39,488 nucleotides of DNA from Hyphomonadaceae bacterium (lineage in GTDB: Bacteria; Pseudomonadota; Alphaproteobacteria; Caulobacterales; Aquidulcibacteraceae). Shown one piece after another: positions 1-39,488 of the stretch. The notes beneath the pieces were generated by a model. The model saw nothing but the letters and a program-made list of their open reading frames with translations. It did no database searches and had not been told where the DNA came from. The stretch covers positions 1 through 39,488 of the forward strand of contig JACMMP010000050.1 of the NCBI GenBank assembly GCA_014378995.1, given 5' to 3'. Within the stretch, counting starts at the first letter, position 1, and every line of letters begins with the position of its first letter. Both the position numbers and the translations under genes were made by a program.

Positions 1-909
1 CGTAGGCGTCGCGTCTGCCGGCGCGATCACTTCCCCCGCGGGCGCCATGCTTTCGTCCGGCTCGCGCAGACGCTCGATCCGCGCATCGCGCGCCAGGCGT
101 TCCGTCAGCTGCGTCGATTCCTGATACGCCAGCCACGCCGTGATGCGCGGGCGCAATTGCTCGAGGCTCGGGCCGCCAATCGTGCGGCGGTCATCGACGC
201 GGAAGAGGTGCCAGGTGTCTTCGATCTGGATCGGGCCGATCAATTGGCCGGTCGCGGTCCGCTCGACTTCCTGGCGCATTTGCGGCGTCAGGTCCGAGAT
301 GGCGCGAAAGCCAAGGTCGCCGCCGTCGGGCGCGGTGTTGCGCTCAACCGAAAGCTCGAACGCGAGCGCCTCGAAACGCTCGCCTTGATCGAGCCTTCTT
401 TTGGCCGCGTCGGCAGCTTCACGTGTCGCGAACTGGATATGGCGCAGATGCACTTCGTCACCCTGGCCAAGGCGGCTGGAGTTCTCGCGGTAAAGGCGGT
501 CGATCGTGTCCGTGTCGGCGGCCTTTTGCGCGATTTCTTCGTAGATCGCCGCCGCCAGAACGCGCTCACGCGCGTTCTCCAGTTGACGGCGGATGTCGGG
601 TTGGCGGTCAAGGCCGCGGGCCTCCGCTTCCATGGCGAAGAGGCGGATTTGAATCAATTCTTCGAGCGCGAGCGTGGCGGCGTCGGAATTGGCGTCGAGA
701 TCTTCGGTCTCGGCGATCCACCCGCGCGAGACGGCGTAGTTGCGCACGTCCTCAACATAGACCGGACGCCCGTTTACCGTGGCGGCCACGATCGGATCGC
801 GCACGCCGTCATTATCGCTGCCGGCGTCGCGGCCAAGCCCGCAACCCGCCAGCGCCAGGACGGCGGCGAGCACCAGAGTTTTCAGGGGAACACGCTTCAG
901 CGAGGCCAT
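1..909 (-). CDS. PpiC/parvulin-type peptidyl-prolyl isomerase lipoprotein (3' end outside window)
   Basis: Periplasmic foldase of the PpiC/SurA type, expected to catalyse prolyl cis-trans isomerisation during envelope protein folding. Reading from the ATG at 909 on the minus strand gives 303 codons with no stop before the window edge. The N-terminus is a lipoprotein signal with the lipobox LALAGC, so the mature protein should be acylated and membrane anchored. A SurA-N-like helical region follows. A parvulin domain occupies about residues 135-240, seen in the segments HLRHIQF, FEALAFELSVE and GGDLGF. The extreme C-terminus is missing. It diverges from secA across about 220 bp; a foldase next to the export ATPase fits a secretion neighbourhood. 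Family is confident, substrate unknown. Confidence 0.85.
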   Translation of the reverse strand, partial: MASLKRVPLKTLVLAAVLALAGCGLGRDAGSDNDGVRDPIVAATVNGRPVYVEDVRNYAVSRGWIAETEDLDANSDAATLALEELIQIRLFAMEAEARGLDRQPDIRRQLENARERVLAAAIYEEIAQKAADTDTIDRLYRENSSRLGQGDEVHLRHIQFATREAADAAKRRLDQGERFEALAFELSVERNTAPDGGDLGFRAISDLTPQMRQEVERTATGQLIGPIQIEDTWHLFRVDDRRTIGGPSLEQLRPRITAWLAYQESTQLTERLARDARIERLREPDESMAPAGEVIAPADATPT

Positions 910-1130
910 GCGTTCTGCTCTTTCGCTCAGGGCGCGTGCAAGACCTGCGCCCGTGAGGTCGCATTGACACCGCCTAGGGCCGCTCTTAAGTCTCGCCAGC
1001 GCGCGTGTCGAGAGTGTTTCCGCACCCGGGCGCATCTCGGTGGGACACGAAAAATCCAACGAATTCAGAGTTCTCGCCGCTTACTTTCGCGCCCTGTCAA
1101 GAACGGCGCAGCAACCTTAAGATCGCGCCC

Positions 1131-3839
1131 ATGCTGAACCTCGCAAAGCAGATTTTTGGCTCTTTGAACGATCGCAAGGTGCGCCAATTGCGGCCCATGG
1201 TGGCGCGCATCAATGCGCTTGAGCCCACCTTCGAGGCCCTCTCCGACGAGGCGCTCCGCAACAAGACCAGCGAATACCGTCACCGTCTGGCCCGCGGGGC
1301 CAAAGTAGACGACATTTTGCCCGAGGCCTTCGCCACCGTTCGCGAGGCCTCCAAGCGCACGCTCGGCATGCGCCATTTCGACGTCCAGTTGATGGGCGGC
1401 ATGTTCCTGCACCAGGGCAAGATCGCCGAAATGCGGACCGGCGAGGGCAAGACGCTGGTCGCCACGTTGCCGTGCTATTTGAACGCGCTCGAAAGCCGCG
1501 GCGTTCACGTCATTACGGTGAACGATTATCTCGCCAAACGCGACAGCGAGTGGATGGGCCAGCTTTACCGCTTCCTTGGCCTTTCCGTCGGCGTCATCGT
1601 TCATGGCCTGTATGACAACGAGCGCCGCCAAGCCTATGCCGCGGACGTCACTTACGGCACCAATAACGAGTTCGGCTTCGATTATCTGCGCGACAATATG
1701 AAGTACTCGCTGGGCGAGATGGTCCAGCGCGGCCACCGCTACGCGATCGTCGATGAAGTCGATTCCATCCTGATCGACGAAGCCCGCACGCCGCTCATCA
1801 TCTCGGGCCCGACCGAGGACCGCAGCGAATTCTACAGAACGATGGATGCGATGATCCCGCTCTTGCGCGAGGAGCATTTCGAGCACGACGAGAAGCAGCG
1901 GTCGGTGACCTACACCGAACTCGGCTCCGAGGCGATGGAAGAGATGCTGGCCGAGCGCGGCCTACTGCAAGGCTCGCTCTATGAGCCGGCGAACATCTCC
2001 TTCGTCCACCACGCCAACCAGGCGCTGCGCGCGCACAAGCTGTTCCGGCGCGACAAGGATTACATCGTCAAGGACAACGAAGTCGTGCTGGTTGACGAAT
2101 TCACCGGCCGCATGATGCATGGCCGGCGTCTTTCCGAGGGCCTGCACCAAGCGATCGAAGCGAAGGAGCAGGTCAACATCCAGCCTGAAAACCAGACGCT
2201 GGCGTCGATCACGTTCCAGAACTATTTCCGGCTCTACGACAAGCTTTCCGGCATGACCGGCACGGCGTCGACAGAAGCCACCGAATTTGGCGACATCTAC
2301 AAGCTCGACGTGGTGGAGATCCCCACTAACCGCCCGGTGCAGCGCCAGGACGACGACGACGAAGTTTATCGGACGTCCAAGGAAAAATATAACGCCATCA
2401 TCACCGACATCGAAGAGACGCATAAAAAGCAGCAGCCAGTGCTGGTCGGCACCGTGTCGATCGAAAAATCGGAAACGTTATCGACGCTGCTGAAGCAGCG
2501 CGGCATCCCGCACCAAGTGCTGAACGCGCGCTATCACGAGCAGGAAGCCTCGATCGTCGCGCAAGCCGGCGTGCCGGGCGCTGTCACCATCGCCACCAAC
2601 ATGGCCGGCCGCGGCACCGATATTCAGCTCGGCGGCAACCTCGATATGCGCGTGAAGGCTGCGCTGAAGGGCGACGAAGCGCCCGATCAGATCGCCGCGC
2701 TCCGCCGCGAGATCGTCGTCGATGTCGAAAACAAGAAGCGCATCGCGATCGAAGCGGGCGGTCTCTACGTGCTGGGCACCGAGCGCCACGAAAGCCGCCG
2801 CATCGACAATCAGCTGCGCGGCCGCACCGGCCGTCAGGGCGATCCGGGCAAGTCAAAATTCTACATCTGCCTCGAAGACGATCTGCTGCGCATCTTTGCC
2901 GCCGACCGCCTCGACGCGATCATGCGCGGCCTCGGCATCCAAGAAGGCGAGGCCATCGTCCACCCGTGGATGAACAAGGCGCTGGAAACCTCGCAAAAGC
3001 GCGTCGAACAACGCAACTTCGAAATCCGCAAGAACTTGCTGAAATACGACGACGTCATCAACGACCAGCGCAAGGCGATCTTCGAACAGCGCATCGAATT
3101 CATGCGCACCGCCGATGTCGCGCCGATCGTGAAGGATATGCGCCACGACGTGGTCGAAAAGCTGGTCTGGCGGCACATGCCGGAGAAGGCCTATCCCGAA
3201 CAGTGGAATACGCCGGAGCTGATGATCGAAGCCGAGGAAATCTTCGGCTTCAACTCGCCCGTCGATCGCTGGGCCGCCGAAGAGGGCATTGCGCAAGCCG
3301 AAATCATCGAGCGGCTGACGCGCGAAGTGGATCAAGCCTACGCCCAGAAGGCCGCCATGCTCGGCCCCGAGCGTCTGCGCGCGGTGGAAAAGCAAGTGCT
3401 GCTCAGCGTCGTCGATATGCGCTGGCGCGAACACCTCTCATTCCTGGATCACTTGCGCTCGGTCATCCACTTGCGCGGGTACGCCCAGCGCGATCCGCTG
3501 AACGAGTTCAAGACCGAAGCCTTCACCTTGTTCGAGCGCATGCTGCTCGATCTGCGCACGACGATCACGCGCATGCTGCTGCGTCTGCAAATCGGCCAAG
3601 CGGAAGACCAGCTGCCGAAGCCGCAAATGCCGACGCAGGTGTACGAAATCCACCAGAACCCCGACACCGGCGAAAACGAAATGGTGCCGCCGCGGGACGC
3701 CCCATCCTTGGCGCCGGACGGCTTCGACCGTCACGATCCAACCACCTGGGGCAGGGTTTCGCGCAACGCCCCGTGCCCGTGCGGCTCCGGCAAGAAGTTC
3801 AAGTATTGCCACGGCGCCGCCGAAGCGGCGACGGCTTAA
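1131..3839 (+). CDS. secA: Protein translocase ATPase SecA
   Basis: Motor ATPase that drives unfolded preproteins through SecYEG. The 902-aa product has the full family layout: Walker A in [11 protein letters not shown], the DEAD-like box in [19 protein letters not shown], the preprotein cross-linking domain, the second nucleotide-binding fold with [14 protein letters not shown] and [12 protein letters not shown], the scaffold/wing domains and the C-terminal zinc motif [13 protein letters not shown] used for SecB and lipid contact. The ATG at 1131 gives the usual N-terminus ([15 protein letters not shown]); an in-frame extension upstream has no family resemblance. The Shine-Dalgarno is weak (TAAGA). 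Alone on this strand, convergent with the M20 peptidase gene. Length is normal and no damage is seen. Confidence 0.98.
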
Positions 3840-3934
3840 GGCTCGCGCCTACGACCGCCGCACTTCTAGCGCCGCAGCGCGTTTGGCGGCTTTCGCCGGG
3901 TCATTGTCGAACTTTACGAATGTCTCGCTGTCGG

Positions 3935-3958
3935 CCGCACTGGCCATGTGCAGTGCGG
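3935..3958 (+). terminator. Hairpin between convergent secA and the M20 peptidase gene
   Basis: A perfect 8-bp stem (CCGCACTG / CAGTGCGG) with an 8-nt loop lies in the 136-bp gap between the two convergent stop codons. A TTTT run follows about 11 nt later on the plus strand, which is farther than in a classical intrinsic terminator. It may serve either or both genes. Confidence 0.45.
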
Positions 3959-3975
3959 AGCGTCGCGCGGTTTTC

Positions 3976-5376
3976 TCATTGCGGCCCCGCAAGTTCGGTT
4001 AGCAGCACGCGCCAGTGCGCGAGGCCGTTATAGAAGCCGTCGACCGGAATACGTTCGTTGAGGCCGTGCGCGGCGTAATCGTGTTCGTTCATGAAGACGC
4101 CGCCAACGCCGTAAGTCGGGATGCCGGCGGCGCGGAAATAGAGCCCGTCCGTGGCGCCTGACGACATGTAAGGCGAGATCACCGTTCGCGGATGCTGCGC
4201 ATGCACCGCGCGTGTGACTGCTTGCACCAAATCTGGCCGCAGCGGCGAAGCATCGGTCGCGCTTGAAGGCCCAAGCTGCGCCACATCGACATGCGCGCCT
4301 GCGATCGCGCGCAGCTCGGCCATCACGCTCTCGACCGAGACGCCCGGAAAGATGCGGCAATTTACGGTTGCGACGGCGGTTTGCGGCAGCGCGTTTTCGG
4401 CGTGGCCGCCCGAGAGCATGGTCGCGACGCACGTCGTGCGCAGCTGCGGCGCAGTGTAAGGATCGCGCAGCAATATGCGTGCGGCGACGCGGTCGCCTGG
4501 ACGTTCAACGAAGCGGCGCAGTGCGTTGGCGCGTTCGCCGCTCGTTGTGCCGATTTCGTTGCGGAAGCTCTCGATCGTGGTGTCGTTCCACATCACCGGA
4601 AACTGGAATACCCGAAGCCGCGAGAGTGCGTCGGCGAGATGATAGATCGCGTTGTCAGGCGCCGGCGCCGACGAATGCCCACCTGGATTGCGCGCCGTGA
4701 AGGTAAAGCTCGCATAAGTCTTTTCCGCCGTTTGCAGGCCGTATCCCACACCGCGCCCGTCTGCGCCCGTTTGCCCGCCGCCGGCGTCGGAATTGAGCGC
4801 GAACTCCGCCTCGGCGATCAGCGCGCGGTGCGTGGTGAGAAGGGCCTGCGTCGTGGCGCCGGTGGTTTCCTCATCGCCCGAGAACCAGAGCATGAGGTCC
4901 CGTGTCGGGCGGAAGCCTTCCGCGCGCAACGTCAAGAATGTCGAGGTGAGCTGAACTACGCCTGCTTTATTGTCGAGCGTGCCGCGCCCGAAGAAAAAGC
5001 CATTCTCCTCCACCATCGTGAACGGATCGCGCTCCCAGTCCGTGCGCAGCGCCGGCACCACGTCCATGTGCGCGAGCAGCAGGATTGGCCGCCCGCCCGA
5101 ACCATCGCCGCGATAGCGCACCAGGAGGCCGGCCGTTTCGCCGACGCGCAGCACGTGCACGTCATCTGCGGCAAAGCCGCCGGCGCGGAAGCGAGCCGCG
5201 AGCTCGTTCGCCATCAAGACGTTCTGCGCTCCGGTCGAAGTGTCGAGCGCGACGACGCGTTCGTAGATTTCGCGCGCTTGCGCCCGCTGGGCCTCGCTCG
5301 GCGTTTGCGCCGCGGCGTTGACGGCGAAGCAAAACACAAGGGCGCCGGTCAGGCGCCCGCACCATTGGCGAAGCAT
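3976..5376 (-). CDS. Secreted M20-family metallopeptidase (acetylornithine deacetylase/carboxypeptidase type)
   Basis: Zinc amidohydrolase of the M20/M28 clan, probably hydrolysing a peptide or N-acyl amino acid in the periplasm. The 466-aa product starts with a signal peptide ending near AVNAAAQ. Metal ligands are visible: H103 and D105 in LLAHMDVVP, the bridging D135 in GRGTLDNKAG, and the general-base pair E169-E170 in FSGDEE. A dimerisation domain insert follows (PGGHSSAPAPDNAIY). The C-terminal segment YAAHGLNERIPV carries the last conserved His. The length fits secreted M20 dipeptidases with a 'YgeY/carboxypeptidase PM20D1-like' layout. It diverges from the O-antigen ligase gene over 77 bp. 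Family is confident, substrate not determinable. Confidence 0.9.
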   Translation of the reverse strand: MLRQWCGRLTGALVFCFAVNAAAQTPSEAQRAQAREIYERVVALDTSTGAQNVLMANELAARFRAGGFAADDVHVLRVGETAGLLVRYRGDGSGGRPILLLAHMDVVPALRTDWERDPFTMVEENGFFFGRGTLDNKAGVVQLTSTFLTLRAEGFRPTRDLMLWFSGDEETTGATTQALLTTHRALIAEAEFALNSDAGGGQTGADGRGVGYGLQTAEKTYASFTFTARNPGGHSSAPAPDNAIYHLADALSRLRVFQFPVMWNDTTIESFRNEIGTTSGERANALRRFVERPGDRVAARILLRDPYTAPQLRTTCVATMLSGGHAENALPQTAVATVNCRIFPGVSVESVMAELRAIAGAHVDVAQLGPSSATDASPLRPDLVQAVTRAVHAQHPRTVISPYMSSGATDGLYFRAAGIPTYGVGGVFMNEHDYAAHGLNERIPVDGFYNGLAHWRVLLTELAGPQ

Positions 5377-5453
5377 GAAAATTCCCTGTTCGTTGCGGCC
5401 ATGCTGGGCGGCGGTTAGCGCTTTGGCAAGAGATTGGGCGCAGGGCTAGGCGC

Positions 5454-6704
5454 ATGTCGCTCGCGCACGCGCCCGCAGCTCACGCCGCCGCGCCGTCTTT
5501 GACGCGCTGGGAGCCGGTCGCGGCCGCCATCTGTCTCGCGCAATTCACCGAGCCGTTCTTCGCCGCCCTTGCGCAAAGTCAGGGCGCCGCCGAGCCGCCC
5601 GGCTATGCGCGGCTCTTATTCATTCCGGTTTACGCCTTTCTCGCCTGGGCGATCTGGCGCGACCGCGCGCAGGCTTGGCGTACCGCACGCGCCGCGCCTT
5701 TGCTGATGGGCTTGCTCGGTCTTTGCTTTGTATCGACGCTCTGGTCGATCGATAGCGGCGCGACGCTTCGCCGATCCGTGTGGCTCGCGCTCAACATGGG
5801 CTTTGGCCTCTATCTCGCCTGGCGCTACGATTGGAAGACGCTGCTCAACGTGCTTGGCGGCGGCTTTATTCTGCTCATTGCCGGCTCATTCGCGCTTGGC
5901 CTCTTAGCGCCCAGCATCGGCCGCATGACGTTCGAACATCCCGGCGCCTGGTCGGGCCTATGGACGCACAAGAACACGCTCGGCGGCATCATGGCGCTCG
6001 GCGTCGCCATCTGCGCGGGCGCTGCGATCGTGACGCCCGAACGCCGCAAGCTCTGGATCGCCATGGGCTTCGCCGCGTTTGCGCTGGTGTTGCTCTCGAC
6101 GTCGAAGACGGCGCTGCTCGCTTCAATGCTCGGCCTCGGCGTGATGGCGCTGGGCGCGCTGATCCGGCGCGGCCCGCTGCACACGCTCTTCGCGGCAACC
6201 GCGGTCGTTGTCGGCGCCATCGTCATCGCCGGGCTCGTTCTGCTCGCGCCCGATCTCATCGTCGCCGCACTTGGCCGCGATCTGACGCTCACTGGCCGCA
6301 CCGATATCTGGGAAGCTTCCGCGCGCTTCGTGCAGTCGCAGCCTTGGCTCGGCTACGGCTATTACGCGTTCTGGCTGCCCGATAACGGCCCGGCCTATTG
6401 GGTGCGGGACGCGGTGCAATGGCAAGTCGCTTCCGCGCACTCCAGCTGGCTTGAGACCGCGCTCGGTCTAGGCCGTGTCGGCGTTGTGCTGTTTGCGCTA
6501 CAACTCCTCGCCACGCTCCGCCGCGGCGCCGCCGCGACGATGCGCGCCGACGCTGGGCTCTGGGCGCCGGCATTCCTGGCGGCGTTCGCGCTTTACACAT
6601 TGAGTGAAAGCCACGCGCTGCAGGCCAACAATTTGTTCTGGACCATCTACGTAGCCGTCGCCGCGCGGCTCGCTCTTGATGAACGCGCAAGAAAGCACGC
6701 ATGA
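5454..6704 (+). CDS. O-antigen ligase/polymerase family membrane protein (Wzy_C/WaaL type)
   Basis: Polytopic inner-membrane protein of 416 aa with roughly ten hydrophobic helices. The family signature is the periplasmic stretch EHPGAWSGLWTHKNTLGG, typical of O-antigen ligase/ExoQ-like proteins that transfer or polymerise undecaprenyl-linked glycans. A large periplasmic loop follows around residues 280-330 (LTGRTDIWEASARFVQ, WLGYGYYAFW). No glycosyltransferases or other polysaccharide genes are nearby, so whether it acts on LPS, exopolysaccharide or a protein glycan cannot be told. Its TGA overlaps the ATG of ruvC by 4 bp (ATGA), implying translational coupling with an unrelated DNA-repair gene. 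Confidence 0.85.
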   Translation: MSLAHAPAAHAAAPSLTRWEPVAAAICLAQFTEPFFAALAQSQGAAEPPGYARLLFIPVYAFLAWAIWRDRAQAWRTARAAPLLMGLLGLCFVSTLWSIDSGATLRRSVWLALNMGFGLYLAWRYDWKTLLNVLGGGFILLIAGSFALGLLAPSIGRMTFEHPGAWSGLWTHKNTLGGIMALGVAICAGAAIVTPERRKLWIAMGFAAFALVLLSTSKTALLASMLGLGVMALGALIRRGPLHTLFAATAVVVGAIVIAGLVLLAPDLIVAALGRDLTLTGRTDIWEASARFVQSQPWLGYGYYAFWLPDNGPAYWVRDAVQWQVASAHSSWLETALGLGRVGVVLFALQLLATLRRGAAATMRADAGLWAPAFLAAFALYTLSESHALQANNLFWTIYVAVAARLALDERARKHA

Positions 6705-7198
6705 CCGCCACGCTCATCCTCGGCATCGATCCCGGCCTCAATCGGTGCGGTTGGGGATTGGTCTTGAGTGAAGGCTCGCGCCTCACGCACATCGCGCACG
6801 GCGTCATCAAGCCGCCGCCGCAACAGCAGCTCGCCTCGCGCCTGCATGACGTGTTCGAGGGTCTTTGCGCGGTGATTGAAGAGCACGGCCCGCACGAAGC
6901 GGCGGTGGAGGAGACGTTCGTCAACTCCAACGCCCGCGCCGCGCTCATCCTCGGCCAGGCGCGGGGCGTCGCGCTAGCGGCCGCGGCGCGCCGTGGTCTC
7001 CTGGTCGCCGAATACGCGCCGACCACGATCAAGAAAGCCGTCGTCGGCTCCGGCGCCGCCGACAAAACGCAAATCGCGTTCATGGTCCGGCGCCTCTTGC
7101 CCACCGCTGGCGACGTCACCGCTGACGCCGCGGACGCGTTGGGCGTTGCGCTCTGCCACGCCGCTCACGGCGGCTTTCGCAAACGCGCCGGCCTCTGA
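6701..7198 (+). CDS. ruvC: Crossover junction endodeoxyribonuclease RuvC
   Basis: Holliday-junction resolvase that cuts junctions placed by RuvAB. The 165-aa product starts with the RNase H-fold motif LGIDPGLNRCGWG (first catalytic Asp). It continues with AAVEETFVNSN (catalytic Glu) and ends with DVTADAADALGVALCH, which holds the last two acidic residues. The length is typical. Start is the ATG within the ATGA overlap with the preceding O-antigen ligase gene. Unlike most genomes, ruvA and ruvB are not adjacent: they lie about 6.2 kb and 11.4 kb downstream on the same strand. Confidence 0.97.
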   Translation: MTATLILGIDPGLNRCGWGLVLSEGSRLTHIAHGVIKPPPQQQLASRLHDVFEGLCAVIEEHGPHEAAVEETFVNSNARAALILGQARGVALAAAARRGLLVAEYAPTTIKKAVVGSGAADKTQIAFMVRRLLPTAGDVTADAADALGVALCHAAHGGFRKRAGL

Positions 7199-7271
7199 GG
7201 GAACTTTCGGGCCGGCGTTGCGCTCTGCGAGAGGCGGAGGGTATCTTACCGCCGACACTGCAGCGGTGGTC

Positions 7272-9215
7272 ATGACGCAGGATAGCAAAACATCAGCCGA
7301 CGACGCCGATATCGGCGTGCTGCTCAATTCCCTGCGTCTGTCCGAAGCGCGCTTGCGCGGCGTTCTCTACAGCATCTCCGACGGCTTCTACGCCGTCGAT
7401 CGCAACTGGCGCTTCACCGAATTTAACCCGGCGGCTGAGGCGTATTTCCGCATCCGCCGCGAGGACATTATCGGCCGCGTCATCTGGGAGATGATCCCAG
7501 GCGCCAGCGAAGAGTTCAAACAGCTCCTCCGCGCCGCGATGGATGGCGCGCCGATGGCGACACTGGAAGCGCAGTCGCTCTATCGCCCTGATCGCTTCGT
7601 CGAACTGCGCATCGCGGCGACGGAGGAGGGCCTTTGCGTCGCCTTGACAGACATCACCGAACGCAAGCTCGCGCATCAGCGTCTCGAAGCCGCCGTCGCT
7701 GAACGCACCGCGGCGCTGGCCGCCAGCGAAACGCGCCTGCGCACCATTCTGGAGACGACGAACCTCTTCATAGGTCTCATCGCGCCGGACGGCGCTGTGC
7801 TCGACGCCAACGCCGCATCACTCGGCGGCATGGGCCGCGACAAGGCGGACGTAATCGGCATGAAATACTGGGACACGCCATGGTTCACGGCGACACCCGG
7901 CATGAGCGAAGCCGTCCGCGAGGCGGTGGAGCAAGTCGCCGCTGGCGCCATCGTCACCCGCACGATTGCCCTCAACCTCCCCGATGGGGTCCGCTCGTTC
8001 GACTTCTGCATCCGCCCGGTGAAGGACGAAACCGGCGCCGTGATCGCGATCGTGCCGGAGGCCAGCGAAATCACCGCCCGCCTCAAGGCTGAGGAGCATT
8101 TGCGCCAAGCCCAGAAGCTCGAAGCCGTGGGCCAGCTCACCGGCGGCATTGCCCATGACTTCAACAACCTGCTGATGGTGATCGCTGGCGGCCTCAACAT
8201 GCTGGACCGTTCCGGCGACCAGAGCCGGCGCGAAATGCTGATGTCGCGCATGCGCGACGCCGTCGATCGCGGCGCCAATTTAACGCGCCAATTGCTCGCG
8301 TTCTCGCGCCGCCATCAGCTCAACCCCGAGCCGATCCGGATTAGCGACTATCTCAGCGGCCTGAACGATCTCCTCGGCCGCAGTCTCGGCGTCAACGTGC
8401 GCGTGGCGATCGATACGCCAACCGATGTCGCACCCGTGTTTACCGATCGCAACGCGCTGCAACTCGCCATCCTGAACCTCGCTGTGAATGCGCGCGACGC
8501 CATGAACGATAAGGGTGTCGTCACCATTCGCGCACGCGATGGCGCGCCGGACGATCCGGCCGCGGCGTTCGTCAGTATTTCCGTGATCGATTCTGGCGCC
8601 GGCATGACGCCGGATGTGTTGGCGCGCATCTTCGAGCCTTTCTTCACCACCAAGGAAATCGGCAAGGGCTCGGGACTTGGCCTAGCGCAAGTGCACGGCT
8701 TCGCCGAACAGTCCGGCGGTCGCATCGACGTCGTCACCACACCAGGGCAGGGCACCTCGATGACGTTAGTGCTCCCGCGCGCTGAGATCGACCCCGCGCA
8801 CGTCGAGCAGCAGCTTGCGCCTGACAATCCCACGCGTGCGCACGAGCCGAAGGGCGCCGTCTTGCTGGTTGAGGATGACGATGAAGTCGCGGCCGTCACC
8901 GGCGAGATGCTCGAGCATCTTGGCTGGCGCGTCACCCGCGTCGCCAGCGCCGAAGCCGCTCTCGGCGCGCTCGGGCGTGAGGCCGCCTTCAACCTGATTT
9001 TCTCTGACGTCATGATGCCAGGCGGCCAGAACGGCATCGAACTCGCGCGCCGCGTGCGCGCTCGCCCATCGGCGCCTCCAATTGTGCTGACCAGCGGCTA
9101 TGCGGAATCGGTTCGGTCGGAAGCCGAGCGGGCAGGCGTCGCCCTGCTGCCGAAGCCGTTCGACATTGACGCGCTAGCCGCCGCTCTTGACGGCGCGCGC
9201 GCCATTTCCGCCTGA
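7272..9215 (+). CDS. Hybrid sensor histidine kinase (PAS-PAS-HisKA-HATPase-REC)
   Basis: Cytosolic hybrid kinase of 647 aa with no transmembrane segment. In order: a PAS domain (about residues 25-135, SDGFYAVDRNWRFTEFN), a second PAS (about 150-270), a HisKA dimerisation helix with phospho-acceptor H295 in GGIAHDFNNLL, a HATPase_c domain with an N box near residue 404 (NLAVNARDAM) and G boxes (GAGMTP, GKGSGLGLAQ), and a C-terminal receiver with predicted phospho-Asp D579 (FSDVMMPG). This layout matches FixL/CckA-like hybrid kinases that pass phosphate to a phosphotransfer protein or use the receiver for feedback. The ATG at 7272 was chosen because the in-frame extension upstream overlaps ruvC and has no domain content. 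No response regulator with a DNA-binding domain is adjacent. Confidence 0.92.
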   Translation: MTQDSKTSADDADIGVLLNSLRLSEARLRGVLYSISDGFYAVDRNWRFTEFNPAAEAYFRIRREDIIGRVIWEMIPGASEEFKQLLRAAMDGAPMATLEAQSLYRPDRFVELRIAATEEGLCVALTDITERKLAHQRLEAAVAERTAALAASETRLRTILETTNLFIGLIAPDGAVLDANAASLGGMGRDKADVIGMKYWDTPWFTATPGMSEAVREAVEQVAAGAIVTRTIALNLPDGVRSFDFCIRPVKDETGAVIAIVPEASEITARLKAEEHLRQAQKLEAVGQLTGGIAHDFNNLLMVIAGGLNMLDRSGDQSRREMLMSRMRDAVDRGANLTRQLLAFSRRHQLNPEPIRISDYLSGLNDLLGRSLGVNVRVAIDTPTDVAPVFTDRNALQLAILNLAVNARDAMNDKGVVTIRARDGAPDDPAAAFVSISVIDSGAGMTPDVLARIFEPFFTTKEIGKGSGLGLAQVHGFAEQSGGRIDVVTTPGQGTSMTLVLPRAEIDPAHVEQQLAPDNPTRAHEPKGAVLLVEDDDEVAAVTGEMLEHLGWRVTRVASAEAALGALGREAAFNLIFSDVMMPGGQNGIELARRVRARPSAPPIVLTSGYAESVRSEAERAGVALLPKPFDIDALAAALDGARAISA

Positions 9216-9377
9216 ATTCGTCGCATTTGGGGTCCCAGTCGGGAAACTTCGTCGGGTGAGCCGCGTTGGCGTCCATAAGTTCCCGCTTGTTGCGGGCTAA
9301 CGCGTGCGGGGTGTTCCAGCGGGGGCCACCTGTCGCAAGCGTGCGGCCGGCGGGAGTCAACGCGTCGGGCTGACTCA

Positions 9378-11480
9378 ATGAATCATAGAATCCGGGATTT
9401 CATCCGCGCGCTTCAGCGGCACCTGAGAGAAGCTTGGTTTCCGATCGCCATTGCGGGTTTGATGTTCGGCATCTTCGGCGTCTTCGGCCTTGCGGCCGGT
9501 CAAGTGCAGGAAGTGCTGGCCAACTACACCGATGGCGCCCGGACCGAATTCGCCTGGACGCGGGCGCTCGTTTCAGTGTTCGCCATTCTCGTCTTCGCGT
9601 CCACGCTGCGCCATTGGACCGCGCGCCTCCTTTGCGTCAACATCCATGCCGCCACCACCGATGGCTGGACCGGCTGGCACCGCCTATTCATCTCGACTGC
9701 TTGGTACGCCCCGTGGCTTGGCGCGTCGTTGAGTTTTGCGCAGGCGCACGTCGCTAGCGGCGGTTCGCTGGATTGGCAGGACTTGCCCAATCAGCTGACC
9801 ACGCATCCCTTCGTGATGCTCACTGTCTCTACAGCGCTGCTGCCTTGGGTGCTTATCTTTCTCTGGTGGCTCGGCCCAATAGCCGAATATCGCCGCCAGG
9901 TTTTCGCCAGCAATTTTGCACGCTTCATCAGCTCGGCCGTGCTGCCGCTAGGGTTCTCCGCGCTCGCCGCGTACTTTTTAATTATGCCGCCGTCGGCGAT
10001 CGAGTTAAGCCGCGCTGTCGGCCCGGTGCCGATCATTGGCATCAGCCTCGCCGTCGTGACCGCCGTCGGGTGCTATCTTATCTTGCTCAGCCGCCGCCGC
10101 GCTTTTCCGGTGTTCACGCCGGTGCTGCTGCTGCCGGTCGTCATCGGCGCTTTCGGCTGGGACGATAATCACCACATCCGCCGCTTGGCGGAAGAGCGCG
10201 TGATCGAGCGCCCGCAGATCGCCGACGCGTTCTACGAATTCGCGGATGCCTCCTCGCGTGAGCCGATCGTGCTGATCAGCGCCGAAGGCGGCGGCATCCG
10301 CTCGGCGCATTTCACAGCAATGGTGCTGTCGCGTCTCGCCGATCACTGCCCGCGTCTGGCGCGGCGCATTTTCGCCATCAGCGCCGTCTCCGGCGGCGCA
10401 ATCGGCGCGGCCGCCTACCAGGCGAGCCTCGAGACCATGCCGCTTGAAGGCGAAGCTTGCGATCTCAGCGAAAATTTGCCCCCCGGTCCGCGCCAACTCG
10501 CGCTCGACGATATGTTGAGCCGCGATCATCTGTCGCCGACCTTGGCCAAGATGGCCTTCCCTGAACTGGTGCAAGCCTTTTTGCCTGCCGGGTCGCCGGA
10601 CAGCGAAAGCGCGTTTGTGCCGCAAACGGATCGCCAACTCGGCCTCGAACTTACGTTCGAGCAGGCCTATGCCGATGCGTTCAACATCGGCGCCGGTCAA
10701 CCCAATCCGATGGAGCGCTCGGTGTTTGAGCGCGCCTCGCCGCCGCACCTCATCATCAATATGACTCGCGCCTCCACTGGCGGGGATTACGCGGCGAGCA
10801 GCCTTGATCTCTCCGGCGTGCGCCAACGGCATCCATGGTTGCACGATTTCCGTTGCCTGTGGGGCGAAGAACGAGGCGACGGCCCAACCGATTGCAGCGG
10901 CGCCCCCGATTATCGTCTCAGCACCATCGCGGCCACCAGCGCGCGCTTCCCGGTGATCTCCCCCGCAGGGACCGCCGGGCGCATCAACGGCCACACCTAT
11001 CGCTTCGTCGATGGCGGGTATTTCGACAATTCCGGCATCGAAGCCATGCTTGCCGTCGTCGACCATCTGCGCGCGCAGCCGGATTTCGAAACCAACATCC
11101 GTCCGCGTCTCATCATTCTCCACATCGACGCCAACCCCTATTCGGCCGAAGGCGAGCAGCCGCGTCCGCAGCAGGATCGCCGGCTCGATCTCGACATTCA
11201 CGAATTGCAGGCGGTGCTAGCCGCGCGCGAGGAGCGCGTGCGCATGTCGTTTAATGAACTGGAGAACCTGGAGGGCGCGCTGGCGGTTTGCGACGTGCAG
11301 ATGATCGCCATGGATACGCCGCGCGACATCACGCTGCGGCTCGGCTGGATCCTTTCGGACGCCTCCGCCGGCGAGTTGCAGCGCCAGGCCTCCATCCAGC
11401 TCGCCCGCCCGTACCAAGCCGGCGATCTCCCCCTAGGCGCCTGCCGCAACCCCAACCGCCCGGCCAAGCCTTCGGCTTAA
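9378..11480 (+). CDS. Membrane-anchored patatin-like phospholipase
   Basis: The 700-aa product joins an N-terminal membrane region (about residues 1-265, at least five hydrophobic helices starting at WFPIAIAGLMFGIFGVF) to a patatin-like lipid acyl hydrolase domain. Patatin elements are present: the oxyanion loop EGGGIRSAH near residue 304, the nucleophile in AVSGGAIG near residue 337 (first Gly of GxSxG replaced by Ala, as often seen in bacterial members), and the dyad Asp in FVDGGYFDNSG near residue 545. It presumably cleaves acyl esters of membrane phospholipids on the cytoplasmic side. No secretion system genes are adjacent. Its last 34 bases are duplicated upstream of ruvA. Confidence 0.85.
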   Translation: MNHRIRDFIRALQRHLREAWFPIAIAGLMFGIFGVFGLAAGQVQEVLANYTDGARTEFAWTRALVSVFAILVFASTLRHWTARLLCVNIHAATTDGWTGWHRLFISTAWYAPWLGASLSFAQAHVASGGSLDWQDLPNQLTTHPFVMLTVSTALLPWVLIFLWWLGPIAEYRRQVFASNFARFISSAVLPLGFSALAAYFLIMPPSAIELSRAVGPVPIIGISLAVVTAVGCYLILLSRRRAFPVFTPVLLLPVVIGAFGWDDNHHIRRLAEERVIERPQIADAFYEFADASSREPIVLISAEGGGIRSAHFTAMVLSRLADHCPRLARRIFAISAVSGGAIGAAAYQASLETMPLEGEACDLSENLPPGPRQLALDDMLSRDHLSPTLAKMAFPELVQAFLPAGSPDSESAFVPQTDRQLGLELTFEQAYADAFNIGAGQPNPMERSVFERASPPHLIINMTRASTGGDYAASSLDLSGVRQRHPWLHDFRCLWGEERGDGPTDCSGAPDYRLSTIAATSARFPVISPAGTAGRINGHTYRFVDGGYFDNSGIEAMLAVVDHLRAQPDFETNIRPRLIILHIDANPYSAEGEQPRPQQDRRLDLDIHELQAVLAAREERVRMSFNELENLEGALAVCDVQMIAMDTPRDITLRLGWILSDASAGELQRQASIQLARPYQAGDLPLGACRNPNRPAKPSA
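11443..11476. repeat. 34-bp direct repeat, copy 1 (3' end of patatin gene)
   Basis: This 34-base stretch is identical, same orientation, to 13264-13297. Here it encodes the last residues of the patatin-like protein (RNPNRPAKPS). The two copies bracket the cupin gene and the Tat repeat-protein gene. Confidence 0.9.
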
Positions 11481-11508
11481 ATTCAAGCGCGGCCCGCGCC
11501 CGCGTGAA

Positions 11509-12681
11509 CTAAAGCCGCGTCACCAAACCATACGAAAGCAAACTCGCGATCAGCGCCTCGGCTTTTTCAGATGTCATATCCGCCAACGAAAACGCTTTGC
11601 CCCCAAGGGCGCGCTCGATGTCGGGACGCGCGGCTGACGAAAAACTCAACTCGCCGCCGGGGCCGATGACGATGATGTCCTCGCCGTCTTCGGCAATTCT
11701 AAAGGGCGCGCGGGCGCGGCGCTGAAAACGATCGGCGCGTCCAACGCTGCGATTAGCTTCACGTATGGCGCCGCGATTGTCGGCGCCGCGGGAGCGAATG
11801 AACGTGTCGACCAGGAGATCGAGCGCGGGGTCGAGCTTGACGTCGCGCGCCAATGCCTCGGCCAAAGACGCAAAGTGAGCGCGCGCGGCGGTGCGGTCGA
11901 AATCGGCGCGGGCAAACCCCGCCGGCAGGCTCCGGCGCAGCTCCGGTGACCTCAACGCCGCCTCCGAGATCGCCTCCAACATTAGGTCTGCCCAAGTGCG
12001 GGCAATCAATCCAACGGTCACATGCAGCGAGGGGCCATCGCCAGCGGTCGATGCGTCGTGCATCAGTCCGCGCGGCACGTACGCGCAATCGCCCGCTTGG
12101 AGCGTGAATTCGTGGCGCAGCTCGCCCGGCGTGTGCTTGCCAACTTCGAAACCTTCGCCGCGATAGGGCGTATCGACAGGCTTGTCATAAAGCCGCCACG
12201 CCTTCGCACCCTCGACCTGGATGACCAGCACGTCGTGATTGTCGTAGTGAGTTCGAAAGCCCTGCGCGTTCGGCGGCGTCAGATAGATGTTGGTTTGAAC
12301 GTGCGAGGAGAACGCGTGCTCAAGGCCGCGGCAGAGGCGCGCTAAAGCCGGATCGAACTGATGCGCTTGGTTCAAAATGATCGTGGCGCCCAGCCGATGC
12401 TTGTCGGCGACGGCGCCGCGGTCTACGTAGCCAGCGGAATCGACATATTGCGAGCTATCGATGTCGTGTGCGGCGTCGGCCAGCGATAACTGGTTTTCTT
12501 TGAGATCGAGGCTCGTTACGGCGCGATCGACCGCGTCGAGCGAGATTAAACCGGCAAAACGCTCCGGCGCATTGTGATGCACGACGAGCGCCTCGCGCTC
12601 ATAGACGCGGGCGAAAAAATCCGTGACACGCTCGGCGCCGATGACATAGCCGAGCGGATCGTCCAGCCATGGCTCGGACAT
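11509..12681 (-). CDS. JmjC/cupin-4 family Fe(II)/2-oxoglutarate oxygenase (ribosomal-oxygenase type)
   Basis: Predicted non-haem iron, 2-oxoglutarate-dependent hydroxylase of the cupin_4 group (relatives of YcfD/RoxA and MINA53/NO66, which hydroxylate ribosomal proteins). The 390-aa product shows the iron triad H145-x-D147 in RTHYDNHDVLVIQ and a distal His, probably H208 in VPRGLMHDA. The typical motif EGAKAWRLY lies just after the first two ligands. The C-terminal third would form the dimerisation and winged-helix part. It is followed (upstream in transcription) by a Tat-exported repeat protein with the same direction; the pair is enclosed by a 34-bp direct repeat. Substrate is unknown; no ribosomal protein gene is nearby. 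Confidence 0.85.
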   Translation of the reverse strand: MSEPWLDDPLGYVIGAERVTDFFARVYEREALVVHHNAPERFAGLISLDAVDRAVTSLDLKENQLSLADAAHDIDSSQYVDSAGYVDRGAVADKHRLGATIILNQAHQFDPALARLCRGLEHAFSSHVQTNIYLTPPNAQGFRTHYDNHDVLVIQVEGAKAWRLYDKPVDTPYRGEGFEVGKHTPGELRHEFTLQAGDCAYVPRGLMHDASTAGDGPSLHVTVGLIARTWADLMLEAISEAALRSPELRRSLPAGFARADFDRTAARAHFASLAEALARDVKLDPALDLLVDTFIRSRGADNRGAIREANRSVGRADRFQRRARAPFRIAEDGEDIIVIGPGGELSFSSAARPDIERALGGKAFSLADMTSEKAEALIASLLSYGLVTRL

Positions 12682-12693
12682 AAGCTGTGCTTC

Positions 12694-13122
12694 TTACCAG
12701 TTGCGGCGCGGGCCGCGTCCGTACCCGCTGCGGTCGGCGTAAGTGCCGCTGTCGCCATCGGTGAGGCCGGTGTTCGCGTTGCGGGTGGCGCCGCGGCCGT
12801 TGCCCGCATTGTCGGCGTTGCCGCCGGCGTCGCTGTCGGTCAGTCCCGAACGAGGATTGCGGCCGGGTTGTACGCCGCCAGTGCTGCCGCCACGCCCGTA
12901 GCCCGAGCGGTCAGAGCCGTTGCCGCTGTCGCTGTCGGTGAGGCCGGTGCGGCCGTAGCCCGCCTGGTCGGCGCCGTTGCCGGAATCCGAGTCGGTGCGG
13001 CCGGTAGGGTTCTGCGCTGCTGCTTGACCTGTCACCAAAGCCGTCGCGCCGGTGGCGAGCGCCGCGGCGCCTGCAACGCGGCCGAGAAAGGACCGCCGAT
13101 TCAGCCGTTTCTTATCCGACAT
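12694..13122 (-). CDS. Tat-signal protein with four TDSDSG...GYGRG repeats
   Basis: Small exported protein of 142 aa. The N-terminus is a twin-arginine signal (NRRSFLGRVAGAAALATGA) with a cleavage site near GQAAAQ. The mature part is almost only four copies of a unit of the form G-[LR]-T-D-[SG]-D-[SA]-G-x(2,3)-A/S-D-x2-G-[YN]-G-R-G, rich in Gly, Asp and Arg. The DxDxG...D spacing resembles partial calcium-binding loops, but binding is an inference. Start at 13122 is supported by a strong Shine-Dalgarno (GGAGGG, 4 nt before ATG). It lies 12 bp upstream of the cupin gene on the same strand, so the two are likely co-transcribed. I recognise the repeat style from other alphaproteobacteria but know no function. 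Confidence 0.8.
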   Translation of the reverse strand: MSDKKRLNRRSFLGRVAGAAALATGATALVTGQAAAQNPTGRTDSDSGNGADQAGYGRTGLTDSDSGNGSDRSGYGRGGSTGGVQPGRNPRSGLTDSDAGGNADNAGNGRGATRNANTGLTDGDSGTYADRSGYGRGPRRNW

Positions 13123-13263
13123 GCACCCTCCTAAGCACACGATTGCGAAGCGCCCGCAAAGCTTTGCTTGTCTAAAGAGGTTCGATATCATGCTCCGGCG
13201 CGCCCCACACGCGCGAACGTTTCGCAACAAGCGTGCGCTTGCGGTGCAGCAGCCTTCGCCGTC

Positions 13264-13297
13264 GCCGCAACCCCAACCGCCCGGCCAAGCCTTCGGC
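13264..13297. repeat. 34-bp direct repeat, copy 2 (upstream of ruvA)
   Basis: Perfect copy of 11443-11476, lying about 76 bp before the ruvA start. In the same reading frame it would still encode RNPNRPAKPSA followed by TAA, so it looks like a relic of the 3' end of the patatin gene rather than a ruvA control element. Confidence 0.9.
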
Positions 13298-13303
13298 GTA
13301 AGT

Positions 13304-13312
13304 TTATCCACA
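13304..13312 (+). promoter_or_regulatory. Perfect DnaA-box consensus upstream of ruvA
   Basis: TTATCCACA matches the strict DnaA-box consensus. It sits 61 bp before the ruvA start codon and directly after the 34-bp repeat. A second perfect copy is at 17916. Binding by DnaA is an inference from sequence only. Confidence 0.4.
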
Positions 13313-13372
13313 GGGCGCCCATCGTTTCGCGCCGCGCCGAATCCCGCCACCAACGCAGGCGGAGCAGAGCGC

Positions 13373-13987
13373 ATGATTGGCAGTCTGAACGGGATCGTGG
13401 CCGCGGTGGGCGAGGAGACGGCGCTGATCGAGGTCGGCGGCGTTGGCTACGTCGTCCAGTCCGGCGCGCGCACGCTGTCGCGCCTGAGTGTCGGCGCAAC
13501 GGTGAAGCTGTTCATCGAAACGCACGTCCGCGAAGACGCCATCCGCTTGTTCGGCTTCACCGGCGAAGAGGAGCGCGCCTGGTTCGCGCATTTGCAAACC
13601 ATTCCGGGCGTCGGCGCCAAGGTTGCGCTCGGCATTCTCGACGCCATGCCGCCCGAAGTGCTGCTCGACGCCATCGCGCTGCAGGACAAAGCCGCCTTCG
13701 CGCGCGCCAATGGCGTCGGCCCCAAGCTCGCGGCGCGGCTCGCGACTGAGCTTGCCGCCAAGCAAGGCCCGAAGGGGTTCATCGGACTCAGCGCGGGCGC
13801 CTCGCGCGCCAACGGCGCAGCGCAACCCGTAAACGGCGCGCGTGCTGAAGCCGTGTCAGCTTTGGTCAATCTCGGCATCGATCAATCCAGCGCCGCCCGC
13901 GCGGTTGCGAGCGCCGCCAAGCAATTCGACGCCGACACGCCAGCGCCCGAGTTGATCCGCGCCGCGCTTAAGGAAGTCAGCCGTTAA
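13373..13987 (+). CDS. ruvA: Holliday junction branch migration protein RuvA
   Basis: DNA-binding subunit that recruits the RuvB motor to four-way junctions. The 204-aa product begins with the OB-fold motif MIGSLNGIVAAVGEETALIEVGG. The central helix-hairpin-helix region (LQTIPGVGAKVALGILDAM; ANGVGPKLAARLATEL) grips junction DNA. The C-terminal domain III, which contacts RuvB, is at about residues 155-204 (AVSALVNLGIDQSSAARAVASAA). The ATG at 13373 gives the family start; the longer in-frame extension has no similarity. The TAA stop is the first three bases of a 108-bp inverted-repeat element. ruvC and ruvB lie elsewhere in the window. Confidence 0.96.
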   Translation: MIGSLNGIVAAVGEETALIEVGGVGYVVQSGARTLSRLSVGATVKLFIETHVREDAIRLFGFTGEEERAWFAHLQTIPGVGAKVALGILDAMPPEVLLDAIALQDKAAFARANGVGPKLAARLATELAAKQGPKGFIGLSAGASRANGAAQPVNGARAEAVSALVNLGIDQSSAARAVASAAKQFDADTPAPELIRAALKEVSR

Positions 13988-14092
13988 TATGGAGCACCGG
14001 CGTCCTCGCCAGCAGGATGTATCCGCCGCGCTTTGACCAAAGCTGCGACGCTGCGCGCCGCGTGCCGGCGAGGGCGCCGGCGCTCCATATTA
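13985..14092. repeat. 108-bp palindromic (MITE/REP-like) element between convergent genes
   Basis: The outer arms 13985-14013 and 14064-14092 are inverted copies of each other, 29 bp with about four mismatches, both beginning TAATATGGAGC and containing a CCGGCG...CTCGCC core. A small hairpin (CTTTG/CAAAG) lies near the centre at 14031-14042. The first TAA of the left arm is the ruvA stop, and the first TAA of the right arm is the stop of the convergent Gre-like gene. Such elements are often multi-copy in alphaproteobacterial genomes; copy number here cannot be tested. It could also act as a bidirectional terminator. Confidence 0.7.
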
Positions 14093-14548
14093 GCTTACCT
14101 CCACTATCTCAGCCTTCGCGCCCGCAACGCGCACGCTGTCGCCTTCGCTTTTGCCCATCAGCGCCTGCGCTAGCGGCGAGACGTGGGAAACCGTGCCGCG
14201 TTCGGGATCGGCCTCGTCCTCGCCGACGATGCGAAACGTTTGGCGCCGCCCATCGTCGCGATCGATCGTCACTGTCGAGCCGAAGCGCACGATCTCAGCG
14301 TCCTGCGGCGGCGCCATCAGCTGCGCATTGCCGCGGCGCGCGGTCCAATAGCGCAGATCGCGCCCGATGCGCGCTCGCGCCGCGCGATCGTCCGCATTCG
14401 TCTCGGCAAGTTCATCGCTCAGCTGAGCGATCTCCGCCTCAATCGCCGCCAAACCATCGCCGGTGACCATATTGGGCGCGGACGACACCGGCCGCTCCGG
14501 CAACTCCTCGGGCGCGTCATCGTCTTCCTTCACGAAGGCTCGGCTCAT
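14090..14548 (-). CDS. GreA/GreB-family transcription elongation factor, atypical
   Basis: Secondary-channel RNA polymerase factor of 152 aa. The N-terminal part (residues about 30-85) is predicted coiled coil. The C-terminal FKBP-like Gre domain is clear: VRFGSTVTIDRDDG, TFRIVGEDEADPERGTVSHVSPLAQALMGKSEGDSVRV. The coiled-coil tip motif of classical GreA (DLSENAEY) is not found; the equivalent region reads ETNADDRAARARIGRDLRYW. It may therefore differ in transcript-cleavage activity from true GreA. It is a branch often annotated as GreAB. The stop codon TAA lies inside the right arm of the 108-bp inverted-repeat element. Start at 14548 (MSRAFVKEDDD). Confidence 0.85.
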   Translation of the reverse strand: MSRAFVKEDDDAPEELPERPVSSAPNMVTGDGLAAIEAEIAQLSDELAETNADDRAARARIGRDLRYWTARRGNAQLMAPPQDAEIVRFGSTVTIDRDDGRRQTFRIVGEDEADPERGTVSHVSPLAQALMGKSEGDSVRVAGAKAEIVEVS

Positions 14549-14588
14549 GCCAAAAATCTAGGCCCTGGGCCGCTTTCGGCAAGCTGCG

Positions 14589-14622
14589 TGTAAGGTTTGC
14601 GCCCTTGTCTGCGTCAAACCTT
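14589..14622 (+). promoter_or_regulatory. Putative ECF-type promoter and inverted repeat before the sigma factor gene
   Basis: TGTAAGG at 14589-14595 and CGTC at 14612-14615 are separated by exactly 16 bases, a spacing and -10 element typical of ECF sigma promoters. Overlapping it is a perfect 8-bp inverted repeat, AAGGTTTG (14592-14599) and CAAACCTT (14615-14622). Autoregulation of the downstream ECF gene would explain it. Prediction by eye. Confidence 0.45.
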
Positions 14623-14639
14623 GCAGATCGGAGCAGAAC

Positions 14640-15122
14640 GTGGCCGACGAGCGGTTCAAGGCGTGGATGGGTGAGCACCTCGGCGTGCTCCGCCGCATCG
14701 CGCGCGCGTTCGCGCCGGGCGCCGATCAACACGATCTCACGCAGGAGCTGATGCTCGCAGTCTGGCGCGCCGCGCCCGCATTTCGGGGCGAGGCGGCGCC
14801 ATCGACGTTCATCTTCCGCGTCGCCCACAACCGCGCCCTGACATGGCGCCGCACCGAGGCGCGCCGGCGCCATCGCCATAGCGAATACGAACGCCTGCGC
14901 GCGGAGGAAGCCACGCACGAGGATCCGCTGGTCGAGCGACTCTACGCCGCCATCCGTCAGCTCGAAGCGTTGGACCGGTCGCTCATACTGCTTTCGCTGG
15001 AAGGCCAGAGCTACGCGCAGATCGCCGCCATTCACGGCCTCAGCGAAAGCAATGTTGGCGCACGCCTCACCCGCGCGCGCGAGAAACTCACCCGGCTGCT
15101 GGAGAACGACGATGGATTATGA
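14640..15122 (+). CDS. ECF-family RNA polymerase sigma factor
   Basis: Alternative sigma factor of 160 aa, with only the sigma2 and sigma4 domains expected of group IV. Sigma2 includes the core-binding helix and -10 recognition segment (DQHDLTQELMLAVWRAAPAFRG, STFIFRVAHNRALTWRR). Sigma4 has the helix-turn-helix LSLEGQSYAQIAAIHGLSESNVGARLTRAREKL. The start is GTG at 14640, with GGAG about 8 nt upstream. The gene ends inside the start of the next one (11-bp overlap), a membrane protein that is a candidate anti-sigma factor. Regulon and signal are unknown. Confidence 0.92.
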   Translation: MADERFKAWMGEHLGVLRRIARAFAPGADQHDLTQELMLAVWRAAPAFRGEAAPSTFIFRVAHNRALTWRRTEARRRHRHSEYERLRAEEATHEDPLVERLYAAIRQLEALDRSLILLSLEGQSYAQIAAIHGLSESNVGARLTRAREKLTRLLENDDGL

Positions 15123-15714
15123 AGCCCTGCAAAACGCCTGGCGCGTCAGCGGCAAGTCGCCCAATAGCGCCGCCAGTCTCTATCTTTTGAGCGAAGCGCA
15201 ATCCACGTTGCAGCGACGCCGCCGCCACTTGCGCGGGCTGCTCGCTTTTGCCGGCGTGATGCTCACCATCCCGCTGGCGCTGATGGGTGTAGATATCTTC
15301 ACCGGCCAGAGCGACGCGATTGATCTCAGCCGCGAATGGGGCCTGATCCCGTTTGCGCTCATCCCGTTCGCGGCGCTTATCTTGATCGCGCGCCGCGCCG
15401 CACCAAGCTTCGCGCCCACAGCAAATCTGCTGGAAGCTTTCCGCGCGCTCCGCGCCGACAACGCCGCCGCACGCCTGCGCATTGTCATCATTGGCGGCGC
15501 CATGCTCGTCTTCGCGCCACTGCTTTATGTTCTGCTTAACCAACTCGTCGCGACCGGAAAGATGGCGCCGCACGAAATGCAGAGCGCGGCCTTCGTTCTC
15601 GGCGGCAGCCTGGCGCTTGGCGCGGTGTGGATGGCCATCAAGTACATCGCGCAGCTCACCCCAGAACGGCGCCATCTCGATGCGCTGATCGGCCAGTACG
15701 AGGCGCAAATCTGA
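15112..15714 (+). CDS. Four-helix membrane protein coupled to the ECF sigma gene, candidate anti-sigma factor
   Basis: Unrecognised 200-aa protein. A soluble N-terminus of about 40 residues (MDYEALQNAWRVSG) with a basic patch QRRRRHLRG precedes four hydrophobic helices near residues 45-65, 75-95, 120-143 and 155-178. The ATG lies inside the last codons of the ECF sigma gene (overlap 15112-15122), which implies translational coupling. Membrane proteins of this size encoded directly after an ECF gene are commonly anti-sigma factors, so that role is inferred from position and topology. No zinc-binding anti-sigma motif is seen. Confidence 0.8.
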   Translation: MDYEALQNAWRVSGKSPNSAASLYLLSEAQSTLQRRRRHLRGLLAFAGVMLTIPLALMGVDIFTGQSDAIDLSREWGLIPFALIPFAALILIARRAAPSFAPTANLLEAFRALRADNAAARLRIVIIGGAMLVFAPLLYVLLNQLVATGKMAPHEMQSAAFVLGGSLALGAVWMAIKYIAQLTPERRHLDALIGQYEAQI

Positions 15715-15791
15715 TCGTAACCTCGCTGTGCTAGGGCTGGCGGCGCGCAAAATCATGGCTAAGCTGGCCAGACGCGCAGGGGATACGCAGA

Positions 15792-16511
15792 ATGGCTGTT
15801 AAGAAAAAGCCGGCAAAGAAGGCCGCGAAAAAGGCCGTGAAGAAGCCCGCAAAGCCGTTTGTGGTGAGGGTCCGCCATCGGCGTGAAGTGTTTAACCGCT
15901 TCTTCAAGATCGTCGAAGCCGAGTTCGATCAGCCCAAGCTCGATGGCTCGGGTATGATCAAGAACGTCAAGCGCCTCGTGTTCGAGCGCGGCGACAGCGC
16001 AGCGGCGCTCGTCCACGTCACCGACCGCGACGTCGTCGTGCTCACCGAACAATTCCGCTTCCCGACGTTCGATAAAGGCCCCGGCGTGATTGTCGAGCCT
16101 ATGGCCGGTTCGATTGAAGCCAATGAATCGCCGGAAGCATGCTTGCGCCGCGAGATGCTTGAAGAGATTGGCTACAAAGCCGGCGTGCTCAAAAAGATCG
16201 CGCACTTCTACGTGTCGCCCGGCGGCACAAGCGAGCGCATCTTTCTCTACTATGCGCCGGTCACTAGCGCTGACCTTGTCAATCCTGACGCGTCAGGCGT
16301 GGCGCACGAACACGAAGACATCCGCCGGTTCGAGGTGCCGACCAAGCGCTTCATCGATGATGCGCTGAACGGGCGCATGCAGGACGCGAAACTCTTGATC
16401 GCGGGCCTTTGGCTTGCCCGCAACGCGCCCGCGCCGATGGCGGCTGCAAAGGCAAAGGCGCCCGCGAAGGCAAAGGCGAAAGCCAAAGCCAAGACGCGGA
16501 CTAAGCGCTAA
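15792..16511 (+). CDS. Nudix hydrolase with lysine/alanine-rich tails at both ends
   Basis: Nucleoside-diphosphate-sugar pyrophosphatase of the ADP-ribose/GDP-mannose type (NudF/NudK group), 239 aa. A complete Nudix box runs from G106 to Y128 with G-x5-E112-x7-R120-E121-x2-E124-E125-x-G127, so metal binding should be intact. The preceding VVVLTEQFRFPTFD and following HFYVSPGGTSERIFLYYA are typical of this branch. Unusual are the ends: about 21 N-terminal residues (MAVKKKPAKKAAKKAVKKPA) and about 24 C-terminal ones (KAKAPAKAKAKAKAKTRTKR) that look like histone H1-like bacterial tails. It ends overlapping the stop of the convergent gene by 4 bp. The tails may bind DNA, RNA or polyphosphate. Confidence 0.9.
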   Translation: MAVKKKPAKKAAKKAVKKPAKPFVVRVRHRREVFNRFFKIVEAEFDQPKLDGSGMIKNVKRLVFERGDSAAALVHVTDRDVVVLTEQFRFPTFDKGPGVIVEPMAGSIEANESPEACLRREMLEEIGYKAGVLKKIAHFYVSPGGTSERIFLYYAPVTSADLVNPDASGVAHEHEDIRRFEVPTKRFIDDALNGRMQDAKLLIAGLWLARNAPAPMAAAKAKAPAKAKAKAKAKTRTKR

Positions 16512-17266
16512 GTCTTGCTCCCCGCGCGGAGCTGCTCTTCTAGCACGCTGCGCGTCACTGGGGGCTCGGCCCAGAATGACGCCGGGCCGTGACGCTGCTC
16601 GAAGCTTTGCACCAGTGGCGCGATGTCGGACCAGTCCTGTTCTTTCTTCTGCCCGCGCGGCGCCTGCACGGCGAAGCGGCCGAGCCCAAGGCTGTTGGGA
16701 TCGACCCAATCCTGCAATTCGCTGACGAAGGTGCGACGCGCGCTGAAAATGTTGTTTGCGGCGTCCTGGGCGCTGGTGTCGTCCATATTTGCAGAATGGC
16801 GCAATTCTTCGTGCGCGATCATCAGCGTGTCGAGAATGGGATCGCGGAAGCCCTTCATCGCGCTCGGGCGATTGCGAAAGGATGGCCAGTCGAGGTCGCC
16901 GCTGTGGTTAGGGAAGTAGAGCCTGCCAGTGTCCACCAAAGCTGAAAGGCGCGCCATCAGGTCGCCCGCGGTTTTCGCATCGATTGGCTGGCCCGCGGGC
17001 TTGTTGCGAAAAATCACATTGGCCTCGGACATCGCTTCATTCGATCGACGCGCCCAGGCCAGGAGCTCCGCAAGCACGGCCGAGCGCATCTGGTTGCGCT
17101 CGAGCTTGCGCATTTCTTCGACCGCATCGCGCTCGCGGCGCACCCGCGCCAGCGCGGTGCGGCTGATCCAGCTCAGAAAACCGAAAAACACGCTGACGAC
17201 GAAGAGGCCGAGCGTGATGAAGTCGCCGGTCGACAGCTCAGTCAGGAAATTCTCGATTGGCGGCAT
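16508..17266 (-). CDS. Uncharacterised protein with one N-terminal membrane anchor
   Basis: Not recognised. The 252-aa product has a single hydrophobic helix near residues 15-37 (FITLGLFVVSVFFGFLSWI), then a basic, coiled-coil-like stretch (ARVRRERDAVEEMRKLERNQ) and a mainly helical soluble domain with WAEPP near the C-terminus. The ATG at 17266 is preceded by GGGGGGACCAAC, a good ribosome-binding site, and is preferred over an in-frame ATG 27 bp upstream. It converges with the Nudix gene and the stops overlap by 4 bp. Confidence 0.75.
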   Translation of the reverse strand: MPPIENFLTELSTGDFITLGLFVVSVFFGFLSWISRTALARVRRERDAVEEMRKLERNQMRSAVLAELLAWARRSNEAMSEANVIFRNKPAGQPIDAKTAGDLMARLSALVDTGRLYFPNHSGDLDWPSFRNRPSAMKGFRDPILDTLMIAHEELRHSANMDDTSAQDAANNIFSARRTFVSELQDWVDPNSLGLGRFAVQAPRGQKKEQDWSDIAPLVQSFEQRHGPASFWAEPPVTRSVLEEQLRAGSKT

Positions 17267-17419
17267 GTTGGTCCCCCCGAACGTGGCGCGCACTGTACCA
17301 CCTAGCCAGCCCGCTCCTAGACCCCCGAACGCCGTTTCTGGGGCGTTTGGGCGCCATCCATTCCGATAACGGCCATCCGATGGGGCCTCCCCGAAGCGCG
17401 GGAGGCGAGCCCAAGGCGC

Positions 17420-17830
17420 TCAAGTGTTCTCCGAAGACCCGTCAGCTCCCCGCGCCACTGTGCCGCCGCTGGCTTCAAAGCCGAACATAGGCCGTATTTC
17501 GCAGACGCCTTCCCACTCAGGCCAATGCTGACGGTGCAGCTCCATGAAGTGCTCGGCCGCGGCGATTGCTTCTTCGCGAGTCGCGAACTCGAAAATGGCG
17601 AAACCGCCCAACACTTCCTTGGTCTCCGCGAAAGGGCCATCGGTCAGCTTCAGCTTGCCACGGCGCGTTTCGATGCGCGCGCCGCCCATTGCAGTCGGCA
17701 GCAAGCCGCCTCGCGCGAGCATGCGACCTGCGGTCATCTCTTGTTCGGTCATCTTTTCGATCTCGTCGATCATGCGCTGGGGCGGGGCAGCGCCCGTTTC
17801 GACGCCGGAGGTGAGAAGCATGTAGCGCAT
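17420..17830 (-). CDS. YCII/DGPF-domain protein
   Basis: Small ferredoxin-like fold protein of 136 aa in the YCII-related (DGPF) family. The signature is at LKLTDGPFAETKEVLGGFAIFE, followed by a typical AIAAAEHFMELH helix and a C-terminal EIRPMFGF strand. These proteins are often encoded beside ECF sigma factors; the ECF gene in this window is 2.3 kb away and not linked. Biochemical role is not established for most members. The ATG at 17830 (MRYMLLTSG) is the usual family start; the in-frame extension upstream is not conserved-looking. Confidence 0.88.
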   Translation of the reverse strand: MRYMLLTSGVETGAAPPQRMIDEIEKMTEQEMTAGRMLARGGLLPTAMGGARIETRRGKLKLTDGPFAETKEVLGGFAIFEFATREEAIAAAEHFMELHRQHWPEWEGVCEIRPMFGFEASGGTVARGADGSSENT

Positions 17831-17915
17831 GGGACGGTGTCCTTCGTGGCTGGCCAAAGCGGCGCTAGGCTGAGGACGATGCGCCCACTTGAAAGCCGAC
17901 GTTTCGTTGTGAGTT

Positions 17916-17924
17916 TTATCCACA
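17916..17924 (+). promoter_or_regulatory. Perfect DnaA-box consensus upstream of the DUF433 gene
   Basis: TTATCCACA, identical to the box before ruvA and again followed by GG. It ends 5 bp before a putative -35 element (TTGGGC, 17930-17935). Confidence 0.35.
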
Positions 17925-17929
17925 GGTCA

Positions 17930-17959
17930 TTGGGCTCACGCGCCACTCCATGCTATATC
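17930..17959 (+). promoter_or_regulatory. Putative promoter giving a leaderless DUF433 transcript
   Basis: TTGGGC (17930-17935) and TATATC (17954-17959) are spaced by 18 bases. Initiation 6-7 bases after the -10 would fall on the ATG at 17966. No Shine-Dalgarno is visible before that ATG, which agrees with leaderless translation. Eye prediction only. Confidence 0.35.
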
Positions 17960-17965
17960 CCACCG

Positions 17966-18187
17966 ATGACCTCGCTCGATCGCATTACCTCCGAGCCGGA
18001 CAAATTCGGTGGTCGCCCCTGCATCCGCGGACTGCGCATTCGCGTCGTAGACGTGCTGGACCTGCTCGCGGCGGGGCTCAGCCATGCGGAAATTCTGGCC
18101 GAGTTGCCGGACCTTGAGCTGGAAGACATCAAGGCCGCCATCGCCTTTGCTTCCAAGCGCGTCGATCATCCGGTCATCAGCGCTTGA
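17966..18187 (+). CDS. DUF433 protein, antitoxin-like partner
   Basis: A 73-aa protein of the DUF433 family, a small helical DNA-binding-like domain commonly paired with a PIN-like protein. The signature FGGRPCIRGLRIRVVDVLDLLAAGLS and the downstream EILAELPDLELEDIKAAIAFA are clear. Its TGA (18185-18187) overlaps the TTG start of the DUF5615 gene, so the two are co-translated. The arrangement matches VapBC-like toxin-antitoxin modules, with this as antitoxin by analogy. Confidence 0.88.
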   Translation: MTSLDRITSEPDKFGGRPCIRGLRIRVVDVLDLLAAGLSHAEILAELPDLELEDIKAAIAFASKRVDHPVISA

Positions 18188-18525
18188 TCATCTGGCTGCA
18201 CAATCACCTGTCCCCAGCCTTGGCGCAGTGGATTGCCGCTTCTTTCGGTCACAACTGCCTTGTCGTCCGCGACATCGGCCTGTCACGCGCGCCGGACACG
18301 CAGATATTTGACCAAGCGCGTGCGGCAGGAGCAGTTCTAATCACCAAGGACGCTGACTTCGCGGAGCTTGTGGATAGACGAGGCACGCCGCCCGCGATCG
18401 TGCTGTTGACGTGCGGCAACACCAGCACCCTAAATCTCAAACAACTCTTGGCGGATAGGCTGCCCACGGCGCTCGCGCTGGTCGAGCAAGGCGAGCCGCT
18501 GGTGGAGATCGGCGGCGACCGGTGA
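18184..18525 (+). CDS. DUF5615 PIN-like protein, toxin-like partner
   Basis: A 113-aa PIN-like nuclease-fold protein of the DUF5615 family. Acidic residues typical of the fold are at [17 protein letters not shown] and [10 protein letters not shown]; the C-terminal region [11 protein letters not shown] also fits. The likely start is TTG at 18184, overlapping the DUF433 stop (TTGA); the expected first ATG-like start is absent, and the family N-terminus ([16 protein letters not shown]) begins right there. Predicted RNA-cleaving toxin of a DUF433/DUF5615 pair; activity is not demonstrated here. Confidence 0.85.
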
Positions 18526-18565
18526 GCAGAACAATCCGGAAACCCGAATCGCGTTACCTAAATCA

Positions 18566-19594
18566 ATGGCCGAAGCAGAACGTCTCGTAACCAGCGACCG
18601 CATGCCCGGGGAAGGCGCCGACCGTGCGCTCCGCCCGCAAGGGTTCGACGAATTCGTCGGCCAGCCCGCGGCCAAGGCTAATCTCAAAGTCTTCGTCGAA
18701 GCCGCCCGCGCCCGCAGCGAAGCGATGGACCACGTGCTGCTGTTCGGCCCGCCCGGCCTCGGCAAGACGACGCTGGCGCAGATCATCGCGCGCGAAATGG
18801 GCGTCGGCTTTCGCGCCACGTCCGGCCCGGTCATCGCCCGCGCCGGCGATCTCGCCGCGCTGCTGACGAACCTCGAGCCGCGCGACGTGCTCTTCATCGA
18901 CGAGATTCACCGCCTCGCGCCCGCCGTCGAAGAAATCCTCTACCCTGCGATGGAAGATTATCACCTCGACATCATCATCGGCGAAGGGCCTAGCGCGCGC
19001 AGCGTGCGCATCGATCTTTCGCCGTTCACGCTTGTCGGCGCCACCACGCGCGCGGGACTGCTCGGCACGCCGCTGCGCGACCGCTTCGGCATTCCGGTGC
19101 GGCTTGAGTTTTACGGTCCCGAGGAATTGCTCGGCATCGTCACCCGCGGCGCCGGCAAGCTCGGCCTGCCGATCACGACCGAAGGCGCGATGGAAATCGC
19201 CAAGCGCGCCCGCGGCACGCCGCGCGTCGCCGTGCGCTTGCTGCGCCGCGTGCGCGATTTCGCCGGTGAAGAAACCATCGACGCAAAAGTGGCCGACCGC
19301 GCGCTAAAGCGCCTCGAAGTCGATAGCGACGGCCTCGATCTGCTCGATCGCCGCTATCTGCATGCTTTGGTGGAAACCTACAGCGGCGGCCCCGTCGGCG
19401 TCGAAACCCTCGCCGCGGCTTTAGCCGAAGCTCGCGACGCCGTCGAAGACATGATCGAGCCCTACTTGATGCAACAAGGCTTCGTCATGCGCACGCCGCG
19501 CGGGCGTTGCGCTGCGCCAAAAGCGTATGAACGGCTCGGGAAGAAAGCGCCGGCCACGGCGCCGGCGACGGGCAGTCTATTCGGGGAGAAGTGA
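18566..19594 (+). CDS. ruvB: Holliday junction branch migration ATPase RuvB
   Basis: AAA+ motor that pulls DNA through the RuvA-bound junction. The 342-aa product has Walker A ([12 protein letters not shown]), Walker B ([12 protein letters not shown]), sensor 1 ([11 protein letters not shown]), the arginine-finger segment [14 protein letters not shown] and the C-terminal winged helix ([33 protein letters not shown]). The length is typical. It stands alone, 41 bp after the DUF5615 gene, 4.6 kb from ruvA and 11.4 kb from ruvC on the same strand. Confidence 0.97.
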
Positions 19595-19612
19595 GGCGCG
19601 CACCAGCGCGCC
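19595..19612 (+). terminator. GC-rich hairpin after ruvB
   Basis: GGCGCGC and GCGCGCC form a 7-bp stem around an ACCA loop, starting on the last base of the ruvB stop region. No T-run follows, so intrinsic termination is uncertain; it could also slow convergent transcription. Confidence 0.3.
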
Positions 19613-19619
19613 GCAAGCC

Positions 19620-19784
19620 TCAGCTCGCCGACTGCTCCGGGTCAGCGACGTGAATGTTTCCGCCGCGCCGTTTCGCCGGGCGAACGAGCTTCATGACGCC
19701 CCCCGCCGCATCGGTCACAAGCGTTAGCGCTATCGCGCACAGGACAATCACGGCGGCTAGTTCAAGCATAAATGTATTCCCCAT
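19620..19784 (-). CDS. Small single-pass membrane protein
   Basis: Unrecognised 54-aa product with one hydrophobic helix (MLELAAVIVLCAIALTLVTDA) and a basic C-terminal tail (KLVRPAKRRGG). It could start at 19784 (MGNTF) or at the ATG 15 bp further in (MLELA). It lies between convergent ruvB and the SIMPL lipoprotein gene. The hydrophobic-then-basic pattern supports a real small protein, but no homology is recognised. Confidence 0.4.
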   Translation of the reverse strand: MGNTFMLELAAVIVLCAIALTLVTDAAGGVMKLVRPAKRRGGNIHVADPEQSAS

Positions 19785-19922
19785 CGCACTGATGCTCGGT
19801 GCTTCAACTGCGATCCCCGCGCGCGGTTCCATCCGAAGAAAAGATCGTCTGGCCGTGCGTCGCGCCGAGTATGCACACACTTGGCTCAGCTTAGGCGCCG
19901 AAAGTTTATTTGCCGCCGCCCG

Positions 19923-20657
19923 CTACCGCAGCGCGTAAACTACCGTCACGCTGCTCTGCGCATCCAGTTCGCCCGGGCTAATCTGATTGCCCGCCGCCGC
20001 TTGCTCAGTCGCGACCATGCGCGCAGCGCCATCGCGCATGTAGCCGATCGGCGGCGCGGCGCCGCCGGGCTCTGTGATTGACAGCACGCGCGTCACCCGC
20101 ATCTCCGCCGCCGCCGCGTACGCGTCGGCGCGCGTGCGCGCGGTCTGCAGCGCTTGCGCGCGTGCAGCGTTGCGTGACGCTTCCTCGTCCTGGAACGTGA
20201 ATTGTATGCCCTGCAGCTCGTTTGCGCCTTCCGCGACGGTTGCATCGATAAGGCTGCTGACGCGGCTCAGATCGCGCACGCGAATGGCGACGACGTTGCG
20301 GCTCACATAGCCGCTCACGCGCGGCGATCCGCCTCTGGGATAGGTGTATTGGGGGTCGAGCGAAAAGCCGATCGTCTGCACGTCGCGCTCTTCCACGCCC
20401 GCCGTTCGCGCGGCCTCCATCACCGCCGCCATGCGCGTGCTTTGCGCCGCTTGCGCGGCCCGCGCCGTATCGCCCCGGGCAGAGACGCCGAGCGAGACAA
20501 TGGCGAGGTCAGGCGCCGTGCGCGTCGTGGCGCTGGCGTGGACGGTCAGCAGCGTCTCGTTCGCATTGCATGCCGAGAGCGCCGCGAGCGCTAACGCAAC
20601 AGCGGCAAACCCCGCGCCCCGGCGCAGACCCGCGCGCCACCGAACAAACCCAATCAT
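19923..20657 (-). CDS. SIMPL-domain (DUF541/YggE-like) lipoprotein
   Basis: Periplasmic SIMPL-domain protein of 244 aa. The N-terminus is a lipoprotein signal (ALALAALSAC, lipobox LSAC), so it should be membrane anchored. The family core is seen in LLTVHASATTRTAPDLAIVSLGVSA-like opening strands, the VQTIGFSLDPQYTY segment, VSGYVSRNVVAIRVRDL and ARTRADAYAAAAEM. Relatives such as YggE are linked to oxidative-stress tolerance, but the biochemical role is unclear. The ATG at 20657 has a GGAGG ribosome site 6-10 nt upstream and precedes the signal peptide directly. It diverges from the SDR gene. Confidence 0.88.
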   Translation of the reverse strand: MIGFVRWRAGLRRGAGFAAVALALAALSACNANETLLTVHASATTRTAPDLAIVSLGVSARGDTARAAQAAQSTRMAAVMEAARTAGVEERDVQTIGFSLDPQYTYPRGGSPRVSGYVSRNVVAIRVRDLSRVSSLIDATVAEGANELQGIQFTFQDEEASRNAARAQALQTARTRADAYAAAAEMRVTRVLSITEPGGAAPPIGYMRDGAARMVATEQAAAGNQISPGELDAQSSVTVVYALR

Positions 20658-20820
20658 TCCTTCGCCTCCAAAGCCGCTAAACCGCGCCACCTTGGCGCCG
20701 GACCGCCGGCCCCGCGAGGGCGCAACGCATTCGCCGCCGTCTCTTCCGCAGGCTGCGCAATTTGTCCAAGATGCCTGCGCGGCCAAGCAACTGGACCACC
20801 GCATAGGGCAGGAGCGGACG

Positions 20821-21645
20821 ATGTTTCAGAACGGGACCTGGTGGATCACTGGCGCGTCCTCCGGCATTGGCGCAGCTTTGGCTGAGGCGCTGGCGCAGCA
20901 GGGCGCGCGGCTCATCCTCTCCGGCCGCAACCTGGACGCGCTCCGCGATGTCGCCCAACGCTGCGCGGGCGAGCATTTGATGCTCCCGTTCGAAGCTACC
21001 GATTATCCGCGCTTGCCTGAATTGGTGGAGCAAGCCTCCGCTTGGGCTGCGCCGCACGGCGGCGTCTACGGCCTTGTCAACAATGCCGGCATCTCGCAGC
21101 GTTCGCTCGCCGTCGACACCGCGTTCGAAGTCTATCAGCGCATCATCGACATTGATTTGCTCGCACCCATCGCCCTTACGCAACAGCTGCTGCCGCTTAT
21201 GGTGAAAGCCGGCGGCGGGCGCATTGTCGCTATCTCCAGCGTCGCCGGCATTATCGGCGCGCCGCTGCGCAGCGCCTACAGCGCCGCCAAAGCCGGCCTC
21301 ATCGCTTATCACGACAGCGTCCGCGCCGAGACCGCGCATCAGGGGATCGGCGTCCTCGTCGTCGCGCCCGGTTCGGTGCGCACCAATGTCTCGAAGAACG
21401 CGCTCGACGGAAACGCGCAGGTGCGCGGCTTCAGCGACAGTACGATCGACAACGGCATGCCCCCCGAAACCGCGGCGCAGCGTATCATCGATGCGCTCAC
21501 AAGCGGCGCCCGCGAACTCATCCTCGCCGAAGGCCCGGAGGCGATGTCGGCGCAGCTCCGCCGCAGCAACCCCGATCAGCTCTTCGATCTAATGGCGGCG
21601 CTCGTCGCCAATGGCTACGCCAAGCAGCTCGGCGCCGAGACCTAG
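20821..21645 (+). CDS. Short-chain dehydrogenase/reductase
   Basis: NAD(P)-dependent oxidoreductase of the classical SDR family, 274 aa. The cofactor motif TGASSGIG is at residues 10-17, NNAG follows near residue 90, and the catalytic set is S in ISSVAG plus Y-x3-K in YSAAK. The basic residue in the Rossmann fold (SGRNLDAL) suggests NADP(H). The pattern after YSAAK (VAPGSVRTNVSKNAL) resembles the DHRS7B/DltE-like group. No pathway neighbours indicate the substrate. It starts at the first ATG that yields the Rossmann fold. Confidence 0.9.
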   Translation: MFQNGTWWITGASSGIGAALAEALAQQGARLILSGRNLDALRDVAQRCAGEHLMLPFEATDYPRLPELVEQASAWAAPHGGVYGLVNNAGISQRSLAVDTAFEVYQRIIDIDLLAPIALTQQLLPLMVKAGGGRIVAISSVAGIIGAPLRSAYSAAKAGLIAYHDSVRAETAHQGIGVLVVAPGSVRTNVSKNALDGNAQVRGFSDSTIDNGMPPETAAQRIIDALTSGARELILAEGPEAMSAQLRRSNPDQLFDLMAALVANGYAKQLGAET

Positions 21646-21758
21646 CGCGAGGCGGGCGGGCGAGCGGCTTTACCGCCAATCAGGGTGGACAGGGCGAGAG
21701 GCGGTTGGGATAGGTGACGCAGCGCAAGTGCAAACCGCCGATTGCGAAGGAACATCTC

Positions 21759-22655
21759 GTGGCAAAGACAATGCTGATTGCGCTCGCGCTGATTGCAGTG
21801 GTGAACACTGGCGCCGCGCAAGAGCCTACCGCCGAGGATGGGCTCGGTCCTTACCAGTTCGGCATGAGCAGCGCAGACGCACGGGCGACGGCGCCAAATG
21901 CCGAGTGGGTCCAACGTGACCAGGATGGGCGCGTTGTCCTAACTGGAGGCCCGCGCGTCGCCATTGGCGGACGCCTCGACGCCAGCCTGGTGTTCATGGA
22001 CGATCAACTGCGCCGCATCGTTTTAGCCGGCGTGACATCCACCGCCTGCCCCGACGCGGTATCCGCGATCGTGGAGATGCTGGAGCCGCGGTACGGCGCG
22101 TTCTCGAGCGCGGCGCCGCAATCGCTAGAGCAGGGCGCGTTGCGGCAGACAGTGCGCACGCCGGCCGGCTCTGAAATCCGCGTGCGCGGGATTGACGGCC
22201 GCGGCGCCAGCGTCAGTGCGCGATACGGCGCCGTTTATGTGGTGGTGCAAGGACGCCCCGAGCGGAGGTCAAGGTGCCGGCTCATTCTCACGCTCGGTCC
22301 GCAAACAGACTGGCAGCGGTTTGAGCCGACCGAAGGGCCCACATTGGCGCAACTCGACGCAGCGCCGCGCCTTGCCGATCCTCTTTGGTCAAGCCGGCCG
22401 AACGCCTACAGCTTCACGCGCAACTACCCGCAAGGCGCGCTGGAGCGTGCTCAAGATGGTGTCGCCATGTTGGATTGCCTCGTGGTTGCAGACGGCCGGC
22501 TCAGTTGCCGGGTCGCTGAGGAAACCCCCGCGGGAGAGGGCTTTGCCGCCGCGGCGTTGGGGATCGCGCGTGATTTCCGGGTAGAGCGAGGCGAGGATGG
22601 CGCACCCGCGCTCGGTCGCCGCGTGCGTGTACCCATCAGGTTCAACGCGGAATAA
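21759..22655 (+). CDS. Secreted protein with a C-terminal TonB-C-like domain
   Basis: Exported protein of 298 aa. A signal peptide (AKTMLIALALIAVVNTGAA) is followed by a domain of unknown function (about residues 25-190). The last 90 residues look like a TonB C-terminal domain: FTRNYPQGALERAQDGVAML, CLVVADGRLSCRV, GEGFAAAALGIARDFRV. There is no N-terminal anchor with a proline-rich linker, so it is not an energy transducer of usual form. The start is GTG at 21759, chosen because AAGGA lies 6-7 nt upstream; a GTG 45 bp earlier is possible. Its TAA overlaps the terminator of the convergent DUF4198 gene. Confidence 0.75.
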   Translation: MAKTMLIALALIAVVNTGAAQEPTAEDGLGPYQFGMSSADARATAPNAEWVQRDQDGRVVLTGGPRVAIGGRLDASLVFMDDQLRRIVLAGVTSTACPDAVSAIVEMLEPRYGAFSSAAPQSLEQGALRQTVRTPAGSEIRVRGIDGRGASVSARYGAVYVVVQGRPERRSRCRLILTLGPQTDWQRFEPTEGPTLAQLDAAPRLADPLWSSRPNAYSFTRNYPQGALERAQDGVAMLDCLVVADGRLSCRVAEETPAGEGFAAAALGIARDFRVERGEDGAPALGRRVRVPIRFNAE

Positions 22656-22686
22656 AAAGCGCGGCCGGGTTGGAGCCCAGCCGCGC
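22654..22686 (-). terminator. Intrinsic terminator of the DUF4198 gene
   Basis: On the minus strand GCGCGGC and GCCGCGC form a 7-bp stem with an additional GGG/CCC inner pairing, followed immediately by TTTTT. It lies 27 bp after the DUF4198 stop codon. Confidence 0.75.
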
Positions 22687-22712
22687 CTCTATCATTGATG
22701 TGGTCTTCGCAA

Positions 22713-23588
22713 TTAGTCCTGGCGCCCCACACGCCGGCGCGCTGGCGTGCGCTCGCGACGTGATGCTGCGCGCGCGGCCTCGGCCTCCCGTGCGGCCACA
22801 TCGTAGCCGGCCGGCAGTTCGGCGAGCGCCTCGAACGTCAGCGTTGTCGTATAGCTGCCGACTTGCGCGGCGCCGCCGGCAGGCATGGCCGCGCGGTGGC
22901 GCGCGGCGATAACGTAATGCCCCGGCGCCTCGAACGCGAACGTAGCGCGGCCGCTGGCGTCCGTTACGACGTAGCGATCAAGGTCGTTGTCGGTGTCGCC
23001 TTCGCCGTAAAGCACGATGGCCGCGTTGGTGAGGGGGGCGCCGTCGAACAGGATGTCGACTTGAAAGCCCTGCGCCGCGAGCACTTGGTTGGGGTGCGTC
23101 ACCGGCTTGATCGCGAGCCGCCCGTGCGATTGGTCCACAACTTCGCGCGACGCTTGGCCGCGGGTAACATACGTGTCTGCGAGCGTGACCGCCTGCAGCG
23201 TTGTGACTGGCGTGCCTTCCGGCGGCGTTTCGCCCTCGGCGAGCGGGCGCCATTGGCCCTCGACGCCCACCAGCGAGGTCACGTTGCCGACCTGCTCGCC
23301 CGTGGAAATGCGATACGTGCCTGCCGCTGGCAAATTCGCCTCCAGGCGCGTGGCATTTGTATCGACCACGATCTGGTCGTACGCCGCAGCGCTGCCGTCT
23401 GGATTCAGCCCGGCGATATCCGAAGACAACGCGATCTCCGGCGCAAAAAATTGGCTCGCGAACGACCCTTCGACCTCGACCTCATTGCCTTCCGGCCAAT
23501 AGGCCTCCGGCTTTAGGTATGAGGTGTAAGCTGCTGCTGGTGTGGCCGCCAACGCTAACAGCGCCGCCGCCAAGACGTGCTTCTTCAT
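22713..23588 (-). CDS. DUF4198-family periplasmic protein
   Basis: Exported protein of 291 aa with a clear signal peptide (MKKHVLAAALLALAATPAAA). The mature part has two beta-sandwich regions as in DUF4198: YLKPEAYWPEGNEVEVEGSFAS with AFFAPEIALSS-type strands, then LAIKPVTHPNQVLAAQGFQVDILFDGAPLTNA and VTDASGRATFAFEAPGHYVIAARHR. Members are often found near TonB receptors or metal uptake genes; none is adjacent here. The C-terminus is Arg-rich (ARRRVGRQD). Start at 23588 is favoured by GAG six bases upstream; an ATG six bases earlier is equally in frame. Confidence 0.82.
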   Translation of the reverse strand: MKKHVLAAALLALAATPAAAYTSYLKPEAYWPEGNEVEVEGSFASQFFAPEIALSSDIAGLNPDGSAAAYDQIVVDTNATRLEANLPAAGTYRISTGEQVGNVTSLVGVEGQWRPLAEGETPPEGTPVTTLQAVTLADTYVTRGQASREVVDQSHGRLAIKPVTHPNQVLAAQGFQVDILFDGAPLTNAAIVLYGEGDTDNDLDRYVVTDASGRATFAFEAPGHYVIAARHRAAMPAGGAAQVGSYTTTLTFEALAELPAGYDVAAREAEAARAASRRERTPARRRVGRQD

Positions 23589-23687
23589 CGTCATCTCGCC
23601 TGCTTCGACCGGGAATGTCCCGTGCCTGATCCCAGGTCCAACTCACACGACCTCGCCGTCTATTTCAAGGCAGTAACGCGCGTGTGA

Positions 23688-24059
23688 TTACCGCGCACGT
23701 CCATCCAGCAGCGCGAGCAGGCCGAGCAATGCCTTGATGGTGAACCAAATGAAGACGATGAATCCGATCAGCCCCGCGAGCCACATGATCGGAATGCCGA
23801 TCAGCACGACCACCAGCAAGACGCCGATCCCCGCCAGAATCGCAACGCCGACCGACCACCAGAACGCCGCCCACCAGATGCGAATCTGATCATCCAAATG
23901 CGAGCGCGCCAGCGGCCCGGCGCCGTCACGGCTCGCATAAGCCAGGATTACGCCGATCAGCGCGAGCACCGCAAAGCTCGGGATGCTGAGGAGATAAAGC
24001 ACGTAAACGGCCAACGCGGCGCCGCGGCCAGCCTCGGTTTGTGCAGGATTAAGCGTCAT
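23688..24059 (-). CDS. DUF4870-type small membrane protein
   Basis: Polytopic 123-aa protein with three hydrophobic stretches (LAVYVLYLLSIPSFAVLALIGVILAY, WWAAFWWSVGVAILAGIGVLLVVVLIGIPIMWLAG, FIVFIWFTIKALLGLL). The motif LARSHLDDQIRIWW between helices one and two is the family hallmark (H-x-x-x-Q-x-R-T/I-F/W). The ATG at 24059 has GGAGGG 4 nt upstream. Function is unknown. It is transcribed after xerD with 27 bp between them. Confidence 0.8.
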   Translation of the reverse strand: MTLNPAQTEAGRGAALAVYVLYLLSIPSFAVLALIGVILAYASRDGAGPLARSHLDDQIRIWWAAFWWSVGVAILAGIGVLLVVVLIGIPIMWLAGLIGFIVFIWFTIKALLGLLALLDGRAR

Positions 24060-24086
24060 TTCGCCCTCCAAACGGCGTCCCCGCCT

Positions 24087-24998
24087 TCAAGTTCCTTTGC
24101 GCTTACGCGAGAGCGGATGGGCCGTCTCCACCAAAGTCCGCAAGCGCCCCTCGGCGACATGCGTGTAGATTTGCGTCGTGGCAATATCCGCATGCCCGAG
24201 CAGCGTCTGCACCGTGCGCAGATCGGCGCCGCCTTCGACCAGATGCGTGGCGAACGCGTGCCGCAGCACGTGCGGAGACACCCGCGTCGGATCGATCCCC
24301 GCTTTCACCGCCGCCGTCTCCAAAATTTGCGCCACGCGCCGGCGCGTCAGCTTGCCGTCGGCGGCGCTCGTTGACGGGAAAAGCCAGCGCGTGGATTTTT
24401 CGCGCTGCGCCTCGTTTTTCGGCAGGGCGCCCGCGCGCGCGGCAATGTGCGCGTCAAGCGCCGCAAGCGCAGGCCGCCCAAGCGCGACCAGCCGCTCCTT
24501 GCCGCCCTTGCCTTCGATGATCATGTGATCGTGCCCGGGGCGCGGCGCCGTGCGCAGCGGCAGCGACACCAATTCGCTCACCCGCAGGCCCGCCCCGTAG
24601 AGCAACTCGATAATCGCCTTGTCACGGACATTTTCCGCGGCTGCGATCAGCCGCTCGATCTCTTCGACGCTCATCGTTTTGGGCAGCGATCGCGCGCGCT
24701 TTGGCGCATCCAGCCGCGAGGTCGGATCGTCGCCGCGCACATTCTCCTGCAACAGGAAGTGAAAGAATTGCCGCAGCGCCGAAATCCGCCGCCGCGCCGT
24801 CGCCGGCGAAAGCCCCCGCTTGGCCAGCCCCGCCACGTAGGCTTCAATCGTCTCAGCGCTCGCTTGCCCAAGCGCGCCCTTCACCTGCGCGCGCGCATCT
24901 TCCAGATCGCGCGCATACGCATCCAACGTATTGGCCCGCGCCCCGCGCTCAGCGGAGAGCATCTCTAAAAAAGACTCGATCAGGGCTGAGTCGGACAC
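24087..24998 (-). CDS. xerD: Site-specific tyrosine recombinase XerD-like
   Basis: Chromosome-dimer resolution recombinase acting with XerC at dif, 303 aa. The SAM-like N-terminal core-binding domain (residues 5-90) is followed by the catalytic domain. Catalytic residues are R139 (GAGLRVSEL), K164 (EGKGGKERLV), H243 and R246 (SPHVLRHAFATHL), H269 (LLGHADI) and the nucleophile Y278 (TTQIYTHV). Length and motif spacing fit XerC/XerD rather than a phage integrase; VSPHVLRHAFATHLVEGGADLRTVQ leans to XerD. No phage or integron genes are adjacent, and no dif-like site was recognised nearby. Confidence 0.9.
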   Translation of the reverse strand: MSDSALIESFLEMLSAERGARANTLDAYARDLEDARAQVKGALGQASAETIEAYVAGLAKRGLSPATARRRISALRQFFHFLLQENVRGDDPTSRLDAPKRARSLPKTMSVEEIERLIAAAENVRDKAIIELLYGAGLRVSELVSLPLRTAPRPGHDHMIIEGKGGKERLVALGRPALAALDAHIAARAGALPKNEAQREKSTRWLFPSTSAADGKLTRRRVAQILETAAVKAGIDPTRVSPHVLRHAFATHLVEGGADLRTVQTLLGHADIATTQIYTHVAEGRLRTLVETAHPLSRKRKGT

Positions 24999-25027
24999 GT
25001 CGGGAGGTTAGCATACAAAGCCGCCGA

Positions 25028-25747
25028 TCAATGACGGGCGCGTCCAGCGCGTCTTCCGCCGTTGCGTTGCGCGAGTTCGCGACTTTGCGCGAATTCTGGG
25101 AATGTCTCCGCCAACGGCGCCCGATCTGGTAAGATGTAGAACACACCGCCCGACGCGAACGTCGGACGGATGATCCGCTCGTAAAACTCAGTCGCGACGT
25201 TAATGCAGCCATGGGTGACGCGATTGTCGTCCGTCGAAGGCGATGCAAGACGTTCGGCGCGTCTCTCCGCCGGGGCGCCAAGAAGAGGGTGGATGGACAC
25301 GGCGGACTCGTAATCCACCCAAAGCACGCGCCCAGCGTCGATCGATGGTCCGTAGCCGCCCACAAAGCGACCGGCAGGCGTGGTGCGATCCCGGCCCGGG
25401 ATTTCGCGCAGCGCAAGACCGGCAACGCCGGGGGCCGTATGATCCCCGGCGGCTGAGCCAAACAGCCCAGACGCCGCGCCGCGAAGACGGCCATCGGCGC
25501 CAAACACCAAGATCTGTGCGGCGCGTTTGTCGATGATCGCGAACGGATAGCCTTCGCTATCCCTGCTTGCGACAACCCAGCCCGCGAGTTCTACCACGGT
25601 GTCGGACACATCCTGGCCCGGCGGCAGCTGATCGGCGACGAAAGCCGGCTGCACGCCGGCATCCTCGGCCTCGGCTACGCCGAAGGTCGCGAATGCCAGC
25701 GCCAGCGAGCCAGCAAGGGCTCTGATTGTTTGCGTCCACATATTCAT
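25028..25747 (-). CDS. L,D-transpeptidase (YkuD-type) family protein, secreted
   Basis: Predicted peptidoglycan L,D-transpeptidase or related YkuD-fold enzyme, 239 aa. A signal peptide (MWTQTIRALAGSLALAFATFGVAEA) is followed by a YkuD-like core: FAIIDKRAAQILVF, TPAGRFVGGYG and the catalytic motif THGCINVATEFYERII with Cys nucleophile and upstream His (SIHPLLG). In this group the substrate may be meso-DAP cross-links or tethering of outer-membrane proteins. The ATG at 25747 has AAGGAA 7-8 nt upstream. A small alanine-zipper lipoprotein gene lies 54 bp upstream on the same strand, so both may be co-transcribed. The C-terminus is Arg-rich. Confidence 0.85.
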   Translation of the reverse strand: MNMWTQTIRALAGSLALAFATFGVAEAEDAGVQPAFVADQLPPGQDVSDTVVELAGWVVASRDSEGYPFAIIDKRAAQILVFGADGRLRGAASGLFGSAAGDHTAPGVAGLALREIPGRDRTTPAGRFVGGYGPSIDAGRVLWVDYESAVSIHPLLGAPAERRAERLASPSTDDNRVTHGCINVATEFYERIIRPTFASGGVFYILPDRAPLAETFPEFAQSRELAQRNGGRRAGRARH

Positions 25748-25801
25748 GAGGCGGTTCCTTAGAACAAGCTCAGTCAACCGTCGTCACGAATGTGCAGGAG
25801 A

Positions 25802-26062
25802 CTAACCGCGCGGTCTGCGGGCCGGCTGCGTTTCCAGCTGCTGGATGCGGCCTTCGACTTGGTTCAGCCTTTGGTCGGTGCGCTGCGCGGACTGATTTGC
25901 GGCTTGAGAGTTCTGAGCCGCGCTCTGCACCTGCGCGTCGATTGAATCCAGGCGTGAGTTGATGCCGGCAATATCTTCTCTCGTCGCGCAGGCGCCGAGG
26001 CTCATAGCCGCGACGAGCGCGACGCCAAGTGTGCGGACGGTGGTCAGCTTGGTCATACCCAT
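25802..26062 (-). CDS. Small alanine-zipper lipoprotein
   Basis: Lipoprotein of 86 aa with lipobox SLGAC (Cys near residue 25) and a mature helix of heptads rich in Ala, Gln, Asn and Ser (GINSRLDSIDAQVQSAAQNS), like Lpp/OprI trimeric coiled coils. The last residues are PARRPRG; there is no terminal Lys, so the E. coli Lpp type of peptidoglycan attachment is not available. The start has GAGGA 7 nt upstream. It lies just before an L,D-transpeptidase gene. Confidence 0.8.
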   Translation of the reverse strand: MGMTKLTTVRTLGVALVAAMSLGACATREDIAGINSRLDSIDAQVQSAAQNSQAANQSAQRTDQRLNQVEGRIQQLETQPARRPRG

Positions 26063-26431
26063 TCTAGTTCCTCATTCTTGATGGTGCGGAACGCAGCTCA
26101 TGCCCACCCCAAGGGCGGTGACGGTCCCGACGGCCTAACCCCGGTAGCCAGTTATGGTTCCGAGCGACGCCGCGGGTTCCGCTAAAGGGAACGATGCGGA
26201 GTTTCGTCCTTCTCCCCTTGTGGGAGAAGGTGGCGCGAAGCGCCGGATGAGGGGCGCCGGCGCAAATGTTCCACGCTCGCGCTCACACCCCTCACCCAAA
26301 TTCGCGCCGAGAGCAAACAGAAGCGCTCGCGATCCCTCTCCCACAAGGGGAGAGGAGCGAAAGCAGCGCTTTCGATTAAGTGCATCGACGTCGGCCCAGC
26401 CGAACGTCGGCATTTCGCCGAAAACAGACGT
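26063..26431. other. Intergenic stretch with a palindromic repeat element
   Basis: About 370 bases without a supported gene. The middle 148 bases are a palindromic repeat element (listed separately). The remainder includes the promoter side of the lipoprotein gene; nothing else was recognised. Confidence 0.6.
26208..26355. repeat. RIME-like palindromic intergenic element
   Basis: The left end is a hairpin with 9-bp arms (CCTTCTCCC / GGGAGAAGG). The right end is a hairpin with 8-bp arms (CCTCTCCC / GGGGAGAGG region). The two ends are also inverted copies of each other. Inside are a GGCGC-GAA-GCGCC hairpin and inverted GATGAGGGG / CCCCTCACCC. This matches the general form of palindromic repeats widely found between genes in Rhizobiales and Caulobacterales. 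Confidence 0.75.
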
Positions 26432-26848
26432 TCAATCCTTGTCCCCTATTTGCTTTCCCATTGCCGCAAGCATGTCGTCTACGCGCTGATTTCCGGTCGC
26501 GGTAAAAGTTGGAAAATTGCCATCGCGTTTCGCATCATCGAGGTAATCTTCGCTCCGCCAAACAGTGTCCACGCGGATCATCTCCCAATGGAGGTCAAAG
26601 AACTCCTCCGTCAGGTCAAAATGCTCGAATGCCGGCCGAAGTGGTCCCTCAAGGATAAGAGTCTGAAAATGACCAAGGAACAGAAGCTTCTCTCTGAGGT
26701 CGAAGTCGCTTCTTGGTCCGCGGCTACCAATTTTCGCCGTCCAGATGAGGGGTGCAAGGACGAACTCCTGATCGCGCTGATCAAGAGAATTGGCACGCTC
26801 CCTCAGCGGCGGCTTTGCCGAAATTAGCCAGTGTTGTTCATATAACAT
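26432..26848 (-). CDS. Hypothetical protein (138 aa)
   Basis: Unrecognised soluble protein. The sequence looks like a real folded protein (LREKLLFLGHFQTLILEGPL, EFFDLHWEMIRVDTVWRSEDYLDDAKR) and is not Arg/Pro-biased like antisense artefacts of this genome. The C-terminus reads NQRVDDMLAAMGKQIGDKD. I chose the ATG at 26848 (MLYEQHW) because GAGG lies 9 nt upstream; in-frame starts exist up to 26920. The gene and its flanks are less GC-rich than the housekeeping part, which suggests an accessory origin. Confidence 0.6.
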   Translation of the reverse strand: MLYEQHWLISAKPPLRERANSLDQRDQEFVLAPLIWTAKIGSRGPRSDFDLREKLLFLGHFQTLILEGPLRPAFEHFDLTEEFFDLHWEMIRVDTVWRSEDYLDDAKRDGNFPTFTATGNQRVDDMLAAMGKQIGDKD

Positions 26849-27077
26849 TGCTGACCTCGTCGGCTCGCCTACCATTCTGAAGAGGAAATGTAGAGACGAC
26901 GAACGTCTGCTTCGGGCCAACGAACGTCTTAGCGTACAAAATCACGACCGGCTCGGTCGCTCAAACTCCGCCGCTCGTAATGTTGCATGAGCTAAGACAG
27001 GCCGTCGCCGACTTTGCCGTTGGCGGTTTGGAAGCTCTCCCACATGGTGTCGTCGTCCAAATTGGAACGGAGCAATC

Positions 27078-27608
27078 ATGTCGCTTGGAGACTTCTATAC
27101 GATTAGTCAGATCTTGGCCTCTGCTGCTGTGTTGGCGTCGCTGGTCTATCTGGCGCTGCAAACACGGCAAGCGGCGCTCCACCAGAAGTCCACATTGCAC
27201 CAGAACCGCGCCGCTCAGATCAGTCATGATTTCGCATTACGTGCCGATGCAGACATTGCTGCGGTGCTAGCCGCCGGGGACGCCGGCGATGAACCTCTGA
27301 CCGAGGTTCAGTTCCGCCAGTACTTCGCCGTCTGGTACACAACCTTCCTTCAGATGGAGGAGCAATATCTGCAACGCCGCGAAGGCAATTTCGAACGGTG
27401 GCACCTGACGGAGCGTGGCCTGGGGGTTCTCATGAGCCAGCCAGGAGCACGCGCCATCGCCAGGATGTTTCAGCGGATTGCGGACAAGGAATTTGCTGCT
27501 GTGCTCGAGCAGGCGATGGTCGAGGCGCGAGCAAGACCATCAGCAGAGCTGAAGTCTGTTTGGTTCGCGATGGCGACGGAAGAAAGATCCAGCCAAGCGG
27601 CGGCGTGA
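27078..27608 (+). CDS. Hypothetical membrane-anchored protein (176 aa)
   Basis: Short N-terminal hydrophobic helix (ISQILASAAVLASLVYLALQ) followed by a helical cytosolic domain with repeated Gln/His positions (QTRQAALHQKSTLHQNRAAQ) and RQYFAVWYTTFLQMEEQYLQ. This anchor-plus-helix layout is common among uncharacterised alphaproteobacterial proteins; no function is known to me. CGGAG precedes the ATG by 6 nt. It lies in an accessory stretch with no operon partner. Confidence 0.72.
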   Translation: MSLGDFYTISQILASAAVLASLVYLALQTRQAALHQKSTLHQNRAAQISHDFALRADADIAAVLAAGDAGDEPLTEVQFRQYFAVWYTTFLQMEEQYLQRREGNFERWHLTERGLGVLMSQPGARAIARMFQRIADKEFAAVLEQAMVEARARPSAELKSVWFAMATEERSSQAAA

Positions 27609-28150
27609 CGACCGGCAGCTTTGGGCCAATGCCTGCCCTCCCGCCACATGCATGCCAACGGCAGGTTGCGACCACATTTCGGCCCTCCGCAGTTGCGCCG
27701 AAAGACAGGCTTCTGATCGGACATGGACGTTGCCGACGCCGGCGCATGTCACGGCGCGTATTGGCGCAGTCAGTTCATTTTTTGATCGAGGCTGAGATGG
27801 CTCGGACCCTATCGCGCCTTTTTCGGATCGGTGCGATGAAGGTTGAAGACAGTGGATTTGAACGGACCTTGGATAAGGTCCAGCAACATCGCCTCGATCT
27901 CACCGAGGCATGCCCAAAGAAGTAACCGCTCGAATTTCAGAAGGCTACACGATCCGCGCCGGCCCATCGTGCGCGCAACAAACAAGGGCAAGGTCGCGGA
28001 TCCAACCGTTCAGATTGTGGGCGGACCATGTCTGATCGAGCGCCGGCTTCTGTGCGCCCAACCTCAGGCCCGTTCGAGGGCTCCGTCGAGCCCTACCGGA
28101 TCACATCAAGACACGCCTTGGCAGATCCGCGTTGACCGCTCGCCATCCGC
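27609..28150. other. No supported gene
   Basis: About 540 bases where no reading frame looks like a convincing protein on either strand. A short open frame at 27797-27925 on the plus strand (42 codons, ending TEACPKK) has no good ribosome site and no recognised family. The stretch may be gene remnants. Confidence 0.5.
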
Positions 28151-28474
28151 TCACGCCGCGTCGGCCTCTTCAGTCAGCACAAACACGATGAGATCTTCGC
28201 ACTCGGCGTGTAACGTCCACGAAACCCGCCCCAGACCTGCAAAGGCGAGCGCCCGCTGGTCCGGCGCCCCCGATGCTTCGGATAGGGCGACGCAAAGTTG
28301 CGTGAAGGCCAGCGGCGCGCCGGCGCTTGCGCCAGCGAGTTCAGCACGATCCAACGCGCGCCGAACGACGGCGACGGCCAAAGCGCGCTCGTCGGTCGCG
28401 TCAATCTCTCTGGCGATCGTCGCCGTCGATACGCCCGCGACGTGCGGGTCAAGAGCTGCAATATGAGCAGACAC
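28151..28474 (-). CDS. Hypothetical protein (107 aa) with strong ribosome-binding site
   Basis: Not recognised. GTG start at 28474 with GGAGG 7 nt upstream, a very good match that decides the start against longer in-frame options. The protein is helical, rich in Ala, and mildly acidic (STATIAREIDATDERALAVA, LHAECEDLIVFVLTEEADAA). A perfect 14-bp palindrome lies about 50 bp upstream. Confidence 0.6.
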   Translation of the reverse strand: MSAHIAALDPHVAGVSTATIAREIDATDERALAVAVVRRALDRAELAGASAGAPLAFTQLCVALSEASGAPDQRALAFAGLGRVSWTLHAECEDLIVFVLTEEADAA

Positions 28475-28525
28475 CGGCAAACCTCCGATGCGCGAGCATT
28501 GCGTGGATCGTACAACTTGCCCACG

Positions 28526-28539
28526 GTGCAATTTTGCAC
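28526..28539. promoter_or_regulatory. Perfect 14-bp palindrome, putative operator
   Basis: GTGCAATTTTGCAC reads the same on both strands (6-2-6) and lies 52 bp before the GTG start of the minus-strand 107-aa gene. The AT-rich centre and position suit a repressor site; the binding protein is unknown. Confidence 0.35.
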
Positions 28540-28564
28540 GTTGGAGCTCTAGGCAGGGCAAAGA

Positions 28565-28585
28565 GCCGAAGCGCTGGGCTTCGGC
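28565..28585 (-). terminator. Hairpin terminator after the cyclase-STAND gene
   Basis: GCCGAAGC and GCTTCGGC form a perfect 8-bp stem with a 5-nt loop, 18 bp after the stop of the minus-strand cyclase gene and followed by TCTTT. It likely ends the long minus-strand transcript of region 3. Confidence 0.55.
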
Positions 28586-28603
28586 CGACAGCCTATGGAG
28601 AAA

Positions 28604-31291
28604 TTAATGTAAGACGCCTTGCTTTAGCAGTTTTGTCAGCGCCACCTCGGCGTCCAGCGCTGGGAGCTCAAGCGTCAGATCAATACCCAATGCGCCCAGA
28701 TCTTTGACATCATCGTCGCTCAACGGCGCCTCCAGCGCCTTTGCTATGGCGACGAGTTCGCCCGCCACGCCGAGGCGCGCATCACCTGCCTCAAGAATTG
28801 CGAGCGCGATGAGCGCCAGTGCGAGCTCCGGCCCGCCTTTGACACGCTCAACCGCCCGATGCAGCGCGTCCATCGAATAGGCGCGGGCTTTTTCACGCTC
28901 CGCGCCCGGCACGCGCGCAAGTCCAGTGAGCGCGCGCACGGCATAACGCTCATCCGCGCCCGCCGCCTCAAGCGCCACGGTCAACGTACTTTGCGCTTGA
29001 TGCGCGTCGCCGACTTTGAGGTGAAGCGCCCCGAGCTTCCAATGCAACATGGCGCGATGTTGATTGTTATCGACAAGCGCTTCGAGTTCGAGCGCCGAGC
29101 GGTATGCGGCGAAGGCTTCGGCCGAATTGTCTTCGCGTTCCGCTAATTCGCCGGTGCACACACGCGTCCACATCAAGCCGCCCGTGAACCCCAGATGTTG
29201 GCAATGCGCCTCCCCCATCGCCAGATGACGACGCGCGGCGGCGTAATGCTTGCGATGCAGTTCAAGCCACGCCATCGAGAGATGGGTGTAAAAGAGACCA
29301 AGCTCGTCGCGCCGGCGCAGGGCCGCCGCACGCGCGTAAAAGCGTGCGGCGTCCTCCAACGCGCCACGCGCATGCGCGATATTGCCGAGCGCGTGCTCTG
29401 CGTGAGCGCGAACGCCGGGGGCGACGTTGCTTTGCGCCAACACGCCTTCGGCAAGCCGTGCGACCTCAGCGAAACGCGCTAAATGCACGAGACAATTGGC
29501 GCGCAGAGCATCGAAGGCGCCCCGCAACGGCGCCGTCGTCGGCGCGATTGAGAAAACCGCATCGGCCTCCGAGAACATCCCGGCGAATGCGTAAAGATAA
29601 AATGTCCGCTCCGCCGCACCGACGTCGAGGCTCGCATTCGCTGCGGTGCGCCACGCTGCGACTATATTGAGATGCTCAAGGCGCAATCGCTCGGCGATCC
29701 GCGGTTGATCGGGGCCCAGAGCCGCACGAAAATAATCCTCCGCCCGCGTCAGATAGTGGCGTGCATGCAGGCGATAGAGTTCGTCTCGACCGGCCGCCTC
29801 GATCGCGGCCATTTTCTCAAGAGCAAAGTCACGCACCAGGGGATGTAAAGCAAAGCGCGACGCGACGCCCCGTTCGAGGAGACTTTTGCGTTCAAGACAC
29901 CGAAGCGCACTGATGTCCACGTCGGCGACGGCGAACGCGGCCGCTTCATCGAAGCTCGCTGGAAAGACGGCAAGCCGCGCCAGCGACGCCTGCAGAACCG
30001 GATCGAGTAAGCGCCACGATCCTTCGAACGCATCGCGAAGCCCGCTCGCGCCGGCATCGGACAATATGCCTAGATCCCCCTTTAGACGCGCCGCGATGTC
30101 GCCAAGCGAAAGCACGGAGACCCATTGTGCGGTCAAATGCAGTCCTAAGGGCGCGCCGCCGACCGCGGCGTAGATGCTTTTAAAGGCGGCCTCATCGGCC
30201 GGCGCGAGCGCAAAATGCGGATCAATGGTGCGCGCAGATTGCGCAAACAGCATGGCCGCGCCACTCCTCGAAAACTCGCCACCGTCGGCGAAATCGAGTC
30301 CGCCAAGTTTGAACACGCTTTCACCGACCCACCCGAAGACTTCACGGCTCGTCACCAGGATCGACAGCCCAGGCGCGGCTGCGAGGAGGCTCGTCAGAAC
30401 ACCAGCCTCATCCTTCACCGCATCGGCGTTATCGATGACAAGAAGCGCCTCGCGCGCCGCAAAGTATTCGATGAGAATTGCAAGGTCGGATCGATCGAAC
30501 CTGCGCGGCAAGCGCAAGCCGTCGACGATCGTCGCCGCGAGTTCCGCCGAGAAACGGGGATCGCGGTTCAAGGTGACGATCTGCACTTCGCGAAGCGCGG
30601 AGATGGCGCTCGCGACCTCCAGCGCCAGACGTGTCTTGCCAAGACCGCCCATGCCGAGAATTGTCACCAGACGAACGCCGTCGTTGAGCATCCGGGTCAA
30701 ATCGCCGATCTCGCGGTCACGGCCGAAGATGGGCGACGTTTTCGAAGGAAGGCGCGGCGTCTGACGCGTTACGTTGCGCAGCGGTGGAAAATCGCCGTCG
30801 CCTTGATCTGCCTTAAGACTGAAAACGCGTTGCGGTTGATCGATGCCGCGAAAATAAGTGTTTCCGAGATCCACCAGGCTTGCAGCCTCCGGCAGTCCGA
30901 AGGTGGCGACCGCCAGCGCTGAGGCCACAACCTGCCCGCCCCATGCGGACGACGCAAAGCGCGCCGCCCGATTGATCGCCACCCGATCAAGCTCGCCATC
31001 CATTGCCGGCGCGGCGGCATGGACGCCGATGCGCACGGCAAGGCCGCCCACGTCGGACCAGTTTTCACGTGCGAACGCTTGTTGGATGGCGATGGCGCAC
31101 GCCAAAGGATTGCCGTTTATGAAGACAGCGAAAACCCCATCGCCGGCGCGGTCCTGGACGTTGCCGCCATGCGCGGCGACAAAGGAATCGACCAATTGAT
31201 CGTGACGGCGCAGCGCCCGACGCATGCCTTGCGGGCTCTTTTCCCAGCGGGCGACGCTGCCGTCGATATCTGTAAAGAGATAGCCAATCAT
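28604..31291 (-). CDS. Class III nucleotide cyclase-STAND ATPase-TPR signalling protein
   Basis: 895-aa multidomain protein. Residues 1-160 form a class III adenylate/guanylate cyclase domain: first metal Asp D8 (LFTDIDGSVARWE), second D51 (AGDGVFAVF), and transition-state Asn/Arg N107 and R111 in AINRAARFASSAWGGQ, so it looks catalytically complete. Residues 185-450 are a STAND/NB-ARC ATPase with P-loop GMGGLGKT (213-220), hhGRxxE-like lead FGRDREIGDLTRML, Walker B LLVIDNAD and sensor ILVTSREVFGW. The remaining half is TPR-like helices (AEHALGNIAHARGALEDAARFYARAA). No DNA-binding domain is seen. It follows the methyltransferase by 92 bp on the same strand, so it may be the last gene of the cluster. 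Output may be cAMP or another cyclic nucleotide controlled by ATP-dependent oligomerisation. Confidence 0.88.
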   Translation of the reverse strand: MIGYLFTDIDGSVARWEKSPQGMRRALRRHDQLVDSFVAAHGGNVQDRAGDGVFAVFINGNPLACAIAIQQAFARENWSDVGGLAVRIGVHAAAPAMDGELDRVAINRAARFASSAWGGQVVASALAVATFGLPEAASLVDLGNTYFRGIDQPQRVFSLKADQGDGDFPPLRNVTRQTPRLPSKTSPIFGRDREIGDLTRMLNDGVRLVTILGMGGLGKTRLALEVASAISALREVQIVTLNRDPRFSAELAATIVDGLRLPRRFDRSDLAILIEYFAAREALLVIDNADAVKDEAGVLTSLLAAAPGLSILVTSREVFGWVGESVFKLGGLDFADGGEFSRSGAAMLFAQSARTIDPHFALAPADEAAFKSIYAAVGGAPLGLHLTAQWVSVLSLGDIAARLKGDLGILSDAGASGLRDAFEGSWRLLDPVLQASLARLAVFPASFDEAAAFAVADVDISALRCLERKSLLERGVASRFALHPLVRDFALEKMAAIEAAGRDELYRLHARHYLTRAEDYFRAALGPDQPRIAERLRLEHLNIVAAWRTAANASLDVGAAERTFYLYAFAGMFSEADAVFSIAPTTAPLRGAFDALRANCLVHLARFAEVARLAEGVLAQSNVAPGVRAHAEHALGNIAHARGALEDAARFYARAAALRRRDELGLFYTHLSMAWLELHRKHYAAARRHLAMGEAHCQHLGFTGGLMWTRVCTGELAEREDNSAEAFAAYRSALELEALVDNNQHRAMLHWKLGALHLKVGDAHQAQSTLTVALEAAGADERYAVRALTGLARVPGAEREKARAYSMDALHRAVERVKGGPELALALIALAILEAGDARLGVAGELVAIAKALEAPLSDDDVKDLGALGIDLTLELPALDAEVALTKLLKQGVLH

Positions 31292-31383
31292 TGGCGCAAC
31301 GCCCGCATCATCACGAAAACCGGTCCGGGCACATTATCGGGTCGGGCGCTGCCTCACCAATCATTTGCGCAGAGCGGGTGATG

Positions 31384-32187
31384 CTAGGGCGTAACGCCCT
31401 CCAGTTCGTCATGCAAGAACCGCTCTAAAAGCAGGATACGGGCGCTTGAGGGTTGCGGCCGGTAAAGCGGCGGCACGTAAAGCGTAGAGGCCTGATCAAC
31501 ACGTGCGCGATAAAGATCATGCAGCGCGATGCGCTCGATGCGCGCGGGGTTTGTGGGCAGCGTCGCTGCAACGTACACGACAACTTCGTGATCTGACGGA
31601 TAGCTTTCTTCGAGCACGCAGGCCAACGCCTTCAATGCTGCGGGACGCGACTGAAATTCGGTAAAGGCGCCGTCGCCCAGAACCCCTATCTGCCAAAGCA
31701 CGAGAGCCGCGCAGGCGTCGACTGGGCGCTGGTTGATGAAAAAATCGCGCGCCTCATAAGTCTGCATGCCCCAAGCGCCGGGATCGACGCCCAAATCGGC
31801 GGCCAGCGCGTCTTCCGCGGAGACGCCAGGCAACATGATGGCGCTAAACCCGAGCGCGCGTGCGCGGCGGATCGCTTCGTGCGAGGGCGTCACGAATATT
31901 CCAGGATGCCCGTAGAATGCAGCGCAGACCCGCTTGCCCGCGTGCAGCGCCGCCAGAATTTTCTCAACCATCGCAAGGTAGGCGCGCGGACGCGACCCTG
32001 CCTGCTCGTAGAGCGGCTCTAAAGGTTCGATGTTTGCGTTGAGCGTCTGCAGCCAAGCGTCAACCAAAGGATCGCCCATCAAACTGAAAACGATCTCCGC
32101 CTCCTTGATGGCGTTCAGCGCTTCGATGGTGATTTGACCGGCAAGCCCAATGCCAGTGCCGACGACAATGAGCGAAGCGTGGGTCAT
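31384..32187 (-). CDS. Borosin-type alpha-N-methyltransferase (tetrapyrrole-methylase fold), SonM-like
   Basis: SAM-dependent methyltransferase of 267 aa in the tetrapyrrole (corrin/porphyrin) methylase superfamily. Fold markers: SLIVVGTGIGLAGQIT at the N-terminus, the SAM loop AFYGHPGIFVTP (residues 89-101) and LPGVSAEDALAADLG. Key for function is Y60-x5-R66-x3-Y70 (LYEQAGSRPRAYLAMVEKIL), the same spacing as the catalytic Tyr/Arg/Tyr of fungal OphMA (Y66, R72, Y76). This separates it from cobalamin and sirohaem enzymes, and no cobalamin genes are near. It should methylate backbone amides of a separate precursor, here the 75-aa gene just upstream. The start at 32187 (MTHASL) is set by the fold; a longer frame upstream lacks similarity. 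Confidence 0.88.
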   Translation of the reverse strand: MTHASLIVVGTGIGLAGQITIEALNAIKEAEIVFSLMGDPLVDAWLQTLNANIEPLEPLYEQAGSRPRAYLAMVEKILAALHAGKRVCAAFYGHPGIFVTPSHEAIRRARALGFSAIMLPGVSAEDALAADLGVDPGAWGMQTYEARDFFINQRPVDACAALVLWQIGVLGDGAFTEFQSRPAALKALACVLEESYPSDHEVVVYVAATLPTNPARIERIALHDLYRARVDQASTLYVPPLYRPQPSSARILLLERFLHDELEGVTP

Positions 32188-32228
32188 GACATCCGTTCCG
32201 TTGCTGTGAAAAGCTGCTTCAAACATCC

Positions 32229-32250
32229 GGGGCGACTTTGAAGCCGCCCC
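32229..32250 (-). promoter_or_regulatory. Hairpin between precursor and methyltransferase, possible attenuator
   Basis: In the 76-bp gap after the precursor stop, GGGGCG and CGCCCC form a strong stem (extendable by one flanking C-G pair and an inner CTT/AAG). A weak T-rich stretch (GCTTTTC) follows about 15 nt later on the minus strand. Partial termination or mRNA 3'-end protection here would give more precursor than enzyme. Confidence 0.45.
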
Positions 32251-32263
32251 GTCTGTCCTCGGA

Positions 32264-32491
32264 TCAAACCGCTGCGAAGGCGGCGGGAACGGTGATGATC
32301 TTGGGCGGCAATGACGCTGCATTCACGCCTGCAGCCCTGCACGCCGCGCCATAGTCTCCCGAAGCGATCGCGGCGCGATCGAAGTTGGAGAGATTGCTGA
32401 CGCTCAACGCGGCGGCGGGGTCGGCGCTAAATTGCGCGCGCGCGCTTGGATGTTCGCCAAGCCGCACCAGGAAATCCAAAGCCGTCTTCAT
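32264..32491 (-). CDS. Borosin precursor peptide with LigA-like binding domain, SonA-like
   Basis: 75-aa protein read as a split-borosin precursor. Residues 1-52 resemble the small helical LigA-like domain used as the borosin-binding domain: ALDFLVRLGEHPSARAQFSA, DPAAALSVSNLSNFDRAAIASGDYGAA. After a short linker the C-terminal tail (about residues 58-75) is hydrophobic and Pro-containing, SLPPKIITVPAAFAAV, a good core-like peptide for backbone N-methylation at the Ile/Val positions. The ATG overlaps the flavoenzyme stop (ATGA), with AAAGG 8 nt upstream. It is followed by the methyltransferase gene, the usual partner order in split systems. Which residues are methylated, and whether the tail is cut off, cannot be read from sequence. 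Confidence 0.8.
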   Translation of the reverse strand: MKTALDFLVRLGEHPSARAQFSADPAAALSVSNLSNFDRAAIASGDYGAACRAAGVNAASLPPKIITVPAAFAAV

Positions 32492-33990
32492 GATTGTACC
32501 TTTCGGGTTGAAGCGCCGCCATCCGGCGCGAGTGGAGAACGGGAAGCGAGTGCTTGGCTTTTGAAGGAAGCCATCCAAGCCGAAGCCCGTTCAATCGTGT
32601 CTTCGGCATTGTCGAGGGCGCTCTCGCTCCAGCCCGCGTGCTCAGCCAAGAGCTCACCACAGATGAAGAGAGGCAAATCCGGATTGGGCTGAGCCAGACG
32701 CTCGCGAACCTCCGATGAGCGCACGCCGGCGCGCCAATGATGCCAGCCCGCGCGCCAGCTTGCATAAACCCCCGCGCACGGCGCCGGAATGTCGCCATAA
32801 AGCCGCGTGAGCGCGCGCTGCGCCGCGCAAAGCAAGGCCTTTGGCGCGAGAGCTGAAGAAGGCGCCCCTTCGACGTATCGCCGCCAGACGCGCGCATTGT
32901 CGCCGTCGGCGAACACGCCGAGCATGACCCGGCCTTCATTCTCAAAGTAGTTTTGCTGCAGCGGCAGGTCGGTGAAGACAGCGCTCACCTCGCCGGCATT
33001 TTTCGCAAACCCGCGCGCGCGCCACCAGGGCGCATTGTACGCCAGAAAGAGTTTGAACGCCGGCACATCGACGATAGCGCCAAGGTCGCGGCGAAAGCGG
33101 CTTCCAGCGATGTCTTCGGCGATTGCCAAATCGGCGACGCCGTGGCGCGGCAGAGCCAAGATCACAACGTCGGCTTCCAACGCGCATGCGCCGGCCGGCG
33201 TCTTGAACACGAGACGTAGACCGGCCGGCGCACGCGTGATCGCCGCGAGCTCGTAATGGGTGCGTACGTCTACGCCTGCGCGGACGCCATCTTCCAAGAC
33301 GCTCCGGCAAAACGCCTCGGCGCCGTTCACGAAGCGAAAGAAACGCTGTCCGGGCGCGCCTTCCCAAGCGGCGGTGAGCAACGTGTCGAGCGCATTGGCC
33401 GCGCCAAAATTCGACGTGCAACCATGCGTGGCGCGCGCGCGGTAAATCGCATCCGCAGGCCAATGGCGCCGCAAAACTTCATCTATTGTGCAGCGCCACA
33501 AATACCGATCACCAAGTTTCAATTGGCTTAGGCTATCGAGACACGCGCGCTTCGGCGGCTGCGCAAAATAATCCGGCGCCAACGCCGCCAAAGTCGCCGC
33601 AAGCATGGCCTGACCGGTTGCGCCGGCGCCGGCGTTCAACCAGCGGTCGCGCGCGAATACGCCATCGCTCTTGAACGCAACGGGCGCGAGGTCGCAGCTT
33701 AGGTCGCGCGCGAGACGCAATATTCGTGGGTGTCGGCTGGAGACGAAGGCCGCCCCGAGTTCAAGCGGCCTTAAGCCCGCAAGCGCAACCGAAACCATCC
33801 GCCCGCCGGAGCGGCCGGACTTCTCATAAAGCGCGACTTCAGATTTTGGGAACCGTCGCTTCATCTCCCGCGCGCACACCGCGCCTGTCGCTCCTGCGCC
33901 AATAATTGCAATGCGCCCGCTTTTGCCTTGGTCCAACGCCGAGCTCTTCAAGCAGGCGCGTGCGCTTTTAGGAAATGAGCCGGCCTGCAC
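32488..33990 (-). CDS. FAD-dependent amine-oxidase-like enzyme, candidate borosin tailoring enzyme
   Basis: 500-aa flavoprotein of the amine oxidase/renalase-like group. The dinucleotide motif IAIIGAGATG is at residues 27-36, with the ribose-binding Glu E56 (ALYEKSGRSGGRM) and the second motif RSGGRM after it. ELGAAFVSSRHPRIL and the C-terminal FICGELLAEHAGWSESALDNAEDTI match the FAD cap and isoalloxazine-contact segments of this family. The start is GTG at 33990, with GGAGG 8 nt upstream. Its TGA overlaps the precursor ATG by 4 bp, so it is translationally coupled to the borosin precursor. A role in oxidising the peptide is inferred from position only. Confidence 0.82.
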   Translation of the reverse strand: MQAGSFPKSARACLKSSALDQGKSGRIAIIGAGATGAVCAREMKRRFPKSEVALYEKSGRSGGRMVSVALAGLRPLELGAAFVSSRHPRILRLARDLSCDLAPVAFKSDGVFARDRWLNAGAGATGQAMLAATLAALAPDYFAQPPKRACLDSLSQLKLGDRYLWRCTIDEVLRRHWPADAIYRARATHGCTSNFGAANALDTLLTAAWEGAPGQRFFRFVNGAEAFCRSVLEDGVRAGVDVRTHYELAAITRAPAGLRLVFKTPAGACALEADVVILALPRHGVADLAIAEDIAGSRFRRDLGAIVDVPAFKLFLAYNAPWWRARGFAKNAGEVSAVFTDLPLQQNYFENEGRVMLGVFADGDNARVWRRYVEGAPSSALAPKALLCAAQRALTRLYGDIPAPCAGVYASWRAGWHHWRAGVRSSEVRERLAQPNPDLPLFICGELLAEHAGWSESALDNAEDTIERASAWMASFKSQALASRSPLAPDGGASTRKVQS

Positions 33991-34001
33991 TTGTGACGCC
34001 T

Positions 34002-34078
34002 CCAGGGAAACTTCCTGGAAACTGGCGCCTCACAAGCTAGACGTCATCGTTCACAAATTGAGGCGCCAATGTCGTGCA
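34002..34078. promoter_or_regulatory. Inverted repeats upstream of the flavoenzyme-borosin genes
   Basis: TGGCGCCTCA (34023-34032) and TGAGGCGCCA (34069-34078) are perfect 10-bp inverted repeats 36 bp apart. Closer to the gene, CCAGG and CCTGG (34002-34018) flank a 7-bp centre with further partial symmetry. The placement, 12-88 bp before the GTG start and after the TIR-LuxR gene, suits an operator/promoter region for separate control of the borosin genes. Confidence 0.5.
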
Positions 34079-34141
34079 TTAGGTTGATGCAACAAAATCA
34101 CGCGACGCGCTCAGGACGCCATTGTCCGCAAACGGCGAGCT

Positions 34142-35680
34142 TCATCGCGGCGCCCCGGACGCCGCCGCCATCAACCGCACGGCCAAGCGCGCAATGGCCC
34201 GCCGCGCCGCATCCCCCATGGTAAGACGCGTATTCGACAAAAACGGTTTGGCCATCGGCGCGCTGAAAGCGCCCGCATCCGCGCCCGTGAAGCATAATCG
34301 GATGACGGCCTGAGACCGCGTCGAAGCGCCTAACCGCTCTCGGGCCGTGTCAATATGGTGGCGCACGGTCGCTTCTTTGACCCGCAAAAGTTCAGCGATT
34401 TCCCAATCCTGCTTACCGGCTCCAACAAGTTCAAGACAGGCAATCTGGCGCTTCGTGAGTGTAGCTCTGAGCTCCCAGGTCCTCTCCCACGCCTGCGGGG
34501 TCAGCAATTGCCTCATGCTTTGCGCGAACGCGAACGACAATAGATCGAGCGCTGCGCGCATTGACGTGTCGGTGTGGATCGCACGCGGCGCGGCCATGAT
34601 CAGCGCCGCGGTGGATCCATCCATCATAGAGATCGGCGCCACATGGCAATCCTCATCATTCCCCTGGCGGATTCTCTCGACGTTGGCCTTGTCGTGCAGG
34701 GACAGCCGCACGTCCCTATTCAACGCGCTCCATGTAACCGGCTCGTCCGATCTGCCGATACATTTCAAAAGCAATTGACCGCGTAAGTCCTCGCGCCAAT
34801 GAGGCGGCGGCGTGACAATGGACTCAAAGACACCTTCTCGAAAGCCATCGACAAATCTACCGGCGCTATCGCATCTCAATATTGAAACATGGCTGAAACC
34901 AAGACGGCGCGACACGGGTACGACGATATGAGCAAGTTCGTTCATCGACGACACAGCGCCGGCGCGTTCGACAGCGCGCGCAGCCACCGAGGTCAATTCC
35001 CCGCGCGTCCAATCGGGGTCGATCACCTCTAAATCCTTGCGAAGATCTTGAAGATCCAAAGCCTTCAGCCGCGCGCCTTGCTTGAAGCGCCGCACCTCAA
35101 GCATTGTTGGGCGCGCAGGGTCGGCGCCGGCTTCGCTTATCCTTGGATGAAACTTGGCGATGGCGCCACGCCCAGTCGGCAGCGGCGCCCAGCTTTTCAA
35201 CTCAGAGTTTATGCCACGTTCGTATCGAACAAGCGGCGCCAATGTCGGAGGTCTAAAATAGCACCGACCATATTCCATCAACAGGTCGACCTCACGCTTC
35301 AGCCGCTCCTGAAATGGCAACGCCAGTTCAGCATTTGCCTGCTCTACGTAGATCGCGCGCCGAAGAACCTCGCGCCAGCTTGCATTTACGTTGCGTCTGG
35401 CGAACTCGGCCTCGAGAACAGCCACAATAGGTATATCGAGCTCTTCAGCCGTTCGCACTTCGTCGAGTATGAGGTCGGACTGAATTGAGGCGTTTGAGAT
35501 CACGACAATGAACGCCCGAACCTTCGCGATTTGCTTATGTATGGTCTCAAACAGCGACCGCTTTTCACCGACCTCCTTGGCCGCCGGCGACACGAATGAA
35601 GTATAATGAGATAGATAAGTGTTGATGCGCGCGCCCAGTGCTGCGTCGGCGCGCCGATAGGAGATGAAAATCGATTTCAT
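34142..35680 (-). CDS. TIR domain-LuxR-type regulator fusion
   Basis: 512-aa protein with an unusual architecture. Residues 1-130 are a TIR domain: SIFISYRRADAALGARINTYL, IAKVRAFIVVISNAS, and SDLILDEVRTAEEL with E74 at the position of the catalytic Glu of NAD-cleaving TIRs. A middle region (about 225-400) resembles the autoinducer-binding fold of LuxR proteins (MNELAHIVVPVSRRLGFSHVSI, DEPVTWSALNRDVRLS). Residues 408-464 are a LuxR helix-turn-helix (LTKRQIACLELVGAGKQDWE, RVKEATVRHHIDTARERLGA). The ATG overlaps the stop of the upstream 204-aa gene (ATGA). It lies 151 bp upstream of the borosin-linked flavoenzyme, same strand, and is the best candidate for its regulator. Ligand unknown; no LuxI-like synthase is in the window. 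Confidence 0.85.
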   Translation of the reverse strand: MKSIFISYRRADAALGARINTYLSHYTSFVSPAAKEVGEKRSLFETIHKQIAKVRAFIVVISNASIQSDLILDEVRTAEELDIPIVAVLEAEFARRNVNASWREVLRRAIYVEQANAELALPFQERLKREVDLLMEYGRCYFRPPTLAPLVRYERGINSELKSWAPLPTGRGAIAKFHPRISEAGADPARPTMLEVRRFKQGARLKALDLQDLRKDLEVIDPDWTRGELTSVAARAVERAGAVSSMNELAHIVVPVSRRLGFSHVSILRCDSAGRFVDGFREGVFESIVTPPPHWREDLRGQLLLKCIGRSDEPVTWSALNRDVRLSLHDKANVERIRQGNDEDCHVAPISMMDGSTAALIMAAPRAIHTDTSMRAALDLLSFAFAQSMRQLLTPQAWERTWELRATLTKRQIACLELVGAGKQDWEIAELLRVKEATVRHHIDTARERLGASTRSQAVIRLCFTGADAGAFSAPMAKPFLSNTRLTMGDAARRAIARLAVRLMAAASGAPR

Positions 35681-36291
35681 GCATCGGCCTCGTCGGCGGG
35701 CGAGGTTTTTGCAGGCTCCCCGTTCACAGCAAGGCCGTGACGTACGCCATAATCTTCATAATAAGTCTGCATCAAACGATCGAGCGTCGGCGTGCCGCAG
35801 ATCGGAATGTTGTTGGTGCGCAGCGGATTTTCAGCGACAAGTCGATGGGCGATCATGGCGCGCACGAGGCGCCTTGCTCTGCCCGCGAACGTTGCTTCGT
35901 CGGCGATCTCGCCGGTCCTGCCGGCCATGATTTTCCAGCGTTTGGCAAGACGGCGGCAGGTCAGTTTCTGACGCGGCTCTTCAAGATCGAACGCGCTTGC
36001 GCCAATTGCGCTCAACCAGATTTCCGATATCGCCGCCAGATTTTGCTGATCCAACAGAATGGCCAGATCTCGATCTCGTTTGCTGTCCGGAAAATGCTGA
36101 ACGTAAAGGGGCCCGATGGCGCTGCGAACCAAGAGACACCAATTGTCAGCCGCCGTGACATGCACCGCATTCATGCGGATCTTTGCAAGCATGTCGGGAC
36201 CAAGAACTGCGGGTTCGGGCGGCGCAGAGATCGGCGTGCGTGGCGCGCCAAGCACGACGTCCGTGTCCTTATCGGTTGGTCCTTCAGACAT
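35677..36291 (-). CDS. Uncharacterised protein translationally coupled to the TIR-LuxR regulator
   Basis: Unrecognised soluble 204-aa protein. The N-terminal 35 residues are disordered-looking and Pro/Asp-rich. The rest is mostly helical (DRDLAILLDQQNLAAISEIW, KLTCRRLAKRWKIMAG, TFAGRARRLVRAMIAHRLVA), with basic helices that could form a winged-helix or regulator-type fold, not proven. Its TGA overlaps the TIR-LuxR ATG (ATGA), indicating joint production, and AAGGG precedes the ATG by 5 nt. It is probably the first gene of the minus-strand array; a partner or modulator of the TIR-LuxR protein is the simplest reading. Confidence 0.75.
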   Translation of the reverse strand: MSEGPTDKDTDVVLGAPRTPISAPPEPAVLGPDMLAKIRMNAVHVTAADNWCLLVRSAIGPLYVQHFPDSKRDRDLAILLDQQNLAAISEIWLSAIGASAFDLEEPRQKLTCRRLAKRWKIMAGRTGEIADEATFAGRARRLVRAMIAHRLVAENPLRTNNIPICGTPTLDRLMQTYYEDYGVRHGLAVNGEPAKTSPADEADA

Positions 36292-37038
36292 CGCGCCCTT
36301 TCACGATTAAGAACACCGCCTCCATTAGGCAGATCACATCGGCGAAACGCGCGCTAGACCGTCTGGGTCATGCAACAATTTGTTACGTGCGCCCGCCCTC
36401 GACCCCCGGCACATCGCAAAGCGCGCCAAGCACCGAGTAACGCAGCAAATTCAAGCATCTCGCACAACAATCGGGACGTGGCGGCGCAGCGCGGCGATAA
36501 TTGGCTGCAACCGCGGCCAACGCGTTCGCCGCCAAGTGATCGACGAGTATTCCGATGACGCCGAACCCCGCGCGCCGACCTTGCGGCTCGGGCGCAATCG
36601 ATTGACCCGTTCATCCTGACGCTGCATCGCGCCGAGCGCCGCCATCCGTCCGTTTCCATTTGTCTACGCACCGCTCCTGTTCGTGCGTGGGCCGACCGCG
36701 CAAATTTGCAAAGGCGCCGACATCAGCGCCGATCCGAGCGGGCCCCGGACGCGGGCTGCGCGCGGCGGCCATGATTTAAATTCGAGTTCTGAGGGCGCGC
36801 ACCCATTGAGAGGGCGCCAGTCCCCTCACGTTGAAACGACACGATCGCAGGCTCTGAACCGTGCGCGCTGAGCGTCGCCAGACGCCATCACCGAGCCGCG
36901 TGGCGGCGCTAGACGACCGCTAAGGGTCTCTCACCTCGCGAACGTTCACGCCAAAGCGCGGCAATTGGAACGGTCTCACTTGCCAAGCTTACGCCCGCGA
37001 TGCAGGCCTGGGCCCGAGCAAGAGTCCGCGAGACGACC
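36292..37038. other. Large divergent intergenic region
   Basis: About 750 bases between the start of the minus-strand array and the plus-strand FecR gene, without a convincing gene. Short open frames are Arg/Pro-rich and lack ribosome sites. An AACAATTTGTT near-palindrome is at 36374-36384. No sigma factor gene precedes fecR, although FecI normally would. The region likely holds both promoters and possibly decayed sequence. Confidence 0.5.
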
Positions 37039-38016
37039 ATGAGCAGCGCAGAGGAAAAGCGGATCGGATTGGAGGCCGCCGGTTGGGTGGTCAAATTCGA
37101 TGGCGTCGATTTCGACGCCGGCGACGTGCGTGCGTTTCGCCGCTGGATGGCGAAATCCGATGCGCATCGCGCCGCCTTTGAGAGCGCCAGCCGCACCTGG
37201 AACCAACTCGACATTCTCTCGAAGCTACAGACGTTCGAAGCGACAGAGGCGCAGCGGATGCGGACGCCCACCCGCCGCCAAGCAATGGCCGGCGCCTCTG
37301 CGATCGGCGTCGGCGCGATTGCGCTCTCGGTCATCGCTCTCTCGAATACTACGGCGGAAGCGTTCGAGACCGGGATTGGCGAGCAAAGAGAAGTCGCGCT
37401 CTCCGATGGATCGCGAGTGGTCTTGAACGCGGACTCTCGGCTTGAAGCCAACATCTCGCAAGACCGACGCGAGGCGCGGCTGGTGTCGGGAGAAGCGCTT
37501 TTTGCCGTGGCCCCCGGCGCTGCGATCTTTCGAATTGAAACACCGCGCGGCGACATCGAAATCGCAGAGGGCGACGTCCTCGTCAAAGTGCTGACAGACG
37601 GGGCGCGCATAACGCTATTGTCCAATGGCGCGCGCGCCTCGCGCCGAACCTGGCTCCGCGACCCCGCGCCGGTGTTGGCCTCGGCGAGCAGCGAAATTCT
37701 CATTGACGCGCAAAACCTCAGCGTCAACGTGGCGAGCGACGCAACACGCGCGCGGCGCCTCCTGTGGCGCGAAGGTAAACTTGCCTTCGATGACACGCCG
37801 ATTCGTGAAGCCCTCGACGATGTATCGCGCCAAACCGGCGCGAGGTTCGTATTGAAGGGCGCCGCGATCGAGACCCTGCGCGTCGCCGGTCTCATCGACG
37901 CGCGTGACCTCGACGCCTTCACAGATTTGCTCCGCCAGAACCTTGGCCTCCTCGTGGTCGGGCGCAGCGACGGCGTCTTCGAAATCTCGCAAGCCCCCGC
38001 GCAGGTCGACGGCTGA
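37039..38016 (+). CDS. FecR-type transmembrane anti-sigma factor/signal transducer
   Basis: Inner-membrane regulator of 325 aa that relays a signal from a TonB-dependent receptor to an ECF sigma factor. The N-terminal cytosolic domain is of DUF4880 type (AAGWVVKFDGVDFDAGDVRAFRRWMAKSDAHRAAFE). One hydrophobic helix follows near residues 85-105 (AMAGASAIGVGAIALSVIAL). The periplasmic FecR domain is clear (GEQREVALSDGSRVVLNADS, RLVSGEALFAVAP, RIETPRGDIEIAEGDVLVKV). The C-terminal part is STN-like (FDDTPIREALDDVSRQTGARF). The ATG at 37039 fits DUF4880 better than an in-frame ATG 39 bp upstream. It precedes the STN TonB receptor by 100 bp, the expected partner; the expected fecI-like gene is missing from the upstream side. 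Confidence 0.9.
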   Translation: MSSAEEKRIGLEAAGWVVKFDGVDFDAGDVRAFRRWMAKSDAHRAAFESASRTWNQLDILSKLQTFEATEAQRMRTPTRRQAMAGASAIGVGAIALSVIALSNTTAEAFETGIGEQREVALSDGSRVVLNADSRLEANISQDRREARLVSGEALFAVAPGAAIFRIETPRGDIEIAEGDVLVKVLTDGARITLLSNGARASRRTWLRDPAPVLASASSEILIDAQNLSVNVASDATRARRLLWREGKLAFDDTPIREALDDVSRQTGARFVLKGAAIETLRVAGLIDARDLDAFTDLLRQNLGLLVVGRSDGVFEISQAPAQVDG

Positions 38017-38041
38017 ACCTCGTATAAATTTTTTTGACGCT

Positions 38042-38060
38042 GCGCTGCTAAGATCAGCGC
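38042..38060 (+). promoter_or_regulatory. Leader hairpin before the TonB receptor gene
   Basis: GCGCTG and CAGCGC form a 6-bp stem around a 7-nt loop in the 100-bp gap after FecR. An AT-rich tract with seven T (38029-38035) lies just upstream. It might be part of a separate receptor promoter/leader or a weak FecR mRNA 3' structure. Confidence 0.25.
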
Positions 38061-38116
38061 GCTCATTCGTCCTTCCTTTCAAGAGCCGCCGGTAGAGAGC
38101 GGCCTTGGGGGAAAAT

Positions 38117-39488
38117 ATGGCCGATGCATTGGCGCGTACGCGCTGTAACCACGCGCGTTCAATCCTTGCTCTAGCCCTCGCGACCGTTTCGTATCTCGCA
38201 CTGAGTGCGACGGCTTCAGCGCAAACGACGTCTGCGGCCCGCGTGGCCACTGAGCGCGACTTCGACATTCCGGCCCAACCCTTATCCAGGGCGCTCGTGG
38301 AATTTGCGGCCCAATCGGATTTGCAATTGCTCTTCGCACAAGATGACGTCGCCGGCCTTTCATCGCGACCGGTACAGGGTCGCCTCACGCCTGAAACCGC
38401 CCTCGCCACCCTTCTGCCTGAAGGCGCCCCCCGTGTTGAAATCGCTGGCGACCGCGTCGTGCGCGTCGAACCCCCACTCCCCCAGTACGCGGAGGGCGGC
38501 GCGGTCGTCAGCGGTGACGATCTTGTCGTCACCGGCACGCGTATTCGCGGCGCGGTTCCGGCAGGCGCGAACGTGCTTACACTCGATGAGGCGGCGATTG
38601 CGGAAACCGGTCGATCCACCGTGCAGGATGTTCTGGCGACGTTGCCGCAAAATTTCTTCGGCGGACAGAATGAAGCTGCGCAGCAAAGCAGCGCAAGCAA
38701 TGGACGCAATCTGAGTTTCGGCGCCTCAGTCAATTTGCGCGGTCTTGGTGCGGATTCCACGCTCGCACTCGTCAATGGCCGGCGTCTGGCCCCTGCCGGA
38801 TTTGGCCATTTCGTCGATATTTCTTCGATCCCATTGGCCGCTGTCAGCCGTGTCGAGATTTTGCCTGATGGCGCGTCGGCGACCTACGGGGCCGACGCTG
38901 TCGGCGGTGTGGTCAACGTTATTCTGCAAGACGAATATGAGGGCGCCGAAACCACGTTTCGCGCCGGGAGCGATGGGCGCGGCGACGTCGCCGATCTCGG
39001 CCTCTCGCAACTCGCCGGGCTGCGGTGGCGCAGCGGCGGTTTTGTCGTCGCGTACGAGTATCGCGACCGCACTGACCTTGACTGGAACGACCGCGACTTC
39101 ACCAGCGACTCCAATCTCGCGCGATATGGCGGGCGCGATTATTCAAGAACGCAAGCCAACCCCGGTACGATCACGCGCCTCGGCGCGAGCGCTGTGACCT
39201 ACGCCATCCCAACCGGACAGAACGGCACAACACTGCGTCAATCCGATCTCATCGCCGGACAAACCAACCGGCAAAACGCCGTCGAGGGCATGGACGTCTT
39301 ACCGCAACAACGAAGCCACGCATTTTTCGCGTCCGCACATCAAGAGCTTGGGCCGCGGCTAGAGGTCTTCGGCGAGCTGATGGCGAGCGACCGCGCCGCA
39401 ATTTCCGAACGCACGCAACAAAGCGCCAACATCGTCATTCCCGAGAGCAATTATTATCGCCGGCTCAACAACCTCTTTCTCGGCCAAG
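38117..39488 (+). CDS. TonB-dependent receptor with N-terminal STN signalling domain (3' end outside window)
   Basis: Outer-membrane active transporter; 457 codons are visible before the window ends. A signal peptide (ILALALATVSYLALSATASA) is followed by the STN (secretin/TonB short N-terminal) domain at about residues 47-97 (RDFDIPAQPLSRALVEFAAQ, LLFAQDDVAG, GRLTPETALATLLP), the part that contacts FecR. A TonB-box-like DDLVVTGTRI lies near residues 135-145. The plug domain includes NLRGLGADSTLALVNGRRLA and VEILPDGASATYGADAVGGVVNVIL. The start is ATG at 38117 with GGGGGA 4-5 nt upstream. It forms a surface-signalling pair with the FecR gene. Substrate is unknown and may be iron chelate, oligomer or peptide. 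Confidence 0.92.
   Translation, partial: MADALARTRCNHARSILALALATVSYLALSATASAQTTSAARVATERDFDIPAQPLSRALVEFAAQSDLQLLFAQDDVAGLSSRPVQGRLTPETALATLLPEGAPRVEIAGDRVVRVEPPLPQYAEGGAVVSGDDLVVTGTRIRGAVPAGANVLTLDEAAIAETGRSTVQDVLATLPQNFFGGQNEAAQQSSASNGRNLSFGASVNLRGLGADSTLALVNGRRLAPAGFGHFVDISSIPLAAVSRVEILPDGASATYGADAVGGVVNVILQDEYEGAETTFRAGSDGRGDVADLGLSQLAGLRWRSGGFVVAYEYRDRTDLDWNDRDFTSDSNLARYGGRDYSRTQANPGTITRLGASAVTYAIPTGQNGTTLRQSDLIAGQTNRQNAVEGMDVLPQQRSHAFFASAHQELGPRLEVFGELMASDRAAISERTQQSANIVIPESNYYRRLNNLFLGQ

What the first reader, a model, noticed from the sequence alone, without database searches (positions are those of the whole stretch)
31384..33990. Probable split borosin RiPP cluster: precursor, backbone N-methyltransferase and flavoenzyme
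The methylase has the tetrapyrrole-methylase fold with Y60/R66/Y70 at the OphMA catalytic spacing. It is preceded by a 75-aa gene with a LigA-like domain plus a hydrophobic Pro-containing tail. An FAD amine-oxidase-like gene overlaps the precursor by 4 bp. Split borosins of the SonM/SonA kind have this precursor/enzyme pair; a coupled flavoenzyme would add a second tailoring step. Neighbouring TIR-LuxR and cyclase-STAND genes make this layout unlike cobalamin biosynthesis.
Basis: partly seen in the sequence, partly recalled or inferred. Interest (0 to 1): 0.9.

Follow-up and report, generated by a model that had tools for sequence, protein, structure and literature searches.

The report
Borosin operon with flavoenzyme and cyclase
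A bacterial operon that very probably makes a backbone-methylated peptide (a split borosin) also carries, as constant partners in its genus, a flavin oxidase and a cyclic-nucleotide cyclase with a peptide-repeat sensor, and other sensor enzymes of that repeat type sit beside most of the borosin gene pairs examined in other bacteria, which suggests these peptides are signals.

Summary
The 267-aa methylase is a SonM/OphMA-type backbone N-methyltransferase (SonM E 2e-59; cobalamin families far below cut-off). The 75-aa gene is a SonA homologue: profile match to SonA E 2e-11, predicted five-helix borosin-binding domain plus a hydrophobic Pro-containing tail. The flavoenzyme link is strongly supported: in the genus, methylase, flavoenzyme and cyclase-STAND-TPR gene occur in the same 11 of 30 genomes; the flavoenzyme lies within 3.1 kb of all 12 methylase loci, and in one locus the precursor is read in frame behind it. 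Outside the genus, borosin pairs lie beside a TPR-GGDEF diguanylate cyclase (67 of 80 loci; 12 of 16 in a second, partly overlapping sample, 3 more beside TPR kinases). I read this as a split borosin with a coupled oxidase, tied to a second-messenger sensor, perhaps as its peptide ligand. Chemistry and signalling are untested; three key borosin papers could not be read.

The parts
31384..32187 (-). M: split-borosin alpha-N-methyltransferase (267 aa), Y60/R66/Y70/Y92 present
32264..32491 (-). A: borosin precursor (75 aa), five-helix borosin-binding domain (residues 2-54) plus tail
32267..32311 (-). putative core region LPPKIITVPAAFAAV (residues 61-75); extent inferred by analogy with SonA
   Evidence: boundary is inference
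32488..33990 (-). F: FAD amine-oxidase / L-amino-acid-oxidase-like flavoenzyme (up to 500 aa)
28604..31291 (-). AC: class III nucleotide cyclase (about 1-165) - STAND NTPase (about 188-480) - TPR (about 600-850), 92 bp downstream of M; the window protein alone stays below the Pfam cut-offs, the domains rest on the family profile and on relative L114
34142..35680 (-). TIR-LuxR regulator upstream of F; a TIR homologue is found in one other locus (L109)
35677..36291 (-). 204-aa protein of unknown family, 4-bp overlap with the TIR-LuxR gene; homologue in the same place in L109, a further family member in L110
34018..34073 (.). inverted repeat, 15-nt arms (87% complementary), 26-nt loop, between TIR-LuxR and F; possible regulatory site or terminator

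Best explanation
This is a bacterial split-borosin operon of an extended kind: F-A-M-AC. The precursor A docks on the methyltransferase M through its N-terminal five-helix domain, and M puts methyl groups from SAM on backbone amides of the hydrophobic C-terminal tail (inferred from SonM/SonA; not shown here). The flavoenzyme F, encoded just ahead of A, makes a second, oxidative change on the same peptide or on its released form (inferred from linkage, co-occurrence and one in-frame F-A ORF; the chemistry is unknown). The cyclase-STAND-TPR protein is the signalling arm: its TPR part senses something, STAND ATP binding switches it, and the class III cyclase makes a cyclic nucleotide that a Crp-type regulator, encoded next to it in several loci, reads (inferred). 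The likeliest sense of this pairing is that peptide and sensor belong to one circuit, either with the peptide as ligand of the TPR part or with the sensor controlling peptide production.
For: M. A: the profile of A plus 41 relatives finds SonA chains as its best PDB hits at 1.8e-11; AF2 model has helices 2-13, 15-23, 25-30, 36-44, 47-54 and a loose tail; Foldseek top hit SonA 9ch7_H, TM 0.82 over the target, prob 1.00, then OphMA clasp and LigAB (no E-value below 0.09). Module: M in 11 of 30 genus genomes (E<1e-60; other genus genomes show at most TP-methylase hits of E 2e-5 or weaker), F in the same 11 (E<1e-150), AC in the same 11 (E<=1e-30), none of the three at these thresholds in the other 19; 1/C(30,11)=1.8e-8 if genomes were independent. 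F 230-3028 bp from M in 12 of 12 M loci, AC nearby in 11 of 12. F, M and AC distances agree: Mantel r 0.94-0.96 on 11 loci, 0.78-0.85 on 8 dereplicated loci. F-A in one 600-aa ORF in L111. A Crp-type gene 6 bp from, overlapping by 4 bp, or 3 bp from AC in L110, L117 and L120 (L117 and L120 scanned, L110's is Crp-like by its ORF cluster, not itself scanned). Cyclase residues D8, D51, N107, R111 invariant in 11 of 11; best PDB hit of that part Ma1120 cyclase 1.6e-20, of the STAND-TPR part AfsR 9e-17.
Against: No methylation, oxidation or nucleotide product is shown. F belongs to a family that also acts on free amino acids (LAAO, VioA), so it might not touch the peptide. F relatives outside the genus (E<=1e-90, six stretches L138-L143) have no M, AC or precursor found beside them, and two of those genomes (G329, G234) hold an M elsewhere; 0 of 80 borosin loci elsewhere carry F in the DNA fetched. 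L109 (G008) lacks AC in its 20-kb stretch; AC genes without M beside them exist in G004, G007, G008 and G027. The window's AC alone reaches no Pfam cut-off. The F-A ORF is a single case in a draft genome. In L120 the short gene in A's place has no recognisable binding domain, and in L117 no intact one was found. Genus co-occurrence is not corrected for phylogeny.
Confidence: 0.72

Rival explanations
1. M and A make an ordinary split borosin; F, AC and Crp are a separate amino-acid-oxidase and regulatory set that only shares the neighbourhood.
For: F's nearest solved relatives are L-amino-acid oxidases, and the six F relatives outside the genus that were looked at stand without borosin genes.
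Against: Same 11 of 30 genomes for M, F and AC; F and A ORFs as listed overlap in 9 of 11 loci with a separate A, by 4 to 134 bp (in L113 and L118 partly because the longest start was taken); one in-frame F-A ORF; gene order varies (F-A-M-AC or F-A-AC-M) while membership hardly does.
Confidence: 0.15
2. The sensor enzymes beside borosin genes (AC-STAND-TPR here, TPR-GGDEF or TPR-kinase elsewhere) only control expression of the cluster in response to some other signal; the peptide is an ordinary secreted metabolite.
For: STAND-TPR regulators such as AfsR (the closest solved relative of that part) control metabolite clusters (recalled); LuxR/PAS-LuxR and Crp genes lie beside several loci.
Against: The output of most of these partners is a diffusible second messenger and not DNA binding; core distances follow TPR distances beyond M and GGDEF in 37 loci, though not after dereplication.
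Confidence: 0.45
3. A defence or conflict island: STAND, TIR and cyclase genes sense phage and the borosin is an effector.
For: Weak STAND-type match and a TIR domain, CHAT-domain neighbour in L118.
Against: No PADLOC model matches M, A, TIR-LuxR, AC or the 204-aa protein at E 0.001; F has only a weak hit, to a desaturase entry. The TIR gene is not a constant member.
Confidence: 0.07
4. M is a cobalamin/siroheme pathway methylase and A an unrelated small gene.
For: Shared TP-methylase fold.
Against: NCBIfam scores of 14-55 bits against cut-offs of 163-525; SonM, OphMA and MroMA come first by more than 37 orders of magnitude in E-value; precursor profile hits SonA.
Confidence: 0.01

Closest known systems
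SonM/SonA split (type IV) borosin of Shewanella oneidensis (PMC8429565)
   Same: Separate methyltransferase of about 265 aa and precursor of about 75 aa with a five-helix binding domain; the four residues Y58, R67, Y71, Y93 of SonM are kept
   Different: Loop between the first Tyr and the Arg three residues shorter than in SonM (same as OphMA) in all 12 genus members; a flavoenzyme and a cyclase-STAND-TPR gene in the same operon; different core sequence
OphMA-type fused borosins (omphalotin)
   Same: Methyltransferase domain homologous over residues 4-246; Y-R-Y spacing identical; the precursor's helical domain matches the OphMA clasp
   Different: Precursor not fused to the methyltransferase; in one relative (L111) it is read in frame with the flavoenzyme instead
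Bacterial L-amino-acid oxidases (8jt7, 8t8a, 8jhe) and VioA
   Same: The F profile matches 8jt7, 8t8a and 8jhe along the whole chain (E 2e-101 to 3e-98); an invariant Lys at position 313 lies in the aligned region
   Different: Tied to a borosin precursor; below the VioA equivalog cut-off (87 of 600 bits); substrate unknown
Class III cyclases such as Ma1120; STAND-TPR regulators AfsR and MalT
   Same: Cyclase part and STAND-TPR part of the family profile match these
   Different: All three parts in one protein, no LuxR-type DNA-binding end found, linked to borosin genes

Membership tests
Split (type IV) borosin | Stand-alone methyltransferase homologous to SonM/OphMA rather than cobalamin methylases | tested here: met
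Split (type IV) borosin | Active-site residues SonM Y58, R67, Y71, Y93 | tested here: met
   Y60, R66, Y70, Y92 aligned; invariant in 12 of 12 genus members; OphMA spacing
Split (type IV) borosin | Separately encoded adjacent precursor of about 75 aa | tested here: met
Split (type IV) borosin | Five-helix borosin-binding domain homologous to SonA 1-53 | tested here: met
   sequence profile 1.8e-11; model and fold match (Foldseek E only 0.09)
Split (type IV) borosin | Alpha-N-methylation of the core by the methyltransferase | not testable with these tools
   needs co-expression and mass spectrometry
Cobalamin/siroheme TP-methylases | Score above the curated NCBIfam cut-off | tested here: not met
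   12 NCBIfam families matched, all far below cut-off
L-amino-acid oxidase / VioA | Flavin amine oxidase domain above Pfam cut-off | tested here: met
   PF01593 75.6 bits against 19.8
L-amino-acid oxidase / VioA | VioA equivalog cut-off | tested here: not met
   86.9 of 600 bits
Class III nucleotide cyclase | Homology of the N-terminal part to class III cyclases | tested here: met
   family profile to Ma1120 1.6e-20; PF00211 above cut-off in relative L114; the window protein alone has no PF00211 hit and a LipJ hit far below cut-off
Class III nucleotide cyclase | Two metal-binding Asp and the Asn/Arg pair | tested here: met
   D8, D51, N107, R111 invariant in 11 of 11; role of each residue recalled
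Peptide-receptor TPR signalling (RRNPP-like in logic) | TPR part binds the linked peptide | tested here: inconclusive
   core-TPR partial correlation present in 37 loci, absent in 13 dereplicated loci
Anti-phage defence systems | Match to a PADLOC model | tested here: not met
   only a weak hit of F to a desaturase entry

The most novel reading that the evidence does not exclude
Bacterial split borosins are a widespread class of peptide signals: the N-methylated core is the ligand of a TPR sensor encoded next to it, and the sensor turns on a second messenger (c-di-GMP by TPR-GGDEF, a kinase cascade by TPR-HisKA, or a cyclic mononucleotide by cyclase-STAND-TPR). In the window's genus the signal is further oxidised by a dedicated flavoenzyme.
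Probability: 0.35. Interest if true: 0.92.

Novelty: new variant of a known kind. Interest (0 to 1): 0.76.

Why it matters
When split borosins were described, no such pathway had been tied to a final natural product (PMC8429565, Discussion). The finding gives two concrete handles: a second tailoring enzyme genetically tied to the precursor, and a constant TPR-sensor second-messenger partner in this genus and, in another form, in most borosin loci examined elsewhere. If the peptide is the ligand, the function of bacterial borosins becomes directly testable, and backbone-methylated peptides would join the known peptide signals.

Tried and rejected
Cobalamin or siroheme methylase: rejected. Defence island: PADLOC gave nothing useful. 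TIR-LuxR as a core member: rejected, a TIR homologue occurs in one other of the 12 loci. F as a general borosin partner: rejected, 0 of 80 loci outside the genus carry it in the DNA fetched, and the six F relatives looked at outside the genus have no M nearby (a seventh, G310, was not looked at). Lack of the LAAO carboxylate-binding Arg as a sign of a peptide substrate: considered and dropped, because the closest solved LAAOs carry the same GGRL-type motif as most F proteins. Weak AC-profile hits in 7 of the 80 loci were not AC genes: Pfam showed GGDEF proteins with TPR in six and a TPR kinase in L024; weak AC hits in L144 and L145 were TPR-GAF kinases. First count of TPR-GGDEF loci (56 of 80) came from a greedy gene caller that picked antisense ORFs; replaced by an HMM over all ORFs of at least 250 aa (67 of 80). 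Core-TPR co-variation: present in 37 loci and in 34 main-clade loci, lost in 13 dereplicated loci, so used as a hint only. Four AC copies without M: two (L123, L124) have Crp genes beside them, none showed M, F or a precursor. Structure of F, AC or the F-A ORF was not predicted; the second structure job was not used.
Full report
What is there. On the minus strand the window carries, in order of transcription, a 204-aa protein of unknown family (36291-35677), a TIR-LuxR protein (35680-34142), an FAD amine-oxidase-like enzyme F (33990-32488), a 75-aa protein A (32491-32264), a 267-aa methylase M (32187-31384) and an 895-aa protein AC (31291-28604). Gaps are F-A minus 4 bp (ATGA), A-M 76 bp, M-AC 92 bp, so F-A-M-AC can be one operon.

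The methylase. Pfam places M in TP_methylase (4e-24). Twelve NCBIfam families, mostly of cobalamin and siroheme enzymes, match at 14-55 bits, far below their cut-offs of 163-525. Among solved structures SonM comes first (2e-59), then dbOphMA and OphMA (2e-51 to 5e-47) and MroMA (2e-43), with a precorrin-2 methylase at 9e-6. The residues that PMC8429565 mutated in SonM (Y58, R67, Y71, Y93; sections 6, 7, 9 and 16 read) align with Y60, R66, Y70, Y92, all invariant in 12 methylases of the genus. The distances 60-66-70 equal those of OphMA Y66-R72-Y76 (OphMA numbering set by the mutants named); SonM has three more residues between the first Tyr and the Arg.

The precursor. Alone, A matches LigA at 1.6e-4, below the Pfam cut-off, the OphMA clasp at E 0.2, and in NCBIfam the IniB N-terminal domain at 4e-6 and a NHLP-related RiPP peptide family at 0.0098, both below cut-off. 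A profile of A with 41 small proteins from borosin loci elsewhere (42 rows, A5; I used 41 of the 63 HMM hits of at most 130 aa listed) finds SonA chains as its best PDB hits at 1.8e-11. The model of A has five helices in residues 2-54 and a disordered tail (mean pLDDT 78, pTM 0.55); SonA, the OphMA clasp and LigAB are the fold matches (SonA TM 0.82 over the target, prob 1.00, but Foldseek E 0.09). An HMM built only from nine precursors of the window's genus finds a small ORF within 500 bp of M in 51 of 80 loci outside the genus; of its 68 hits of at most 160 aa, 54 lie there, against 1230 of all 7958 such small ORFs. Tails in the genus fall mainly into two groups: PPKIITVPAAFAAV-like (window, L109, L110, L118) and PLCFLLGLTRSSKSE-like (L112, L113, L114, L116, L119); L115, L111 and L120 have other tails, and the tail of L120 carries a PKIV motif twice.

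The flavoenzyme. F is an L-amino-acid-oxidase-like enzyme; a profile of 13 F proteins matches solved LAAOs along the whole chain at about 1e-101. In the genus, M is found in 11 of 30 genomes, F (E<1e-150) in the same 11 (4 other genomes, and a third place in G003, show only N-terminal fragments of about 80-120 positions at 1e-19 to 5e-11) and AC (E<=1e-30) in the same 11. There are 12 M loci (G004 has two). F lies 230 to 3028 bp from M in all 12. A thirteenth F lies with a precursor and part of AC on a 6.3-kb contig of G003 (L116). In L111 the F reading frame runs on through a binding domain and tail, 600 aa in all: one case in a draft genome, yet the kind of fusion expected if F and A work on each other. 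Precursors were found as separate ORFs in 9 of the 12 M loci by the HMM, inside the F ORF in L111, as a short ORF without a recognisable domain in L120, and not intact in L117. L111 and L115 were found by an HMM they were not part of.

The cyclase-STAND-TPR gene. AC is present in 11 of 12 M loci; L109 lacks it in its 20-kb stretch, and its genome has an AC on another contig. The window's AC alone reaches no Pfam cut-off; relative L114 does for the cyclase, AAA and TPR models. In the family profile the N-terminal part matches class III cyclases (Ma1120, 1.6e-20), and the rest AfsR (9e-17) and MalT (2e-6); D8, D51, N107 and R111 are invariant in 11 of 11. Crp/FNR-type genes lie in the fetched stretches of several M loci (seven such genes from L112, L113, L114, L117, L118 (two) and L120 scanned; all hit the cyclic-nucleotide domain, one of the L118 pair below its cut-off). 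In L110, L117 and L120 such a gene is 6 bp from, overlapping by 4 bp, or 3 bp from AC. Gene order is F-A-M-(Crp)-AC in some loci and F-A-AC-M in others. F, M and AC distances agree closely (Mantel r 0.94-0.96; 0.78-0.85 with 8 loci after removing near-duplicates). The genus tree is not known to me, so the figure of 1.8e-8 overstates the evidence.

Outside the genus. A scan of genome contigs with M gave 160 relatives, of which the best 80 were kept, largely Dyella, Rhodanobacter, Luteibacter and kin. None carries F or AC in the DNA fetched, up to 8 kb each side. In 67 of 80 a protein of one TPR-GGDEF family lies within 3 kb of M; all 75 such proteins taken from these 67 loci hit GGDEF and 52 hit TPR_14, the commonest TPR model; a hydrophobic segment lies 60-200 residues before the GGEEF motif in 74 of 75, and an N-terminal one was seen in 35, so the TPR part may lie outside the cytoplasm. 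Of the other 13 loci, L024 and L046 have TPR histidine kinases, L097 a GGDEF protein 2960 bp away (E 1e-54) that my threshold left out, L050 TPR proteins, and in nine nothing of this kind was found; four of these nine (L042, L072, L090, L094) have M within about 2 kb of a contig end. In the complete genome of Dyella jiangningensis only 2 of 24 GGDEF hits are full-length TPR-GGDEF, and both sit next to an M-A pair (L081; L164). A phylum-wide draw of 398 genomes gave 14 others with M, 16 loci: 12 with the TPR-GGDEF family (one of them, L168, pointing away from M and without a TPR hit), 3 with TPR hybrid kinases (L165, L166, L169), and 1 (L180, a 1174-aa ORF) with neither found. In the class-wide draw 3 other genomes of 385 had M, 4 loci: 2 have a TPR-GAF kinase next door (L144, L145); in L146 none was found, and in L147 only a GGDEF-type ORF more than 4 kb away.

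A test of the ligand idea. In 37 loci with one A, one M and one TPR-GGDEF gene, tail distances follow TPR distances beyond M (partial r 0.31, p 0.004) and beyond GGDEF (0.41, p 0.001), while tail and M do not correlate beyond TPR (0.00); the leader follows M beyond TPR (0.53, p 0.001). After dereplication to 13 loci the tail-TPR signal is lost (0.125, p 0.19) while leader-M stays (0.57, p 0.001) (first run). Leader and TPR also showed some correlation beyond M (0.36, p 0.003; 0.22, p 0.06). So this is a hint, no more.

Reading. M and A are a split borosin (about 0.95). F acts on the same peptide (about 0.65). AC and its counterparts elsewhere belong to the same functional unit (about 0.85); that they sense the peptide is about 0.35, that they control its production without sensing it about 0.45. 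Steps shown: gene identities, residues, predicted fold of A, linkage. Steps inferred: methylation, oxidation, second-messenger output, sensing.

Literature. Searches for split borosin, borosin with bacteria, with amine oxidase, with flavin plus oxidase, with GGDEF/diguanylate cyclase/tetratricopeptide (any two), SO1478/SO1479, RiPP with peptide signal or diguanylate cyclase, and borosin/omphalotin with quorum sensing or cyclic nucleotide listed no paper that I could recognise as reporting such an oxidase or cyclase beside borosins. Seen were these listings with the starts of abstracts, sections 6, 7, 9 and 16 and passages of PMC8429565, the outline and section 3 of PMC11395268, and passages of PMC11285071 and PMC13097080; supplements were not seen. 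Imani 2022, Cho 2022 and Lee 2024 are not held under the ids tried, so an earlier report there cannot be excluded.

Noticed in passing
window 37000-38016 (+): FecR-type anti-sigma regulator (FecR 6e-15, DUF4880 1e-9) upstream of the operon on the other strand.
   Followed up: no
window 26135-26489: Overlapping ORFs on both strands with PLVGEG / RGE-like peptides, which look like a palindromic intergenic repeat rather than genes (recalled pattern).
   Followed up: no
L121 10034-12790, L122 6315-9104, L123 9453-11816, L124 9329-12007: Cyclase-STAND-TPR genes without M, F or precursor found beside them; L121's is 59% identical to the window's, closer than any AC that lies beside an M. L123 and L124 have Crp-type genes nearby.
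   Followed up: partly
L034 9110-11105: Five small precursor-like ORFs in a row after one borosin methyltransferase.
   Followed up: no
L063, L080, L085, L091: Order A - TPR-GGDEF - M, with the sensor gene between precursor and methyltransferase; among the 80 outside loci these hold the precursors that score best with the genus HMM.
   Followed up: partly
L117 10511-10767: Between M and F no intact precursor frame; pieces similar to L120's PKIV-containing short gene lie in different frames (single-contig genome, possibly sequencing error).
   Followed up: partly
L144 7524-9218, L145 7225-8883, L147 6498-9395, L180 5339-8863: Long borosin-methyltransferase ORFs of 552-1174 aa in other bacteria; L144 matches OphMA through its clasp (2e-71, residues 17-384), the precursor HMM hits inside L145 and L147, and L144 and L145 are followed by TPR-GAF histidine kinases.
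   Followed up: partly
L138-L143: Distant F relatives in other families without borosin genes found nearby; their neighbours were not identified.
   Followed up: no
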